This document shows, piece by piece, positions 1-64,000 of a stretch of DNA of 64,000 nucleotides (positions are counted from its first letter, which is position 1; every line of letters begins with the position of its first letter). Source of the stretch: Roseomonas sp. (GTDB lineage: Bacteria; Pseudomonadota; Alphaproteobacteria; Acetobacterales; Acetobacteraceae); NCBI GenBank assembly GCA_020249925.1, contig JADCER010000010.1:1-64000 (forward strand), read 5' to 3'. The position numbers and the translations under genes were made by a program. The notes under the pieces are model-generated. The model saw only the letters and a list, made by a program, of their open reading frames with translations. It ran no database searches and had not been told where the DNA came from.

Positions 1-222
1 GCAAGTTCAGGGTAGGGGTCGCTATTCGCTTGCTTTGTAACGCTCACGCTAACGCTCGCGCGGGTTCGAATATTTGTGCCAAAAAACTTGCGTCGAAACA
101 AGGGAGCGATGGCGGTCAGGTCGACAAATTCAATAATGAAGTCAAAGGAAATACTCCACTCGGTATACTCCAGTGCTTCTCAAGAAATGTGGACTAAGTG
201 AATATCTGATGTCGTGATTCGC
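1..222. other. Left-edge AT-rich non-coding stretch
   Basis: No convincing reading frame or RNA gene is seen here. The stretch lies downstream of the nuclease gene that ends at 223 and is AT-rich like it. It holds a short tandem-like repeat near 39-60 (acgctcacgct / acgctcgcg). The edge of the window hides what lies further left, so further members of the reverse-transcriptase cassette could lie beyond position 1. Confidence 0.4.
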
Positions 223-918
223 TCACCGTGAAATATCGCCGCTGCAAATAGTTAGCGCTACGCGCTCGCATAATTCTTGAGCGGATTGCCCTGAAATTTC
301 GCGTGCAATGTTATCCAAATTGACTTGAAACCAAATACCTTGGCGTGGATTAAAAATCGCAATATCTTGAATGTCAAATTGCCTTGAAGCGTGATTCAGG
401 GCGCAGTACGTTATTAGCTGTTTTATGTCCGTTCCCTTAAAAGACCGGTCAACAGCCTTTATTTCAAAGAGACTTACGCCTGAAATCACATCAGCTTCTG
501 ATGCATCAACATAGCCGCATCCATTAATCAAAGGACGTGTTATCATTTCTTCGCCACGCTGCCTGAAAAAACTTATCAAATTTTTTTCAATTCCTTTAAT
601 TTGATCTTGTTCAGCGAGGGACAGCGGCGCGGTTAAATCTTGTTCTTCACCCATTAGCGGAAGCAATTTTTTCTTTGCCTCTAAGAGAGAAATTTCTTCG
701 ATTTTCTCCAGATTAGTCAAACTAACAAGATTACAAAATCTGCTGAACGCAGTCTCAGATACTAACGCGGCGCGAATCTTCTCAGGTGGTTTATTAATGG
801 GTGGCGACCATCGCTGAATCAACTCGAGATTGAGGCGCCGCACGAAGCGCTCTAAAGAAGGTGCATGCGATGTCCAGAACGAGTTATGTAGGTTAGCAAA
901 ACTTGACGCGTCGATCAT
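223..918 (-). CDS. RecB-like PD-(D/E)XK nuclease-fold protein coupled to reverse transcriptase
   Basis: This 231-residue protein has no family name I can assign. Its centre carries the hallmarks of a RecB-like PD-(D/E)XK nuclease: Asp143 in ADVISG, the FEIKAV core with Glu152 and Lys154, and QLITY (Gln167, Tyr171) matching the QxxxY motif of the RecB subgroup. A helical N-terminal part of about 110 residues precedes it. The start codon overlaps the stop of the upstream reverse transcriptase in an ATGA (915-918), so the two are probably translated together. Base composition is much more AT-rich than the neighbouring chromosome, which suggests horizontal transfer. The inferred role is nucleic-acid cleavage within an RT-based defence module. 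Neither activity nor substrate can be read from the sequence. Confidence 0.7.
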   Translation of the reverse strand: MIDASSFANLHNSFWTSHAPSLERFVRRLNLELIQRWSPPINKPPEKIRAALVSETAFSRFCNLVSLTNLEKIEEISLLEAKKKLLPLMGEEQDLTAPLSLAEQDQIKGIEKNLISFFRQRGEEMITRPLINGCGYVDASEADVISGVSLFEIKAVDRSFKGTDIKQLITYCALNHASRQFDIQDIAIFNPRQGIWFQVNLDNIAREISGQSAQELCERVALTICSGDISR

Positions 919-2558
919 AGCGGAAAGTCTTTCTTGCCGCGACCCGCCCGATCACCCGCCCAGGAAAGAATAAATTTTTCAAAAGGATTAAGTTCCTTCT
1001 TTATATGCTCGCGCCAATGCTTACCTTCGTCTTTCAATGAATAGGAAGCGACTAAAAATGATCGCTTTTGCGGCCCGCTAAGCTGTCGATACTCATTACG
1101 TAAATCAGAAAGCCAATACCATTCGCCCCACAAAGCCATAATGAGAATTATATCTCGACGAACAATGTCTGATTTCCTTTCAATATATAAGTCTTTCAAT
1201 AATTGTTGGATTTCTTCCGTATTGGTGCGCTGGAGAATCCTTAGGGCGAAACAAAGATGAACATCCACTCGGAAGACATGAGAGTCCGACTGAATCATTT
1301 TTATAATACGAGCAGTTATTAAAAATTTTTTTTCCTCTCCGAGCGTTTCAAAAATTTTGTCTACCATCATAAGCGCTGAAGAAAAAATGGGATACAGTAT
1401 CTCGGCATTCTCGACAATCGATAAGACTGCATTGTCTCTTGTGTGGCCATCTAAATATTCTATAGCAGCAACAAGTTTTCGGGAAAGTGCGATGTGAATA
1501 CGTGATTTATTTAGCTCATCCTGTAGAAGCTCTATAATATCGAATTCGCGAATTTTCGTCTTCAAGTCCTCATAATCATTTTCTGCGGTTGGCGAATATG
1601 GATCAAAGCGTAGCGAAAATCGCATCAATCGTTTGGAGCGCTCATGCTTGTCTACGATGGCTCTCCCCACCTCCTCGTCATCGCCGGCATTGGGAGGGAT
1701 CTGTAGCGGACTAGTCGCACGAAACTCGCTAGCCGTCATAATTCTAGTTTTCGATTTCTGAAGAGAGAGCCCCTGATTTTCGAACAATTTCTCAGAGAGA
1801 AATATTGTCTGACGATAAGCTTCCTCCCTTGTGCGCGCAAAAAGATGGAAGTCGTCAGCGAAGCGGGTAAACTTAATTCTCTGGCCCAGGAGAAGACGAT
1901 CAATTTGATTTATCGTAAGCTCTGATAAGATACGAGCGGCTGGCCCTCCAACGGGCAACCCAAAAGAACGAGTATTTGAAAAATTAGCGAGAAAGGACAT
2001 GATTTTTCTTGGGTATTCCGTCTCTGCATCAATTTGAAGGAGAGCATTTTCGAGCCTGTGATGATTGACTCTTGGATAAAATTCGCCGATATCACAAATT
2101 GTAACGAACTCATACTCTTTGGCATATTCCTCTGACTTCTTCATAAAGGAATACCATCCGAACTTCCGATCAAATAAATCACCGGTCTCTTCATCGGGTA
2201 AATAGCGATAAGAAAAGACTGAATTTGCATCAGTTTTCAGTCTAACCGCTTCAATCTTTGAAGATAGAGCAATAACACAACTAAGAAAATGTACATTCCA
2301 CAAGGGATCGAGCTGGGTTCCCCAGCGGAAGCCAAAATAGGAGACCGGAATCAACGCATTTGTATTGGATGGCGGAAATCGGGCAAGGTAATCATTAAAA
2401 TTTTGATCATATTCACATACTGTATCAATGAACTCTTTCTGTCGATCAAAAATTGCATGCCCCTCAAAACTTCTTGGAAAAATATCTGTATCGCCATGCT
2501 TAATTACATTTTGAACTGCCATCTGTACGGCTGCACGAAATTTATCCTTTTTTATCAT
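915..2558 (-). CDS. Reverse transcriptase with C-terminal helical repeats (UG/Abi-like)
   Basis: The protein is about 547 residues from the ATG at 2558, which has GAGG five bases upstream. A TTG at 2639 would add 27 residues but has no clear ribosome site. The polymerase part shows motif A (CDIGEFYP, Asp near 156), the GLPVGGPAAR motif B region, and the catalytic RFADDF box near 232-237. From about residue 300 to the end it is alpha-helical, resembling the HEAT-like tails of the UG/Abi group of reverse transcriptases involved in phage defence. No group II intron maturase domain and no retron VTG motif are seen. It overlaps the nuclease gene by 4 bases. Membership in UG/Abi is inferred from architecture; the exact subgroup cannot be decided by eye. 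Confidence 0.85.
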   Translation of the reverse strand: MIKKDKFRAAVQMAVQNVIKHGDTDIFPRSFEGHAIFDRQKEFIDTVCEYDQNFNDYLARFPPSNTNALIPVSYFGFRWGTQLDPLWNVHFLSCVIALSSKIEAVRLKTDANSVFSYRYLPDEETGDLFDRKFGWYSFMKKSEEYAKEYEFVTICDIGEFYPRVNHHRLENALLQIDAETEYPRKIMSFLANFSNTRSFGLPVGGPAARILSELTINQIDRLLLGQRIKFTRFADDFHLFARTREEAYRQTIFLSEKLFENQGLSLQKSKTRIMTASEFRATSPLQIPPNAGDDEEVGRAIVDKHERSKRLMRFSLRFDPYSPTAENDYEDLKTKIREFDIIELLQDELNKSRIHIALSRKLVAAIEYLDGHTRDNAVLSIVENAEILYPIFSSALMMVDKIFETLGEEKKFLITARIIKMIQSDSHVFRVDVHLCFALRILQRTNTEEIQQLLKDLYIERKSDIVRRDIILIMALWGEWYWLSDLRNEYRQLSGPQKRSFLVASYSLKDEGKHWREHIKKELNPFEKFILSWAGDRAGRGKKDFPL

Positions 2559-2874
2559 CGAGGCCTCGATTTTTTCTAGAGCTAAAACATAACAATAGGA
2601 CGATTCTGTCACGATAACCGAGATGAAAGGACAACTCAAGACGCTTTGAGTATGTCATTATTATTTCGTTTTGTTACCTAAATTCTGTTATTTTTTTCTC
2701 GTCTCGCTCAATAAGCTTGGGGCGCACGTGCGTACGCTGACGCCGCTCTATTGATGAGGACGGATGGTGATCTAGCCCCCCGAGATTCGAGGACCATACG
2801 CCACTACTCTCGAGTAGTAATGGAATTCAAAGCTTCAGCCGGCACCGAAAACCCCCAACCCATGCGCGGCCCCC
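2559..2874. other. Non-coding region upstream of the RT, with palindromes
   Basis: This interval lies between the reverse transcriptase start and the end of ftsK. Its RT-proximal half is AT-rich. It contains a perfect palindrome CGCACGTGCG at 2723-2732 and an inverted repeat ACTACTC-TC-GAGTAGT at 2803-2818. It could hold the RT promoter, a template non-coding RNA as in several RT defence systems, and the ftsK transcription end. None of these is proven by sequence alone. Confidence 0.35.
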
Positions 2875-5343
2875 TCAATCCCGCGGTCCCGGCGCCAGCA
2901 CTTCCCGCTTACCCACATGATTGGCCGGCCCAACCACGCCTTCCTTTTCCATCTGCTCAATCAGCTTCGCCGCGCGATTATAGCCAATGTTGAGATGCCG
3001 CTGCACGAAGCTTGTGCTCGCCTTGCCTTCGCGCGTGACCAGCGCCACCGCCTGATCATAGAGCGATCCTTCCGCATCCGTATTGCCGCCCAGCATGCCG
3101 AGCATGGCAACCGAATCATCCTCATCCTCGGTTTCGGTCACTTCATCCACATAGGCGGGCTCACCCTGGGCGCGGAGGAATTCAACAATCCGCTCCACCT
3201 CAGTATCTGACACAAAGGGGCCATGTACGCGGGCAATGCGCCCGCCGCCCGGCATATGCAGCATATCGCCCTGGCCGAGCAGCTGTTCCGCGCCCTGTTC
3301 ACCCAGGATGGTGCGGCTATCAATCTTGGAGGTGACCTGAAAGGAAATGCGCGTCGGGAAATTCGCCTTGATCGTGCCGGTGATGACATCCACCGAAGGG
3401 CGTTGCGTTGCCATGATCACATGGATACCCGCGGCACGCGCCATTTGCGCCAGCCTTTGCACGGCGGCTTCAATTTCCTTGCCGGCCACGATCATCAGAT
3501 CGGCCATTTCATCAATCACCACCACAATCATGGGCAGTGCTTCCAGCGCCAGCGGCTGATCTTCAAACACCGGCTTATTGGTTTCCGGATCAAAGCCGGT
3601 TTGCACGCGCCTGGTCAGCACATCGCCGCGCTGGCGGGCTGCGGTCACCTTTTCATTGTAGCCGGCGATATTGCGCACGCCCAATTGGCTCATCGCACGG
3701 TAGCGGCGCTCCATTTCCCGCACGGTCCATTTCAGCGCGCCAATTGCCTTGGGTGGTTCCGTCACCACCGGCGCCAACAGATGCGGAATGCGGTCATAGA
3801 CCGAAAGCTCCAGCATCTTCGGGTCAATCATGATGAAGCGGCATTCATCCGGGCTGAAGCGATACAGCAGGCTCAGGATCATTGTATTGATCCCGACCGA
3901 TTTGCCCGAACCCGTGGTGCCCGCAATCAGCAAATGCGGCATGCGCGCAAGATCGGCGATCACTGGCGTACCGCCAATATCCTTACCCAGCGCCAAGGGC
4001 AGCTTGCCCGGATGGCGATGCCAGCTTTCATCGCTGAACATTTCGGAAAGGAACACGGTTTCGCGCTTGGCATTCGGCATTTCAATGCCGATCACATTGC
4101 GCCCCGGTACGGTTGCGATACGCACCGCAATCAGGCTCATGGACCGGGCGATATCATCAGCCAGGCCAATCACGCGCGCGGATTTGGTGCCGGGGGCGGG
4201 TTCCAATTCGTAAAGCGTCACCACCGGGCCAGGGCGGATTTCCACAATGCGCCCGCGCACGCCGTAATCTTCCAACACGCTTTCCAGGAGGCGCGCATTG
4301 GCTTGCAACGATTCCTCGGAAGGCCGGCCCACACGCTGCGTGGGGGCGGCGGTCAGCAGATCCAGCGGCGGCAGCGCCCAGGCGCCATCACCAAGATCAA
4401 GGGCGGGTTGCTGCGCCGGCCGGCGCGCAGGTTCCGGCTGTTTACGAGGGCGCACTGGCGGGGCTTCACGCGGGGCCTCGGGCGTCTCAGGGCGGATCGG
4501 CATGGCCTCGGCCGCCGCATCGGCGGCGCGGAGCATGGGGCCAAGCGGGATTTCCGGTTCCTGGCGGCGGAATAGGCGACCAGTGCGGGATTTGAAGCGC
4601 GCACCAAGCCGGGCGAAGAAGCCGGGCTTTTTGGGCTCAGCTTCCTCAGCGGGGCGCAGCCTTTCCGCACCGGCCCGCGCCGCATCCAAGGCGGCTTGGC
4701 TGGCGCCAAGGGCCGCGCGGCCGGCGCCGCGCCATTCGCCGAAGGTCAGGCCGCAGCCGATAAAGCCCGCCCCCACCGCGCCAAAGACCACACCTGCCTT
4801 ACCCAGTAGGGCGCCATAGGCGCCGAAATTGCCCGAAAGCCAGGAAATCACGCCATCAGCCAAAAGCGGGCCAATGGCGCCGCCCGCACCGGCAAGGCTG
4901 GGTGCCTCGGGCGGCAAGGGGGCAAGGCTCAGCGCGGCGGCGCCAAGCGGCAGCCCAAGGGCCAAGCCGAAAAGCCGGAAGGGAATGAAGCCAAGGCCGC
5001 GTTGCGTTGCCAGCCTAAAGGCCCAGGCGAGCAGCGCCAGCACCGGCAAGGCTGCGGCATAACCAAAGCCCTGCAATAGGATATCGGCCACCACCGCCCC
5101 TGCCGGCCCGGCAAGGTTGCTCACGGGCCGTGCGGTTGCCGTATTCAGCGAAGGATCGGCGGGATCGTAGCTCAGCAGCGCCGCCGCCAGCCCAAGCGCC
5201 ACCAAAGCCGCCAGCAGGCCGCAAAATTCCATCAGGCGCCGGCTGAGCAGCGCGCGCAGGTCGGCTGAGGCAAAGCGCCGCCGGACGGCGCCTGGTTCAG
5301 CAGAGGGCCTGGAATCGGCCGGGAGAAAGAGGCGAGGCATCAA
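2875..5343 (-). CDS. ftsK: DNA translocase FtsK
   Basis: This 822-residue septal DNA pump couples chromosome segregation and dimer resolution to division. The N-terminus carries four hydrophobic segments (about residues 35-200). A Pro/Ala-rich linker follows, then the RecA-like motor with Walker A (AGTTGSGKS, about residue 475) and Walker B ([12 protein letters not shown]). The C-terminal winged-helix gamma domain (from about residue 755) ends in KREVLAP. Length is typical of alphaproteobacterial FtsK. It is transcribed away from the LOG-family gene across a gap of about 200 bases. The plus-strand frames inside it are antisense shadows. Confidence 0.97.
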
Positions 5344-5543
5344 GACAGCGCTTTAGAGTGGAAAGGAACTCTATGCCGGAAGCTGTTCTTTGCCCAGGGT
5401 TTTTTGCAGTGAGGCCGGCATGCCGATTCGCGGCGACTCGTGACCGTTGCAGCAGAGTCACGCTTTTGGGCCAGCGCAGCCCCCATCGCCGCCCCGGCAC
5501 GCTTCATGCCAAGATGCGCGCCGGATGAGGGGAGAAGCTTCCA

Positions 5544-6431
5544 ATGCCCGATAATGGCGCCCAAAAGCACTCACGCAGCTTTCTGCTGGCGGTGGAGGAT
5601 CAGGAATTCCTGCTGCGCGATGAAATGCGCCCGTTCCGCTTCGGCATGGAATACGCCAAGGCCGAATATGCGCTGCGCGATTGGGGGGTGCGGTCCACGG
5701 TGGTGGTGTTTGGTTCCGCCCGCACCCCAAGCGCTGAGGAAGCCGCGGCACTCGCCAAAAAGGCGCGCGGGGCGGCGGAAAAACGCGCCGCCCACAAGGC
5801 ACTGGAACGGTCCCGTTTTTATGAGGATGCGCGCGCCTTTGCCCGCATTGTCTCGATGCGCGGCGGCGCGCTCGCCGCATCGGGCGCGGCGCGCGATAAT
5901 GTGATTGCAACGGGCGGTGGCCCCGGGATCATGGAAGCGGCCAATCGCGGCGCGTCCGAATGCGGCGCGCCTTCCATCGGCTTCAACATCACCCTGCCGC
6001 ATGAACAGGCGCCCAATTCCTGGTCCACGCCGGCGCTGACCTTTCGCTTCCATTACTTCGCCATGCGCAAGATGCACCTTGCCATGCGCGCCAATGCGCT
6101 TGCGGTTTTCCCTGGTGGCTTCGGGACTTTTGACGAATTGTTCGAAGTGCTGACGCTTGCGCAATCGGAAAAGATGCGCCCGGTGCCGATTGTGCTTTTT
6201 GGGCGCGATTACTGGACCAAGGTGGTGAATTTCAACGCCATGGTGGATGAAGGCATGATCAGTGAGGCTGATCTGAAGCTGTTTGAAATCGTGGACAATC
6301 CCGAAGAAGGCTGGGCGAGCCTATTGCAGCGCGGGCTCTCGCCCGCCGCTTCCCCGCCCTTGAAGCTCAACCTGCCGCCGGCGGCAGGCAGGCAGCGGCC
6401 AGCAACGCGAAAGCCGCGGCGCGGTGGCTGA
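5544..6431 (+). CDS. LOG-family (TIGR00730) Rossmann-fold hydrolase
   Basis: This 295-residue cytoplasmic protein belongs to the lysine-decarboxylase-like/LOG family. Characterised members release free bases from cytokinin riboside monophosphates or hydrolyse nucleotide 5'-monophosphates. The family signatures are [14 protein letters not shown] near residue 123 and [10 protein letters not shown] near residue 190. It is longer at the N-terminus than plant LOG proteins, like the bacterial type II members. GGGGAGAAG lies upstream of the ATG at 5544. Its 3' end overlaps the convergent rdgB gene by 65 bases. The physiological substrate is unknown. Confidence 0.88.
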
Positions 6432-6993
6432 TGCGGTGCTTCTCATCCGGGTCCATTTCACCGAAGGTCTCGCTGCGTCCCTGAGGCACGAACATGGGAT
6501 CATAGCCAAAGCCATGCGCGCCGCGTGGCGGCCATACCCAAACGCCCTTTGCCTTGCCCTCAAAACCTTCCTCATGCCCATCGGGCCAGGCGAGGACGAG
6601 CGCGCAGGTGAACCAGGCCGCGCGATCTGCGGCATGCTTGGCAAGTTCATGTACCTTGCCCATGGCGAGCGCATAATCCCGCCCACCTTCCGGGCGCATG
6701 GCCCAATCGGCGGTGTAAACGCCCGGCGCACCATCCAGCGCCGCCACCGAAAACCCTGAATCATCCGAAAGCGCCGTCATTCCTGCCGCACGCGCTGCCG
6801 CATGCGCCTTGATCCGTGCATTGCCGAGGAAACTGGTCTCAGTCTCCTCAGGCTCCGGCAGGCCGAGCGCGCCGGCGCTGGTCACCTCAATGCCATGCGG
6901 TGCCAGCAGGGCCGCCACTTCACGCAGCTTCCCGGCGTTATGCGTGGCAATCACAATCTTCTCGCCGCGTGAGAGGCGCCGATGCGCCATCAC
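6367..6993 (-). CDS. rdgB: RdgB/HAM1 dITP/XTP pyrophosphatase
   Basis: This 208-residue enzyme hydrolyses non-canonical purine triphosphates (dITP, XTP) to monophosphates, keeping deaminated bases out of DNA and RNA. The N-terminus has the ATHNAGK substrate-binding motif; SDDSGF and the SHRAAA region near the C-terminus follow in the expected order. Its ATG overlaps the stop of the upstream rph in an ATGA (6990-6993), so the two form an operon. The last 65 bases overlap the convergent LOG-family gene. Confidence 0.95.
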
Positions 6994-7709
6994 TTATCAA
7001 CCGCAAGCCGCTGCTTGGCGAAAAGCGCTGCCGTGCCTTCGCGCGCATGGCCCATCAGCGCCTGCAAATCGGCTTCCGTGAAAGGGGCGCCCTCGGCAGT
7101 GCCCTGAATTTCGACAATCCCGCCCGAGGCCGTCAGCACAAAATTCGCATCCGCATCGGCCTTGCTGTCCTCATCATAATCAAGATCAAGCACGGGCACG
7201 CCCTGATAGATGCCGCAGGAAATCGCCGCCACCTGATCCTTCAGCGGGTTGCGCGTGATGATGTTCATGCGCTTGCAATGTTCAAACGCCAGATGCAGTG
7301 CCACCCAAGCGCCGGTGATGGAAGCGCAGCGCGTGCCGCCATCGGCGGTCAGCACATCGCAATCCAGCGTGATGGTCATCTCGCCCATCGCCTTCAGATC
7401 CGTCACGGCACGAAGGCTGCGCCCGATCAGGCGCTGGATTTCCTGCGTGCGGCCGGATTGCTTGCCGCGCGCCGCTTCGCGGTCCCCGCGCGTATGGGTC
7501 GCACGCGGCAACATGCCATATTCCGCCGTAACCCAGCCCTGGCCCTGGCCGCGCAGGAAGGGCGGGACCTTGCCTTCGACGCTTGCGGTGCACAGCACCT
7601 CGGTCAGGCCCATGCGGATCACGCAGGAACCTTCCGCATGGCGGGCGACGCCGGGTTGGATGGAAACGGTGCGAAGAGCGCCAGGGGCGCGGCCTGAGGG
7701 TCTGGACAT
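6990..7709 (-). CDS. rph: Ribonuclease PH
   Basis: RNase PH trims the 3' ends of tRNA precursors by phosphorolysis. The ATG at 7709 gives 239 residues starting MSRPSGR, the usual N-terminus. An upstream in-frame extension to 7817 would run through the shared promoter and past the hrcA start, and is unlikely. Conserved features include the [15 protein letters not shown] segment and the [10 protein letters not shown] active-site region. It is divergent from hrcA across about 100 bases and coupled to rdgB downstream. The CIRCE-like element at 7721-7747 lies immediately upstream of this start, so HrcA may control both directions. Confidence 0.95.
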
Positions 7710-7720
7710 GGGCCGCGCGG

Positions 7721-7747
7721 TTAGCACAGGCGAAGCGCCGGCGCTAA
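7721..7747. promoter_or_regulatory. CIRCE-like inverted repeat (probable HrcA operator)
   Basis: The element is 27 bases: TTAGCACAG, nine spacer bases, CGGCGCTAA. The CIRCE consensus TTAGCACTC-N9-GAGTGCTAA has the same 9-9-9 geometry. Seven of nine left-arm and six of nine right-arm positions match, and the arms are mutual inverted repeats at 7 of 9 positions. It sits between rph and hrcA, where HrcA autoregulation is expected. The inner positions are degenerate, so affinity may be reduced. Confidence 0.65.
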
Positions 7748-7808
7748 CCCGTTGACGCGCCCGGTGCAGGCCCCATACTCGGATCATGACAAATCGGGAC
7801 CACAACCC

Positions 7809-8879
7809 GTGACCCATACGCCCGCGAAGCTGACCCCCGGGCTGCCGGCCGCGGCCGGGCTGGATAGCCGTTCGGCGCTGATTTTGCGCGAATTGGTGGA
7901 AACCTATGTCGCGACGGGCGAACCTGTGGGGTCGCGCACCTTGTCGCGCCGGCTGCCACTCGGTTTATCCCCGGCCACCATCCGCAATGCCATGGCAGAT
8001 CTGGAAGATGCTGGGCTGCTTTACGCGCCGCATACCTCGGCCGGGCGGCTGCCCACCGAACGCGGGCTTCGGCTTTTCGTGGATGGCTTGCTGGAATTTG
8101 GCGCGCTGGGTGAAGAAGACCGGGATGCGATTGCGGCGCGCTGCGCGGCATCGGGCCGGTCCTTGCAGGAAACCCTGGCCGAGGCCGGGCTGATGCTCTC
8201 GGGCCTCGCCGGCGCGGCGGGGCTGGTGGTGGCACCGAAAACGGAAAACCCGGTGCGGCATATTGAATTTGTGGCGCTTGGTCCGGGCCGCGCGCTGGTG
8301 GTGCTGGTGCATGAAGGCGGGCAGGTGGAAAACCGCGTCATTGAAGTGCCGGCCGGCCTGCCGCCTTCGGCGCTCACGCAAGCCTCCAACTACCTGAATG
8401 CGCGGCTGGCTGGCCGCACCTTGGAAGAAACCCGGACCAAGGTCGCCGAGGAAATCGCTGCCGATCGCACGGCTTTGGATGCGCTGACGCAGCAGGTGAT
8501 CTCGGCCGGGCTGGCCACCTGGTCGGGCGGCGGCGGCGGGTCGCTCATTCTGCGCGGTCAGTCGCGGCTATTGCAGAACCTGGATCAGGCGGCGCAGGTG
8601 CAAGAAATCCAGCGGCTGTTCGAAAGGCTGGAAGCGCAGGAAACCATGCTGCGTCTGTTGGAATTGGCGCAGCGCGGCGAAGGCGTGCAGATTTTCATCG
8701 GTGCCGAAAGCGGTCTGTTCGATAGTGCGGGACTTTCCGTAGTTGTCGCCCCCTTCCGCAATGGGCAGGAAAAGATCGTCGGCGCCATTGGCGTGATCGG
8801 GCCGACACGCATCAATTACGGGCGCGTGATTCCGGTGGTGGATTACACCGCGCGCGTGATCGGCAGATTGCTCGGTTGA
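7809..8879 (+). CDS. hrcA: Heat-inducible transcriptional repressor HrcA
   Basis: HrcA binds CIRCE operators and represses chaperone genes under normal conditions. I prefer the GTG at 7809 (356 residues); a TTG at 7752 would also be in frame but lies next to the operator. The N-terminal winged helix has the [13 protein letters not shown] recognition region, followed by the [12 protein letters not shown] motif. The C-terminal GAF-like domain contains [16 protein letters not shown]. It is divergent from rph. The usual downstream partner grpE is absent; a tartrate dehydratase gene follows instead. Confidence 0.93.
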
Positions 8880-8924
8880 ACAGGACGCGTGCCTGACGGC
8901 GCGCGAGACGAGACAGGAAACGTC

Positions 8925-10103
8925 ATGCGTATTACCTCCATCCGCCAGGGCGTGGTGCCCATCAGCAGTGCCATCGCCAATGCCTATATTGATTTTTCGA
9001 AAATGACGGCGAGTGTTGTCGCCATCACGGTGGAAGATGGCGCGGGCAAGAAGGCCACGGGCTATGGCTTCAATTCCAATGGCCGCTATGCGCAGCCTGG
9101 CTTGCTGGCGGAACGCTTTATCCCGCGCCTGCAAGGGGCGACGGAAGCGGAATTGACGCTTGAGAATGGCGGGCTGAACGCCGCCGGCGCCTGGGCCGCC
9201 ATGATGCGCAATGAAAAGCCGGGCGGGCATGGTGATCGGTCCGTCGCGGTGGGTGTGCTGGATATGGCGCTTTGGGATGCGGCGGCAAAGCTTGCGGGCG
9301 TGCCGCTGTGGCGCCTGCTTGCGGATCGCTATCGCAATGGTCAGGCGGATGAAAGCGCCTGGGTTTATGCAGCCGGCGGCTATTACTATCCCGGCAAGGG
9401 CGTGGATGCGCTGGTTGAGGAAATGAAGCGCTACCTCGGCATGGGTTACACCACCGTGAAAATGAAAATCGGTGGTGCGCCGGGCACCTCGGTCAAGGAT
9501 GCGCTCACGGAAGATCTGGCACGCATTGAAGCAGTGGTGAAATTGCTGGGCGGTGATGGATCGCGCCTTGCGGTGGATGTGAATGGCCGCTTTGGCCTGC
9601 ATGCGGCGCTGACCTATGGCGCGGCGCTGCAACCCTTTGGGCTGCGCTGGTATGAGGAACCGCTCGATCCGCTGGATTATTCAACCCATGCTGCGCTTGC
9701 GGAACAATATATGCCGCCAATCGCCACGGGCGAGAATCTGTTTTCCATGATGGATGCGCGCAATTTGATCCGCCATGGTGGCCTGCGTCCGGATCGCGAT
9801 ATTCTGCAATTCGATCCCGCGCTGTCTTACGGCTTGGTTGAGTATTTGCGCACGCTTGAAATGCTGGTGCGCCATGGCTGGTCACCCCGGCGCTGCGTGC
9901 CGCATGGCGGGCATCAATTCGCGCTGAATATCGCGGTCGGTCTTGGGCTTGGCGGCAATGAAAGCTACCCGGAAGTTTTCGCGCCCTTTGGCGGTTTTGC
10001 CGATAGCACGCCGGTGGTGGATGGGCGGATCAAAATGCCCGATATTCCCGGCATTGGGTTTGAGGCGAAATCGGCGCTTTGGGCCGTCTTGAAGGATTTG
10101 TAG
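8925..10103 (+). CDS. tarD: D(-)-tartrate dehydratase, enolase superfamily
   Basis: This 392-residue member of the mandelate-racemase branch of the enolase superfamily closely resembles, from memory, the characterised Bradyrhizobium D-tartrate dehydratase, which forms oxaloacetate. Recognisable landmarks are GYGFNSNGRY, MMRNEKPGGHGDRSVAVG, YAAGGYYYPGKG, the TVKMKIGG catalytic lysine strand, metal-ligand regions AVDVNGRF and YEEPLDPLDY, and the CVPHGGHQ histidine loop. The start is the ATG at 8925 with CAGGAAA just upstream; the in-frame GTG at 8889 lacks this. It stands alone between hrcA and a convergent methyltransferase, with no tartrate transporter adjacent. Confidence 0.88.
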   Translation: MRITSIRQGVVPISSAIANAYIDFSKMTASVVAITVEDGAGKKATGYGFNSNGRYAQPGLLAERFIPRLQGATEAELTLENGGLNAAGAWAAMMRNEKPGGHGDRSVAVGVLDMALWDAAAKLAGVPLWRLLADRYRNGQADESAWVYAAGGYYYPGKGVDALVEEMKRYLGMGYTTVKMKIGGAPGTSVKDALTEDLARIEAVVKLLGGDGSRLAVDVNGRFGLHAALTYGAALQPFGLRWYEEPLDPLDYSTHAALAEQYMPPIATGENLFSMMDARNLIRHGGLRPDRDILQFDPALSYGLVEYLRTLEMLVRHGWSPRRCVPHGGHQFALNIAVGLGLGGNESYPEVFAPFGGFADSTPVVDGRIKMPDIPGIGFEAKSALWAVLKDL

Positions 10104-10114
10104 CTTTGCGGCCT

Positions 10115-10924
10115 TCAGCCCTTGCGGATCACGACCAAGCTATTGTCCCCAAGCGGTAAGTTGGGCCGCAATAGGGTGACGTAATCCACGATGTAGGAAG
10201 TTTTGCTGAAGAATTCCTTGTAACGCAAAAGGTCACGCGGGTTGACATCCTCAATCACGTAAATGCCGTGTTGCGCCAGATGTTTGATTGAATGGGTGAA
10301 GAGGCAGCTACCGGCGTCGAAAACATGCAAGCCATCATCCAGCATGAAATCGAAACCTGTTTCGCCAAGCTGCTGCCAGTAAGCATCAATGGCCGCAGGG
10401 TCGCGCTGATCAATGTAATGCGTCCTGATCCGATCTTCGGTGAAGAGGATATCTCGGTCTATATCCGCGCCGTAAATCTGGGCATTGGGGAAATAGTCAC
10501 GCCAGACGCGCAGCGACGCGCCGGGCTTTCCATTCTCCCTCATTGAGGAAGCCAGGTTCGGGTTGTTTGTTCCCAAGCCGCACTCAAAGACCTTTGTTAT
10601 TCCATGGCGACAATGACCAAACAGCCGCTCGTAGTAATCCGCATAACTATGCGACGGCCAGGGATAAGGGTGACCGTCCAGCCGCAATTCGCCCTTGTCG
10701 GAACCATATTGATCACAGAGTGCGTTCAAGAGCGAATGTCGATTCTTGCCATAATGGGCTATTATCCGAAAGTTCAGCCCAGCGTTCAACATTTCGGCAA
10801 ATTGGACGAGCGTTAGCGTTTTTGCCGGATTTTCCAAAGACCACTTCCTTTCGGCCCCACCTTCCGCGCGGAGGGCATTTGATCCATATTGCCGAAAATC
10901 TAGCGCGATGGAAACTCCCCGCAT
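10115..10924 (-). CDS. Class I SAM-dependent methyltransferase-like protein
   Basis: The 269-residue protein has a Rossmann-type methyltransferase pattern: KVFECGLGTN as the glycine-rich SAM loop, QIYGADIDRD with the acidic ribose-binding end of strand 2, DFMLDDGLH, then YVIEDVNPRD. This pattern resembles sugar and natural-product O-methyltransferases rather than rRNA enzymes. The composition is less GC-rich than its neighbours, so it may be acquired. The start at 10924 has only a weak ribosome site; an internal ATG at 10792 is possible. It is divergent from the NnrU-family gene and convergent with tarD. The acceptor is unknown. Confidence 0.75.
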   Translation of the reverse strand: MRGVSIALDFRQYGSNALRAEGGAERKWSLENPAKTLTLVQFAEMLNAGLNFRIIAHYGKNRHSLLNALCDQYGSDKGELRLDGHPYPWPSHSYADYYERLFGHCRHGITKVFECGLGTNNPNLASSMRENGKPGASLRVWRDYFPNAQIYGADIDRDILFTEDRIRTHYIDQRDPAAIDAYWQQLGETGFDFMLDDGLHVFDAGSCLFTHSIKHLAQHGIYVIEDVNPRDLLRYKEFFSKTSYIVDYVTLLRPNLPLGDNSLVVIRKG

Positions 10925-10977
10925 GTCTCAAGACGCTCTATACTATAAACACGGGTGCTCCCCGGAAAGGCAATAGC

Positions 10978-11664
10978 ATGGAAGGCATCTTCCCCCTGTT
11001 GATGGCAGCGGTGTTTTGGTTCGTGACGCATCATGGCCTGGCCAGTGGTGTGATGCGGGCCAGGCTGGTCGCTGGCCTCGGCGCGAATGGCTTTCGCATT
11101 TTCTATTCCATCCTGTCCGTGGTTGCCTTGGTGCTGCTCGCGCGCGCCTCGGGCGCGGCAGACCCCGTGCCGCTTTGGACCGCGCCGGCCTGGCTTCGCC
11201 TGGTCCTTGCGCTGATCATGCTGCCGGCTTTTCTGTTCTTTGCCGCTGGGCTTTTGCGCAACCCGACAGGGATCGGCGGAGAGGGTCTCGTTGGGCAACA
11301 GATACGCGGCATTCAGCGCATCACGCGCCACCCCATGCTCTGGTCCTTCGCGCTTTGGGCTTTGGTGCATGTTCTCGGCAATGGCGATCTGGCGAGTGTG
11401 ATCTTCTTCGGCACCTTTGCCATCAGCGCCCTGATTGGCATGCCTTCCATTGATCGCAAGCTTGCCGCACGCGACCCGGAGGCTGCGGCAAAACTGCAGG
11501 CCGCAACCTCCATCCTGCCCTTCGGCGCCATCCTGGCCGGGCGCAATCGGCTGGTGCTGGCGGAAATCGGCTGGCTCGCACCCGCGCTCGCTGTCATCGG
11601 CTGGGCCGTGACGCTGCATTTCCATGCGCGCTTCTTTGGCGTGCCGGCGCTGCTGCCCTTCTGA
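10978..11664 (+). CDS. NnrU-family integral membrane protein
   Basis: This 228-residue protein has about six hydrophobic segments and matches the NnrU/MddA-like isoprenylcysteine-methyltransferase-fold family. The key stretch is GIQRITRHPMLWSFALWALVH, with the RHP motif. NnrU was first described next to denitrification genes and is related to plant 15-cis-zeta-carotene isomerase; no such genes occur here. The ATG at 10978 follows a GGAAAGG ribosome site. A longer upstream extension would overlap the divergent methyltransferase. Function in this context is unassigned. Confidence 0.82.
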   Translation: MEGIFPLLMAAVFWFVTHHGLASGVMRARLVAGLGANGFRIFYSILSVVALVLLARASGAADPVPLWTAPAWLRLVLALIMLPAFLFFAAGLLRNPTGIGGEGLVGQQIRGIQRITRHPMLWSFALWALVHVLGNGDLASVIFFGTFAISALIGMPSIDRKLAARDPEAAAKLQAATSILPFGAILAGRNRLVLAEIGWLAPALAVIGWAVTLHFHARFFGVPALLPF

Positions 11665-11730
11665 TCCGCGCTTGCATGCGGGCCACCACGGGGGGTATTT
11701 CGGCCTGCATGGTTTTTGGAGTTCTCTCGC

Positions 11731-13269
11731 ATGCAAGCCGCCGCCATGCCGCGCCCCGTGATGCTGGTCATTCTGGATGGCTGGGGCTGGCGGGAAGACA
11801 TCGCCGATAACGCGGTGCGTCAGGCGAAGACGCCGAGTTTTGACGCGCTTTGGGCGGCTTGCCCGCATGCTTTTCTGAAGACCTCGGGCATGGATGTCGG
11901 CCTGCCGGAAGGGCAGATGGGCAATTCCGAGGTCGGGCACCTCAATATCGGTGCCGGGCGCGTGGTGATGCAGGATTTGCCGCGCATCGATGCCGCCATT
12001 GCCGATGGGTCCTTCGCGCGATTGCCCGCACTGACGGGGTTGATCGCGAAGCTGAAAGCCTCGGGCGGGACCTGCCATTTGATGGGCTTGCTCTCCCCTG
12101 GCGGGGTGCATGCGCATCAGGATCATGCGGTGGCTTTGGCGAAATTGCTGTCATCTGCCGGTATTCCTGTCGCCATCCATGCCTTCACCGATGGGCGGGA
12201 CACGCCGCCGCGCGCCGCGCCTGATTACCTGAAGCGTTTCGAAGCTGATCTTGCTGGTGTTGCCGGTGTGCGCATCGCCACCATCATCGGGCGCTATTTT
12301 GCGATGGATCGCGACAAGCGTTGGGATCGTGTTTCGCAAGCCTATGCCGCGATGGTGGAGGCCAATGGCATTGCGGCGCCTTCTGCCACCGCCGCCATCT
12401 CTGCTGCCCATGCTGCCGAGAAAACCGATGAATTCATCCCGGCCAGCGTGATTGGCGATTACGCCGGCATGCAGGATGGCGATGGCATTCTCTGCTTCAA
12501 TTTTCGCGCCGATCGTGCGCGCGAAATCCTCACTGCCTTGCTCGATCCGGGCTTTGATGGTTTTACCCGCGCGCGCCTGCCGCGCCTTGCCGCCGCTGTT
12601 GGCCTCACGGAATATAGCGAGGCGCTGAACGCGCATCTGGCCACTGCCTTCGCGCCGCAATCCATGGCGGATAAGCTTGGGGAAGTGGTGGCGCGCGCCG
12701 GCCTCAAGCAACTCCGCATGGCGGAGACGGAAAAATACCCGCATGTCACCTTCTTCCTGAATGGCGGGGAAGAAGCGGTCTATCCCGGTGAGGAACGCAT
12801 CATGGTTCCATCGCCCAAGGATGTCGCGACCTATGATCTGAAGCCGGAAATGTCGGCACCGGAACTGACGGAAAGGGCAGTGAATGCCATCAAAAGCCGC
12901 GCCTTTGATCTGATTGTGCTGAATTACGCCAATGCCGATATGGTCGGCCATACCGGCAGCCTTGCCGCTGCAACCAAGGCAGTGGAGTCAGTGGATGCCG
13001 GGCTTGGGCGCATTGTCGCGGCCTTGCGCGATGTGGGCGGCTGCCTGCTCGTTACCGCTGATCACGGCAATGCCGAATTGATGAAAGACCCCGCAACCGG
13101 CGGGCCACATACCGCACATACCACCAATGTGGTGCCGGCCATTCTGATGGGCGGCCCCAAGGGTGCGGCGCTGAAGGATGGGCGGCTGGCGGATATTGCA
13201 CCGAGCTTGCTGGCCTTGCTTGGCCTGCCCCAACCCGCCGCCATGACGGGGCATTCGCTGCTTGCGTAA
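11731..13269 (+). CDS. gpmI: 2,3-bisphosphoglycerate-independent phosphoglycerate mutase
   Basis: This enzyme interconverts 3- and 2-phosphoglycerate in glycolysis and gluconeogenesis with two Mn ions. The 512-residue protein shows the N-terminal metal site VILDGWGWR, the nucleophile serine in GQMGNSEVGHLNIG, and the C-terminal metal ligands in NYANADMVGHTG and VTADHGNAE. The ATG at 11731 has TTTTGGAG ten bases upstream; the TTG at 11716 is less likely. It is the first gene of a tight five-gene run through rppH, a common alphaproteobacterial arrangement. Confidence 0.97.
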   Translation: MQAAAMPRPVMLVILDGWGWREDIADNAVRQAKTPSFDALWAACPHAFLKTSGMDVGLPEGQMGNSEVGHLNIGAGRVVMQDLPRIDAAIADGSFARLPALTGLIAKLKASGGTCHLMGLLSPGGVHAHQDHAVALAKLLSSAGIPVAIHAFTDGRDTPPRAAPDYLKRFEADLAGVAGVRIATIIGRYFAMDRDKRWDRVSQAYAAMVEANGIAAPSATAAISAAHAAEKTDEFIPASVIGDYAGMQDGDGILCFNFRADRAREILTALLDPGFDGFTRARLPRLAAAVGLTEYSEALNAHLATAFAPQSMADKLGEVVARAGLKQLRMAETEKYPHVTFFLNGGEEAVYPGEERIMVPSPKDVATYDLKPEMSAPELTERAVNAIKSRAFDLIVLNYANADMVGHTGSLAAATKAVESVDAGLGRIVAALRDVGGCLLVTADHGNAELMKDPATGGPHTAHTTNVVPAILMGGPKGAALKDGRLADIAPSLLALLGLPQPAAMTGHSLLA

Positions 13270-14470
13270 GGCGCGCGCCGCTTTCGCGCTTTTCCTGCTG
13301 GCTTTGCCAAGCCTCGCGCTCGCGCAACCTTCGCGCGAAGCACTGGAAGAAGCCCGCCGCGCGGGTGCCGCGAGCCGCGCGGCGGCGGAGGCTGCAGCAC
13401 GCGAAGCCGAAGCGGCGGCGGCGGAAGAAAGCGGCCTCGCGCGCCAGCGCGTTGCCATGGCAGCGCGCGTGCAGGACGCCGAACGCGCCCTGGAAGCCGC
13501 GCTGCACCGCAAACAGAACGCCGAAGCTGAAGCAGCGGCTGCCTTTAACGAAGCTGCCGCCCGTGCGGCTTCCCTTGCGCCCATGATGCCGGCCATGCGG
13601 CGCCTGGCCTTGTGGCCGGCGGAAACACTCCTTGCGCAGCCGGCCCCGCCGGATGAGGCCCTGCGCGGCCTTTTGGTCCTGCAAGGCATTGCGCGGCAAA
13701 TCCGGGCGGAGGTTGAGGTGCTCCACCTGGTCCATGCCGAGGCTGAGCGACGCAATCGCATCGCCACTGCAGAAGCGAGCCTGGTTGTGGCGGCAGAAGC
13801 GGAACTTCGGCATGCGGCAGAGGCTTTGGATGCGGAAATCGCCGAGACCAGGCTGCGCCAGCGTGAGGCCCGCGCCACCGAGAGGGCCGAAGCGCAGCGC
13901 GCGCAGGAAGCGCTTGCCCGTGCCAATGATTTGCAGGAAATGCTGACGGCGCTGGAACGCGAACAGGCGCGCCAGGCGGCCGCCGCCGCGCAGCGTGCGC
14001 GCCAGGAAGCCCAGGCCAGGGCGCGGCAGGAAGCGCGCCAACCTCGCCCGGCAACCCCTGTCGCCACCCCTCAGCCAGCACCACCGGTGGCGGATCAGAC
14101 TCGCCCCGCCCCGGTGCATGGGCGGATCAGCATCGCCTTTGGCCAAAGGGGGGAAGCCGGGCCGGCGCGGGGTGTTACCTTCGCCACCGCGGGCGGCGCG
14201 CGGGTGGTCAGCCCTTGTACCGGGCGCGCGGTATTCGCCGGCCCCTTCCGGCGCTTCGGGCAGATCATCATCCTGGAATGCGGCCCAGGGCTCCATCTGG
14301 TCCTGGCGGGGTTTGAGGCGCTGGATACCGAAGCAGGGGCCGCGCTGCTGGCTGGTGAGGCGCTTGGGCGGCTCAGTGCGGGGCCGGATGGGCGCGGCGC
14401 GCTCTATCTCGAACTGCGCCGGGATGGGCAGGTGGTGGACCCCAACCCCTGGCTTGGCGGTGCGGAATAG
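13262..14470 (+). CDS. EnvC-like murein hydrolase activator (degenerate LytM/M23)
   Basis: The 402-residue exported protein has a signal peptide (RKAR then a hydrophobic run ending ALAQP). A long Ala/Glu/Arg-rich coiled coil follows (about residues 25-260), then a C-terminal M23/LytM fold of about 120 residues. The zinc-binding HxxxD and HxH motifs are absent: where HxH is expected the sequence reads GPGLHLVLAGFE. As in EnvC, it probably activates an amidase rather than cutting peptidoglycan itself. Translation apparently starts at a TTG that overlaps the gpmI stop by 8 bases. ctpA lies downstream. Confidence 0.85.
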   Translation: MRKARAAFALFLLALPSLALAQPSREALEEARRAGAASRAAAEAAAREAEAAAAEESGLARQRVAMAARVQDAERALEAALHRKQNAEAEAAAAFNEAAARAASLAPMMPAMRRLALWPAETLLAQPAPPDEALRGLLVLQGIARQIRAEVEVLHLVHAEAERRNRIATAEASLVVAAEAELRHAAEALDAEIAETRLRQREARATERAEAQRAQEALARANDLQEMLTALEREQARQAAAAAQRARQEAQARARQEARQPRPATPVATPQPAPPVADQTRPAPVHGRISIAFGQRGEAGPARGVTFATAGGARVVSPCTGRAVFAGPFRRFGQIIILECGPGLHLVLAGFEALDTEAGAALLAGEALGRLSAGPDGRGALYLELRRDGQVVDPNPWLGGAE

Positions 14471-14587
14471 CGGCCTGCGTGATTTTTCGGTCGTGAAAAG
14501 CATTCTGGAGTCGCGCAAAGCGCGATGAAGGCGTATCTTATTGGGGGGTGTTCGGCTCGGGCCGATTGATGAGAAGGATTGCGGCGC

Positions 14588-15958
14588 ATGAAGCGCGGAA
14601 TTTTGCGTTATGCGGGCATAGGTGCGGCCTTTGCCGCCGGCGTGGTGGTGGGCCCCCTGGTGGCCGCCTGGGCACAGGAAGGCAGCCGGGCGGAGACCTA
14701 TCGGCTGCTCAACCTGTTTGGCGATGTGTTTGAACGGGTGCGCGCCGAATATGTGGAGCCGGTGAATGACCGGGACGCGATCGAAAACGCGATCCAGGGC
14801 ATGCTGTCCAGCCTTGACCCGCATTCATCCTATTTGAACCAGCGCAGCTTCCGCGACATGCAAAGCCAGACCCGCGGCGAATTCGGCGGGCTTGGCATCG
14901 AAGTCACGCAGGAAGGCGGCTATATCAAGGTCATCAGCCCAATTGATGAAACCCCCGCCGCGCGCGCCGGCATCCGGCCCGGCGATTTCATTACTCATCT
15001 GAACGGCACTTCCGTCCAGGGCCTGACCTTGCAGGAAGCGGTGGAACAGATGCGCGGGCAGCGCAACACCCAAATCCGGCTGACCATCCGCCGCCAGGGC
15101 ACGGAACGGCCGATTGAACTGACGCTGACGCGCGATGTGATCCGCCCGCAAGTGGTCCGCTTCCGGCTGGAAGATGGCAATCTGGGCTATGTCCGCATCA
15201 CCTCCTTCAATGAACAGACCGAAGCAGGGTTGCGGCGCGCGCTTCAGCAATTGAAGCAGCAGGCGCAGGGTGGGCTGAAGGGCCTTGTGCTGGATTTGCG
15301 CAATAATCCGGGTGGTTTGCTCGATCAGGCGGTGCAGGTCACAGATGATTTCCTGACGCAGGGGGAAATTGTTTCCACCCGCGCACGCCGGACAGAAGAT
15401 GCGCAGCGCTGGCAGGCCAAGGCCGGTGATATCACTGATGGTCTGCCGATTGTGGTGCTGATCAATGGCGGCAGCGCGAGTGCCAGTGAAATCGTCGCCG
15501 GCGCGCTTCAGGATCATCGCCGCGCCGTTGTCCTCGGCGTGAAATCCTTCGGCAAGGGCAGCGTGCAAACCGTGATGCCCGTGCCCGGCCATGGCGCGAT
15601 CCGGTTGACCACGGCGCGCTATTACACGCCCTCTGGCAGGTCCATCCAAGGCACGGGGATTGAACCCGATATCGAGGTACTGGCGACGCGGGAGGAAACG
15701 CGCGCTGGGCAGCAACAGCGCGATCGGGAAGCGGATTTGCGCCGTTCACTCCGCAATGAGACCCAGGCGGAAACCCGCGCCCCGATCCCGCCGCCGCCGC
15801 TCAATCTGCCGGCGGGCCTCGTGGAACGTGTGGCGCGCCAGCCTGCGGAAGGCGCCCCGGCCTTTGACCCGACCAAGCCGGAAACCGATCATCAACTTCA
15901 GCAGGCTTTGATCCTGCTGCGCGGCATGGCCTCGGCGCCACGCGGCGGGCAGCGCTGA
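14588..15958 (+). CDS. ctpA: Carboxy-terminal processing protease CtpA (S41)
   Basis: This periplasmic serine protease has an N-terminal signal/anchor, a PDZ domain (GLGIEVTQEGGYIKV onward, about residues 98-180), and the S41 catalytic core with nucleophile serine in NGGSASASEI and lysine in SFGKGSVQ. It processes or degrades envelope proteins; in several bacteria it turns over peptidoglycan hydrolases, which fits the upstream EnvC-like activator. The ATG at 14588 follows GAGAAGGA. A TTG at 14579 is a weaker alternative. Length 456 residues is normal. Confidence 0.95.
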   Translation: MKRGILRYAGIGAAFAAGVVVGPLVAAWAQEGSRAETYRLLNLFGDVFERVRAEYVEPVNDRDAIENAIQGMLSSLDPHSSYLNQRSFRDMQSQTRGEFGGLGIEVTQEGGYIKVISPIDETPAARAGIRPGDFITHLNGTSVQGLTLQEAVEQMRGQRNTQIRLTIRRQGTERPIELTLTRDVIRPQVVRFRLEDGNLGYVRITSFNEQTEAGLRRALQQLKQQAQGGLKGLVLDLRNNPGGLLDQAVQVTDDFLTQGEIVSTRARRTEDAQRWQAKAGDITDGLPIVVLINGGSASASEIVAGALQDHRRAVVLGVKSFGKGSVQTVMPVPGHGAIRLTTARYYTPSGRSIQGTGIEPDIEVLATREETRAGQQQRDREADLRRSLRNETQAETRAPIPPPPLNLPAGLVERVARQPAEGAPAFDPTKPETDHQLQQALILLRGMASAPRGGQR

Positions 15959-15965
15959 GGGCGTG

Positions 15966-17174
15966 ATGGCAGAAGGATTATCGCGCCGGGTATTCGCCGG
16001 CTGGCGCGGGCTTGGCCTGTTTTGGGTATTGGTGCTGCTGCTGCTGGGCGGCGGTGGGCTTTGGCTTGATCAATTGGGGCCGCCTGAACGGCACGAAACC
16101 CTGGCCGAGGCGCCGGCAACACCCGAAGCGGCGGCAACGCCGCCTGCCCCCGCGCCGGTGGCAGAAACGCCAACCCCAACCGCTACAGCGCCAGAACCCG
16201 CCGCAGCACCGCCGCCGCCTGGACAGGCTGAGGCACCAACACCCGGCGCGCCAGATGAGCCAGGCCCGGTTGCCGAGGCAGCCGCGCAAACCCCCGCCGC
16301 CCCCGCGCCGCCGCCGCTGGATGTACCGGTTGCGGCACCTGACTTCCCACCTGCGCGGCCCATCGCCGCGCCCGATCCCGCCTTATTGGAACAGGGCCGC
16401 TTTGGGACGCTGCCGCGGGTTGGGGCTGATGGTCGGACCTCCATTCGCGCCTATGCCGGGCAATTTGACCGGCAGGATACCCGGCCGCGCATTGGCATCA
16501 TCGTTGCCGATATCGGGATTTCCAATGCTCAAACGGAAGACGCGATCCGCCGCCTGCCGCCGTCCGTGACTTTCGCGATTTCGCCCTATGCGCCGCGTGC
16601 GGCCCAAGTGGCGGAGCGGCTGCGCGCCAAGGGTTCTGAGACACTGATCGGCCTGCCGCTGGAACCGGCGGGCTATCCGTTGAATGACCCCGGCAATCGC
16701 GCCCTGCTGACCGGGCGTTCCTCGGCTGAGAATATCGCCAATTTGGAATGGGTGCTCTCACGCTTTCCGGGCTATGTCGGCGCCATTGGTGTGGTCGGCG
16801 GCATGCGGGGCGAACGCTTCGCCGCCATGGAGCAAAGCTATTTCGCGCTGCAGGAATCGCTCCGCAATCGTGGCCTGTTGTTTGTGGATGCCCGCCCAGG
16901 TGTCGCCGGGCCGGCCCGCGCCTGGGGCCGTGCGGTGGATGTGATTCTGGATGAACCCGCCACAAGGACGGAAATCGAACGGCGCCTTGGTGAGCTTGAA
17001 ACAATCGCCAAGGCGCGCGGTTCCGCGCTTGGTCTGGCAAATGCCGCAACCCCGGTGGTGGTGGATCGGCTGGTCGCCTGGGCAGTGGGGCTGGAGCGGC
17101 GCGGCGTGGTGCTGGCGCCGGTTTCCGTCCTCATTCGCCGCCCGCCGGAGACTGCGGAAAACCGCACGCAATGA
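15966..17174 (+). CDS. Divergent polysaccharide deacetylase (YibQ family)
   Basis: The protein of about 402 residues has one N-terminal membrane segment (LGLFWVLVLLLLGGGGLWL) and a long Pro/Ala-rich linker (about residues 40-145). A C-terminal DUF610/YibQ domain follows, beginning RIGIIVADIGISNAQ. This family has the NodB fold but commonly lacks the full metal-ligand set. Here the usual second Asp after VAD is replaced by IGIS and the usual HxPME segment reads GLPLEP, so catalysis is doubtful. It is probably an inner-membrane-anchored envelope protein. It overlaps rppH by 4 bases and follows ctpA. Confidence 0.88.
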   Translation: MAEGLSRRVFAGWRGLGLFWVLVLLLLGGGGLWLDQLGPPERHETLAEAPATPEAAATPPAPAPVAETPTPTATAPEPAAAPPPPGQAEAPTPGAPDEPGPVAEAAAQTPAAPAPPPLDVPVAAPDFPPARPIAAPDPALLEQGRFGTLPRVGADGRTSIRAYAGQFDRQDTRPRIGIIVADIGISNAQTEDAIRRLPPSVTFAISPYAPRAAQVAERLRAKGSETLIGLPLEPAGYPLNDPGNRALLTGRSSAENIANLEWVLSRFPGYVGAIGVVGGMRGERFAAMEQSYFALQESLRNRGLLFVDARPGVAGPARAWGRAVDVILDEPATRTEIERRLGELETIAKARGSALGLANAATPVVVDRLVAWAVGLERRGVVLAPVSVLIRRPPETAENRTQ

Positions 17175-17650
17175 CGCTGCCCTATCGGGATAATGTCGGC
17201 GCGCTGCTATTCAATGCGGCGGGCCAGGTGCTGGTGGCGCGGCGCGCGGATTTGCCCAATGCCGAAGGGGCGGCGGGCGGTTGGCAATTGCCGCAAGGTG
17301 GGATGGATGCGGGCGAGGACCCCGCCATCGCCATCTTCCGCGAATTGGAAGAGGAAATCGGCACCGCCAAGGCCGAAATTCTGGCCGAACATCCGCGCTG
17401 GCTATTCTATGATCTGCCGCCCGAGCTGATTGGCAAGGCGCTTGGCGGCAAGTATCGCGGGCAGAGACAGAAGTGGTTCGCGCTGCGCTTTCTGGGCGAT
17501 GACGCCGATATCAGGCTTGATCTTGACCCGCACCCGGAATTCGACGCCTGGCGCTGGGCGCCGCTTGGCGAATTGCCTGCGCTCGCTGTCGCCTTCAAGC
17601 GCGCGATTTATGAGGATTTGGCGCGGGAATTTGCGCGGTTTGGGGTTTAG
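17171..17650 (+). CDS. rppH: RNA pyrophosphohydrolase RppH (Nudix)
   Basis: This 159-residue Nudix enzyme removes pyrophosphate from 5'-triphosphorylated mRNA (or diadenosine polyphosphates) to start mRNA decay. The complete Nudix box runs from GGMDAGEDP to RELEEEIG; WQLPQGG precedes it and QKWFALRF follows, both typical of RppH/IalA. The ATG overlaps the YibQ-like stop in an ATGA. It closes the gpmI-to-rppH operon and converges with the M3 peptidase gene. Confidence 0.94.
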   Translation: MTLPYRDNVGALLFNAAGQVLVARRADLPNAEGAAGGWQLPQGGMDAGEDPAIAIFRELEEEIGTAKAEILAEHPRWLFYDLPPELIGKALGGKYRGQRQKWFALRFLGDDADIRLDLDPHPEFDAWRWAPLGELPALAVAFKRAIYEDLAREFARFGV

Positions 17651-17667
17651 GTTCGGGTCTTTCCGCC

Positions 17668-19695
17668 TCACGCCCCAACCAGCCCCCGCTTGCGCAGCAG
17701 CGCATCCACCTGCGGCGGCCGGCCGCGAAAGCCGGTGTAGAGCGCCATGGGGTCCGCCGTATCGCCGGCTTCGAATATGCTTTTGAGCTTTGCTGCGAGG
17801 TCCGGATGGAAGGGATCGCCCGCTTCCTCAAACGCTTCAAACCCATCGGCATCCAGCACTTCTGCCCAAAGATAGAAATAGTAGCCCGCCGCATAGCCAT
17901 CGCCGGAAAACAAATGCCCGAAATGGATCGGCCGGTGCCTCAGCGCCATGCCCTCTGGCATGCCGATCTCGGCCAGGAAAGCGGTTTCGAATTCTTCCAG
18001 GGTCAGATCTTCCGGCGCCTTATGCCGATGCAGCGCCAGATCGATCAAGGCGCAGGAAAGATATTCCACCATGGCAAAACCCTGACCATCATTGCGCGCG
18101 GCCAGCAGGCGCGCGAGCAGCGCCTCATCCAGCGCCGCGCCGGTTTCGTGATGCCGCGCATGGGTTTGCAAGGTCTCCGGCAGGCTCAGCCAATGTTCCA
18201 TGATCTGAGAGGGAAATTCGACAAAATCACCAAGCACGGCGGTGCCCGATTGGGATGGGTAGCGCGCGCGGCTCATCAACCCATGCAGCGCATGGCCGAA
18301 TTCATGGAATAATGTGCGTGCCTCATCGAAGGAGAGCAGCGTTGGCGTTGCGCGGGCGAGGTTATTGTTGTTGATGATGATGGGCGCGGTGCGACCGTTC
18401 AGGCCATCGGCGACACGAAAGCTGCTCATCCAGGCGCCGGAACGCTTGCCGGCGCGGGCGTAATTGTCGAGCAATAGTAGCCCGACATGATTGCCCGCTT
18501 CATCCAAAGCTTCAAAGCCGCGGACATCGGCATGGTAGCGCGGAATATCGGCGCGTTCCTGGAAAACCAGGCCAAACAGGCGCCGCGCGGTATCGAAAAT
18601 GGCGCGCAGCATGGCTTCCAATTCGAAATGCGGCTTCAGTGCAGCGCCATCGAAATCATGCTTGGCCTGCCGCGCGCGTTCCGCCCAATGGCGCCAATCC
18701 CAGGGCTCGATCGGGCCGTTATGGCCGGCATTGCGCGCGAAGGCTTCAAGCTCTGCCTTTTCAATCGCGATGCGGCGTTTGGCGGGTTCCCAACAGGCGC
18801 GGAGCAAACCCTCAGCCGCGTCAGGCGAGCCCGCCATGGTGTCGCGCAGGCGGAAGGAAGCGAAATCGGCCTCCCCCAACAATTGCGCGCGTTCGCGGCG
18901 CAGCATGAGGATTTCGCGGATCAGCGGCGCGTTTTCGCGGCCTTCGGTCAAAGCGCCGCGCGCGGCAAAACCGCGCCAGAGTTTTTCGCGCAAATCGCGC
19001 CTGGCGGAGAAGGTCAGGAAGGGCTCAGCGGAAGACCGCGACAGGGTGAAGACATAGCCATCAAGCCCGGCGGCAGCGGCGGCTTCGCGTGCGGCCTGGC
19101 GCGCGAAATCGGGCAGGCCATCAAGATCGGCCTCGGTCAGCACCATGCGCCATTCATTCTCATCGGCCAGCACATTCTGGCCAAAGCTGGTGTGCAGCGT
19201 CGCGAGGCGGGTTGAGATTTCGGCAAGCCGCGCGCGTGCGGTTTCATCCAAGCCCGCGCCAGCGCGTGTCAGGCGCAGATAGAGCCGTTCCAGCAACCGG
19301 CGCTGATCAGGCGCCAAATCGAGGGTATCGCGCGCCTCATGCAGGGCGGAGACGCGGCGGTACAGCGCCGGGTCAAGCGCGATTGCCATGCGATGCGCGG
19401 CAAGCTTGGGCGCGATATCGCGTTCCACCTGTTGCAGCGCTTCGGTCGCGTGGCTCGCGGCCAGGTTGAAGAAGGTGGCGCCGATCCGGCTGAGCAAGCG
19501 CCCGGAGCCTTCCAGCGCTTCCACCGTATTGGCGAAGCTGGGCGGGGAGGGGTTGGCGCCGATGGCCGCGACCTCGGCACGATGCGCTTCCATGGCGGCT
19601 TCAAAGGCGGGCGGGAAATGCGCGGGTTCGATGGCGCCGAAGGGCGGCAGGCCAAAGGGGGTGGTCCAGGGGGTCAGCAGCGGGTTTTCGGTCAT
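17668..19695 (-). CDS. M3-family oligopeptidase (Dcp/oligopeptidase A type)
   Basis: This zinc metallopeptidase of about 675 residues degrades short peptides in the cytoplasm or periplasm. The HEFGH zinc motif lies in TLFHEFGHALHGLMS, and the third ligand glutamate is expected in the DFVEFPSQIMEHW region. Length and the N-terminal PPFGAIEPAHF motif fit peptidyl-dipeptidase Dcp or oligopeptidase A; sequence alone does not separate them cleanly. The ATG at 19695 is preferred over the GTG two codons upstream. No signal peptide is evident. Confidence 0.92.
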   Translation of the reverse strand: MTENPLLTPWTTPFGLPPFGAIEPAHFPPAFEAAMEAHRAEVAAIGANPSPPSFANTVEALEGSGRLLSRIGATFFNLAASHATEALQQVERDIAPKLAAHRMAIALDPALYRRVSALHEARDTLDLAPDQRRLLERLYLRLTRAGAGLDETARARLAEISTRLATLHTSFGQNVLADENEWRMVLTEADLDGLPDFARQAAREAAAAAGLDGYVFTLSRSSAEPFLTFSARRDLREKLWRGFAARGALTEGRENAPLIREILMLRRERAQLLGEADFASFRLRDTMAGSPDAAEGLLRACWEPAKRRIAIEKAELEAFARNAGHNGPIEPWDWRHWAERARQAKHDFDGAALKPHFELEAMLRAIFDTARRLFGLVFQERADIPRYHADVRGFEALDEAGNHVGLLLLDNYARAGKRSGAWMSSFRVADGLNGRTAPIIINNNNLARATPTLLSFDEARTLFHEFGHALHGLMSRARYPSQSGTAVLGDFVEFPSQIMEHWLSLPETLQTHARHHETGAALDEALLARLLAARNDGQGFAMVEYLSCALIDLALHRHKAPEDLTLEEFETAFLAEIGMPEGMALRHRPIHFGHLFSGDGYAAGYYFYLWAEVLDADGFEAFEEAGDPFHPDLAAKLKSIFEAGDTADPMALYTGFRGRPPQVDALLRKRGLVGA

Positions 19696-19855
19696 GGTCA
19701 CAGGATGGGGCGGCGGGCGCGCGGCGTCGAGGGGTTTGGCTATTCTCCCAGGGCGCCGCTTCGGCTAGAAGCCCCCGATCAAGGCTGAATGGCCGGGAAA
19801 AGACACAAGGCGGGACGCTATAGGCGCCCTGTCAGGAACAGGGAGAAAAGCAACA

Positions 19856-20827
19856 ATGATGCAACGCAGAACAGCGCTGAGCCTGGCCTTGGCGGCAGGG
19901 TTTGCCCCGAATGTGGCGCGCGCCCAGGCCTGGCGGCCAACACGGCCGGTGCGGCTGATCGTGCCCTTCGCGCCCGGTGGGTCGAATGACATTGTGGGGC
20001 GGATCATCGCCGAAGCGGCCGGCAATATTCTGGGCCAGCCCGTTGTGGTGGAAAACCGCGCCGGTGCTGGCAGCGTGATTGGCGCGGAACATGCCGCGCG
20101 GTCCCCGGCCGATGGCTATACGATCCTGATCAATAGCGCGCATGCATCGGTGCCGGCGCTGGTCGCGCGCGTGCCTTATGACACCATCAATGATTTCGTA
20201 GGCATCGCTGTGGCTGGGTTTTCGCCGCATGTGCTGGCGATCAATCCGCGCACGCAAGCGACGAGTGCAGCGGAGCTGATTGCGCTGCTGCGCGCCAATC
20301 CGGGGCGCTTGAATTTCGCCTCTGCCGGGATTGGCAGCGGCGTGCATTTGGCCGGTGAGATCTTCCGCGGCATCAGCAATACGCAATTCGAAATGGTGCA
20401 TTATCGCGGCGGCGGGCCAGGTGTGGCGGCGTTGGTGAGTGGTGAGGCGCAATTCGGCACGCCCACCATGGCATCCTCCCTGGGTCAGGTGCGTGGCGGC
20501 GGCCTGCGGGCGCTGGCGGTGGCATCAAGCCAGCGCAGCCCTGCATTGCCGAATGTGCCAAGCGCGACCGAAGCGGGCATTCCAGGCTTCATTTTTGAGG
20601 AATTCTTCCCGATGCTGGCGCCAGCCGGCACCCCGGCCCCGATTGTGGCCGCTTTGGGGGCAGCCTTCCAAACCGCCATTCAGCAAAGCGCCCCGCGCCT
20701 GAATGAATTGGCCGGGGTGGTGCCGCGCGCTGGTTATGAAACGCCAGAGCAAGTCATGAATCTGGTGCGCGAAGGGGTGAAGACCTACACGGATGTGCTG
20801 CGCGCCGCTGGCGTGCGGCCGGAATAA
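19856..20827 (+). CDS. Bug/TctC-family periplasmic substrate-binding protein
   Basis: This 323-residue tripartite tricarboxylate transporter receptor has a signal peptide (ending around NVARAQAW). The family pattern is PTRPVRLIVPFAPGGSNDIVGR, here in two parts, then the ligand-loop region SPADGYT and the C-terminal EQVMNLVREGVKTY helix. Bug proteins bind carboxylates; no TctA/TctB membrane genes are nearby, as is usual for orphan Bug genes. Its last 216 bases are repeated at 21688-21903, evidence of a former tandem paralogue. Confidence 0.93.
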   Translation: MMQRRTALSLALAAGFAPNVARAQAWRPTRPVRLIVPFAPGGSNDIVGRIIAEAAGNILGQPVVVENRAGAGSVIGAEHAARSPADGYTILINSAHASVPALVARVPYDTINDFVGIAVAGFSPHVLAINPRTQATSAAELIALLRANPGRLNFASAGIGSGVHLAGEIFRGISNTQFEMVHYRGGGPGVAALVSGEAQFGTPTMASSLGQVRGGGLRALAVASSQRSPALPNVPSATEAGIPGFIFEEFFPMLAPAGTPAPIVAALGAAFQTAIQQSAPRLNELAGVVPRAGYETPEQVMNLVREGVKTYTDVLRAAGVRPE

Positions 20828-21075
20828 GCGGCGCCATTACGTTGGCGTGTTCCGCGTAATGGGGGTTGCGCCGGGGGCACAGAGGCGCTGCTTACTGTGC
20901 TGTCGTTACGCCGTGGTGCTGTTTGAGGGGATCAGACTCACTCAGTTGCAGGCGACCACTGGATTGGCCTGGGATTTCATGTCAGTTGCGCTGGTATTCT
21001 GAGGCAGCGGCACGCAATTGGTGAGGCACGCGAATCCCAGCCAATGCGTACGCGTCTAAGCCTAAGGAGCCCTAT
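20828..21075. other. Gap between intact Bug gene and foreign ORF
   Basis: These 248 bases hold no supported gene. The first ten bases continue the similarity seen after the second Bug copy (taagcgg at both stops), and the rest is unrelated. The stretch is probably part of the insertion or deletion that replaced the front of the second Bug gene. Confidence 0.4.
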
Positions 21076-21678
21076 GTGAGTGCTGAATTGACAAAACGAG
21101 AAGTAGCGAGACGGCAACTTGGGGCAGCGTTAGCGCTATTTCTCGACAACAAAGATCCAGTAGCTGTGCACGTTCTTGCCCGCGGCGGCGGCGAAATAGC
21201 GCACCGGCTCGCCGAAATTGCAGGTGCTGAAACGTTTGAAGCTCACATTCTCGCGACATTTTCCGAGTTTGATCAACGCAAGCTAGCTGAGCTGCGCAAT
21301 AAGTATTGGAACGCGTTCAAGCACGCAACAACACACAATGGAAAGGATCGCAATGACGCCGAAATTCTTGGCACATTCTCCGATGAAGCGAACGATGATC
21401 ACCTCTTTTTTGGTTGGTATGATTTTGCCAATACGGGGGCGAGTTGGCCAATTGAGGCGCAGGTATTTCAGGTTTGGTACTTCGCCAAACGCGCTGACAG
21501 GCTAAGCGACGCTGTTGATCTAGCCAATCTCACTGTTTTGTTTCCTGAACTGTCCAAGCTCGACCGGTCAAAACAAAAGGCCCGTTTACGGAGTGCGATC
21601 CAGCGCTACCGACGACGTCGGGACATTATGGGAGACCGTCGAATTGACCCACGTCCGCTTGTCTTGGGGCCTTTCTAA
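21076..21678 (+). CDS. Conserved hypothetical protein inserted between Bug copies
   Basis: The 200-residue protein is soluble, with no signal peptide. It starts at a GTG with TAAGGAGCC upstream. Distinctive patterns are NKYWNAFKHATTHNGKDRND and the acidic/aromatic FSDEANDDHLFFGWYDF block. I recall similar proteins in many bacteria without assigned function. The RN...KH patch is loosely reminiscent of HEPN proteins but the spacing does not fit the Rx4-6H motif. Base composition is lower in GC than its neighbours, and it ends nine bases before the truncated Bug sequence. It therefore looks like inserted cargo. Confidence 0.7.
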   Translation: MSAELTKREVARRQLGAALALFLDNKDPVAVHVLARGGGEIAHRLAEIAGAETFEAHILATFSEFDQRKLAELRNKYWNAFKHATTHNGKDRNDAEILGTFSDEANDDHLFFGWYDFANTGASWPIEAQVFQVWYFAKRADRLSDAVDLANLTVLFPELSKLDRSKQKARLRSAIQRYRRRRDIMGDRRIDPRPLVLGPF

Positions 21679-21687
21679 CCGGGCGGT

Positions 21688-21903
21688 ATGCTGGCGCCAA
21701 CCGGCACGCCGCCGGCGGCGGTGGCGGCACTCGGCACCGCATTCAGGGCCGCCATTCAGCAAAGCGCGCCACGCCTTGGTGAATTGGCGGGGGTGGTGCC
21801 GCGCGCCGGGTTTGAAACGCCGGAGCAGATCATGAATCTGGTGCGCGAAGGGGTGAAGAATTACACGGATGTACTGCGTGCCGCTGGCGTGCGGCCGGAA
21901 TAA
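21688..21903 (+). pseudogene. C-terminal remnant of a second Bug/TctC gene
   Basis: The 71 codons match the last 72 of the intact Bug gene at 19856-20827 almost residue for residue (AAIQQSAPRL, ELAGVVPRAG, VLRAAGVRPE). No signal peptide or N-terminal lobe is present. Similarity begins abruptly at ATGCTGGCGCC, so the start-like ATG is an internal methionine of the parent gene. The original N-terminal part has been lost and the 200-residue gene sits in its place. Confidence 0.85.
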
Positions 21904-21919
21904 GCGGGGTTTGGCATTG

Positions 21920-21946
21920 GGCGCGCCCTGGCTTTCGGGGCGCGCC
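21920..21946 (+). terminator. GC-rich hairpin after Bug remnant
   Basis: GGCGCGCCC (21920-21928) pairs perfectly with GGGCGCGCC (21938-21946) around a nine-base loop. It lies 17 bases after the Bug stop. No T-run follows, so it may be a weak or factor-assisted terminator. Confidence 0.55.
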
Positions 21947-22172
21947 TTCCTGCGTTGATGCCTGTTACAGTCTGTAAAATCATCATCTGGCGCCATTGCG
22001 GATCGCTGCGGCGCCTTTCGCAAAACAGCGTCGTGACATCTTGAACTTTATGCCCTTGCGGCCCATCTGGCTCTTCGTTGGGGTCCGGGCCCCTCTGACG
22101 GTCAAAGAAATTCCGTCATGTCGGACACCTTCCATCTGACGGCTGCACGAAGGCGCAGCCTGCACCTGGGAG

Positions 22173-22646
22173 ATGTCTATGTCGTATCAGTACCCTTCAT
22201 CGCCCTATGGCCTCGCCGAAAAGCCTATTCGGTGTAATGGTCAACGCGAAGCTGCGCTTGCGCGGCTTGAGCGTCTTGCCTGGCTTTTGGACAGCGCTAT
22301 CAGTGTGCCTGGCACGTCCTTCCGCCTGGGGGCGGATGCGCTGGCCAACCTGCTGCCTGGCCTTGGCCCGCTGGTTTCAAAGGGCGTATCCGCCTGGCTG
22401 ATCCTTGAAGCATGGCGCTTTGGTGTGCCCCGCAGCCTGCTGCTGCGCATGTGCGGCAATATCGCGCTGGATGCGGCAATCGGCGCCGTACCCGTGCTGG
22501 GCTGGGCCGCGGACGCCTTCTTCCGTGCCAACCGGCGCAATATGGCGTTGCTGCGCGCAGCAGTTTCTGCCGGCATGCAGCACCCTGCGCGCCCTTCACC
22601 GCTTGTTCGGACCCAGCCCCGCGCCACGCGGCCGGCCACGGCTTGA
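22173..22646 (+). CDS. DUF4112 membrane-associated protein
   Basis: The 157-residue protein fits DUF4112: LAWLLDSAISVPGTSFRLG followed by GADALANLLPGLGPLVSKG, then a hydrophobic pair of segments and GAVPVLGWAADAFFRANRRN. The family is membrane-associated and of unknown function. It has a GGGAGATG ribosome site region immediately before the ATG. terC starts 34 bases after its stop, so the two may be co-transcribed. Confidence 0.85.
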   Translation: MSMSYQYPSSPYGLAEKPIRCNGQREAALARLERLAWLLDSAISVPGTSFRLGADALANLLPGLGPLVSKGVSAWLILEAWRFGVPRSLLLRMCGNIALDAAIGAVPVLGWAADAFFRANRRNMALLRAAVSAGMQHPARPSPLVRTQPRATRPATA

Positions 22647-22680
22647 ACAGAACCTTATCCCTCGAAAACTGGAGATTGGC

Positions 22681-23727
22681 ATGATCGAGTTCCTGACAGG
22701 TAGCTTTCTTGCCACGCCCGTCTGGATGTGGCTGCTTTTCATCGGCGTTGTGGGCTTATTGCTGGTTCTGGACCTTGGCGTGCTCCACCGCGAGGCCAAG
22801 GAAATTGAAGTGAAGGAGAGCCTGATCCTCTCCGCGCTTTACATCGGCCTTGGGCTCGCCTTCGGCTTCTGGGTCTGGTGGAGCTTCGACAATCTGAAGC
22901 CCGAGGGCGTTGGGCTGGATGGTGCCACTGCCGCGACGCTGTATTGGACGGGCTTCATCGTTGAGAAGACGCTGGCGATGGACAATGTCTTCGTCATTGC
23001 GATGATCTTCACCTATTTCGCGGTACCGCGCATCTATCAGCATCGGGTGCTTTTCTGGGGCATTCTGGGCGTGATCGTGCTGCGCGCGATCATGATCGGG
23101 CTGGGTGCGACCATTGTCTCCCAATTCTCCTGGGTGCTCTATGTCTTCGCGGTCTTCCTGATCTTCACTGGCGTGAAGATGTGGGTGATGGCCGAAGCCA
23201 AGCCCGACATCGCCAAGAACCCGCTGCTGAAGTTCATGCGCCGGCGCTTCAATGTGACGGAGCAGCTGCATGGCGAGAAGTTCTGGGTGAAGCAGGCCCA
23301 TCCGCAGACAGGCAAGGCGGTGTGGTTCATGACGCCGCTTTTCCTGGCGCTGGTCCTGGTGGAAGTTGCCGATGTGATCTTTGCGGTTGATAGCGTGCCG
23401 GCGATCTTCGCCATCACGACCGATCCGTTCATCGTCTATACCTCAAACATCTTCGCCATCCTTGGCCTGCGTGCGCTTTACTTTGCGCTGGCTGCCATAG
23501 TGCATCGCTTCCACTACCTGAAGTATGCGCTTTCGGTGCTGCTGGTCTTCATCGGTTCCAAGATCTTCATCGCGGATCTTGCGTTCCCGGAGACAGGCAA
23601 GTTCCCGCCTGCCTTGTCGCTTTCCATTACCTTCGCGATCCTTGCGGCTGGAATTGCGTGGTCGCTGTGGAAGACCCGCGGTGGCAATGGCGGTGGTCCG
23701 AAAACGCAGACCGTAGCTGCGGAGTGA
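22681..23727 (+). CDS. TerC/Alx-family integral membrane protein
   Basis: This 348-residue protein has about nine hydrophobic segments. TerC-family landmarks are the two acidic membrane motifs EKTLAMDNVFVIAMIF and EVADVIFAVDSVPAIFAIT, a central loop with VTEQLHGEKFWV, and a basic C-terminal tail. Alx and related proteins export manganese and affect pH or tellurite responses. The ATG at 22681 is preferred; an upstream extension would overlap the DUF4112 gene. A strong hairpin follows the stop. Confidence 0.93.
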   Translation: MIEFLTGSFLATPVWMWLLFIGVVGLLLVLDLGVLHREAKEIEVKESLILSALYIGLGLAFGFWVWWSFDNLKPEGVGLDGATAATLYWTGFIVEKTLAMDNVFVIAMIFTYFAVPRIYQHRVLFWGILGVIVLRAIMIGLGATIVSQFSWVLYVFAVFLIFTGVKMWVMAEAKPDIAKNPLLKFMRRRFNVTEQLHGEKFWVKQAHPQTGKAVWFMTPLFLALVLVEVADVIFAVDSVPAIFAITTDPFIVYTSNIFAILGLRALYFALAAIVHRFHYLKYALSVLLVFIGSKIFIADLAFPETGKFPPALSLSITFAILAAGIAWSLWKTRGGNGGGPKTQTVAAE

Positions 23728-23735
23728 CAAAGCTT

Positions 23736-23763
23736 GGGCGGAGGCGCCAATGCGCCTTCGCCC
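23736..23763 (+). terminator. Hairpin terminator after terC-family gene
   Basis: GGGCGGAGGCGC pairs with GCGCCTTCGCCC at 11 of 12 positions around a CAAT loop, beginning 9 bases after the stop. The following T content is modest (ggctttgatg), so it is a probable rather than textbook rho-independent terminator. Confidence 0.65.
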
Positions 23764-23984
23764 ATGGCTTTGATGAAGATCGATTGGCGCGCGGCCGGGG
23801 TCTTGCCCAAGCTTGCAACGGTGCCATGACGCACCGCGCATCCAGGCGACATCAGGATTGCGCGCTTGCCGCGGCGGAGGCTTTGGCAGGAAGCGCTTGC
23901 CCTGGCAGCACGAATTCTATTGACGCTTCCCCCCGCCGCCCCATAGCCTTCCGAAAAATAGGGAAGTCTTAGTGGAGGAAAGCA

Positions 23985-24962
23985 ATGTTCGGGAAAGTCA
24001 ATCGTCGGAATCTACTGGCGGGCGGGCTTGGCGCTGCGCTGCCCCTGCCTGCATTTGCGCAAGGCGAATATCCAAGTCGGCCCATTCGCGTGGTGATTGG
24101 CTTCCCGCCTGGTGGTGGCGTGGACACGATCGGGCGGCCCACCTTTCAGCGGCTTGGCCAAAGGCTGGGTCAGGCGATCGCGATTGATAATCGCGCCGGG
24201 AATAACGGCAATATCGCCATGGATCATGTCACGAAATCACCGGCCGATGGCTATACGCTGTTCTTTGGCAATGTCGGCAATTTCACCACGCAAGCGCTGT
24301 TTCCCAATCCGGGCTTCGATACGATACGTGATTTCGCCTATATCTGCCGCGTGCATATCGGTCCACTCGCGATTGCAGTGCCGGCGGATTTCCCCGCGCG
24401 TACGCTGCAGGAATTTCTGGATATCGCGCGCCGCCGGCCCGGTGAATTGAATTTCGGTTCCGGTGGTTCAGGCGGGGTACCACATTTTGCCTTTGAAATT
24501 CTGAAGCAGCGCGTTGGGTTTGATATTGTCCATGTGCCCTATCGCGGCAGTGGACCGGCCTTGCAGGATCTGCTGGGGGGGCGGGTGCAATTGATGGTGG
24601 ATGGCTATGGGCTGATGCGTGGTGCGCATGAAGCGGGGCGCGTGCGCGTGCTGGCTATCACATCTCGCCAGCGGCACCCGAATTTGCCCGATGTGCCAAC
24701 AGTGGATGAGGCAGGTGTGCCTGGCTATGAATTCACTTCCTGGTCTGCCATTGCCGCGCCAGCGGCCACACCGCCTGCCATTTTGCGGCGCCTTGAAGAT
24801 GCCATGCGCTGGACCATGGAAAACACCGACCTGCCGCAAACCCTGCTTGGCTTTGCCACCTTCCCGGCTTTCGCGCCGGGCGCCGAGATACGAGAGCTTG
24901 CGGTGAAGGAACGCGAAACCTGGACCCGCATCGCGCGGGAGGTGAATATCCGCGCCGACTGA
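23985..24962 (+). CDS. Bug/TctC-family periplasmic substrate-binding protein
   Basis: This 325-residue exported protein has a signal sequence with an RR pair (NRRNLLAGGLGAALPLPAFAQ in two parts). The Bug fold follows: YPSRPIRVVIGFPPGGGVD, SPADGYTLFFG and NVPTVDEAGVPGYE-like segments. GTGGAGGAAAG precedes the ATG. It is unrelated in detail to the other Bug gene in this window. It lies just upstream of a 3-oxoadipyl-CoA thiolase gene, so an aromatic or dicarboxylate ligand is conceivable but unproven. No TctAB genes are nearby. Confidence 0.92.
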   Translation: MFGKVNRRNLLAGGLGAALPLPAFAQGEYPSRPIRVVIGFPPGGGVDTIGRPTFQRLGQRLGQAIAIDNRAGNNGNIAMDHVTKSPADGYTLFFGNVGNFTTQALFPNPGFDTIRDFAYICRVHIGPLAIAVPADFPARTLQEFLDIARRRPGELNFGSGGSGGVPHFAFEILKQRVGFDIVHVPYRGSGPALQDLLGGRVQLMVDGYGLMRGAHEAGRVRVLAITSRQRHPNLPDVPTVDEAGVPGYEFTSWSAIAAPAATPPAILRRLEDAMRWTMENTDLPQTLLGFATFPAFAPGAEIRELAVKERETWTRIAREVNIRAD

Positions 24963-25054
24963 TTGGCAAGGCAGGGTTTCTGGATGATGATGGCGCGTGC
25001 AAGGCGCGATCCGTAACACTTGGTCGCGCCATCAGGAATCGAGGAAACGAAACC

Positions 25055-26257
25055 ATGCCCGAAGCTTTCATCTGCGCCGCCCTGCGTACTCCGATCGGCC
25101 GTTACGGTGGCAGCCTTTCTGCCGTGCGCACGGATGATCTTGGCGCGGTGCCGCTGAAGGCGCTGATGGAACGCCACGCTTCCGTGGATTGGGCGGCGGT
25201 GGATGATGTCATTTTCGGCTGCGCCAACCAGGCGGGTGAGGATAACCGCAATGTCGCGCGCATGGCGCTGCTGCTCGCTGGCCTCCCGCAAGCGATCCCG
25301 GGCAGTACGGTGAACCGGCTTTGCGGTTCAGGCATGGATGCCGTGGGCATTGCCGCGCGCGCCATTCGCGCGGGCGAAGCTGAATTGATGATCGCGGGCG
25401 GCGTTGAGAGCATGTCTCGCGCGCCTTTCGTGATGCCAAAGGCCGAAAGTGCCTTTTCGCGCAGCAATGCGATTTATGACACCACCATCGGCTGGCGCTT
25501 TGTGAACCCGGCCATGCACAAGCGCTACGGTACCGATTCTATGCCGGAAACAGCGGAGAATGTCGCCGCCGACTACAATATCGCGCGCGAAGATCAGGAT
25601 GCCATGGCGCTTCGTTCCCAGGCGCGGGCGGCGGCGGCGCAGAAAAATGGCCGGCTGGCCAAGGAAATCGTGCCTGTCACCATCCCTTCCCGCAAGGGTG
25701 ATCCGGTGGTGGTGAGCGCTGATGAACATCCGCGCGAAACCTCCATGGAGGCTCTCGGCAAATTGAAGCCGGTGGTGAAGGCGGATGGTACGGTGACGGC
25801 GGGGAATGCCTCGGGTGTGAATGACGGCGCCTGCGCGCTGATTATCGCGAGCGAGGCGGCGGCGAAGCGCCATGGGCTGACGCCGCTTGCGCGTTTTGTC
25901 GGCGTGGCGACAGCGGGTTGTGCGCCGCGCGTGATGGGGATTGGACCGGTGCCGGCGACGCAAAAACTATTGGCGCGCCTTGGCATGACGCAAGACCAGA
26001 TGGATGTGATTGAATTGAATGAGGCCTTCGCGGCGCAGGGCCTGGCCGTGCTGCGCGGGCTTGGCATTGCCGATGATGATGCGCGTGTGAATCCGAATGG
26101 CGGGGCGATTGCGCTTGGTCATCCGCTTGGCATGAGTGGTGCGCGGCTGATCGCGACCGCCACGCATGAAATGCAGGAACGCGGCCTGAAGCGCGCCTTG
26201 GCCACCATGTGCATCGGGGTGGGGCAGGGGATCGCGACAGTGTTGGAAAGGGTTTGA
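25055..26257 (+). CDS. pcaF: 3-oxoadipyl-CoA thiolase / acetyl-CoA acyltransferase
   Basis: This 400-residue thiolase cleaves 3-oxoadipyl-CoA with CoA to succinyl-CoA and acetyl-CoA, the last step of the beta-ketoadipate or phenylacetate routes. The catalytic cysteine lies in NRLCGSGMDAVG, the histidine in ALGHPLGMSGAR, and the second cysteine in MCIGVGQG. EAFICAALRTPIGRYGG is the typical PcaF/PaaE start. No other pca or paa genes are nearby, so a general thiolase role remains possible. Confidence 0.9.
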   Translation: MPEAFICAALRTPIGRYGGSLSAVRTDDLGAVPLKALMERHASVDWAAVDDVIFGCANQAGEDNRNVARMALLLAGLPQAIPGSTVNRLCGSGMDAVGIAARAIRAGEAELMIAGGVESMSRAPFVMPKAESAFSRSNAIYDTTIGWRFVNPAMHKRYGTDSMPETAENVAADYNIAREDQDAMALRSQARAAAAQKNGRLAKEIVPVTIPSRKGDPVVVSADEHPRETSMEALGKLKPVVKADGTVTAGNASGVNDGACALIIASEAAAKRHGLTPLARFVGVATAGCAPRVMGIGPVPATQKLLARLGMTQDQMDVIELNEAFAAQGLAVLRGLGIADDDARVNPNGGAIALGHPLGMSGARLIATATHEMQERGLKRALATMCIGVGQGIATVLERV

Positions 26258-26290
26258 TTTACCCTTTGCTGCCACAAGGGCGACATTGAG

Positions 26291-26309
26291 AAGCCGCGAT
26301 CTGTGGCTT
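26291..26309 (+). terminator. Rho-independent terminator after thiolase gene
   Basis: AAGCCGC pairs with GTGGCTT (one G-T wobble) around GATCT, followed by tttcttgcc. It lies 34 bases after the thiolase stop and separates it from the small repeat-protein gene. Confidence 0.7.
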
Positions 26310-26340
26310 TTCTTGCCTTAGGCACATGAAGGATCGCCCG

Positions 26341-26649
26341 ATGATGCTGCTGCGCGCCACGTTTCTTGCACTACTCATCACCACCAGCGCTGCCATGGCG
26401 CAGCAAATGGTGCCGGCGCGCAACGGGTCCTGCCCATCGGGCTCCAGCCATGCGGGGTCTGGTTATTGCCGGTCTTCCTCCGGCGCGGGGTTTGTCGCTG
26501 CGCAGAACGGTTCCTGCCCTTCCGGCACCAGCCATGCGGGGGCGGGCTATTGCCGGACGGATGGGCGGACGGAATATGTGCCGAGCCGGGGCGGTTCCTG
26601 CCCTTCCGGTACCAGCCATGCTGGTGCGGGGTATTGCAAGGGGCGTTGA
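26341..26649 (+). CDS. Small exported Cys/Gly/Ser repeat protein
   Basis: The protein has about 102 residues. A hydrophobic signal peptide (LLRATFLALLITTSAAMAQ) is followed by three tandem copies of a unit of about 25 residues with core NGSCPSGTSHAGAGYCR. Each unit has two cysteines 12 residues apart, suitable for one disulfide per repeat. I prefer the ATG at 26341 (AAGGA upstream) over the ATG at 26326. The family is not one I can name. The arrangement suggests a small periplasmic or surface protein. Confidence 0.7.
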   Translation: MMLLRATFLALLITTSAAMAQQMVPARNGSCPSGSSHAGSGYCRSSSGAGFVAAQNGSCPSGTSHAGAGYCRTDGRTEYVPSRGGSCPSGTSHAGAGYCKGR

Positions 26650-26677
26650 AGCCCCAGGATTACGGGAGAAGCGATCA

Positions 26678-26860
26678 ATGCAAGCCATCGGAAAGGCGCT
26701 CGGCCAAAGCCTCGATCAGGCGACCTATGCGGGCTACCGCTTGGGGTTTGAAGCGGCGCGGGAAGAAGCGGCTTTGCTTGCGGAATTGGCCGGGCAGGCG
26801 GCACTTGCCGCGCAGCTTCGCGCCATGCGGCCCTTGCCCGATAAAAGCAATGCGCATTGA
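26678..26860 (+). CDS. Small hypothetical protein
   Basis: A 60-residue frame starts at an ATG with CGGGAGAAG upstream, 28 bases after the repeat protein. It is Ala/Leu/Glu-rich and probably helical (AAREEAALLAELAGQAALAA), with no signal peptide. I do not recognise it. Support comes from the ribosome site, spacing and coding-like composition. Confidence 0.45.
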   Translation: MQAIGKALGQSLDQATYAGYRLGFEAAREEAALLAELAGQAALAAQLRAMRPLPDKSNAH

Positions 26861-27229
26861 TCTTGCCCCGCCCATGCATGCGCGCAGCCTGATCGGCACA
26901 ATGCGTCAGAGAGTTCTGTCGCCCCAGGCGTGCAACGCTTCGGGGAAGCCTTTCAGAAGCCTCAAGGGCGCCTTCGGCCTGCGCATGATGTCGCGGCCTG
27001 GCCGATTGACACCATTACGCGCAGCAGCCGCACCGCCCGCGCACGGGTTTCGGGGGAGAATTTGCGCATTGTGCTGCTCATGAGGGTTGCATCATATTTG
27101 GCGATTGGAGCGGATGGCTTACCTGGGGTGGTCCAAGGGGGGCGCGTAACTTAAGCAAATGGGTCCTCTGCAAAGCTGGGGCGGTTCACTTGCCTTCTGC
27201 CGAGATTCGTGGCATCCGGATTTTTGTGG
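26861..27229. other. Gap before tRNA-Gly with an IS3 relic
   Basis: No intact gene is visible. The only recognisable item is the short minus-strand transposase-like fragment at 26962-27081. The rest up to the tRNA shows no structure I can support. Confidence 0.4.
26962..27081 (-). pseudogene. IS3-type transposase OrfA N-terminal relic
   Basis: The minus strand from 27081 reads an N-terminus with RKFSPETRARAVRLL, the characteristic start of IS3-family OrfA (helix-turn-helix) proteins. Similarity then stops and the frame ends after 39 codons. No inverted ends were found. A short chance match cannot be excluded. Confidence 0.4.
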
Positions 27230-27304
27230 GCGGGCGTAGCTCAGGGGTAGAGCACAACCTTGCCAAGGTTGGGGTCGAGGGTTCGAATCCCTTCGCCCGC
27301 TCCA
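27230..27304 (+). tRNA. tRNA-Gly (anticodon GCC)
   Basis: The acceptor arms GCGGGCG (27230-27236) and CGCCCGC (27294-27300) pair fully, with discriminator T and an encoded CCA at 27302-27304. The D arm reads GCTCAGGGGTAGAGC. The anticodon stem CAACC/GGTTG encloses TTGCCAA, placing GCC at 27262-27264. The T loop has the normal GTTCGAATC. Confidence 0.97.
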
Positions 27305-28098
27305 GTCGCCACCTAGCCGAACCGGCTTAGCGCCCCAGGCGACCACCTAAATCCCCTTGAAAACAAAGCTTTTTCTGGCGAGCTTGAGGGTGCTCAAGCG
27401 GAACGTTTCGGCGTTTTCTCTCCAAACCGGCGAATTCTCTCCAAAGCTTGAGGGTAGGCCGATTTTTCCAACAAGGTTTAACGCGTTGATCTGAAATGGT
27501 TTTGGCTATGCTGCGGTGCAGCGTGGTTGGGGAATGGACTGGTGGGGCGGTGGGGGCTGGGGGCGGAAAAAGGGGCTGAACTCCGTAGTTTGACAGGCCG
27601 CCTCGCCCCAGAGCGCTCCAAATTGGCTCCGGCTCGGTGCTTGGGTCACATCTTGGTCTTCCTGTCGCTCATCAATGAGGGCTCGCCTCGAGCCAGCACT
27701 TTCGCCATCAAGGCGCCAATTGAGCTGCTCCGCTTGTCACTTGCTGAGCAAACGCGCGCAACATCGCTAGCGCCAGGCCGAAGATATGGGTTGCAGTTTG
27801 CACTATGGTGCACTGAATTCAATGACTTAGGTGCAAACCTAGGCGCATAGCGCTGCAAACCTACACCCAACCTTACCCCGACAGGCATTGACCAACCTCG
27901 GCCTGATCCACCGCGAAATTGAATGGCAGCCCTATTGAGGAGGGGTGCCTTGAACAGTTGAGCCTGGGCATATCCCGAGGCTAGCCCTTTTGGGAACCAG
28001 AAAAGACCGGTGCGGCCGGCTTTCATTGACGGGAAAGGCGGTTCCTCATTAGCCTTGACCTCACGAAATCAAGAACCCTTGGGAAGGTCTCGGGCACC
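27305..28098. other. 794-base gene-poor stretch downstream of tRNA-Gly
   Basis: No frame here looks genuinely coding. There is a perfect hairpin GCTTGAG-GGTG-CTCAAGC at 27383-27400. AGCTTGAGGGT occurs again near 27439, and TTCTCTCCAAA occurs twice near 27416-27438. Such degenerate sequence next to a tRNA gene is typical of an old integration site, but no integrase or duplicate of the tRNA 3' end was found within the window. Confidence 0.4.
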
Positions 28099-28968
28099 AT
28101 GCGCCGTATCGCGCCGTTGGGACGACGCCATGTTTTTGGCCGCATGCTGCTTGCCGCGGCGGGTGCACTCGCGGCGCCACCGCTTATGGCCAATCGCGCC
28201 GTCACCCTTGGCCTGACGCCAGTCTTTCTTGATTCGGACATCGTCCTGGTGCGGCAAATTGAAGCCCATATCTCCTCCCGCCTCGGCAGGCCCGTGCAAG
28301 TGGTCAAACGCCGGACCTATCGTGAGGTCACCTCGCTGCTGGTGGCAGGCCAACTCGATGCCGCCTGGATTTGCGGCTATCCCTTCGTGCAACATCGCGA
28401 AGCGCTGGATATCCTGGCGGTGCCACTGTATCGCGGGGCGCCACTCTACCAAGCTTACGTTATTGCTCGGCAGGATCGCGGTGCCTCAGACTTGGCCGAT
28501 TTGCGCGGTGATATTCACGCCTTTTCTGACCCGGACAGTAATTCGGGCTTCCTGGTCACGGGCGCCATGCTGGCCGATATTGGCACGGCGCCCAGTGCCT
28601 TTTTCGCACGCAGCTTCTTCACCTATGGCCATCGCAATGTGATCCGCGCGGTCGCCGCAGGGCTTGCGCAATCCGGTTCGGTGGATGGCTATGTCTGGGA
28701 TGTGATGTCTGAAATTGAGCCCGCGCTGGTTGGCGCAACGCGTATCGTGCAGGCTTCCGCGCCCATGGGCTTCCCGCCCTTTGCATCATCGCGCCAGGGT
28801 GATCCTGGGCTGGCCCGCGCCATCCGTGATGCGTTGCTCACCATGCCCGAAACGCCCGATGGACGTGCCATCCTTGCCACCTTGCGTCTCGATGGCTTTG
28901 TGATCGGATCGTCCGATTTGTTCGACAGCATCGCAATACTCAGCCGACGCGCACGGGCGGCTGGGTGA
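28099..28968 (+). CDS. PhnD-like periplasmic binding protein (sensor partner)
   Basis: The 289-residue exported protein has a basic start and hydrophobic signal ending APPLMANRA. The mature part follows the phosphate/phosphite/phosphonate-type binding-protein pattern: LGLTPVF, RTYREVTSLLVAGQLDAAWICGYPF (here one motif in two parts), DPDSNSGFLV and the YVWDVM segment. No ABC permease or ATPase is nearby. The stop overlaps the following histidine kinase start by one base (TGATG), so it more likely presents a ligand to the kinase than feeds a transporter. The ligand is unknown; an oxyanion such as sulfite or sulfonate would fit the downstream genes. Confidence 0.88.
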   Translation: MRRIAPLGRRHVFGRMLLAAAGALAAPPLMANRAVTLGLTPVFLDSDIVLVRQIEAHISSRLGRPVQVVKRRTYREVTSLLVAGQLDAAWICGYPFVQHREALDILAVPLYRGAPLYQAYVIARQDRGASDLADLRGDIHAFSDPDSNSGFLVTGAMLADIGTAPSAFFARSFFTYGHRNVIRAVAAGLAQSGSVDGYVWDVMSEIEPALVGATRIVQASAPMGFPPFASSRQGDPGLARAIRDALLTMPETPDGRAILATLRLDGFVIGSSDLFDSIAILSRRARAAG

Positions 28969-30398
28969 TGCGTGCGCTTACGCCGCGCCGCTGGCCACTG
29001 GCGTTGCGCGTACCGCTATTGATCACGCTGCTCATGATGGGCGTGGCCGCCGCCATATCCAAACTTGTCCTGCTTCGGCTTGAAGCAACCCAGGCCGTAC
29101 ATTTTGAGGAACTGAGCGGCGCCTATCTCGATGGGCTTTCAACGGCGCTGCTGCCGGCGATGATTCGCCGCGACCCATGGGAAGCCTTCGATGCCCTGGA
29201 CAGGTCGCGCACGCGTTATCGCGGCGTCGGGGCGCTCCGTGTACTTGTTATGCTGCCGGATGACATGGTGTTGGCAGCCTCCGATCCCATTCGTCATCCG
29301 CTTGGTGCCGCATCGCCGGCAGAAGCGGCCGCGGCACCGCTGCAGCTGCAGGTTGGTGCCACGACAAGTTGGATCCATCGCGCGGTGAGCGAAGGGGGCG
29401 TGCCGGTCGGGCGCATCGCGGCGGAAGTGGATGTGACCGCGCTTGCCAGTGAAAGGCGGGCAACATTGCTCACACTCGTCGGCGTGAATGCTGCGCTCAC
29501 GCTGTTTTTCGCGATCCTTGGCTGGCTTTTGGTCAGGCGCATGCTGCGCCCGGTGCTGAGATTGTCTGAACGCCTTGGCCGCGCCGCAGATGGCAGGCTG
29601 GACCCGATCCCTGAGGTGGAATTACCACCCGCAGATACCGAAGCCGGCCGCGCCTTTCGCCGCTACAATGCCGCTGCCATTGCTATTGCAGAACGCGAAG
29701 CCCTGCTCACCCGGCTCGCGGAGGAGGAGCGCCGCGCATTGGTGGGTCGGTACGCCTCGGCCATGGCGCATGAGGTGAATAACCCGCTGGGCGGTCTGTT
29801 CAATGCGGTGCGCATGATCCAACGCCATGGTGATGATCCGGAACGACGCATGCGCGCGGCTTCCTTGTTGGAACGCGGCCTGACGGGCATCCATAACATC
29901 GTTCGTGCCTCGCTTATTCTTTGGCGTGGAGAGGCGGATGCGCGACTGGTGTCGGCGGCTGACATTGATGATCTTCGCCTGCTGATCGAAAGCGAGGCAC
30001 GGCGCCGTGATCTGGTGCTTGATTGGCAGCAGGCGATTGAAGGCAGCTTTCCGGCGCCAGCCCAGGCAGTACGCCAGATTGCGCTGAACCTGCTGCTCAA
30101 TGCTTGCGCCGCCTCACCGCCTGGTGGCCGCATTACCGTGCGCGCTGACGCTGCCGATGGGCTGCTGACCTTGGTTGTGGGCGATGAAGGGCCCGGCCTG
30201 CCCGCGGAAGCGCGCAGACTGTTGCTGGATGGGCGTACCGAACAAGTGCCTCAGGCGGGCGGCCTTGGCCTTCGGACGGTGGTGCGCCTGATGCGCGAAC
30301 TCCATGCCGAATTGCAGCTTGCCGATCCGCCCGGTACCCATATCACCATCCGGATTCCAGATGCCAAACGCCGCACGCACCTCCTCGCCGCTGCCTGA
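28968..30398 (+). CDS. Membrane sensor histidine kinase
   Basis: This 476-residue kinase has a first membrane segment (LLITLLMMGVAAAI, about residues 15-35), a periplasmic domain of about 130 residues, and a second membrane segment plus HAMP (NAALTLFFAILGWLLVRRM). The H-box AMAHEVNNPLGG has its His near residue 268; the C-terminal ATPase domain has NLLLNACAASPPGG (N box) and VGDEGPGLP (G1). It is coupled to the upstream binding protein and overlaps the downstream regulator by 38 bases. These form a three-component sensing unit. Confidence 0.93.
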   Translation: MRALTPRRWPLALRVPLLITLLMMGVAAAISKLVLLRLEATQAVHFEELSGAYLDGLSTALLPAMIRRDPWEAFDALDRSRTRYRGVGALRVLVMLPDDMVLAASDPIRHPLGAASPAEAAAAPLQLQVGATTSWIHRAVSEGGVPVGRIAAEVDVTALASERRATLLTLVGVNAALTLFFAILGWLLVRRMLRPVLRLSERLGRAADGRLDPIPEVELPPADTEAGRAFRRYNAAAIAIAEREALLTRLAEEERRALVGRYASAMAHEVNNPLGGLFNAVRMIQRHGDDPERRMRAASLLERGLTGIHNIVRASLILWRGEADARLVSAADIDDLRLLIESEARRRDLVLDWQQAIEGSFPAPAQAVRQIALNLLLNACAASPPGGRITVRADAADGLLTLVVGDEGPGLPAEARRLLLDGRTEQVPQAGGLGLRTVVRLMRELHAELQLADPPGTHITIRIPDAKRRTHLLAAA

Positions 30399-31716
30399 TC
30401 CGGCGCCCCATGTGGCACTGATCGAAGATGATCCTGTCATGGGTCAATCGGTGGCGGATTGGCTGGCGGTGGAAGGCTATCGCGCCAGCTGGTTCCGCTC
30501 GGGCAGCGATGCCGTCAACGCTTTGTCGCGTTCGGCGCCCGATGCGGTGATTTGCGACATACGCCTGCCCGACATGAATGGGGAGGAAGTGTATCGCGCG
30601 CTTGCGCTATCTTGTGGATTGGCGCCCATTATCTTCATTACCGGCCATGGCGATATCGCCCAGGCTGTGCGGCTGATGCAGGCTGGCGCGGCTGATTACC
30701 TCACCAAGCCATTCGATATTGAGGCCTTGCTGCGGCGGCTTGAGGCGCTATTGGCGCCCCGCTGGCAGCGTGGCCAAGGCTACATTCTGGGCGAGGCGCC
30801 TGCCATCCTGGCCGTGGAGCGCGCGCTCCGCCGCGTGGCGCCGATTGTCTCGACCATTTTGCTGACAGGGCCAAGCGGGTCAGGCAAGGAAGTTGCAGCG
30901 CGGCTTTTGCATGCTGAAGGACCGCGCGCGCGGCTACCCTTCGTAGCCACCAATTGCGCTGCCCTGCCCATGGATTTGCTGGAAAGTGAAATATTCGGCC
31001 ATGAACGCGGCGCTTTCACAGGTGCCACAGCGCGGCATGAGGGTTTGGCCGAGCAGGCCGGCGCCGGCACCTTGTTCCTGGATGAGGTCGCAGAACTCCC
31101 CATGCCGCTGCAGGCAAAGCTGCTGCGCCTGGTGCAGGAGCGCGTTTTTCGGCGTTTGGGCGGCGAACGTGATTTGCCGTTCCGGGCGCGGATCGTTGCG
31201 GCGACCAATGCCGATCTTGAGACGCGCATCGCCGAGGGGCGCTTTCGCGAGGATCTGTTTTTCCGCCTTGCCGTGATCCGCATCACCATGCCGGCGCTGC
31301 GCGAGCGGCGCGAAGATATTCTACCCCTTGCGCGTCGGTTTCTTGGCGAATTTGCGGCGGGCTTTGTGCGGCCCTTGCGCGGCTTCACGACCCTGGCGGA
31401 GGATGCACTGATCAATCACGACTTCCCTGGCAATCTGCGCGAACTTCGCAACCGGATTGAACGCGCAGCCGCATTGACCGATGGGGAATTGATCACGGCG
31501 GGCGATCTTTTTCCTGAGCGTGCCTTGCGCATAGGGTCTGATACGCCGGTACCGCGACTGGCAGATGTGCGTGATGCCGCTGAGCGCCGTGCCATCACGG
31601 CGGCCCTTGCGGCAAGCCAAGGCGATGTCACCCGGGCGGCGGAATGGCTTCAGGTGTCGCGCTCAACCCTGTTTGAAAAGCTGCGTCGGCTTGGCCTGCG
31701 CGGCGATAGCGTTTGA
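30361..31716 (+). CDS. Sigma-54-dependent NtrC-family response regulator
   Basis: The 451-residue protein has a receiver domain with phospho-acceptor Asp near residue 66 (VICDIRLPDMNG). The AAA+ sigma-54 interaction domain follows, with Walker A GPSGSGKE, the loop GAFTGA near 217-222 that contacts sigma-54, and GTLFLDEV. A C-terminal Fis-type helix-turn-helix (GDVTRAAEWLQVSRSTLFEKL) ends it. The start overlaps the kinase gene. The -24/-12 promoter just downstream suggests its target is the sulfite dehydrogenase operon. Confidence 0.95.
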   Translation: MPNAARTSSPLPDPAPHVALIEDDPVMGQSVADWLAVEGYRASWFRSGSDAVNALSRSAPDAVICDIRLPDMNGEEVYRALALSCGLAPIIFITGHGDIAQAVRLMQAGAADYLTKPFDIEALLRRLEALLAPRWQRGQGYILGEAPAILAVERALRRVAPIVSTILLTGPSGSGKEVAARLLHAEGPRARLPFVATNCAALPMDLLESEIFGHERGAFTGATARHEGLAEQAGAGTLFLDEVAELPMPLQAKLLRLVQERVFRRLGGERDLPFRARIVAATNADLETRIAEGRFREDLFFRLAVIRITMPALRERREDILPLARRFLGEFAAGFVRPLRGFTTLAEDALINHDFPGNLRELRNRIERAAALTDGELITAGDLFPERALRIGSDTPVPRLADVRDAAERRAITAALAASQGDVTRAAEWLQVSRSTLFEKLRRLGLRGDSV

Positions 31717-31720
31717 TCCG

Positions 31721-31736
31721 GTCCGAAAAATCGGAC
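31721..31736. promoter_or_regulatory. Inverted repeat, possible regulator binding site
   Basis: GTCCGA-AAAA-TCGGAC is a perfect inverted repeat starting 4 bases after the regulator gene stop and about 95 bases before the sigma-54 promoter. Position and symmetry suit an upstream activator site. It could instead be a short transcription-end hairpin. Related half-sites (TCCGA, TCCGGA) follow at 31752-31766. Confidence 0.45.
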
Positions 31737-31828
31737 TGTAGCAGGGATAGAATCCGAACCTCCGGACAAGTAAAATTAGACCGTCCTTTGGGATCAAGGA
31801 CTTGGAGCACTGCGCCCTGCGTGCAGCA

Positions 31829-31843
31829 TGGCACCAACATTGC
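31829..31843 (+). promoter_or_regulatory. Sigma-54 (-24/-12) promoter
   Basis: TGGCAC (31829-31834), five bases, then TTGC (31840-31843) matches the sigma-54 consensus TGGCAC-N5-TTGC exactly. The expected transcript start is near 31855, about 40 bases before the ATG of the sulfite dehydrogenase gene. A perfect AGCCGGA-GG-TCCGGCT hairpin at 31861-31876 would lie in the leader. Confidence 0.8.
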
Positions 31844-31896
31844 TGAGCATCTCCCAGCGAAGCCGGAGGTCCGGCTGCGAGAGGGAGGATAACACA

Positions 31897-33282
31897 ATGT
31901 CTGATGTCAAGCGCGAAGCCAGGCAGCGCGCCGAGGCGGATGCTATCGCGACCGAAGTGCTGCGCCACGGAACCAATACGCAGCGGCGGTCACTTTTCGT
32001 CTCGGCTGCTGCCTTCGGTGCGGCCGCCATGACCCTGCCAAGCACCACACCGGCGTCGGCCCAGACCGCGCCCGCAGCACCTGCCGCCCCCGCCGCGCCT
32101 GCGCGCCGGGCCATCCTTAAGGATGACAGCCGCGTGCTGAATATCGGCGCCACGGTGCGGTCCGGAAATTTCTGGAACTTCAAGACTTTCATGACGCCGA
32201 TTGAGGAATTCTATGTCCGCAATCACTACCCGACGCCGACTGTGGAAGCCCGTCCGGTCTTATTGCGTGAGAACTGGAAACTCCGCATCCACGGCGCTTC
32301 CGTGGAGCGCCCGGTGGAGCTCAGCTACAATGACCTGATCGGCATGCGCAGCCGTTCCATCATCGCGACCATGGAATGCCACGGAAATGGCCGTACCTTA
32401 TTCTGGGAACAGGATGGGCTGACGGGCCAGCAGGTTGCAGGTGGCAATTGGGTGCTGGGCGCGATTGGTCAGGCCGAATGGCAGTATGTGCCCATGAGCG
32501 AAATCTTTGCGCGCGTTGGCATAAAGCCGGGCGCACGCACCGTGCTTTTCTGGTCCGGTGTGGATGGCAATGATATGGGCCGGCCGATGCCCTATAGCGA
32601 TGTGGTCGCGCTACAGCATGATATGGGCGTGTGCTTTGCGATGAATGGCAACCCCTTGGTGCCGGATCATGGCGCGCCGGTCCGCATGGTGGTCCCCGGT
32701 TGGGGCGGCACGGCTTCCATCAAATGGCTGACTGAAATCCGCGTCTCCGACAAGCGCATCTGGTCCCGGCTGAATACGCGCGGCGAGGTATTCATCGGCC
32801 CGAGCTATCAGCGCCCAGAATTCAGCGCGACCGAGGATGAATTCATTGGCGTCGGCCCTGATGATATTCAGGGCCCGATGGTCACCTGGATGCCGCCGAA
32901 ATCCTTCCTGACCATTCCATTGGTTCTGGAAAAATCCCCCTCCGTGCCGGCGAATTACCCATTGCAGCGCGGGCAACTACCGCGGCTCTCAGCCGGGCGT
33001 CAGGAATTGACCGGCTATGCCTGGGCGCCACAACACGGGGTGCGGCAGGTGGAAGTCAGGATCAATGGCGGCGCCTGGCAGCGTGCGGAGATCCGGCAGC
33101 CGAATCTTGGCAAGTACACTTGGGTCCGCTTCTCCACGCCGTGGGATGCGCCAGCAGGGCGGCATGTGATCGAAACCCGCACCACGGATAATGCCGGCAC
33201 CACGCAACCGGAGAGCGTTCCGATGAACTCACTCGGCATGGCGAATTGGGCCATTCCAAAATTCCGTGTCGAAGTGGCCTGA
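31897..33282 (+). CDS. Sulfite oxidase-family molybdopterin enzyme (SorA/SoxC-like)
   Basis: This 461-residue periplasmic molybdenum enzyme probably oxidises sulfite (or a sulfane-sulfur intermediate) and passes electrons to the cytochrome c encoded next. A twin-arginine-type signal (RRSLFVSAAAFGAAAM) precedes the mature part. The Mo-coordinating cysteine is in ATMECHGNGR, near residue 161. The C-terminal dimerisation domain contains GYAWAPQHGVRQVEVRINGG. GAGGGAGGAT lies before the ATG at 31897. SorA and SoxC cannot be separated confidently by eye; the absence of other sox genes favours a SorAB-type pair. Confidence 0.9.
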   Translation: MSDVKREARQRAEADAIATEVLRHGTNTQRRSLFVSAAAFGAAAMTLPSTTPASAQTAPAAPAAPAAPARRAILKDDSRVLNIGATVRSGNFWNFKTFMTPIEEFYVRNHYPTPTVEARPVLLRENWKLRIHGASVERPVELSYNDLIGMRSRSIIATMECHGNGRTLFWEQDGLTGQQVAGGNWVLGAIGQAEWQYVPMSEIFARVGIKPGARTVLFWSGVDGNDMGRPMPYSDVVALQHDMGVCFAMNGNPLVPDHGAPVRMVVPGWGGTASIKWLTEIRVSDKRIWSRLNTRGEVFIGPSYQRPEFSATEDEFIGVGPDDIQGPMVTWMPPKSFLTIPLVLEKSPSVPANYPLQRGQLPRLSAGRQELTGYAWAPQHGVRQVEVRINGGAWQRAEIRQPNLGKYTWVRFSTPWDAPAGRHVIETRTTDNAGTTQPESVPMNSLGMANWAIPKFRVEVA

Positions 33283-33361
33283 AGGCCTGGCTGCGGGCGG
33301 TGTTCTGTGCATCGCCCGCAGTACCCTTGTCAGAGGTTCTTGAACATAGAGAAGCAAAGCC

Positions 33362-33748
33362 ATGCGTTTCTTGATAGTGCCGCTGCCGGCCTTGGCTGGA
33401 CTTGCGCTGCTTGTCTCCGCTGCCACCGGGCAGCCTGCGTCCTCGCTTCAAATTTCTGAGGGGCAGCGCCTGTATGCCGAAAACTGCGCAGCATGCCATG
33501 GCGATGATGGCCGGCGCGGTGCCGGCTTCCAAACCCCTATCTGGGGCGAGCGGACACAAATCCAGAAATTCGGTACCGCGCTTGGCCTGTTTGAATACAA
33601 TCAGATGATGATGCCCTTTGACGATCCAACGCGTCTCACGGATGAGCAGAAATGGGCAATTGTCGCCTACATGCTTGCCAATCATGGCGCGATTGCGCGG
33701 GATGCAACGCTTGAGGCGGGGAAAGCGGCGACCATTGGTATCCAATGA
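33362..33748 (+). CDS. Class I c-type cytochrome, SorB-like electron acceptor
   Basis: This 128-residue exported monohaem cytochrome has a signal peptide (FLIVPLPALAGLALLVSAATG). The haem site CAACH lies at about 42-46, and methionines in NQMMMPFDDP could provide the distal ligand. Length matches the SorB subunit of sulfite:cytochrome c oxidoreductases and is far shorter than SoxD. It follows the molybdenum subunit by 79 bases and should be co-transcribed from the sigma-54 promoter. Confidence 0.88.
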   Translation: MRFLIVPLPALAGLALLVSAATGQPASSLQISEGQRLYAENCAACHGDDGRRGAGFQTPIWGERTQIQKFGTALGLFEYNQMMMPFDDPTRLTDEQKWAIVAYMLANHGAIARDATLEAGKAATIGIQ

Positions 33749-34049
33749 GTGGGCGTGGCAATGCGCTCACCTCCTAACTAAACAATGACGCTAGCCTTCG
33801 CTGAAGCTATTCTGGTCTCCGCCTGTGCATTGACGGTAGTGGAAATGACGGCGCTTCTGACAAAGCTTGATGGAAGACAATGCACCGCTAAGAATGGCGG
33901 TTGCTGCAACCCTAGTGGTGCGATTCATGCTGACCTATCCCTTGCCAAAAAGCCCCTGCGCACCACTAGCCGTATATTTGGTGGACCGATTCACGCTGCT
34001 GTCGGGAACCGACAGCAGCGATCGGACCACTAGCTAACTGCGTCAACCG
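33749..34049. other. Nested inverted repeats, mobile-element debris
   Basis: No gene is supported. CTAGTGGTGCG (33912-33922) and CGCACCACTAG (33959-33969) form a perfect 11-base inverted repeat 58 bases across. A second, larger palindrome follows at 33981-34030. Related words (GTGG..CGATTCA.GCTG) recur at 33915 and 33981. The arrangement looks like stacked terminal repeats of small insertion elements. Confidence 0.5.
33981..34030. repeat. 50-base imperfect palindrome with flanking 9-base direct repeats
   Basis: The core CGCTGCTGTCGG pairs perfectly with CCGACAGCAGCG around GAA. Outer arms GTGGACCGAT and ATCGGACCAC pair at 9 of 10. ACCACTAGC occurs at 33962-33970 and overlaps the right end at 34026-34034. 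The element abuts a methylase fragment, consistent with a miniature element or the fused ends of an insertion sequence. Confidence 0.6.
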
Positions 34050-34268
34050 CGACAGGATTACCATCAGCAATTCGAAGCGATGCTCTATGGCTGGAAGGCT
34101 GGCGCACAGCATTGCTGGTGCGGCGTGCGCCATCAAGGAAAAATCTGGTATTTTGACACACCGGCGAGGAACGATCTGCACCCGACGATGAAGCCGGTGG
34201 CGCTGGTCGAGCGCGCCATCCGCAACAGCAGCAAGCCGCGCGATACGGTGCTGAATAGTGAGGATTAA
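34038..34268 (+). pseudogene. DNA adenine methylase C-terminal fragment
   Basis: From just after the palindrome one frame reads DYHQQFEAMLYGWKAGAQH and NDLHPTMKPVALVERAIRNS. These are signature regions of phage-type DNA modification methylases (ParB/Dcm-linked N6-adenine type). It ends at 34268 in place of the usual DPFGGSGST motif, so both the N-terminal catalytic part and the SAM loop are missing. It cannot be an active enzyme and marks a decayed prophage or plasmid segment. Confidence 0.7.
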
Positions 34269-34307
34269 ACCCTTGCCGATGTTGCGGCCCTGCGCAAAGC
34301 TGCCTGA

Positions 34308-34631
34308 TTATTCCGAAGACTGCATCCAGGACGGGATGTCGCGCTGGCCATGCAACACGCGCCACACATCAAGTGCATTCAACTGTTCGATATAGAAAAT
34401 CATATAGGGAAAGCGCCGTAGCGGCCACGCCCGCAACCCTTCAAGGCCAAGCTCATAGGCATAGCGAGGGGAACCGATCGCGGGATTGCGGCCAATGCGG
34501 CGAAAAGCCTGCTCAGCCTCCTCGATGAAATCCAGGGCCAGCGCTTCGCCACCTTCCGCAAGGTAATGAAGGCTTGCCTGCTCGATATCCTGCTCAGCAA
34601 GAACGCGAAGGATAACCGGCCTGATCGTCAC
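34308..34631 (-). CDS. parE: ParE/RelE-superfamily toxin
   Basis: This 107-residue type II toxin follows the ParE pattern: AEQDIEQASLHYLAEGG, GSPRYAYELGLEGLRAWPL and RFPYMIFYIEQ. ParE toxins poison gyrase; this is inferred from family, not shown. It overlaps the upstream antitoxin by 4 bases (34628-34631), the normal antitoxin-first order. Such pairs stabilise mobile regions. Confidence 0.9.
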   Translation of the reverse strand: MTIRPVILRVLAEQDIEQASLHYLAEGGEALALDFIEEAEQAFRRIGRNPAIGSPRYAYELGLEGLRAWPLRRFPYMIFYIEQLNALDVWRVLHGQRDIPSWMQSSE

Positions 34632-34867
34632 GCTTTTTTGCGCTGCTTCAGCTTCTGACGCAGTCCGCCAAAATAGGCTGCGTCTGCCACAGCGCCTTGC
34701 TTTGATTTGGCCCCCTGCAGCAATAGCCCTTTGAGTTGCTGGCGGTCCTGATCCCGCCGGATCAACTCGCGGACATACTCGCTGCTCGTGCTGTAGCCAC
34801 CCGCGGTGACCTGATCGTCAACAAAGGCCTTGAGCGTTTCGGGGAGGGAAATGTTCATGGTGCTCAT
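34628..34867 (-). CDS. parD: ParD-family antitoxin
   Basis: This 79-residue ribbon-helix-helix antitoxin has the DNA-binding N-terminus (MNISLPETLKAFVDDQV) followed by the STSSEYVRELIRRDQDR helix and a basic tail (KQRKKA) that would embrace the toxin. The true start may be either of two closely spaced methionines. It should repress its own promoter upstream of 34867. Confidence 0.9.
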   Translation of the reverse strand: MSTMNISLPETLKAFVDDQVTAGGYSTSSEYVRELIRRDQDRQQLKGLLLQGAKSKQGAVADAAYFGGLRQKLKQRKKA

Positions 34868-34950
34868 GGAGCAACTATGGCTGGTATGGCAAATTTTGGC
34901 AAGTTTTTATTGGCGACCTCGGCACCCGTTTGATTATAACCAATCAGCCC

Positions 34951-35040
34951 GAATCATAGCAATGAACTAACGCGCATTCTTGCTTGGCTCGCCCCCCGCT
35001 ACAGCGCGAATGGTCCCTCAGGCGCAGGGAATTGCCCCGG
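34951..35040 (+). repeat. Leader repeat, copy 1
   Basis: Conserved blocks at fixed spacing: CATAGCAATGAA (34955), CTTGGCTC (34983), ACAGCGCGAA (35001) and CGCAGGGAATT (35023). The start codon of the DUF6900-like gene lies 61 bases after the third block. Copies 2 and 3 precede the next two genes. Confidence 0.7.
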
Positions 35041-35061
35041 CGCCACAGCAAGGAGACCAAG

Positions 35062-35340
35062 ATGAACGATACCCCTTCAACCGAGCAGCTTTTCCTGGAA
35101 ATCGCCAAGCGGCACATGCCCTCGGTTGAAACGCTGGAAACCAGAAACCGCGACGCGCTCGACTTTCACGATGTCGCCGTCTAGTCGATCCGCAACTCCA
35201 TCGAGGAAGCCTACGCCGCCGGTCAAGCGGCCGCGAAGCGCAGCAAAAGCGCAGCCGATAAGGCAAAGCGAGGGCCGAATGGTGCTGCCATTTGGCCCTC
35301 ACATCATGATCAAACCCTGCTGAACATAGCAATGAAATAA
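35062..35340 (+). pseudogene. DUF6900-like small protein, interrupted by an amber codon
   Basis: The ATG at 35062 (AAGGAGACC upstream) opens 40 codons, LEIAKRHMPSVETLETRN then DALDFHDVAV. TAG follows at 35182-35184. The frame then continues in family style with SIRNSIEEAYAAGQAAAKRSK to a stop at 35340. In proteins I recall, the stop position is a tryptophan (TGG), so one G-to-A change explains the break. It is either a pseudogene or makes a 40-residue truncated product. Confidence 0.65.
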
Positions 35341-35410
35341 CGCTCTATTTCGCTTGGCTCAGCCCCCATCACAGCGCGAATGCTCTGTCACGCGCAGGGA
35401 ATTTCCCCTG
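35321..35410 (+). repeat. Leader repeat, copy 2
   Basis: Same blocks with identical spacing as copy 1: CATAGCAATGAA (35325), CTTGGCTC (35353), ACAGCGCGAA (35371) and CGCAGGGAATT (35393). It overlaps the last codons of the interrupted gene and precedes the DUF3489 gene start by 60 bases from the third block. Confidence 0.7.
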
Positions 35411-35430
35411 CCGCTGACGAAGACAAACAG

Positions 35431-35865
35431 ATGAGCAAGATCCTTCCTACCGAAAACCAAGACTGGGGTTTTTGGGGCACCATGCGCGAACACGCAGCAG
35501 AAGCCTGGCCGATCGCCTTCACCGCGATCCACAACGCGACCAGCACGGATCCCGTCGCACACGCGATGGACATGCTGCGCAGCGCGCTGACACGGCGCGG
35601 CACACGCGCCACAGGCGCGCCACGCAAGCCGCGCGAGGGCACGAAGCAGGAAGTGGTGCTGGCCATGCTCCGCCGCCCTGAGGGCGCGACAGTGGCGCAA
35701 ATCGCAGAGGCCACCGGCTGGGCGCAGCATACGGTGCGCGGGTTTTTCGCCGGGCTGAAGAAGCGCCAGGGCATTACGGTGGAGATTGCTGAGCGTATCC
35801 GCCAAGTCGGCCCGAACAAGCAGGGCGCCAAGGGGTCCTACACCGTCTACCGCGTCGCTGAATGA
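35431..35865 (+). CDS. DUF3489 domain protein
   Basis: This 144-residue protein has a C-terminal winged-helix-like DUF3489 region: KQEVVLAMLRRPEGATVAQI then EATGWAQHTVRGFFAG. A basic linker (about residues 50-75) precedes it. The family commonly accompanies site-specific recombinases in alphaproteobacterial mobile elements, but no recombinase is present here. The ATG at 35431 is preferred over upstream in-frame codons that fall inside the leader repeat. DNA binding is likely; its role is unknown. Confidence 0.8.
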   Translation: MSKILPTENQDWGFWGTMREHAAEAWPIAFTAIHNATSTDPVAHAMDMLRSALTRRGTRATGAPRKPREGTKQEVVLAMLRRPEGATVAQIAEATGWAQHTVRGFFAGLKKRQGITVEIAERIRQVGPNKQGAKGSYTVYRVAE

Positions 35866-35892
35866 AGCTGCGCAGCCACAGTTTGGATTATC

Positions 35893-35985
35893 AGCGCATA
35901 GCCCAGGGATGATCGCGATCCCTGGCGCTTTATTCCCTTGGCTCGCGCGAAACACAGCGCGAAGCGTCCGTCACGCAAGACGGAA
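35893..35985 (+). repeat. Leader repeat, copy 3 (diverged)
   Basis: CTTGGCTC (35937-35944) and ACAGCGCGAA (35954-35963) recur with nearly the same spacing (17 instead of 18), followed by GTCACGCA as in copy 2. The upstream CATAGC block is present but shifted. The next start codon is at 35993. Confidence 0.55.
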
Positions 35986-35992
35986 AGTGACG

Positions 35993-36271
35993 ATGCACGC
36001 AGAAACTGAAACCCCATGGATGGTGCTGGGCACTAATGGCCGGCATGTGTCCCTCGGTCGCACCGAGCCCAGCGAAGCGGAAGCGAAAGCCGCCAGCGAC
36101 GCCCTTGTCGCACAAGGGCTTTCTGGATGGCTGGCACGCATGCAAGGCGAATATTACCGCCGGCGCAGGGTAACGCTCGAACCCTTCCAGCGCATCGGCA
36201 TTTCACATGATGCCGACAAGCAAGCCGCCCTGACCGCATTCCACGCGGCACGCCACCGCGCCATGCACTGA
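35993..36271 (+). CDS. Small hypothetical protein of mobile region
   Basis: This 92-residue protein is basic at its C-terminus. The ATG at 35993 follows GGAAAGTGACG. Visible patterns are PWMVLGTNGRHVSLGRTEPS, EAKAASDALVAQGLSGWLAR and a conserved-looking RRRVTLEPFQRI. I do not recognise a family. The shared leader suggests it belongs to the same module as the DUF6900-like and DUF3489 genes. Confidence 0.6.
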   Translation: MHAETETPWMVLGTNGRHVSLGRTEPSEAEAKAASDALVAQGLSGWLARMQGEYYRRRRVTLEPFQRIGISHDADKQAALTAFHAARHRAMH

Positions 36272-36562
36272 CGCCGCTGTTTCCTCGTCAACGCGCAGCA
36301 AAAAGTCGCAGCCGCGCAAAATGCTTGTTAGTGAACGAGATCAGTTAAAACAAATTATAGATAGTCGTGTCAAAACGGTACCTCCCGTGCCCACTCAAGC
36401 GCAAAAGCTACGATGGCGGCTGATACAAAGAGCTTGGCCACGCCTTCTTGCATGAGTTCTTGTTGCATACCACAAAGAGACCCTGCTAGGAATCCAAATA
36501 GACGGTGAAGCTTCCCGCGCAAGGAATGGGGCTAGCCGTGGGGAAACGATAGGAAGTGTTCC
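36272..36562. other. Gap upstream of the peptide transporter operon
   Basis: This is a 291-base, relatively AT-rich stretch (especially 36325-36370) with no coding frame. It marks the border between the mobile debris and the ABC transporter and probably holds the promoter for the permease operon; no clear promoter boxes could be assigned. Confidence 0.35.
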
Positions 36563-37540
36563 ATGCAGGGGTTGCGTCGCTATATCCTTAGGCGGCTACT
36601 GACGCTTGTCTTCGTTATCTGGGCCATCCTCACTTTGCTTTTCATTGTGCTCAAGACCCTTCCTGGCGACCCAACGGCGATATTTGTCGATAGCAATTTC
36701 GCACCAGAGATGATCGCGGCGCAGCGCGCAGCCTGGGGCCTTGATGACCCCATTCTTGTGCAATATGCCCGCTACATCTGGAACATGGCGACTTTTGAGT
36801 TCGGCCAATCCTTCTTCCAAGCAGTACCTGTCAGAGAGATCGTATTCGAAAAACTGCTGAATACCTGGGCCATGGTATTGCCGGCGCTTGTACTTGCGAT
36901 TGCCCTTGGCGCCGTACTTGGCGCCATGCTGGGCTGGCGCCGCGGTTCGAGGGGGGAGGGTACTTCGGTTGCCTTGCTGCTCGCGCTGCGCTCAGCCCCA
37001 TCATTCTTTGTCGCCATTCTGCTGCTGATGATTTTTGCCTATCAGCTACGCTGGCTGCCCTCAGGCGGCATGGTCTCACTGGATAATGATGGGGAAACCT
37101 TTCTGGCCCGGATTCTCACCTTCGATTATCTTTATCACCTGATTCTGCCCGGTCTTGTGCTGCTGTCGCGCGAAATCACGACCCCGGCGCTTTTGCTCCG
37201 CAGCACCATGCTTGAGGTCCGCAATAGTGACTTTGTTGATATCTTGCGCGCAAAAGGGCTGAAGGAGCGGGTGGTGGTCACACACGCTGCGCGGAACGCC
37301 ATGCTACCCCTTGTCACAGATGTTGCTGTCTCTCTCGCGCTGCTTTTTGAAGGTCAGGTCTTGCTTGAAATCATCTTTGCCTGGCCCGGCATCGGGCGTG
37401 AGATGGTGACTGCATTGAACAACCTTGACTATCCAATCGTCCAGGCCTGCTTCTTCCTTATGGCGCTTACCATTCTGGTTCTTAACTTCATCGCCGACCT
37501 TCTCTATGGTCTTATTGACCCACGGGTGACCTATACATGA
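36563..37540 (+). CDS. ABC transporter permease, DppB/OppB type
   Basis: This 325-residue inner-membrane protein has six hydrophobic segments and an N-terminal YILRRLLTLVFVIWAILTLLF stretch (in two parts here) typical of DppB-type permeases. The coupling-helix EAA-like motif is near DILRAKGLKERVVVTHAARNA, again in two parts. LLFEGQVLLEIIFAWPGIG follows. GATAGGAAG precedes the ATG. It starts the plus-strand half of a peptide/opine/nickel-type importer. Confidence 0.93.
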   Translation: MQGLRRYILRRLLTLVFVIWAILTLLFIVLKTLPGDPTAIFVDSNFAPEMIAAQRAAWGLDDPILVQYARYIWNMATFEFGQSFFQAVPVREIVFEKLLNTWAMVLPALVLAIALGAVLGAMLGWRRGSRGEGTSVALLLALRSAPSFFVAILLLMIFAYQLRWLPSGGMVSLDNDGETFLARILTFDYLYHLILPGLVLLSREITTPALLLRSTMLEVRNSDFVDILRAKGLKERVVVTHAARNAMLPLVTDVAVSLALLFEGQVLLEIIFAWPGIGREMVTALNNLDYPIVQACFFLMALTILVLNFIADLLYGLIDPRVTYT

Positions 37541-37561
37541 CCCGAAACGAACCTCGGCAGC

Positions 37562-38464
37562 ATGGCTCATGACATGATTGACCATACACTTGATGCCACT
37601 CGAAGATGGCAGATGAAACGGTTGCTGCGTACTATCATGCGCTACCCGTCGGGCAGCGTGGCCCTTGCCTTTCTGTTGGTCTTCCTGGCCATGGCGCTCA
37701 TCGGTCCCTGGGCCGCACCCTATGGCCCCTTTGAAACGATTTACGATCAGGATGAGATGCCGGTACGCTTGGCCGGGCCTTCGGCGCAGCACTGGTTAGG
37801 CACAACCAATCACGGCGTTGATGTATTCAGTCAGCTTTTATGGGGCGCGCGTATCGCCCTGGTGGTAGGGGTTCTCTCAGCGCTCGGAAGCGTGCTGCTC
37901 GGTACGCTGATCGGGCTTCTGGCTGGGTATTTCGGTGGCTTGGTAGATGAAATCATCATGCGGCTCACCGATATCGCCTATGGCATCCCATTTTTGCCCT
38001 TTGCGCTTGTTGTCATCGCGATCGTCCAGCCAAGTATCGGACTGATCATTATTCTGGTCATCGCCTTCCTGTGGCGGACCACAGCGCGGGTCATACGTTC
38101 TCAGGTACTCACGTTGCGCGAACGTCCATTTGTCTTGGCCGCGCGTGCGGCTGGCTTGAGTGAATTTGCCATATTGTTTCGTCACGTCGCACCCAATGTC
38201 CTGCCGCTCAGCTTTCTTTATGTTGCGATTGGCGTACAAGCGGGTGTGATGTCTGAGGCGGCCTTGAGCTTCCTTGGCTTTGGCGACCCGAATGTCATGA
38301 GCTGGGGGCTGATGTTGAACGATGCCTTCAGGGCAGGGGCCATGCGCAGCGCCTGGTGGTGGGTGCTGCCACCCGGCATCTGCCTTTCCATTCTGGTGAT
38401 CTCAACCTTCATGGTCACCCGCGCCTATGAAGAGTTGGTCAACCCAAGGCTCAGGAAGCGGTGA
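37562..38464 (+). CDS. ABC transporter permease, DppC/OppC type
   Basis: This 300-residue partner permease has an N-terminal membrane segment, then the HWLGTTNHGVDVFSQLLWGAR signature (in two parts) of DppC and EAALSFLGFGDPNVMSWG near the C-terminus. The ATG at 37613 (MKRLLR) is a plausible shorter start. It ends in a 4-base overlap with the ATPase gene. Confidence 0.92.
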   Translation: MAHDMIDHTLDATRRWQMKRLLRTIMRYPSGSVALAFLLVFLAMALIGPWAAPYGPFETIYDQDEMPVRLAGPSAQHWLGTTNHGVDVFSQLLWGARIALVVGVLSALGSVLLGTLIGLLAGYFGGLVDEIIMRLTDIAYGIPFLPFALVVIAIVQPSIGLIIILVIAFLWRTTARVIRSQVLTLRERPFVLAARAAGLSEFAILFRHVAPNVLPLSFLYVAIGVQAGVMSEAALSFLGFGDPNVMSWGLMLNDAFRAGAMRSAWWWVLPPGICLSILVISTFMVTRAYEELVNPRLRKR

Positions 38465-39480
38465 GCATGGCAGTGCTCGAAATTCGTGATCTGACAGTCA
38501 CCTATCGCACGGCAGCGGGTGAGGCGCGCGCCGTGGATGGGGTGTCCTTTGCCCTGCAAGCGGGTCAATATCTCGGCATCGTGGGGGAAAGTGGTTGTGG
38601 CAAATCCACCATCGCAAAAGCGATCATGGGCATACTTCCTGAAAATGCGCGTGCCGGTGGCGCGATTTCGTATGAGGGAAGCAACCTCCTGGCGCTGGAT
38701 CGGGAAGCGCTGAACAAGGTGCGTTGGCGCCATATCGCGATGGTGCCGCAAAGCGCCATGCATGCGCTTGACCCTGTCTATCGTGTTGGGGACCAGATAG
38801 CCGAGGCAATTCTGGCGCATAAGCCGATGAATGGCGCCGAAATCCGTCAACGCCTGGACGAACTTTTTGACCTTGTCGGCATCTCGACAGCGCGGCTTGC
38901 CGATCATCCTCATCAGCTTTCCGGCGGCATGCGCCAGCGTGCCATGATCGCCATGGCTCTTGCGCTTGATCCCGATGTGATTGTGGCAGATGAGCCGACC
39001 ACCGGGCTTGATGTGATTGTACAGGATCAGATTTTGCTCCGCATCAAGGAAATACAGGAGAAGATGGGCAAGGCGATGGTGCTGATCACGCATGATATCG
39101 CCGTGGTTTCCGAGAATTGTGACCAGGTGGTGGTCATGTATGCAGGCCGCGTTATGGAACGCGGCAGTCATACCGTTCTGGAAAATCCGTTTCATCCATA
39201 TACAGTCGGCCTTATCAACGCCTTCCCTGATCTGGATGGTGAAGCGCGGGAACTGATTTCGATACCGGGCTCACCGCCGAGTTTGCTCAATCCGCCGAGG
39301 GGTTGCCGCTTTCACGCGCGCTGCCCCTTCGTCATGCCGCTATGCGCCGAACGAGAGCCGGAGCTTATGCAGGTCGCGCCCGGCCATTTTGCCGCATGCC
39401 ATCGCACCGAAGACATTGTGGAAATCCGCACCCGCGGTACTGACCCGGCAACATGGCAACCGAAGGGCCTGGGCGCTTGA
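38461..39480 (+). CDS. ABC transporter ATPase, DppD/OppD type
   Basis: This 339-residue ATPase has Walker [10 protein letters not shown], the ABC signature [15 protein letters not shown], and Walker [13 protein letters not shown]. The C-terminal oligopeptide-ATPase extension has the cysteine cluster [15 protein letters not shown]. The GTG start overlaps the DppC-like stop; an ATG lies two codons later. The second ATPase and the binding protein are on the opposite strand. Confidence 0.94.
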
Positions 39481-39550
39481 AGCGTCAGCGCTGGTCACGC
39501 AAGGCACGTGCAAAGCGCCCATTGCCGTAGCGCAGCTTTCCTCGACATTT

Positions 39551-39568
39551 GCTTGAAAATGTTCAAGC
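39551..39568. terminator. Hairpin between converging transporter genes
   Basis: GCTTGAA-AATG-TTCAAGC is a perfect seven-base-pair hairpin in the 96-base gap between the convergent ATPase and binding-protein genes. There is no T-run on either side, so bidirectional termination is possible but unproven. Confidence 0.45.
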
Positions 39569-39576
39569 GCTGCAAT

Positions 39577-41478
39577 TCAGCTCCCGATCATCTTGAGCCC
39601 GCCCCAGGTAAATCCGGGTACACAGACCCGCTCCACACGCTCCCGCCACCGTGCATCATCGGGCCGCGGATAGACAAGGCGCTGATCATCCGCCGCCCAG
39701 GAATAGCCCGCATCGCCCAGGATTTCACGCGCCTTCGCCAGATCAAAGCCGGCAGGGGCCGGAAGATCAGGATTGGTCCAAGGATTGCCATCAACCAGGA
39801 AAGTATCTGCGCGCGGCACGCGGCCATTGCCTTCCCATACCACACGCACCAGAAATTCTCGGTCAATTGTATGGGACCAGGCACGACGAAACTCAACATC
39901 GCGCCAGGGCAGCCATGATATCCGCTTCACCGCATGCATCCAATTGATGTCGGTGGTCCTTTCCACCCGGATATGCCTTTCGCGCTGCAAGGTCGCGATC
40001 TGTGATGGCATGAAATCAACGCCTTCTGCGAAATCAATATCGCCACCCTGCAACCGACCAAGCAGACCATCGGTTGACGGCACCACAACGACCTGGATTT
40101 CGTCCAGCGAAGGACGAGAGAAATGATCCTTCCGTGCGATCATTTGCATCTGCGTATCCGCTTGATAGCGGCCGATCGCAAATGGGCCGCTGCCGATCGG
40201 ACGTTCAAAACGCAAGGCGCGTGGATCGTCACCCACATTTTGTTCCTGTAGGATGTTTTCCCAAACATGCTTTGGAAAAATCACATTCAGCAGCAGGAAG
40301 TAGGTTTCGAACTGACCATAGGGCTGCTTGAAGCGCAGCCTGACAGTGCGGTTTTCTTCGCTAAGGATTTCTGTGGAGGCGAGGTATTGATTCGCTGTCC
40401 AAAAGAAGCCGCGGTCATAGCGGGTCAGGAAGTCAAGCGTGAATTTCAGATCATGCACCGTAACCGGGCGGTCGTCATGGAACTTCATGCCGGCGCGCAG
40501 CGTGACATCATAGGTCAGCTCATCGCGGCGTTCCCAACGCTCAGCTGCCCAGGGAATCACATTCAAATCCTTGTCAAGGTAGGCAAGCCGATCATAGATC
40601 ATGCGTCCGATGGAACGGAAACGATTGGCCGCCTGGATGATATTCAGGGTCTCGACAAGTGAAAGCGTACCAACAACGACACGCCGGCGCTGATTGGCAC
40701 GCCGTGGTTTCAGCCCCAGATAGGTCTGGAACATGTCGAAGGAGCAAATGCCAAAGCCGGTCACTGGCACTACGCCTTCCCAACGTTCGGCATTATAGGG
40801 GTCAATGACGCCGGGTCCCCAGCCAAGCTGGGTGATGTAGCGATCTTCGGCAAGCACCCTTTGCGCTGCGCGCACATGCTCAAGCCGTTTGCTGGGATCA
40901 CTTTCGGCTGATTGAAGGTCGATCAGCCGATCATATTCCTCATTCGCCCATTCTCCATAATTCCGACGGTCTTTGCCATAGGCGCGGCTGATGAGCCATT
41001 CGGAAGGATCAACACGTTCCGGTCGCGCCACGGCAGGATGGAATTGAATGTCGCCATGCATATGGGTAACGATCGCTTCAAGCCAGCGCGATTGCGACAC
41101 TTGCTGCATCGTGTAGCGCAGCCCAACCTGCCCACCATCGCGCGACCATTTACGAAATGCATTGAGCCAGGCTGGCTGGGTCGTTGGAATCAGTACGCCG
41201 AGCTCCGGCACTTTGGTCCCCGCTGCCGGCCAGGTGAGCCGCGCAACCGTATCACGGACCCAGGCCGGATTTTGCATGTAATAGCCGCGTTGCTCCGCAT
41301 AAAGTTGACGGAATGCCGGATTGGCGACCTGAATCTGTGACGCATCCTGCGCCGCGGCACGCGGCAGCAATCCCTGCGATCCCTCCGCCGCCATCAGCCC
41401 GCCGGTGACCGCGGCAAGCTTCAGAAATTGTCGCCGTTCAACGGAGGGCGAGGCGATTTGTTCCGGTGTCTGATGCAT
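39577..41478 (-). CDS. Family 5 extracellular solute-binding protein (peptide/opine type)
   Basis: This 633-residue periplasmic binding protein has a twin-arginine-like start (RRQFLKLAAVTGGLMAAEG). SBP_bac_5 features such as ERWERRDELTYDVTLRAGMKF (in two parts) and LKFTLDFLTRYD lie in the second half. It is longer than DppA (about 535), with extra N-terminal sequence. AGGAGG lies within the end of the ATPase gene that it overlaps by 41 bases. It supplies the ligand for the permeases encoded convergently. Confidence 0.9.
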   Translation of the reverse strand: MHQTPEQIASPSVERRQFLKLAAVTGGLMAAEGSQGLLPRAAAQDASQIQVANPAFRQLYAEQRGYYMQNPAWVRDTVARLTWPAAGTKVPELGVLIPTTQPAWLNAFRKWSRDGGQVGLRYTMQQVSQSRWLEAIVTHMHGDIQFHPAVARPERVDPSEWLISRAYGKDRRNYGEWANEEYDRLIDLQSAESDPSKRLEHVRAAQRVLAEDRYITQLGWGPGVIDPYNAERWEGVVPVTGFGICSFDMFQTYLGLKPRRANQRRRVVVGTLSLVETLNIIQAANRFRSIGRMIYDRLAYLDKDLNVIPWAAERWERRDELTYDVTLRAGMKFHDDRPVTVHDLKFTLDFLTRYDRGFFWTANQYLASTEILSEENRTVRLRFKQPYGQFETYFLLLNVIFPKHVWENILQEQNVGDDPRALRFERPIGSGPFAIGRYQADTQMQMIARKDHFSRPSLDEIQVVVVPSTDGLLGRLQGGDIDFAEGVDFMPSQIATLQRERHIRVERTTDINWMHAVKRISWLPWRDVEFRRAWSHTIDREFLVRVVWEGNGRVPRADTFLVDGNPWTNPDLPAPAGFDLAKAREILGDAGYSWAADDQRLVYPRPDDARWRERVERVCVPGFTWGGLKMIGS

Positions 41479-42466
41479 CCTGGGCCTCCTGGCTATTTGT
41501 TGTTGTCATAAGGTGGCAGGCCACTTCCTGGCCACTGGCAAGCATCACCTTTGGCGGGTCAACCGCGCTGCAGATTGGCATCGCTACCGGGCAGCGCGGG
41601 TGGAAACGGCAGCCTGCGGGGATGGCCATGGCATTCGGTACCTGACCGGAAAGGGGAAGACGCTTGCGCCCACGCCGACCGCGCACAGGCACCGACGCCA
41701 TGAGCGCCTGGGCGTAAGGATGAACCGGACGGGAGAGAACCGCCCCTGCCGGACCGTATTCAACAATACGACCGAGGTACATCACCGCAACGTTCTGACA
41801 AAGGTACCGCATGGTCGATAGATCATGCGAGATATAAAGAATGGCCATGCCCATATCACGTGCGAAGCTGCGGAATAGCGCCAGGATGCCGGCACGGATA
41901 GAAACATCAAGCATCGATACTGGCTCATCCGCTACAAGGATGCGTGGTTCAACACCGATCGCCCGCGCGATGGCAACGCGTTGCAACTGCCCGCCTGAAA
42001 GCTCATGCGGGTAGCGTGAGGCATAAGTTTCAACGGGGGCGAGGCCGGCACGTTCAAGTGCGCGATGTGCGCGCGCCAACTGCTCCTCTCGTCGGCCCGG
42101 GAAATGCACGGCGATGGGTTCAAGTACGCTCTCCAGCGCCGTAAATCGCGGATTGAGTGCCTCAAAGGGATTTTGGAAAACAATCTGCACATCACGCCGA
42201 AATGCAAGCTGGGCGGTGCGGTCACGCTTGAGGTCAACATCGCGGCCGGCAACGCGAATACTGCCGGCCGTGCGCGTCACAAGGTCGAGCACGGCCATGC
42301 CCGTGGTGGATTTACCGCAGCCGGATTCCCCAGCCAATCCAAGCACCTCACCTGGTGCAATGCGGAAACTGACGCCATCCACCGCCCGAACCAGCGCGGG
42401 TTGCCGACCAAGCATCGCCGCAAGCAAGCCCTGACGCACAGGATAGTGCTTCTCAAGACCATCCAC
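41438..42466 (-). CDS. ABC transporter ATPase, DppF/OppF type
   Basis: The ATPase has Walker [10 protein letters not shown], signature LSGGQLQRVAIARAIG, Walker B ILVADEPVSMLD and the C-terminal GCRFHPRCPVAMPIC cluster. The coordinate given uses the GTG at 42466. The usual first beta-strand (ALLEV before DGLEKHYP) lies upstream of it. An in-frame CTG at 42502 sits seven bases after a perfect AAGGAGG (42510-42516) and overlaps the leuD end, and is probably the real start. It pairs with the plus-strand DppD-like ATPase. Confidence 0.92.
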   Translation of the reverse strand: MDGLEKHYPVRQGLLAAMLGRQPALVRAVDGVSFRIAPGEVLGLAGESGCGKSTTGMAVLDLVTRTAGSIRVAGRDVDLKRDRTAQLAFRRDVQIVFQNPFEALNPRFTALESVLEPIAVHFPGRREEQLARAHRALERAGLAPVETYASRYPHELSGGQLQRVAIARAIGVEPRILVADEPVSMLDVSIRAGILALFRSFARDMGMAILYISHDLSTMRYLCQNVAVMYLGRIVEYGPAGAVLSRPVHPYAQALMASVPVRGRRGRKRLPLSGQVPNAMAIPAGCRFHPRCPVAMPICSAVDPPKVMLASGQEVACHLMTTTNSQEAQDASDTGTNRLALR

Positions 42467-42492
42467 TTCCAGAAGCGCGGTGGAGGCGGATT

Positions 42493-43095
42493 CTAGAGCC
42501 AGGAAACTTCCTCCTTCTGCCGGGCTTCGAAGGCCGCAATCTCTCCTTCATGGCTGAGTGTGAGCGTGACGCTGTCTACGCCACGCAACAGGCAATCCTT
42601 GCGGAAGGAATCAATTTCAAAACGATCTATCTTTCCGTCGGGCCCAGTCACTGTCTGTGCCGCCAAATCGACGGTAATGCGCGCTCCTGGTCTTGCATGG
42701 AGTTCCGAACGCAGTTCAGCCACACGCGCTTCTGGCAGCATGATGGGCAAAGCGCCATTCTGAAAGCAATTATTGAAAAAGATATCGCCGAAGGACGGCG
42801 CGATAAAGGCACGAAAGCCATTATCCACCATGACTGTCACGGCATTTTCGCGGGACGAGCCACAGGCGAAATTTCTTCCCGCCACGATGATGCCCGCACC
42901 CGCAAATCCTGCTTGATTCAGTGGAAAATCCGGGCGTAGATTTCCATCAGGCGCGCGTCGCATGTCATGAAACATGGCCGGGGCCTGTTCCTCTCGCGCG
43001 CGACCAAGGAAACGCGCGGGGATGATCTGGTCGGTATCAACATTCGGCAGATCAACCGGCACCGCGATTGCTGTGAGGGATGTGAAAGCCTCCAT
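42493..43095 (-). CDS. leuD: 3-isopropylmalate dehydratase small subunit (LeuD-type)
   Basis: This 200-residue swivel-domain subunit has VDLPNVDTDQIIPARFL near the N-terminus and GRNFACGSSRENAV, which shapes substrate recognition. It forms an aconitase-type hydratase with the leuC product 15 bases upstream. Canonical leucine synthesis is possible, but the neighbours are a peptide transporter and a KRCGH lyase rather than leuB, so a paralogue acting on another methylmalate-type acid is an alternative. Confidence 0.92.
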   Translation of the reverse strand: MEAFTSLTAIAVPVDLPNVDTDQIIPARFLGRAREEQAPAMFHDMRRAPDGNLRPDFPLNQAGFAGAGIIVAGRNFACGSSRENAVTVMVDNGFRAFIAPSFGDIFFNNCFQNGALPIMLPEARVAELRSELHARPGARITVDLAAQTVTGPDGKIDRFEIDSFRKDCLLRGVDSVTLTLSHEGEIAAFEARQKEEVSWL

Positions 43096-43110
43096 ACTGC
43101 TGATCTCCTC

Positions 43111-44520
43111 TCACGCTGAAGCCAGTTTACGGACATCCGTGAACCGGCCTGTTACGGCAGCCGCTGCCGCCATTGCCGGGCTCACAAGGTGGGTACGCAC
43201 ACCCTGTCCTTGTCTGCCGACAAAATTACGGTTTGATGTGGAGGCGATGCGCTGGCCGGGCTTACCGGTATCGCCATTCATACCGACGCACATGGAACAG
43301 CCTGGTTCTCGCCACTCAAAGCCTGCTTCCCTGAAGATGAGATCAAGGCCTTCGGCTTCCGCCTGCCGTTTCACTACGCCCGACCCGGCAACCGCCCAGC
43401 TTGGCACCACTGCCTTGCGTCCGCGCACCACGGCGGCTGCGCTCCGCAAATCCTCAATGCGGCTATTGGTGCAGGAGCCGATGAAAACACGATCCACCTG
43501 AACATCTTCAAGCGGCGTGCCTGGCTGCAATCCCATATAGGCAAGGGCGCGTTCCATCCCTTCGCGTTTTAACGCATCCGGCGCTGAGTTGGGATCAGGA
43601 ATACGCGCAGTGATCGGCACTGCATCTTCGGGGCTGGTGCCCCAAGTGACCATGGGCGCTATGGCCGCAGCATCCAGAGTTACTTCCTTGTCGAAAACGG
43701 CACCCTCATCGCTTGGCACATTGCGCCAATAGGCGAGCGCCTTGTCCCAGGCGGCGCCCTTGGGGGCGAAGGCGCGCCCATGCAGATAGGCGAAGGTTGT
43801 ATCATCCGGCGCCACCATGCCCGCTCGCCCACCGGCTTCAATGGACATATTGCAGAGCGTCAATCGCCCTTCGATGGAAAGGCTGCGAATGGCGCTGCCG
43901 GCATATTCGACAACATGACCAATCGCGCCACCGGCACCGATGCGTGCAATGATAGCCAGGATCACATCCTTCGCCGTGACGCCAAAGCCCAGATTTCCTT
44001 CAACCGCAATCCGCATAGCCTTGGGCTTGCGCTGCCACAGGCTTTGTGTGGCCATGACATGCACAACTTCAGAGGAGCCAATGCCAAAAGCCAAAGCGCC
44101 AAGCGCGCCATGGGTGGAGGTATGGCTATCGCCGCAGACCAGGGTCAGCCCGGGCTGCGTGATTCCCTGCTCGGGGCCGACAACATGCGCTATACCTTGC
44201 CTTTCATCGCCAATATCAAAAACGGTGAAGCCGTATCGCGCATGGTTATCCGCCATCGCTGCCACGATGCCGCGGTGATGGCTGTCTTCAATGGCGCCAA
44301 GGCCGCGTCCGCCGGTCGCAACATAATGGTCCGGTGTTGCGAAGCTGCGATCCGGTCGGCGCAACGACAAGCCGCGCGCGCGCAAACGTGCGAAACTGCC
44401 GGCAGATCCATCATGCATCAGATGGCGATCAATATAGAGCAGCGTATACCCATCTGGTCGGTCAACAACCACGTGACGACGCCAGATTTTCTCGAACATT
44501 GTCAGTGAAGGCTGGGCCAT
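43111..44520 (-). CDS. leuC: 3-isopropylmalate dehydratase large subunit (LeuC-type)
   Basis: This 469-residue [4Fe-4S] hydratase of the aconitase family has the iron-sulfur cysteines in [14 protein letters not shown] and [24 protein letters not shown] and [12 protein letters not shown] follow the LeuC pattern. The N-terminal third ([29 protein letters not shown]) departs from typical LeuC, as expected for a paralogue. It is first in the run leuC-leuD-ATPase-binding protein. Confidence 0.92.
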
Positions 44521-44743
44521 GGCGCAGGAGTCCCCCCTGGAAGTCTGTTATGTGACAGCATCGCGCCAGAGTGGTGGTTGAGGGCAGGGGGAGACCCGGG
44601 CAAGCTGCCCAGGCCGACCTTAACCACATGCCCATCATCCACAAAGACTCTCGGTCGCTTTCCCGCCACTCTGTTTCCACTATCACTTTTCGTTTTGAAA
44701 AGCGTAGTCAGGGCTTGGCCGGAGAGTCAAGAATTCTTGCAGG

Positions 44744-45709
44744 TCACTCAGCCGCGGCGCGCGGCATATGGCCCAGCGTGCCATCATATTTTTTTGCACT
44801 TTCTGCGGGCAGGAAACTTTCTTCCATGGCGCGAATGCGATCGAAGCCGGCAAAGACATGGGTATTGCCCAATGGGTGCCCCTTGGAGCGAGCGTCAAGT
44901 TCGGACTCCGCCATGGGTCCTTTCTCACGCAGGGCGGAAGCGAGGTCATGCATCGCGAGTAAGGCTGCGCGCATGATGGCGCCTGGTAGAATAGTGATCT
45001 TGATGCCAAGCCGCGCCATGGTTTCACGGTCCATGCGGGGGGAAATGCCAGTCATGTTATAGAAGACAGGCCCCTTTACCTCCTGGCAAATCCGCTCGAC
45101 CTCCGCCATGTCCTTCGGACCTTCAACGAAGGCAAGATCCGCGCCAGCGTCGAGGAAAGCATTGGCACGCCAGATCGCCTCATCAAGGGAGCCGCCATGG
45201 GCACCGCGACTATCGGTGCGCGCTATCAGCACAAAGTCCGGCTCCATCGCGTCACGTGTTTTTGCGGCAGCACGGATTTTTAGAACGGCTTCCTCACGCG
45301 CAATGACCTCGCGTCCAGCCACATGCCCGCAACGTTTGGGCGCTACCTGATCTTCAAGATGCATGCCAGCGACACCAGCACGGCAATATTCCTCCACGGT
45401 GCGGACAACATTGATTGCATTGCCGAAGCCGGTATCGGCATCCGCAATGACTGGGACCGAAACAGCGGCGGCGATGCGACGCGCATTTTCCGACATCTCC
45501 GTCAAGGTCATCAGTCCGGCATCAGGCAGGCCAGTAACGGAGAGCGATGATCCGTAGCCGGACATATAGACAGCCTCAAAACCGGCCTGTTCAAGCACGC
45601 GTGCTGACATGGCGTTGAAGCAACCAGGAATGATGAGTGGCGCGGCTTCGCGTATCAATGTACGAAGCCGAGTTGTCGGGCGAGTGGGATAAGGCTGGCC
45701 GAGGCGCAT
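44744..45709 (-). CDS. Isocitrate lyase/PEP mutase-family lyase (KRCGH type)
   Basis: This TIM-barrel enzyme of about 321 residues has the catalytic motif PKRCGHVAGREVI preceded by LEDQVA. It also has the metal-binding VPVIADADTGFGNAINVVRTV region (two parts) and VLIARTDSR. KRCGH is found in 2-methylisocitrate and 2,3-dimethylmalate lyases; phosphonate mutases lack it. GGGGAG lies before the ATG at 45709. It faces the same way as leuCD 223 bases downstream, suggesting hydration of an unsaturated diacid followed by C-C cleavage. Substrate is unknown. Confidence 0.85.
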   Translation of the reverse strand: MRLGQPYPTRPTTRLRTLIREAAPLIIPGCFNAMSARVLEQAGFEAVYMSGYGSSLSVTGLPDAGLMTLTEMSENARRIAAAVSVPVIADADTGFGNAINVVRTVEEYCRAGVAGMHLEDQVAPKRCGHVAGREVIAREEAVLKIRAAAKTRDAMEPDFVLIARTDSRGAHGGSLDEAIWRANAFLDAGADLAFVEGPKDMAEVERICQEVKGPVFYNMTGISPRMDRETMARLGIKITILPGAIMRAALLAMHDLASALREKGPMAESELDARSKGHPLGNTHVFAGFDRIRAMEESFLPAESAKKYDGTLGHMPRAAAE

Positions 45710-45979
45710 GGTTGTTTTCTCCCCTTTGGTGGTGATCAAGAACATGGCGGGTCCATGATCAAAAACATCCTATCTGAAATGATGTCAGCATTTCAACGGA
45801 AACCAGTCGTTGGAAGCGCTGATCTTCCGTTGAGGATGACGCCAGAATCTTGCCTTGGGGTGGCGCCATACCGATTGCGGGCTGGGATGTTAGGGCTCAG
45901 TCAGGACCGGTGGGCTCGCTTCAGCGCAATCGAGAGCCGCTCGAAAAATACCGGAATTGCGGGGCAAACAACCAAGGGA

Positions 45980-46687
45980 CTAACCGAGATAGCTCTCTAC
46001 AAGTCCCCTGTCGTTCAAGAGTTGGGTCGCTGACCCTTGAAGGGCTATCTGCCCATTGCGCAACACAAGGCCGTAATCTGCAATCCTGAGTGCCCCAAGC
46101 GCCATCTGTTCGACCAGTATAATCGCAACCCCTTGCTGGGTAAGGTCTCGCAATGCACGCAAAATGGCGCGCGCAATCTGTGGTGCCAGGCCAAGGGATG
46201 GTTCATCCAGCATCAGCACCTTTGGGCGCATCATCAAAGCACGCGATACCGCAAGCATTTGCTGCTCACCCCCTGAAAGGGAGCCGCCAGGGATACTTTG
46301 CCTTTCGCGCAATACCGGGAAGCGCGTGAATTCGTCCTCCAGGCTTTTTCGGATCGCATCAGGATCGTTTTGTGGCAGATGCGCCGCACCCAGGAGGAGA
46401 TTGTCCAATACACTCAGCATCGGAACGATCTGTCGTCCCTGTGGCACATGGACAAGACCCTTACGCGCCAGAACATGTGGCGCGATGCCCAAGGTATCTT
46501 GCCCATCATAAGCAACGCGGCCGCCGCTGCGGGGCAGAAGGTTTGAAACGGCACGCAACAGGCTTGTCTTGCCAGCACCATTGGCGCCGAGCACGGCCAA
46601 CAAGGCGCCTGGCGCAACGCTGAAGGATATATCCTTCAAGACTTCAACCGCGCCGATACGCGCCGAAACTGCCTCTACCGCGATCAC
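45980..46687 (-). CDS. livF: Branched-chain amino acid-type ABC ATPase LivF
   Basis: This 235-residue ATPase has Walker A GANGAGKTS, signature LSGGEQQMLAVSRALM and Walker B VLMLDEPSLGLAPQ, with the VPQGRQIVP motif of LivF. It overlaps the upstream fused permease-ATPase by 4 bases and is the last gene of the operon that begins at 54598. Confidence 0.94.
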   Translation of the reverse strand: MIAVEAVSARIGAVEVLKDISFSVAPGALLAVLGANGAGKTSLLRAVSNLLPRSGGRVAYDGQDTLGIAPHVLARKGLVHVPQGRQIVPMLSVLDNLLLGAAHLPQNDPDAIRKSLEDEFTRFPVLRERQSIPGGSLSGGEQQMLAVSRALMMRPKVLMLDEPSLGLAPQIARAILRALRDLTQQGVAIILVEQMALGALRIADYGLVLRNGQIALQGSATQLLNDRGLVESYLG

Positions 46688-48510
46688 GGCGCTGTTGCCT
46701 TTTCGGAATTGGGGGCTTCAGTATCCTCAGCGCCCAAATAGGCTGCGATTACCTTCTTGTCCCCCTGCACCGCCAAAGGCGTATCATCGGCAATCACAAC
46801 GCCATGATCGAGAACGGTTACCCTGTCGCTCAAGCCCATGACGAATTCCATATTGTGCTCAACCAGCAGGATGGTCTTTCCCGAATCGCGCAGCCGTCGC
46901 AGCGCTGTGGCAATCTGCTGCGCTTCCAGCGGATTGAGGCCGGCAACAGGTTCATCAAGCAGCATCACCAACGGGTCCTGCGCAAGCGCCCGTGCCAATT
47001 CAACTAGTTTTCTATGCCCGTAGGGCAGTTCAGCCGGTGTGCGATCAGCAAGATGCGCGATGGCCAGTGCATCAAGCACCGCAAGCGCACGAGCGCGCTC
47101 CTGCTCCTCATGAGGCAGTCCGGCAACCCATCGCATCATGGCACGGATACCACCTTCGCCAGCCTGCGGCCGAAGGCCAAGCATCACATTTTCAATCACC
47201 GTGAGCCCGCTGATCAATTGAAGATTCTGAAAGCTGCGGGCCAGACCAAGCCGCGCACGCTGATGGGCGGAAAGGCTTGTTACCTCGTTCTGTCCAAGGT
47301 GAACTGAACCCATATCCGCGCGATAAAGACCCGCTACACAGTTTATCAGGGTAGATTTGCCTGCACCATTGGGGCCGATCAGGGCATGAATAGTGCCCGG
47401 CGCGACCGAAAAGGACACATCACGTAGCGCGACCACACCTGCATAGGATTTCGACAGACCGACAACTTCAAGCGAACCGCCTCGGCGTGTACCAGGTGGC
47501 GGAGGCCGCGTTACCACGGCTTGGGGCATGCCGGCCTCGGCTATCGGGCTAGGATGGGCAGCGCGACGCATTGGCCTTATGGCCGCGCGCAACATTCCAA
47601 CCGCTCCTTCTGGCACCAGCAGCAAGACAGCAAGCAATATGCCGCCATAAATAATGAGTCCGATAGTATGAAAGCCCGCAATGACTTCGGCGATGGCGAC
47701 CAGAATTGCAGTGCCAAGAAGCGGACCGCGGGTGTCACCAAGGCCGCCAATCACTGCCGCAATCAGCAGCGCTATGGAAAGGCGGATCGAAAACGCGTCA
47801 GAGGAAACAAAGCCCGATTGATGCGCAAACAATATGCCCGCCAATCCAGCCAGTAAGGCGCTTGCGGTGAATACCGCCGTGCGCCAGAGCGATACATTAA
47901 GGCCAACTGTCTGCGCGAAACTCTCCGATTCCTTGATGGCGCGTAGCTTACGGCCGGTACCGGAAGAAAAAACCCAATCGCTGCCGAGTTGGACCAGCAG
48001 CAGTGCCGCTGCGCAAATCCAAAAGGTATAGGCGGCGGCATTACGAAAATCGCCGAAATCCAGCTGTGGTACACCAAAAAGCCCCATGGTGCCGCCTGTG
48101 AGGTCCACGGCACGTTGTGCCCAGATTTCCACGATGAAGCCGAAAGCAAGTGTCGCCATCGCAAGGTAAAGGCCGCGTGTACGCAATGCCACGAGACCGA
48201 GCAAAACGCCCACCAGACCAGCGGCGAGCAGACCAAACGGCATGGAAAGCCAGAGCGGCCATCCAAAGCTGGTGGCCGTAATCGCTGAACCATAGGCCCC
48301 GATGGCGTAAAATCCTGCTTGGCCAAGCGACATCTGTCCGGAAAGCCCGAGCAGAATATTCAAGCCAATGACCGCGATAGCCGTATAGGCGAAGGTTTGC
48401 CCGAGATGCACAAAAAATGGGTTGGGGGCGAGAGATGGCCATGCCGCCACCAGAATTATCGCGAGCAGCCAGCCAAGAGGCGCCAGACGGCGAGGGTTTT
48501 GTGCGCTCAT
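46684..48510 (-). CDS. Fused LivM permease-LivG ATPase
   Basis: The 608-residue protein joins a LivM-type permease (about residues 1-320, eight or more membrane segments, NILLGLSGQMSLGQAGFYAIG) to a LivG-type ATPase. The ATPase part (from about 345) has Walker A GPNGAGKST, signature ELPYGHRKLVELARAL and Walker B VMLLDEPVAGLNP. The ATG at 48510 overlaps livH in an ATGA. LivMG fusions occur elsewhere in proteobacterial aromatic-acid importers. Confidence 0.93.
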   Translation of the reverse strand: MSAQNPRRLAPLGWLLAIILVAAWPSLAPNPFFVHLGQTFAYTAIAVIGLNILLGLSGQMSLGQAGFYAIGAYGSAITATSFGWPLWLSMPFGLLAAGLVGVLLGLVALRTRGLYLAMATLAFGFIVEIWAQRAVDLTGGTMGLFGVPQLDFGDFRNAAAYTFWICAAALLLVQLGSDWVFSSGTGRKLRAIKESESFAQTVGLNVSLWRTAVFTASALLAGLAGILFAHQSGFVSSDAFSIRLSIALLIAAVIGGLGDTRGPLLGTAILVAIAEVIAGFHTIGLIIYGGILLAVLLLVPEGAVGMLRAAIRPMRRAAHPSPIAEAGMPQAVVTRPPPPGTRRGGSLEVVGLSKSYAGVVALRDVSFSVAPGTIHALIGPNGAGKSTLINCVAGLYRADMGSVHLGQNEVTSLSAHQRARLGLARSFQNLQLISGLTVIENVMLGLRPQAGEGGIRAMMRWVAGLPHEEQERARALAVLDALAIAHLADRTPAELPYGHRKLVELARALAQDPLVMLLDEPVAGLNPLEAQQIATALRRLRDSGKTILLVEHNMEFVMGLSDRVTVLDHGVVIADDTPLAVQGDKKVIAAYLGAEDTEAPNSEKATAP

Positions 48511-49409
48511 CGGACATCGGCCTTTGATTCGCCGAAGATACCACTTGGCTTGAGCACCAGCATCGCCATGACAAATAGAAGCGGATAGAGATCGCCGTAT
48601 TTTGAGTCCCAATAATTGGCCAGTGCTTCCGCGACGCCAAAAAGTATGCCGCCGACAAGAATACCAAGGGGATTGGCAAAGCCGCCAAGTGAGGCGACCG
48701 CAAGCGCCTTGATGGTGAAAATCAGTCCCATATGAGGGTGAACCGTGACAAGCGGCCCAACCAGAATTCCGGAAATGGCCGCCAATATGGCAGCGATTAC
48801 CCAGACCGATGTCACGGTGCGACGTACATCGATGCCGAACAGGGCGGCGGCATCCGGATTAAAAGCCACTGTGTAGACATCACGTCCCCAGCGGGTCCTG
48901 AACAATGCCCACCAAAAACCACCGACCGCCGCGAGGGCAGCAAGGATAATCAACAACTCCTCAAGAAAAAAACCGATCTGCCCAATCATAATCACGTTAT
49001 CGCGACGATCAGAAAACAAGGGTGGCGAGTATTGGGAAGATTTCCCCCAAATGAGTTCGACGGTATTCTGCAGAATAAGCGCCACACCTGCGGTTGTAAG
49101 GATCCAGGCCAAGGCACCACCGGCGCGGCCGGCACCAAAACGATCCAGCGGGCGCACCGCGAAGCGCTCAAGGCCCCAGCCCATCAAGGACAAGACAATG
49201 ATAACAGCCACAATGGCAACCGGCAGGGGAAGCCCGGCACCAATCGCTGCAAGTGACAGAAAGGAAGCTGCCATCAGAAAATCGCCCTGGCCGAAATTCA
49301 CCCGATTGGTGGTGAGGTGAGCGATAAAGAGCCCCTTTGCCGTCAGCGTATAAATGGCGCCCATGGCCATGCCGGTCACAAGCAGCTGGATGAAATTCGT
49401 CAGGGTCAT
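48507..49409 (-). CDS. livH: Branched-chain amino acid-type ABC permease LivH
   Basis: This 300-residue permease has about eight hydrophobic segments. LivH hallmarks are GMAMGAIYTLTAKGLFIAHL near the start, RVNFGQGDFLMAASFL, and IKALAVASLGGFANPLGILVG. The ATG at 49409 is preferred over 49442. It lies about 160 bases after the binding-protein gene and overlaps the fused LivMG gene. Confidence 0.93.
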   Translation of the reverse strand: MTLTNFIQLLVTGMAMGAIYTLTAKGLFIAHLTTNRVNFGQGDFLMAASFLSLAAIGAGLPLPVAIVAVIIVLSLMGWGLERFAVRPLDRFGAGRAGGALAWILTTAGVALILQNTVELIWGKSSQYSPPLFSDRRDNVIMIGQIGFFLEELLIILAALAAVGGFWWALFRTRWGRDVYTVAFNPDAAALFGIDVRRTVTSVWVIAAILAAISGILVGPLVTVHPHMGLIFTIKALAVASLGGFANPLGILVGGILFGVAEALANYWDSKYGDLYPLLFVMAMLVLKPSGIFGESKADVR

Positions 49410-49570
49410 TCCCCGATGGTCCTTCGCTGAAGTCTTTTCCAACCAGGCTGAAGCACCCGGCTATTCTTCTTTGGGCAAGCCAATGGGGCAGTGCAGCTGG
49501 CGCGCGCAGACATCAGTCATCCAGGTGCTGGATGCGTTTCCGTCTGCGCGATGCCTCACGCGGCGTCGCC

Positions 49571-50725
49571 TCAGCGTTGCTCTAGCCGAACAACCTGGCC
49601 GTTCCGCCAGACGCCAAGGAAAACATGCTCGCGGTCAAGGCATTCGTGATCATCAGCGCTGAAGGGGCGCGCCGGCGTTGCGGAAATGGCCTCAACGCCA
49701 TCTAAAGTTTCAAGCGCATCGCGGATCGCAACCGCATCAGAACGCCCGACCCTTTCAATGGCCCGAAACATGATCTGAGCAGCATCATACCCGAGCGCGC
49801 CAACCACCGGCCAGCGATAGGCGCTACCATATTCAGCCCGCATTCTTTCATCGAAGGCGCGCGCTTTTGGATCATTTAGGTCAAGTGCCTGACCCATGAC
49901 GGTGCCTTCGATCGCCTCCCGACCGACAATCTCAAGCACCTTAAGGGATGAAAGCCCCCAATTTCCTGCGACGACCGGCCGATAATTGATCCTTGGGAGC
50001 GGCCGATAGAGAAGTTCGAAGCTTTCGTGGAAGTTCAGCACCAATTCAGCGCCAGCGTCGCGCAGACGAATCATCTGTGCGGTGAGATCATTGACCCCAG
50101 GTGCAGCAGCTTCGGTGGCAACCAGCGTCACATTACGGCGCCGCAGCCCTTCCTGGATCTCACGTGCTGCGAAATTCCCGTATCCGGTCGTGGAGTGCAG
50201 GAGGCCAATACGCCGGAAGTTGCGCACACCCCAATCGAGCATGGCATCAATCTGAAACTGCTCAACCATTGAGCAACGAAAAATGAAGGAGGGCCGTTCA
50301 TTGATAAAGCGCTGCGTGATGTCGGTGGCAATGGAAGGGCCGGCAACCAGCGGGATGCGCGCGCGCTGCAAAATGGGTGCAAAGGCAAGCACATTGCCAC
50401 TGCTGACTGTACCGATCACGGCAGCAACATTGTCATTCTGTATCAGGCGTTGTGTCAGGGAAACCGCACGTTGCGGATTGGCTTCATCATCATAGACCAG
50501 CAGCTCGATACGTGTGCGCGGATTGCGCGCTTCGTAATCTTTCAGGGCAAGGCGAATCCCCTGAAGATAGCTCTCGCCAAAGTCAACGATTGCGGGTGGG
50601 CCGCTCAAACCCTGAATGACACCGACGCGCACGGTTGGCTGTTGTGCCTTTGTGGCGACAGGCGACGCCGCCAGGAACGCGGCAATCGTCCCTGCCGCCA
50701 CCATCAATCTTCTTGTTTTGAACAT
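49571..50725 (-). CDS. LivK-type periplasmic ligand-binding protein
   Basis: This 384-residue type I binding protein has a signal peptide ending ASPVATKAQ, then VRVGVIQGLSGPPAIVDFG and the TGYGNFAAREIQEGL hinge region. Together with LivH, LivMG and LivF it completes an importer. Placement behind a CoA ligase, thiolase and enoyl-CoA hydratase suggests an aromatic, cyclic or branched carboxylic acid as ligand rather than an amino acid. Confidence 0.91.
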   Translation of the reverse strand: MFKTRRLMVAAGTIAAFLAASPVATKAQQPTVRVGVIQGLSGPPAIVDFGESYLQGIRLALKDYEARNPRTRIELLVYDDEANPQRAVSLTQRLIQNDNVAAVIGTVSSGNVLAFAPILQRARIPLVAGPSIATDITQRFINERPSFIFRCSMVEQFQIDAMLDWGVRNFRRIGLLHSTTGYGNFAAREIQEGLRRRNVTLVATEAAAPGVNDLTAQMIRLRDAGAELVLNFHESFELLYRPLPRINYRPVVAGNWGLSSLKVLEIVGREAIEGTVMGQALDLNDPKARAFDERMRAEYGSAYRWPVVGALGYDAAQIMFRAIERVGRSDAVAIRDALETLDGVEAISATPARPFSADDHECLDREHVFLGVWRNGQVVRLEQR

Positions 50726-50764
50726 ATTCTGTTTCCTTCCTTTTGTTGCTTGCCTTGGCCGCCT

Positions 50765-51568
50765 TCAACGGCCCTTGAATTCTCCATCACGACGTTCGCG
50801 GAAGGCTGCTGTTCCCTCCGCAAGGTCCTCGGTCTGGCCAAGATCATGGAAAGAGCGCGATTCAAGACGCAGCGCTTCCTCAAGCGGCATCCCAACCGTC
50901 TGGCGCATCACTTCCTTTGCCAAGCGGTGCGCAAGTGGTGCGCGACGCGCCAGCATCGCCGCATAATCCATCGCATGAGGCAGAAGGTCCGATTGCGGCA
51001 GTATGCGATTTACGAGGCCTATCCGATACGCTTCCGCGGCGCCAACACGTTCTCCCGAAAGGATCATATGCATGGCATGCCCAAGGCCAACAATCTGGGG
51101 TAGACGGATCAACCCGCCATCGCACGCATGAAAACCCCATTTCGAATCCTGGAGGGCAAATTCAGCATTCGGCGAGCAAAATCGAATATCGCAAGCGAGC
51201 GCCAATTCAAACCCGCCGGACATGGCGTATCCATTGACTGCCGCGATGATGGGCTTCAGGATTTCCATGCCCCGTGTGATGCCGCCAAATCCGGGACCAT
51301 TCGTGTAGCGCCGGCGAAACTCCGGCGCAGGTGTACGCGCAAAGGCCATGGTATAGGTCTTGAGGTCCGCGCCCGCGCAGAAGGCCTTATTGCCGGCACC
51401 GGTCACCACAGCAACGCGCGCATCCTCATCGGCGTCAAATTCGCGCCAGACTGCCACCAAGTCATCATTGGCAGTGAAATCAAGGGAATTCATTTTCTCT
51501 GGCCGATTGATGGTAATCAGCCAGACTTGGCCGTGTCGTTCAACCAGAATATCGGATTGGTCGTTCAT
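50765..51568 (-). CDS. Enoyl-CoA hydratase/isomerase (crotonase family)
   Basis: This 267-residue crotonase has the oxyanion-hole segments AFCAGADLKTY and AVNGYAMSGGFELALACDI, then LQDSKWGFHACDGG. In the second catalytic position (usual Glu144/164 area) the sequence diverges from the classical hydratase, so isomerase or C-C hydrolase activity is possible. It overlaps the DUF35 gene by 4 bases and precedes the binding protein by 39. Confidence 0.9.
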   Translation of the reverse strand: MNDQSDILVERHGQVWLITINRPEKMNSLDFTANDDLVAVWREFDADEDARVAVVTGAGNKAFCAGADLKTYTMAFARTPAPEFRRRYTNGPGFGGITRGMEILKPIIAAVNGYAMSGGFELALACDIRFCSPNAEFALQDSKWGFHACDGGLIRLPQIVGLGHAMHMILSGERVGAAEAYRIGLVNRILPQSDLLPHAMDYAAMLARRAPLAHRLAKEVMRQTVGMPLEEALRLESRSFHDLGQTEDLAEGTAAFRERRDGEFKGR

Positions 51569-51903
51569 GATGCCACACTCACAAAAACACTGTATCCATC
51601 ACAACGTTCAATGGCACGCATCCGCATACCAAGCGGCGGATCGACCGCAGGATCTGCCAGCCGCCCAGTGACGCGTAGCCTTCCCGTATCCAATTCCACC
51701 ACACAAACGGCATAAGGTGCTTCGGTGCGAAAATTCTTTGGAGCACGACGGATAATGGTCCAGGCAACAAGGCTTCCTTCACCTGGAAGTTGAACGGGCT
51801 CAAGCGCTGACAACAGGCATGCGGTGCAGATTTCCCGTGGTCCAGGGTCCAAGGTACCGCAGGCGCGGCAGCGTAGCGCCAGGATGGTGTTTGCATCGCT
51901 CAT
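51565..51903 (-). CDS. Zn-ribbon/OB-fold DUF35 protein, thiolase partner
   Basis: This 112-residue protein has a zinc ribbon CRACGTLDPGPREICTACL, then an OB-fold (GSLVAWTIIRRAPKNF). DUF35 proteins bind SCP2-type thiolases and bring acyl-CoA to them, as in steroid side-chain degradation. It overlaps both neighbours by 4 bases, directly after the thiolase. Confidence 0.92.
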   Translation of the reverse strand: MSDANTILALRCRACGTLDPGPREICTACLLSALEPVQLPGEGSLVAWTIIRRAPKNFRTEAPYAVCVVELDTGRLRVTGRLADPAVDPPLGMRMRAIERCDGYSVFVSVAS

Positions 51904-53063
51904 GCATCACCTCGGCGCAGGATATTGACGGTGCACGCAATGCCTGTGCCGCCAAGGTTATGGGTCATCGCAATCTCTGCATCCCTCACCTGGTTTGTAT
52001 GCAAGCCGCGCAGTTGCAAGACGGCTTCATGGATTTGCGCTACGCCGGTGGCGCCAACCGGATGCCCCTTTGCAAGCAGCCCGCCTGAAGGATTGATCGG
52101 GATATCGCCACTGATGGATGTCCGGCCTTCAGCCGCCCACGCCGCGCCTTGGCCGCGTGGAATAAGGCCCAAATCCTCGCTATCCACAATTTCTGCAATC
52201 GAAAAACAATCATGCAGCTCGACCAAATCCACATCCTGTGGCTTGATGCCGGCGATCTCATAAGCCTTTCTTGCGGCGCTCACGGTCGCGTCGAAGCAAC
52301 ACAGATCAGCATGGCCCGCGATGCGGGAGGCACCGCGGGTTTGAACACTCGCAAGCACATCCACAGGCATGCGCCTGGCGCCTTTCGCACGATCACGCGC
52401 CACAAGCAGAAGTGCCGCGGCACCATCGCTGACCGGGCAGCAATCATATAGCTTCAAGGGATCACAAATCATGGGTGATTGTTCGATGATATCGTCGGTC
52501 AATTCCGCGCCCATCTGAGCCAGCGGATTTCGGGTTCCATTTGATTTGTTCTTGCGAACAACAGCAGAGACTTGGCGGCGTGTCGTGCCATAACGTGAAG
52601 CGTGAATACGCCATGCCATGCCAAAAAGACCGGGGAAGGTCAGGCCGCTCGCCCCATCACTGCGATTGTCCATGGCACAATTCAGCGCGGCCGTAACCTC
52701 TGCGCCGCTGGCATGTGTCATGGTTTCTGCGCCGACCACCAAGGCAACATCGCATTGACCACTGGCAATGGCCAGAGCGGCGTGACGAAACGCAATGCCG
52801 CCAGAGGCGCAAGCACCTTCCACCTTGGTGCAAGGTATATTCGGCAGGCCCAGCCTGTCCGCAACCATGCCAGCCAACACCTCCTGCCCATTCAGTGGAC
52901 CAGAGATGAAATTGCCCAGGTAAAGTGCCCCAATTTCCGTACGCGCCACATCGGCATCAGCCAGCGCTTGGGCTGCAGCCTGTACTGCAAGGGCTTCAAT
53001 GGGTGTTCCGATATGGCGCCCAAAGGCCGTGGAACCAATGCCAAGGATGGAAACCTGCCTCAT
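51900..53063 (-). CDS. SCP2-type thiolase / acetyl-CoA acetyltransferase-like
   Basis: This 387-residue SCP-x-like thiolase has the reactive cysteine in KVEGACASGGIAFRHAA, the HDCFSIAEI motif and the GHPVGATGVAQIHE histidine loop. Such enzymes, with a DUF35 partner, carry out thiolysis or retro-aldol cleavage of bulky acyl-CoAs. It is flanked with 4-base overlaps by the acyl-CoA ligase and DUF35 genes. Confidence 0.92.
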   Translation of the reverse strand: MRQVSILGIGSTAFGRHIGTPIEALAVQAAAQALADADVARTEIGALYLGNFISGPLNGQEVLAGMVADRLGLPNIPCTKVEGACASGGIAFRHAALAIASGQCDVALVVGAETMTHASGAEVTAALNCAMDNRSDGASGLTFPGLFGMAWRIHASRYGTTRRQVSAVVRKNKSNGTRNPLAQMGAELTDDIIEQSPMICDPLKLYDCCPVSDGAAALLLVARDRAKGARRMPVDVLASVQTRGASRIAGHADLCCFDATVSAARKAYEIAGIKPQDVDLVELHDCFSIAEIVDSEDLGLIPRGQGAAWAAEGRTSISGDIPINPSGGLLAKGHPVGATGVAQIHEAVLQLRGLHTNQVRDAEIAMTHNLGGTGIACTVNILRRGDA

Positions 53064-54598
53064 GTCTTTTCACCCTGACTGCTTTCCCGAGCGAGCATGT
53101 GGCGCAGTTCCGTCTTCAGTACCTTGCCGTAGTTGTTTTTTGGCAAGGCTTCGACGACCCTCCATTCCTTCGGCCGTTTAAAGCGCGCCATATTGTCAAG
53201 ACAGAGCTGCTCCAGCGCCTTTACATCCACGCCGCGGCCGGTGGCGGGAACCACGAAGGCCACCGCTTCTTCGCCCCAATCCGGATGCGGACGGCCCACG
53301 ACGGAACATTCTAGAACCGCCGGGTCGCGCAGAAGCACTTCTTCAATCTCGCGCGGATAGATATTGCTGCCACCGCTGATGATCATATCCTTCGAACGGT
53401 CACGCAGCGTCAGAAAGCCCTCGGAATCCACAAAGCCGACATCGCCCGTATGCAGCCAGCCACCGCGCAGCGCTTTTGCGGTTGCTTCAGGGTTGCCAAG
53501 ATAGCCTTTCATCACGCAATCGCTTCGCGTGATTACCTCTCCCATTTCACCGGCCGGAAGCTCCTGGTCATTTTCGTCCACCACACGAAATGCGACACCC
53601 GTGCGCGCAACGCCGCAGGACGCCAGACGGTCAAGATAGCGGGGATGTGCGGTTTCGGCATGGTGGCTTTTGGAAAGCGCGGTAATGGTCATGGGCGATT
53701 CACCCTGCCCGAAAATCTGAATGAGTTTGGGACCAAAAATCGCAAGAGCGCGCTCAAGATCAGCGACATACATTGGCCCACCACCGTAATAGAGCGTGCG
53801 CAGATTACGCGTAACTGCGTTTTCGACACCATCCGCATTCACCAGCCGCGTCACCATGGTAGGCGCCCCAAATAGCGTAACGTTCGGATAATGGTTGATA
53901 TGGTCGAGTATTTCCTGAGGATCAAAGCCCTTCAGGATCACTTGATGGCTGCCGCGGAAAAGATGCGGCAGACCATAAAGCCCTGATGCATGCGACAGGG
54001 GTGCTGCGTGGAGCTTGGTATGGTTTTCGTCAACATGATCCATATCGGCATAGTAGCAATGAGCCATGAAAAGCAGATTGCGATGCGACAATATGGCACC
54101 TTTGGGACGCCCCGTGGTGCCGCTGGTGTAGAAGATCCAGGCTTCATCTTCCGGCGCAGATGGGTGCAACACACGCAGCGGATCGGTCAGGAGTAGCCTT
54201 TGCCAGGCCTCATCGTCAGCGGCAATGATCGGGCCAGCCCCGTCCAGCGCTGGCGCCAAGGCATGCTGAAGAGCTCTGGTGGTAATGGTGACCCGTGTGC
54301 GTGCATCGGCAGCGATATAGGCGACTTCCTTGGGGTGCAACTTGGCGTTGGTTGGCACAGCGCAAAGCCCGGCAGCCCAGCAGGCGAATAATGCTTCCAG
54401 AAAGGCGCCGCAATTCTCCATGCATAGCAGGACACGATCACCAGGAGAAAGGCTATAGGGCTTGGAACGCAACGCACTCCCAAGACGCAGCGCGCGGTCC
54501 GTAAAGATCGCATAACTTACTGTTTGGCCGGAAAAGGTGATAGCCGGGTGCTTGGGCAAACGCCGCGCACTGACGGCCAATATTTCGGCCAAATTCAT
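53060..54598 (-). CDS. Acyl-CoA synthetase (AMP-forming ligase)
   Basis: This 512-residue ANL-family ligase activates a carboxylic acid with ATP and CoA. The P-loop is FYTSGTTGRPKGAILSHRN; the hinge motif TGDVGFVDSEGFLTLRDRSK and the catalytic lysine of the KNNYGKVLK tail are present. The ATG at 54598 is preferred; the longer form to 54682 lacks a domain reason. It is the first gene of the nine-function catabolic and import operon and is divergent from the aminotransferase gene. Confidence 0.93.
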   Translation of the reverse strand: MNLAEILAVSARRLPKHPAITFSGQTVSYAIFTDRALRLGSALRSKPYSLSPGDRVLLCMENCGAFLEALFACWAAGLCAVPTNAKLHPKEVAYIAADARTRVTITTRALQHALAPALDGAGPIIAADDEAWQRLLLTDPLRVLHPSAPEDEAWIFYTSGTTGRPKGAILSHRNLLFMAHCYYADMDHVDENHTKLHAAPLSHASGLYGLPHLFRGSHQVILKGFDPQEILDHINHYPNVTLFGAPTMVTRLVNADGVENAVTRNLRTLYYGGGPMYVADLERALAIFGPKLIQIFGQGESPMTITALSKSHHAETAHPRYLDRLASCGVARTGVAFRVVDENDQELPAGEMGEVITRSDCVMKGYLGNPEATAKALRGGWLHTGDVGFVDSEGFLTLRDRSKDMIISGGSNIYPREIEEVLLRDPAVLECSVVGRPHPDWGEEAVAFVVPATGRGVDVKALEQLCLDNMARFKRPKEWRVVEALPKNNYGKVLKTELRHMLARESSQGEKT

Positions 54599-54862
54599 CT
54601 GGATCCGCCCATCTGTTTGCTCTGGAATTATCCGGCTTTCTTGGTAATCAAGAACGCTAATTGGGTGGATACGGGGCGTCAAGCGCTACCGGTCAGTTGG
54701 GGATGCGGCTTTACGGAGCATCTGCGACGGTCAGCAAGAACGGATGGTAACCGCAGCTTGGCAAGATACACCGCCAGCCAAACCGCCAAATGCCTTCAAA
54801 GGATTTGACGACGGGCAGATCAAGACCCTAGCCTTATCGCAAGTCCAGGGGAGGCCCGTTTG

Positions 54863-56239
54863 ATGAACCACTTCACCGCCAATAGCCCGCATGCACGCGA
54901 TATCGCCTCCGTGCTGCATCCGCAGACCAATGCGCGCAGGCATCTTGAGGTTGGCCCTACCATCATGACAGGCGCCCGCGGCATTTTCGTCGAAGACGAT
55001 GCCGGAAATTCCTACCTCGATGCTGGCGCTGGGCTCTGGTGCTGCTCACTCGGCTACAATAATGAGCGGCTGGCAAAGGTCGCTTATGAGGCGATGAGGA
55101 CGCTTGGCTATTATCAGATCTTCCGCCATGCCTCGCACGGCCCGGCGATTGACCTCTCGGAAAAGCTGCTCTCCATCGCGCCCGTGCCGATGTCAAAGGT
55201 ACTGCTGCAATGCTCAGGCTCGGAAGCGAATGACAGTGCGGTCAAGCTTGTCTGGTACCATTGGCGCGCGCAGGGCAAGCCAGAAAAGCGCAAGATCATT
55301 TCCCGTATGGGCAGCTATCACGGCTCCACCTGCGTTGCCATCAGCCTCACCGGCAATCCAAGTTATCATGCCGGTTTCGGGTTGCCCTTTGAAGGTTTCC
55401 TCTACACCGACAGGCCGAATCATTACCGCGATGCGCTGCCTGGTGAGACCGAAGAACAATTTAGCCAACGCCTGGCCGACAACCTTGAAGCCCTGATCCT
55501 GCGGGAAGGGCCAGAGACTATTGCCGCGCTATGGGCCGATCCGGTGCAGGGCACCGCCGGTGCGCTGCCGCCGCCGCGCGGCTATTTCGAGAAAATCCAA
55601 GCAGTGCTGAAGAAGTACGATGTGCTGCTGGTGGCCGACGAGGTGATCTGCGGCTTTGGCCGCACTGGGCGCATGTGGGGCTGTGAGACCTTCAACATGC
55701 AACCGGACATGATCACTTGCGCCAAGGCGCTTTCGGCTGCCATGCAGCCTATCTCCGCCGTACTGATGAACGAAAGGATTTTTGAGTCAGTCATGGCGCA
55801 GTCAGACAAGAACGGCGCCTTCATCCACGGCTACACCTATGCCGGGCACCCCGTCGCCGCATCTGTCGCGCTGGAAACGCTGAAGATCTACGAGGAGATG
55901 GACCTTCTCGGCCACGTCTCCTCGGTTGAGCCCGTCTTTCGGCGGGAAATAGGCGCGCTGGTCGATCACCCGATGGTCGGCAATTTCAACAGCATCGGCC
56001 TGATCGGCGGGATTGAGATCGTGCGCGACAAGGCAACGAAGCAGGATTGGCCGGCGGGGGCGAACCTCACCGCAAGGCTCGATGCCCATGCGCGCGCCAA
56101 TGGGCTGATCCTGCGCATCACCGGAAACCGCGTCGCCTTCTCGCCGCCCCTGATCATCACGGCTGAGGAGATCCGCGAGCTCGCGCGCAGGCTGCGCCGC
56201 ACGCTGGACGCGACCCATGCCGAGCTGCTGGCGCTCTGA
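54863..56239 (+). CDS. Class III aminotransferase (omega-amino acid/polyamine type)
   Basis: This 458-residue PLP enzyme has GAGLWCCSLGYNNERLAKVA at the N-terminus, the phosphate-binding CSGSEANDSAVKLVWYH, the PLP aspartate in LLVADEVICGFGRTG and the Schiff-base lysine in MITCAKALSAA. GGGGAGG lies before the ATG at 54863. It belongs with omega-amino acid:pyruvate or putrescine-type transaminases. hyuA begins 3 bases after its stop. Confidence 0.93.
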   Translation: MNHFTANSPHARDIASVLHPQTNARRHLEVGPTIMTGARGIFVEDDAGNSYLDAGAGLWCCSLGYNNERLAKVAYEAMRTLGYYQIFRHASHGPAIDLSEKLLSIAPVPMSKVLLQCSGSEANDSAVKLVWYHWRAQGKPEKRKIISRMGSYHGSTCVAISLTGNPSYHAGFGLPFEGFLYTDRPNHYRDALPGETEEQFSQRLADNLEALILREGPETIAALWADPVQGTAGALPPPRGYFEKIQAVLKKYDVLLVADEVICGFGRTGRMWGCETFNMQPDMITCAKALSAAMQPISAVLMNERIFESVMAQSDKNGAFIHGYTYAGHPVAASVALETLKIYEEMDLLGHVSSVEPVFRREIGALVDHPMVGNFNSIGLIGGIEIVRDKATKQDWPAGANLTARLDAHARANGLILRITGNRVAFSPPLIITAEEIRELARRLRRTLDATHAELLAL

Positions 56240-56242
56240 CCG

Positions 56243-58321
56243 GTGATCCAGGTCGCCTTCGATATCGGCGGCACCTTTACTGATTTCGTCCTGCGCGATC
56301 CGGCGACAGGCGCGATCGAGATCTGGAAGGTGCCAACCACGCCGCGTGAGCCAGCCCGCGCCGTGCTGGAGGGGCTCGCGGCCCGCTTCCGCCACCCAGA
56401 CCTTCGCCCGGCTGATATCGGCGATGCGCTGCACGCCACCACGATCGCAACCAATGCCATCCTCGAACGCAAGGGCGCGCGCGCAGCGCTGATCACAACG
56501 GCCGGCTTCCGCGATGTGTTGCTGATCGGCCGGCAGAAGCGCTACGACACCAACAACCTGCATATCGACAAGCCGAAGCCCCTGATCCCTCGCGCCGATG
56601 TCTTCGAGGTGCAGGAGCGCTTGGCCCCCAATGGGACGGTGCTGACGCCCCTGGATGAAGCGGCGGCCGACACGCTCGCCGCACAGGTCGCCATCGGCGG
56701 CTATGACAGTGTTGCTGTCGTCTTCCTGCACGCCTATGCCAATCCGGTGCATGAACGGCTGATGGAGGCAGCGCTACGCCGACACTTGCCCGGCGGTAGC
56801 GTCAGCCTCTCCTCTGTCATTGCGCCCAAGTACCGAGAGTATGAGCGCACCAGCACCACCGTCGCGAATGCCTATGTCGCGCCGCTGGTGAGAACCTATC
56901 TCGACAGCCTCGACCGGTCGCTGCATGCGCTTGGTGTGCAGGCGGAACTGTCCATCATGCAGTCCAATGGCGGCATGGTGACAACCGAGCTCGCCCGAAC
57001 CTGGCCCGTACGGATCATCGAGTCAGGCCCCGCCGCCGGCGTGCTGATGTGTGCCGAGATCGGCAGAGAGGAGGGCTGCACCCATGTCATGACCTTCGAC
57101 ATGGGCGGCACCACGGCGAAGCTCGGCGCGATCGATGATGGCGTCCCGGCGGTGACGCCAAGCTTCGAGGTTGACGCGGTAAACTACCGCAAGGGTAGTG
57201 GCCTGCCGCTGTCCATCATGGCGATCGACCTGCTGGAAATTGGCGCCGGCGGCGGCAGTATCGCCCGTACGGGCATGGGCCTGATCCGCGTTGGGCCGGA
57301 CAGCGCGGGGGCGGAGCCGGGACCGATTTGCTACAACCGCGGCGGCACGCAGCCCACCATCACCGATGCGAACCTCATACTCGGCTACCTCAATCCAGCG
57401 TTTTTCAATGGCGGGGCCATGGCGCTCCGGCGCGATGAAGCGGCAGCGGCCATTGCAAGGGAAATCGGCGCGCCGCTCGGCCTAGACCTCATGCAGGCGG
57501 CCTGGGGCATCCATTCGGTGGCGAATGCGAATATGGAGCGCGCCATGCGCATTGTCTCCATCGAAAGGGGACGTGATCCGCGCCGCTACGCGCTGGTCGC
57601 CTTCGGTGGCGCCGGACCGCTGCATGCCTGCCGGCTCGCCCGCGCGTTGGAAGTCCCGCGCGTCATCATCCCCCGCGGCGCGGGCGTCGGTTCGGCCATC
57701 GGTCTGTTGGTCGCGGACCGCAAGGTCGATCTCGGCCTGACCCGCGTCACGCGCCTGAATGAGGCAGAGGCTGCGCAGATCGCGCCGATCTTTGCCGAGC
57801 TTGAGGCGCGGGTCACGGCGGAAGCCCAACGCATGCAGCCAGGCGCGACGCCTGTGATCGAGCGCAGCGCCTCGATGCGTTATGCCGGCCAGGGCTTCGA
57901 GATTCGCGTCCCGCTACCTGCCGGGCTGATTGAGGGCGACTACGCCGCGACGGTGCTCGCTGATTTCCACGCTGCTTACAAGCGCGAATACGGATACAAC
58001 GACCCGAAGGCCCCCGTGGAAGTGAGCGACTGGTTCGTTGTTGCCACCCTGCCCAACCTGCACGCCGGCGCTGGCTTGCGCTTTCCGGCAACGAAGACGG
58101 GCAGCGATCCCGTGACTGGTACGCGCCTGGCCTGGTTCCCTGAAGGCGGCGGGATGGTTCCTACCCGTATCGTTGACCGTTACGCCCTGACCATCGCACA
58201 CCGCATTCAAGGCCCTGCCCTGGTTGAGGAACGGGAATCCACGACCGTTGTGCCGCCGGGCGATGTGCTCTCGCTCAGCGCGGCGGGCAACCTCATCATC
58301 GATATCCGGGCCGGGAGATGA
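56243..58321 (+). CDS. hyuA: Hydantoinase/oxoprolinase subunit A
   Basis: This 692-residue ATP-dependent subunit has the N-terminal ASKHA motif DIGGTFTDFVLRDP, the THATTIATNAILERKG-like region (reads HATTIATNAILERKG), and the second ATP motif MTFDMGGTTAKLG. The GTG start follows the aminotransferase stop closely. HyuA and HyuB act together on hydantoins, 5-oxoproline, N-methylhydantoin or, in related systems, on acetone or acetophenone carboxylation; substrate is not readable here. Confidence 0.93.
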   Translation: MIQVAFDIGGTFTDFVLRDPATGAIEIWKVPTTPREPARAVLEGLAARFRHPDLRPADIGDALHATTIATNAILERKGARAALITTAGFRDVLLIGRQKRYDTNNLHIDKPKPLIPRADVFEVQERLAPNGTVLTPLDEAAADTLAAQVAIGGYDSVAVVFLHAYANPVHERLMEAALRRHLPGGSVSLSSVIAPKYREYERTSTTVANAYVAPLVRTYLDSLDRSLHALGVQAELSIMQSNGGMVTTELARTWPVRIIESGPAAGVLMCAEIGREEGCTHVMTFDMGGTTAKLGAIDDGVPAVTPSFEVDAVNYRKGSGLPLSIMAIDLLEIGAGGGSIARTGMGLIRVGPDSAGAEPGPICYNRGGTQPTITDANLILGYLNPAFFNGGAMALRRDEAAAAIAREIGAPLGLDLMQAAWGIHSVANANMERAMRIVSIERGRDPRRYALVAFGGAGPLHACRLARALEVPRVIIPRGAGVGSAIGLLVADRKVDLGLTRVTRLNEAEAAQIAPIFAELEARVTAEAQRMQPGATPVIERSASMRYAGQGFEIRVPLPAGLIEGDYAATVLADFHAAYKREYGYNDPKAPVEVSDWFVVATLPNLHAGAGLRFPATKTGSDPVTGTRLAWFPEGGGMVPTRIVDRYALTIAHRIQGPALVEERESTTVVPPGDVLSLSAAGNLIIDIRAGR

Positions 58322-58349
58322 GCATGGCGCGGCATCTGCAGGAGGTGCA

Positions 58350-60017
58350 ATGAGCATGGCGGTTGATCCCATCACCCTCACGGTGGTCTGGAACACCCTT
58401 GTCTCCATCGCCGATGAGATGGGCGAAGCCTTGCGGCGCACCGCCTTCTCGGAGGCGGTCCGCGAAGGCGCCGACTTCTCCACCGGTCTCTTCGACCGGC
58501 GCGGCCGCCTGATCGCCCAAGGTAACTTTACCCCCGGACATCTTGGCGCGATGCCCTACGCCGTGAAGAACTGCCTGGACTATATCCCGCCCGACCAGCT
58601 CCGCCCCGGCGATATGCTGGTCACCAACGACGCTTATCTTGGCGGCGGACACTTCCCGGACTTCTTCCTGGTCGCGCCGGTCTTCGCGGGCGAGACACTG
58701 ATCGGCTATGTCGTGAACACCGCTCATCATGTCGATGTCGGCGGTGCCCAGCCAGGCTCAGAGGCGGTTCAGGGCGTGCTCGATGCTTTCGCCGAAGGCA
58801 TCCGCATCCTGCCCGTGAAGATTGTGCGCAACGGCGAGTTCGAGCCGGACATTATGCGCATCCTGCTCGGCAATGTCCGCCTGCCGGAGAAGGTGCGCGG
58901 CGACCTGATGGCGCAGCGCAATGCTAACCATGTCGGCAGCCAGCGGCTGCGCCGGATCTTCGCCGACTATGGTGAGGCGCTGATCGAGGAGGCGATCGAG
59001 AAAATCCTCGACCGCTCCGAGGCACGGGCGAAGGAGCTCATTCGCGCCCTGCCTGAGGGAACCTATTCTTTTGACGACCAGATGGATGATTACGGGCCAG
59101 GCACGCCGCCCATCCATGTGCGCGTTGACATCACGCTGAGCGACGGCACGGCCACCGTGGACTTCTCTCGCAGCGGCGATGCTGTGCCTGCGGGAATCAA
59201 CAGCTTCATCAACTATACCCGCGCCTACGCCAGCTTTGCCATGCGCATCTTTGCCAGCATCGACGTGCCCAACAACGCCGGTATCGAGCGCGTGATCAAG
59301 CTGGTGACGCGGCCTGGGAGCTTCTTTGATCCGCGCTACCCGGCGGCCGGCGGTGGCCGCGCCTCACTGCAGGTGCGCATCTTCGATGCCATCAACGGCG
59401 CCATGGCGCAGGTGGTACCCGAGCGCGCCATGGGCGCTTTCACGCATTGGGCCAACCCAAAATTTGGCGGCATCGACCCGGAGACCGGCAAGCGCTGGAT
59501 CCTTTACGACCTGATCCTGGGCGGCTTCGGCGGGCGTGCAACGAAGGATGGGGCGGAGGCGCTTTGCCCCGTCTTCAACTGCGCCAATGTCCCGATCGAG
59601 GTGCATGAGACCAATAACCCGGTGCGCATCCATACCCTTTCGCTGATCCAGGACAGCTCCGGGCCTGGGCGCTTCCGTGGCGGCTGTGGCATGCGCAAGG
59701 ATATCGAGATGCTGACCGATGGGGCGACGGTGGTGTTGCTCGGCGACCGGCACAGGACGGCGCCTTGGGGTGTCTTTGGCGGCGGTGAGGGCACCAAGGC
59801 GCGTACCGTCCTTATCCGCGGCGGGCAGGAAGCGGATCTCGGCAGCAAGGAGGTAGCGCGCCTGCAGCGCGGCGACATCGTCAGCTTTCGGCTTGCTGGT
59901 GCCGGCGGCTATGGCGACCCGGCGCTGCGCGAACGTGCCGCGCTGATCGAGGATCTGAAGGAGGGCTTCCTCAGCCGCGAAGGCATCGCGCGGCACTACG
60001 GCGTGATGCTTGACTGA
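58350..60017 (+). CDS. hyuB: Hydantoinase B/oxoprolinase family subunit
   Basis: This 555-residue partner subunit starts at the ATG at 58350, preceded by GGAGG. The family pattern includes DPITLTVVWNTLVSIADEMG, EGADFSTGLFDRRGRLIAQG, VTNDAYLGGGHFPDFF and the C-terminal RFRGGCGMRKD and GAGGYGDPALR. It follows hyuA by 28 bases. Glu is often GAG and Asp GAC in this operon, unlike the GAA/GAT-rich core genes nearby. Confidence 0.93.
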   Translation: MSMAVDPITLTVVWNTLVSIADEMGEALRRTAFSEAVREGADFSTGLFDRRGRLIAQGNFTPGHLGAMPYAVKNCLDYIPPDQLRPGDMLVTNDAYLGGGHFPDFFLVAPVFAGETLIGYVVNTAHHVDVGGAQPGSEAVQGVLDAFAEGIRILPVKIVRNGEFEPDIMRILLGNVRLPEKVRGDLMAQRNANHVGSQRLRRIFADYGEALIEEAIEKILDRSEARAKELIRALPEGTYSFDDQMDDYGPGTPPIHVRVDITLSDGTATVDFSRSGDAVPAGINSFINYTRAYASFAMRIFASIDVPNNAGIERVIKLVTRPGSFFDPRYPAAGGGRASLQVRIFDAINGAMAQVVPERAMGAFTHWANPKFGGIDPETGKRWILYDLILGGFGGRATKDGAEALCPVFNCANVPIEVHETNNPVRIHTLSLIQDSSGPGRFRGGCGMRKDIEMLTDGATVVLLGDRHRTAPWGVFGGGEGTKARTVLIRGGQEADLGSKEVARLQRGDIVSFRLAGAGGYGDPALRERAALIEDLKEGFLSREGIARHYGVMLD

Positions 60018-60701
60018 GTGACGATGTCTGCGGCGTTGGTGCCGCGTCGGATGGGGCTGTCACCGCAGAACGGCGTGGCGAAAGCGCGCCGATTTATGTG
60101 AACAGCATCGCCCGCATTCTGTGCTGCGCGCTGGAAAGCCTGGGGTTGGCTTATGTTGCCGCAGACTTCGATTGTAAATCATGGGCTTTTGCCGAGGTTG
60201 ATCGGCCGGGAATTATGGGTTTTCACCAGGGTGCTACTGCGACCACCACGCTGGCGGCCGCCGAGGAAATCCTGGCCGGGTCAGGCCCATATTGCCGATA
60301 TGCCGCAGCAGCAAACTCATGAATTTCTGCTCCGGAATTGGCAAAGCGGCAAAACATTGTGCACAGCACAATGTGAAGATCAAAAAGTCTTAGCACTCGA
60401 CGGGTGGTTATGCACTCGTTCCCTTGAGGTGTAATGAGGCTCAATCAGTGCAGAGAGTGCGGTCCAGGGAACCACGATGTCCATCTCACCCAGGAAGCAT
60501 TCTCGCCGCATCTTCTTGTGGGGGCGGTCAAAGCCTAGGGTGCAGAAGTTTTCTTCCCGCAGAGGGATCGTACTTTATACGTGAAATATTGAAACGAAAT
60601 AGAATCAGAAAGTCAATAAAACGCTAAAGGGAGCGGGATTAAATCAAGGGTCCCTTAACTCAAAAAGATCCAGTTTCAGGGAGCTTCGCAACCTAACCGC
60701 G
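60018..60701. other. 684-base gap with IS5 relic
   Basis: No intact gene is supported. A GTG-started 74-codon frame at 60098-60322 has no recognisable feature. The IS5-type relic at 60422-60540 is the only identifiable item. The stretch from 60560 to 60680 turns AT-rich and non-coding before the MFS gene. Confidence 0.45.
60422..60540 (-). pseudogene. IS5-type transposase N-terminal relic
   Basis: The minus strand reads FDRPHKKMRRECFLGEMD and then VVPWTALSALIEPHY, which is the characteristic beginning of IS5-family transposases. The following PKxGxGRPP-type motif is lost and the frame stops soon after. No catalytic DDE residues or inverted ends remain. Confidence 0.7.
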
Positions 60702-61871
60702 CTACCCCCGCGCCAAATCCCGACGGAACCAAACATAAAGCGCCAGCGCCGCGCCAAGTGCGGCCACCGCAAAGAATACCGGCGCTGTCGCGCTGCCCGT
60801 CACATCGCGCAGCCAACCGGCAAAGGCCGGGCAGCCCGTGCAGCCAGCGTAGAACCACACGAAGTAAACGCCCAAGCCGCGCGCGCGGCGTTCCGGCGCC
60901 ACAGCCTCGGCCGCGAGCGCGGAAAACACCGTGATGGGCAGCGCGTAGCAGAAGCCATGCAGCAGGCCGAGAAACGGTGCCCAAGCGACATCGGCGATCG
61001 GCAAGGCAAGTGCCGCCAGCATCGCAGCCAAACTCGCGGTTATCGTCATCGGCCCTGCAACGCCCGCGCGGCGCGCAAGCCAGGCACCCGCCGGCACCGC
61101 CAGCAGATTGGACCAGGAAATCAACGAAACAGCGAAGCTCGCCTCCGCCAGGCCAAGCCCGCGCGCCATCAGCATGGGCGGCGCAAAGCTCACCAGCACC
61201 ATATAGGCGCCATTCACCAATGCCCAGCAGGCGCCGGCCAGGCACATGCGGCGAAATTCATCACGCGTCAGTCCGCTTGCGGTACTGGCGCTGATCGGCA
61301 CGGCGCGCGGTTCCGGCCCGCGGGCGAGTGCCACCGCAATGAAGGCGATACCGGCGGCAAAGGCCGCGACCTGATAGGGAAATTGCCAGCCATGATCAGG
61401 CACAAAGCCGGGGAGCGCCGCCTGCGCCGCAGCGATGCCAAGTGGCCAGCCCAACACATAAACGGCCATGGCGGGAAAAAGGTCTCGGCCCAGAAAGCGA
61501 TCCTGCACCATTTTCGTGAGCAGCAAGATCACCAGCAGCGTGCCAAGGCCCATGAGCAAACGCCCCGCGATTAGCCGCGCAACTTCCTCCGCACTTGCCG
61601 AAACCATGGCGCCCAGAATTAGCAGCAAAAGTCCCAGCAGCACGCCGCGCCTATCGCCCAAGCGCCGCGCGACCAGGCCCAGCGGATAGGCAAGGAAAAG
61701 CCCCGGCAACCAGAATAAACCAACCAGCGTGCCAAAGCCTGCCCAATCCAGTGCGAAGGCCTCCACCAAGGCAGGGCCAGCGGCGCCGGGTGCCTGGAAC
61801 ATCGCGCCCAAGGCAGCGCGCAGGATGAAGACTGCCAGCAAAAACGCAGCGGCGGTTTTCAAAAAACCCAT
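60702..61871 (-). CDS. MFS transporter
   Basis: This 389-residue major-facilitator carrier has about twelve hydrophobic segments. The loop 2-3 motif is LGLVARRLGDRRGVLLGLLL in the usual place, and a central break falls near residue 195 (LARGPEPRAVPIS). It resembles the CynX/NarK-like sugar or anion carriers only in general. Its start overlaps the end of the DUF3293 gene by 13 bases. Substrate is unknown. Confidence 0.88.
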   Translation of the reverse strand: MGFLKTAAAFLLAVFILRAALGAMFQAPGAAGPALVEAFALDWAGFGTLVGLFWLPGLFLAYPLGLVARRLGDRRGVLLGLLLLILGAMVSASAEEVARLIAGRLLMGLGTLLVILLLTKMVQDRFLGRDLFPAMAVYVLGWPLGIAAAQAALPGFVPDHGWQFPYQVAAFAAGIAFIAVALARGPEPRAVPISASTASGLTRDEFRRMCLAGACWALVNGAYMVLVSFAPPMLMARGLGLAEASFAVSLISWSNLLAVPAGAWLARRAGVAGPMTITASLAAMLAALALPIADVAWAPFLGLLHGFCYALPITVFSALAAEAVAPERRARGLGVYFVWFYAGCTGCPAFAGWLRDVTGSATAPVFFAVAALGAALALYVWFRRDLARG

Positions 61872-62248
61872 ATCAGTCGCGCCTTCGCCCCGCGCCGCAG
61901 CGCGACCATGGCAGTTTGTCGAAACAGCCGCGCCAAGCGCTTACCCCGCGCAGCACAGATGCCGATGAAGCAATGCGCTTCCCACCAGCGCTTGGCGCCG
62001 CCTTTGCCTTCGACATGGGGCAAACCCCGCAACCGTTCCCGCAACAAGGCATGGCGCTGCGCATTCCAGCCTGCAGGCATGCGCCGGCTGCGGGGATTGC
62101 CGGCAGCGATGAACACGCCCTCTGGCACGCGCCAGCAGCGCAGCAGCGCGTCCAAAGCCGGCGCGCCTTGACCAATGCGCACTGCATGCGCCCCCGCAAA
62201 ATAGCGGGAAGCGCGATAGGCGCGTAAAAGCTGCTCTGCCCGCTTCAT
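61859..62248 (-). CDS. DUF3293 domain protein
   Basis: This 129-residue basic cytoplasmic protein has the GVFIAAGNPRSR motif (usually xTAxNP in the family), then RLRGLPHVEGKGG and WWEAHCFIGI. These match the DUF3293 pattern. Function is unknown. It overlaps RlmI-like and MFS genes by 4 and 13 bases, so the three are co-transcribed. Confidence 0.75.
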   Translation of the reverse strand: MKRAEQLLRAYRASRYFAGAHAVRIGQGAPALDALLRCWRVPEGVFIAAGNPRSRRMPAGWNAQRHALLRERLRGLPHVEGKGGAKRWWEAHCFIGICAARGKRLARLFRQTAMVALRRGAKARLIWVF

Positions 62249-63435
62249 CGCAACTGGAGCAACATGCCTTTGAGGTAAGCGCTCTCAGGCAACATTGGAT
62301 GCAGCGGGTGATCCGGCCCGGCGCCGCCCACATGCAGGATGCGCGCTTCCCGCCCTGCGCGCTGCACACCCCAGGCAACGGCATCGGCGAATTCACCTGG
62401 TGCCACATGGTGGCTGCACGACGCGATGAAGAAGAACCCGGATTTTTCCACCAAAGTCGCACCCAGCCGCGCCAACTTGCCATAGGCGCGCAGCGCCGCC
62501 GGTTGGTCCTTGCGCGCCTTGGCGAAGGCGGGCGGGTCCGTGATCACCACACCGAAGCGCTTGCCCGCGCCCACCATGCGTTCCAAGGCGTCCAAAGCCT
62601 CGGCCTTTTGGGTTTCTACCCGATCAGCAACGTTATTGCGCCGCGCCGCTTCCACCGCCAATGCCAATGCTGCCTCACTGCGGTCCAGCAACGTAACATG
62701 CGCGGCACCTGCGACGGCAGCGGAAATCCCAAAGCCGCCCGTGTGGCAGAAGGCGTCCAGCACCGTCGCCCCCTTCGCCAGCCGCGCAACGCGGGCGCGA
62801 TGTTCGCGCTGATCAAAGAACCAGCCGGTCTTCTGCCCGCCCAAAGGATCAACAGCGAAACTCAGGCCGCTTTCCTCGACCGTAATCATGCCGGCTTCGC
62901 CATGCAGCAGCTTGGTTTCCTCGGCCAAGCCTTCCAGCGCGCGCACCGCACTGTCATTACGCGCAATCACCATGCGCGGCGTGATCAGGGCGTGCAGCGC
63001 TTCCAGGATCAGCGGTGTCGCGGCTTCCATGCCGGCACTATTGGCCTGGATCGTCACCGCATCGCCGTAGCGATCAATCACGAGGCCCGGCAGGCCGTCC
63101 GCTTCGGCATGGATCAGGCGGTAATGCGGCCGGTCGAAAAGCTTGTCGCGCAGGCTCAGCGCTTCCTGCAAACGCTGCTTGAACCAGGCGGCATCACAGG
63201 CGGCATCGGGGTTACGGTCCAGCTTGCGCGCGGCAATCAGCGAATGCGGGTTGAAGTGCCAAACGCCATGCTTGACGCCATCATCGCCTTCCAGCCGCAC
63301 CACACTGCCCGGCAGCAAAGCCTTGGCCGCCGGGGTCATCGCGATTTCATTGGAAAAGGCCCAAGGATGGCCGGACTTAACGCGGCGGTCTCGGCCAGGG
63401 AGCAAGCGGATCAGGGGCGGTGGGGCGTTATTCAT
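62245..63435 (-). CDS. rlmI: RlmI-like class I SAM-dependent rRNA methyltransferase
   Basis: This 396-residue protein has an N-terminal PUA domain (LLPGRDRRVKSGHPWAFSNE), a central EEHD-like domain, and a C-terminal methyltransferase with VLDAFCHTGGFGISAA, FGVVITDPPAFAK and the catalytic CSHHV. Family members make m5C at 23S rRNA position 1962. The ATG at 63435 is preferred over 63477. It is divergent from panC across 59 bases. Confidence 0.92.
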   Translation of the reverse strand: MNNAPPPLIRLLPGRDRRVKSGHPWAFSNEIAMTPAAKALLPGSVVRLEGDDGVKHGVWHFNPHSLIAARKLDRNPDAACDAAWFKQRLQEALSLRDKLFDRPHYRLIHAEADGLPGLVIDRYGDAVTIQANSAGMEAATPLILEALHALITPRMVIARNDSAVRALEGLAEETKLLHGEAGMITVEESGLSFAVDPLGGQKTGWFFDQREHRARVARLAKGATVLDAFCHTGGFGISAAVAGAAHVTLLDRSEAALALAVEAARRNNVADRVETQKAEALDALERMVGAGKRFGVVITDPPAFAKARKDQPAALRAYGKLARLGATLVEKSGFFFIASCSHHVAPGEFADAVAWGVQRAGREARILHVGGAGPDHPLHPMLPESAYLKGMLLQLR

Positions 63436-63494
63436 GGGCAGACCATGAAGCCACAACGCTTGTCCCGCAATGCGCAAAGCGCCAGTAATGCCCC

Positions 63495-64000
63495 ATGTTG
63501 ATCTGCCGAGACCTCCCTTCGCTACGGTCTGCCTGCGCGGCGCTGCGCAGCAATGGCCGCCGCCTGGGCCTGGTGCCGACTATGGGTGCCCTGCATCAGG
63601 GCCACCTTGCCTTGCTGGATGCAGCGCGCGCTGCCGGGGAGGGCGCGGTGGCCGCTTCCATCTTCGTCAATCCGCTGCAATTCAACGCCAGTGATGATCT
63701 GGCGCGCTACCCGCGTGATGAGGATGGGGACCTTGCCAAGCTCCGCAACGCAGGCTGTGATTTGGTCTGGCTGCCACCCGTGGAAACCATGTATCCGCCC
63801 GGCAGCGCCAGCGTGATTGAGGTTGCCGGCCCATCCAAGGGTTTTGAGGGCGATGCGCGGCCCGGACATTTCCGCGGTGTTGCGACCGTTTGCGCCAAGC
63901 TTTTCCTGCAAACCGGCGCTGATATCGCCGCCTTTGGTGAGAAGGATTGGCAGCAATTGCAGGTGGTCCGCCGTATGGCGCGTGATCTGGACATCCCTAT
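63495..64000 (+). CDS. panC: Pantothenate synthetase, 5' part (runs off window)
   Basis: Pantoate-beta-alanine ligase makes pantothenate for CoA. The frame is open from the ATG at 63495 to the window end (about 168 codons of roughly 280). It shows VPTMGALHQGHLALL with the HxGH adenylate motif, SIFVNPLQFNASDDLARYPR, FRGVATVCAKLF and AAFGEKDWQQLQVVRRM. The remainder lies beyond position 64000. Confidence 0.95.
   Translation, partial: MLICRDLPSLRSACAALRSNGRRLGLVPTMGALHQGHLALLDAARAAGEGAVAASIFVNPLQFNASDDLARYPRDEDGDLAKLRNAGCDLVWLPPVETMYPPGSASVIEVAGPSKGFEGDARPGHFRGVATVCAKLFLQTGADIAAFGEKDWQQLQVVRRMARDLDIP

Follow-up and report, generated by a model that had tools for sequence, protein, structure and literature searches.

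A copy of the DRT type 8 reverse transcriptase-nuclease pair in an AT-rich cassette between addA and ftsK of a Roseomonas genome

The window (the whole stretch of 64,000 nucleotides analyzed here, positions 1 to 64,000 of contig JADCER010000010.1 from the Roseomonas sp. assembly GCA_020249925.1) carries two overlapping minus-strand genes close to its start. The upstream gene (positions 915 to 2558) encodes a reverse transcriptase (RT) of 547 aa; its ATG lies at 2558 and its stop codon ends at 915, and although an in-frame TTG is present further upstream at 2639, close relatives nonetheless align from the ATG. The downstream gene (positions 223 to 918, from the ATG at 918 to the last base of the stop codon at 223) encodes a RecB-like PD-(D/E)XK nuclease of 231 aa, and the RT stop and the nuclease start share the tetranucleotide ATGA (positions 915 to 918, minus strand; the plus strand reads TCAT). 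The RT contains the motif R232-F-A-D235-D236-F with the box C catalytic pair D235-D236 (positions 1851 to 1856), the box A aspartate D156 (positions 2091 to 2093), and a C-terminal helical repeat region spanning residues 325 to 537 (positions 948 to 1586), while the nuclease contains D143 (positions 490 to 492), E152-x-K154 (positions 457 to 465), and Q167-xxx-Y171 (positions 406 to 420), all on the minus strand. These observations bear out the original prediction, which had described an RFADDF-containing RT overlapping a second gene by ATGA and had placed the D, E-x-K, and QxxxY residues of the 231-aa protein where we find them.

Searches with the PADLOC models recovered a dedicated family for each protein. 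The best family for the RT is Drt8 (PDLC03783; E = 7.4e-158, residues 9 to 536), with a score of 525 bits versus 147 for the next PADLOC family, and that for the nuclease is RTasPDDEXK (PDLC03797; E = 1.2e-65, residues 1 to 231). A separate nuclease family, PDC-S61, was rejected as a second-ranked weak match (E = 1.4e-06 in PADLOC). The RT also matches the Pfam RVT_1 model (E = 7.7e-15) and is the only protein genome-wide to do so at an E value of 0.001; taken with the two PADLOC values, this confirms that the two-gene observation is sound and above chance. The Drt8 model corresponds to the UG7 group, Mestre et al. reportedly defined DRT6-9 in 2022, and to our knowledge neither this host nor this insertion site is known for DRT8. 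The introduction of PMC12596737 gives the PD-(D/E)XK domain as a characteristic of DRT8. Given this link in print and the existence of models for both proteins, the locus is a copy of a known system, the DRT type 8 RT plus its nuclease, and the earlier suggestion that the pairing might be undescribed fails: the RT falls in a characterized group, DRT8, that is already paired with this nuclease.

Conservation and predicted structure of the RT agree with this assignment. Both box C aspartates are invariant in 93/93 aligned RTs, the box A aspartate is present in 90 of the 93 (the other 3 have a gap), and Y117, Y161, S198, Y321, and Y329 are invariant in 46/46, Y321 and Y329 being candidate priming residues. 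In an AlphaFold2 model, in which the helical repeat region has pLDDT values mostly >85, a helical tail runs to the C end. With VIA-align, this model aligns near end-to-end with DRT6, AbiK, DRT4, AbiA, and Abi-P2, and residues 325 to 537 are covered in the alignments with AbiK, DRT4, DRT6, and Abi-P2; the DRT2, DRT9, and retron structures align mainly over the RT domain, which does not by itself prove the remainder to be different. Class 1 UG/Abi RTs are described as carrying an alpha-helical HEAT-like repeat domain fused to the RT, and, going by the predicted model, the window RT has such a tail. The PADLOC match, the model, and the structure alignment thus concur on an RT of the UG/Abi type that ends in a long helical tail, as had been predicted from the letters of the DNA.

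For the nuclease, we aligned 81 sequences, comprising 77 from genome loci (of the best 80 of 128 described below), 3 from plasmid loci, and that of the window. G133, D143, E152, K154, D164, Q167, and Y171 are invariant in 81/81, and E55 is conserved in 78/81. The D...E-x-K...QxxxY motif is a mark of the RecB/Cas4-type PD-(D/E)XK superfamily. The predicted model (pLDDT 95) resembles AdnA, MGME1, ACE1/Cas4, AddAB, and Dna2, in keeping with the RecB-like fold proposed earlier, and its nearest structural matches are for the most part DNA-end-trimming enzymes. An iron-sulfur cluster is unlikely, because the alignment has no invariant cysteine (the best column reaches 44/70).

The two genes occupy an AT-rich cassette (positions 16 to 2874) that lies between the stop codon of addA (positions 13 to 15, plus strand) and that of ftsK (positions 2875 to 2877, minus strand). 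Its GC fraction is 0.42 over positions 223 to 2558 versus 0.64 over 2878 to 9750, and no open reading frame of >100 aa is present in the remainder of the cassette. The identity of the left neighbor was established across a contig boundary: the window begins, at the end of its contig (C2), with 125 bases that recur exactly, as their reverse complement, over the first 125 bases of contig C8, and C8 runs into addA (NCBIfam TIGR02784, above cutoff), whose stop codon is the one at positions 13 to 15, so that the adjacency of the two contigs is based on this 125-base overlap and on shared gene order. The other neighbor has FtsK domains (Pfam, above cutoff). In two congeneric genomes (G750 and G745), addA and ftsK face each other with only 11 and 8 bases, respectively, between the aligned ends, and in nine other genomes the addA and ftsK matches lie on different contigs. 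Given its composition, it is likelier that the ~2.86-kb cassette was inserted in the window genome than that it was lost from G750 and G745; the AT-rich insert and the two empty sites together uphold the horizontal transfer that had been proposed. A third congeneric genome (G751) has 774 bases at the same junction (contig C125, positions 15507 to 16280; L127), ~0.77 kb of unrelated DNA, and the addA-ftsK junction may be a favored insertion site. No match was found among 50,697 phage records at an E value of 1e-15, four stretches matched in a scan of viral contigs without any being confirmed, and a search for the same DNA on plasmids found none.

To follow the pairing across genomes, we searched the contigs of genomes with an alignment built from six paired RTs and took the best 80 of 128 confirmed relatives, a sample skewed toward paired loci by a query itself built from such loci. 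In 77 of these best 80 of 128, a nuclease gene lies downstream of the RT on the same strand; in the other three (L073, L079, and L093), the available sequence stops inside the RT gene and pairing is untestable. With longest-ORF starts, the two genes overlap in 72 of the 77 loci (again of the best 80 of 128) and by exactly 4 nt in 11; each of the five nonoverlapping loci (L022, L041, L060, L086, and L088) has a split or interrupted gene. A wider sample came from searches with the Drt8 model over evenly drawn genomes, which, own genome included, recovered matches in 6/385 genomes of the class at an E value of 1e-40 and in 4/398 genomes of the phylum at 1e-60. Of the eight other matches, two (L002 and L004) have the nuclease, and six (L005 to L007 and L094 to L096) have no recognizable nuclease in the ~1.4 kb downstream that was examined, where a divergent one could escape recognition. 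Among the 398 phylum genomes, the RTasPDDEXK model matched the own genome alone. Distant protein relatives also occur on nine plasmid records, and of the six inspected, three (L009, L011, and L012) have the nuclease and three (L008, L010, and L013) are without it. A relative of the window operon is also present in Gluconacetobacter (L014). For the four unpaired RTs that were scanned (L005, L008, L010, and L094), Drt8 is the best-scoring model.

In a quick tree of the RTs (85 rows, with long branches flagged), a single branch with support of 94 parts 75 paired from 9 unpaired RTs, and the window's own subclade has 15 rows versus 61 in the other paired subclade. The Drt8-model RTs without a recognizable nuclease (L005 to L008, L010, L013, and L094 to L096) make up the other side of this tree. 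Since only two of the eight evenly drawn matches are paired and one branch separates the two groups, pairing appears from these comparisons to be a stable property of one clade rather than of all Drt8-model matches. The conserved pairing that the original interpretation would require thus stands within that clade (77/80 of the best 80 of 128) and does not extend to 6/8 of the evenly drawn matches. Over 67 loci (the 75 minus near-copies), RT and nuclease distances correlate with r = 0.97, the best of 1,000 permutations giving 0.24; the correlation holds in the 14 loci of the window's subclade (r = 0.95, against at most 0.71 by permutation) and in the other 53 loci (r = 0.93, against at most 0.19). 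Such coinheritance can be explained by linkage alone.

Breakage of one or the other gene was seen at a few loci. An intact nuclease gene stands beside a broken RT gene in four (L022, L025, L083, and L086), an intact RT gene beside a split nuclease gene in one (L088), and both genes are broken in two. At L086, an IS1595-type transposase gene (positions 2837 to 3814, minus strand) splits the RT gene and leaves the nuclease gene whole, and at the other three broken-RT loci errors in draft assemblies are possible. The pattern of gene loss was tried as a way to tell toxin from antitoxin and was rejected, the loci being too few and the counts near the ratio expected from the gene lengths.

We also compared the 350 nt on each side of the operon between pairs of loci binned by RT identity, the pairs not being independent of one another. 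At 50 to 80% RT identity, similarity was found in 0/968 pairs upstream and in 0/978 pairs downstream, versus 1011/1143 pairs for 350 nt of coding DNA. At RT identities of at least 80%, the flanks match in 10/48 upstream and 7/43 downstream pairs, and at 30 to 50% short downstream matches occur in 3/663 pairs; among close relatives, flanks were without similarity save in one near-identical pair. The RNA of DRT2 is located upstream, and five DRT2 loci served as a control: upstream similarity was recovered in 2/2 pairs at 53 to 55% RT identity (193 nt at 70 to 71%) and in both closer pairs (87% and 94%), with 0/6 at 38 to 39%. The flank of one control locus (L131) overlaps its annotated start, and the L128-L132 pair is free of such overlap. 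A DRT2-like flanking RNA would probably have been detected at the DRT8 loci, and one that evolves faster or lies farther away would have been missed. Rfam, which may cover retron RNAs only in part, gave no match at E values up to 1 in positions 1 to 3600 of the window, and neither NAxxH nor VTG, motifs of retron RTs, is found as a string in the window RT. The missing flank RNA fits untemplated, protein-primed synthesis by what is predicted to be a class 1-like RT.

Several of the relatives have other defense genes nearby. Two unrelated genomes have an AbiP2-family RT close to their DRT8 pair (L056, positions 8422 to 9927, minus strand; L049, positions 3291 to 4811, plus strand; E of ~5e-173 in PADLOC), and a UG17 RT of the DRT10 group lies ~2 kb upstream of a third pair (L045, positions 2515 to 3957, plus strand; E = 3.7e-137). 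On an Aminobacter plasmid, the gene after a nuclease-less Drt8-type RT encodes a retron type VII-A1 protein, an RT-DUF3800 (L013, positions 6767 to 8653, plus strand; E = 2.1e-251), and on a Rhizobium plasmid, a UvrD-type helicase and an AAA/OLD-TOPRIM protein, presumably a Gabija-like pair, stand beside another such RT (L008, positions 7113 to 11098, minus strand). At a plasmid-borne DRT8 pair, the adjoining genes carry the annotation of an ABC-three component system (L009, positions 1175 to 3944, minus strand).

Our preferred interpretation, which we hold with evenly balanced confidence, is of a horizontally acquired chromosomal DRT8 operon, predicted to act in phage defense, with an untemplated RT and a nuclease that serves as its RT-licensed effector. 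The RT would make untemplated, protein-linked single-stranded DNA (ssDNA); the nuclease, made together with it, would be licensed by the RT or its DNA product during phage infection; and phage DNA, host DNA, or both would then be cut, so that the infected cell yields no phage. This interpretation draws on the PADLOC matches of both proteins and the DRT8 entry in PMC12596737, on the conserved pairing, the tree split, and the correlated distances, on the invariant active-site residues of both proteins, on the end-to-end alignments of the RT model and the RecB-type fold of the nuclease, and on flank RNA not being found where the DRT2 control was positive. An effector role is further suggested by the table of the review PMC10952713, which enters a Cap17 effector for DRT8, and by the four loci with an intact nuclease beside a broken RT. 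However, linkage alone would account for the coinheritance, and the RT may act without the nuclease, as six of the eight evenly drawn matches have none that is recognizable.

The nearest folds of the nuclease, being mostly DNA-end trimmers, equally fit a different arrangement, which we regard as possible though clearly less probable: the ssDNA made by the RT would itself be toxic, the nuclease would trim it constantly as a safety valve, and it would accumulate once phage proteins shielded the DNA or inhibited the nuclease. The closeness of the nuclease to enzymes that trim ssDNA ends would suit such a role, and host nucleases curb the products of other DRTs (RecBCD for DRT3, ExoI for DRT9, and an exonuclease for DRT4); the nuclease-less Drt8-type RTs could likewise lean on nucleases of the host. 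Against it, the Cap17 entry suggests an effector slot, and at L088 the RT is intact while the nuclease is split. In its specific form, an untemplated RT with an in-operon exonuclease gate of the RecB/MGME1 type, triggered when a phage interferes with the nuclease, the idea is somewhat more tentative still. The absence of a recognizable nuclease from 6/8 evenly drawn matches bears equally on this arrangement and on the preferred RT-licensed effector and so leaves our assessment of the two unchanged.

That DNA made by the RT silences a constitutively toxic nuclease, which phage attack on this DNA would free, is unlikely. Retrons work by such antitoxin logic, the authors of the DRT1 study see a retron-like logic there, and the strong coinheritance of RT and nuclease would suit it, but the four loci with an intact nuclease and a broken RT, few as they are, disfavor a nuclease restrained solely by the RT. 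An undescribed two-gene system is highly improbable: NCBIfam lacks a model for the nuclease, the RT passes none of the NCBIfam models, and Pfam names the RT domain alone, but each protein has a PADLOC model of its own and DRT8 is in print with a PD-(D/E)XK domain in the introduction of PMC12596737.

The find itself is a further copy of a named defense system. Its by-products bear on a mechanism that two papers of 2026 treat as open: PMC13213688 and PMC13314766 state that DRT8 protects and call its mechanism unestablished or unresolved. The original proposal, in which a product of the RT activates the nuclease or is processed by it, accordingly stays an inference. Our literature search, with most subscription journals outside its coverage, found no publication on the DRT8 mechanism and no published activity measurement for the RT-nuclease pair. 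A class 1-like RT model, no conserved flank RNA, a RecB/MGME1-like nuclease, and nuclease-less relatives leave few mechanistic options and give some new hints, within a known system, on how DRT8 may work.

In comparison with known systems, retrons with nuclease effectors likewise tie an RT to an effector gene, but the window has no Rfam match in positions 1 to 3600 and its RT lacks NAxxH and VTG. Class 2 DRTs (DRT2, DRT9, and DRT10) have the RT domain in common with it, DRT9 and DRT2 aligning over 248 to 251 residues, whereas their sequence-conserved cis RNA was not found within 350 nt at DRT8 loci. AbiK, AbiA, Abi-P2, DRT4, and DRT6 are single-gene systems with a like RT architecture, including the helical repeats; here, a separate nuclease gene follows the RT. 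RecB, AddAB, Cas4, Dna2, and MGME1 share the fold and the D...E-x-K...QxxxY residues of the nuclease, which in the window stands alone, without a helicase. Were the nuclease to act as a constant trimmer, it would be the in-operon counterpart of the RecBCD and ExoI control of DRT3 and DRT9. From DRT type 8 itself no difference was found, both proteins matching its PADLOC models near full length in the order RT, then nuclease.
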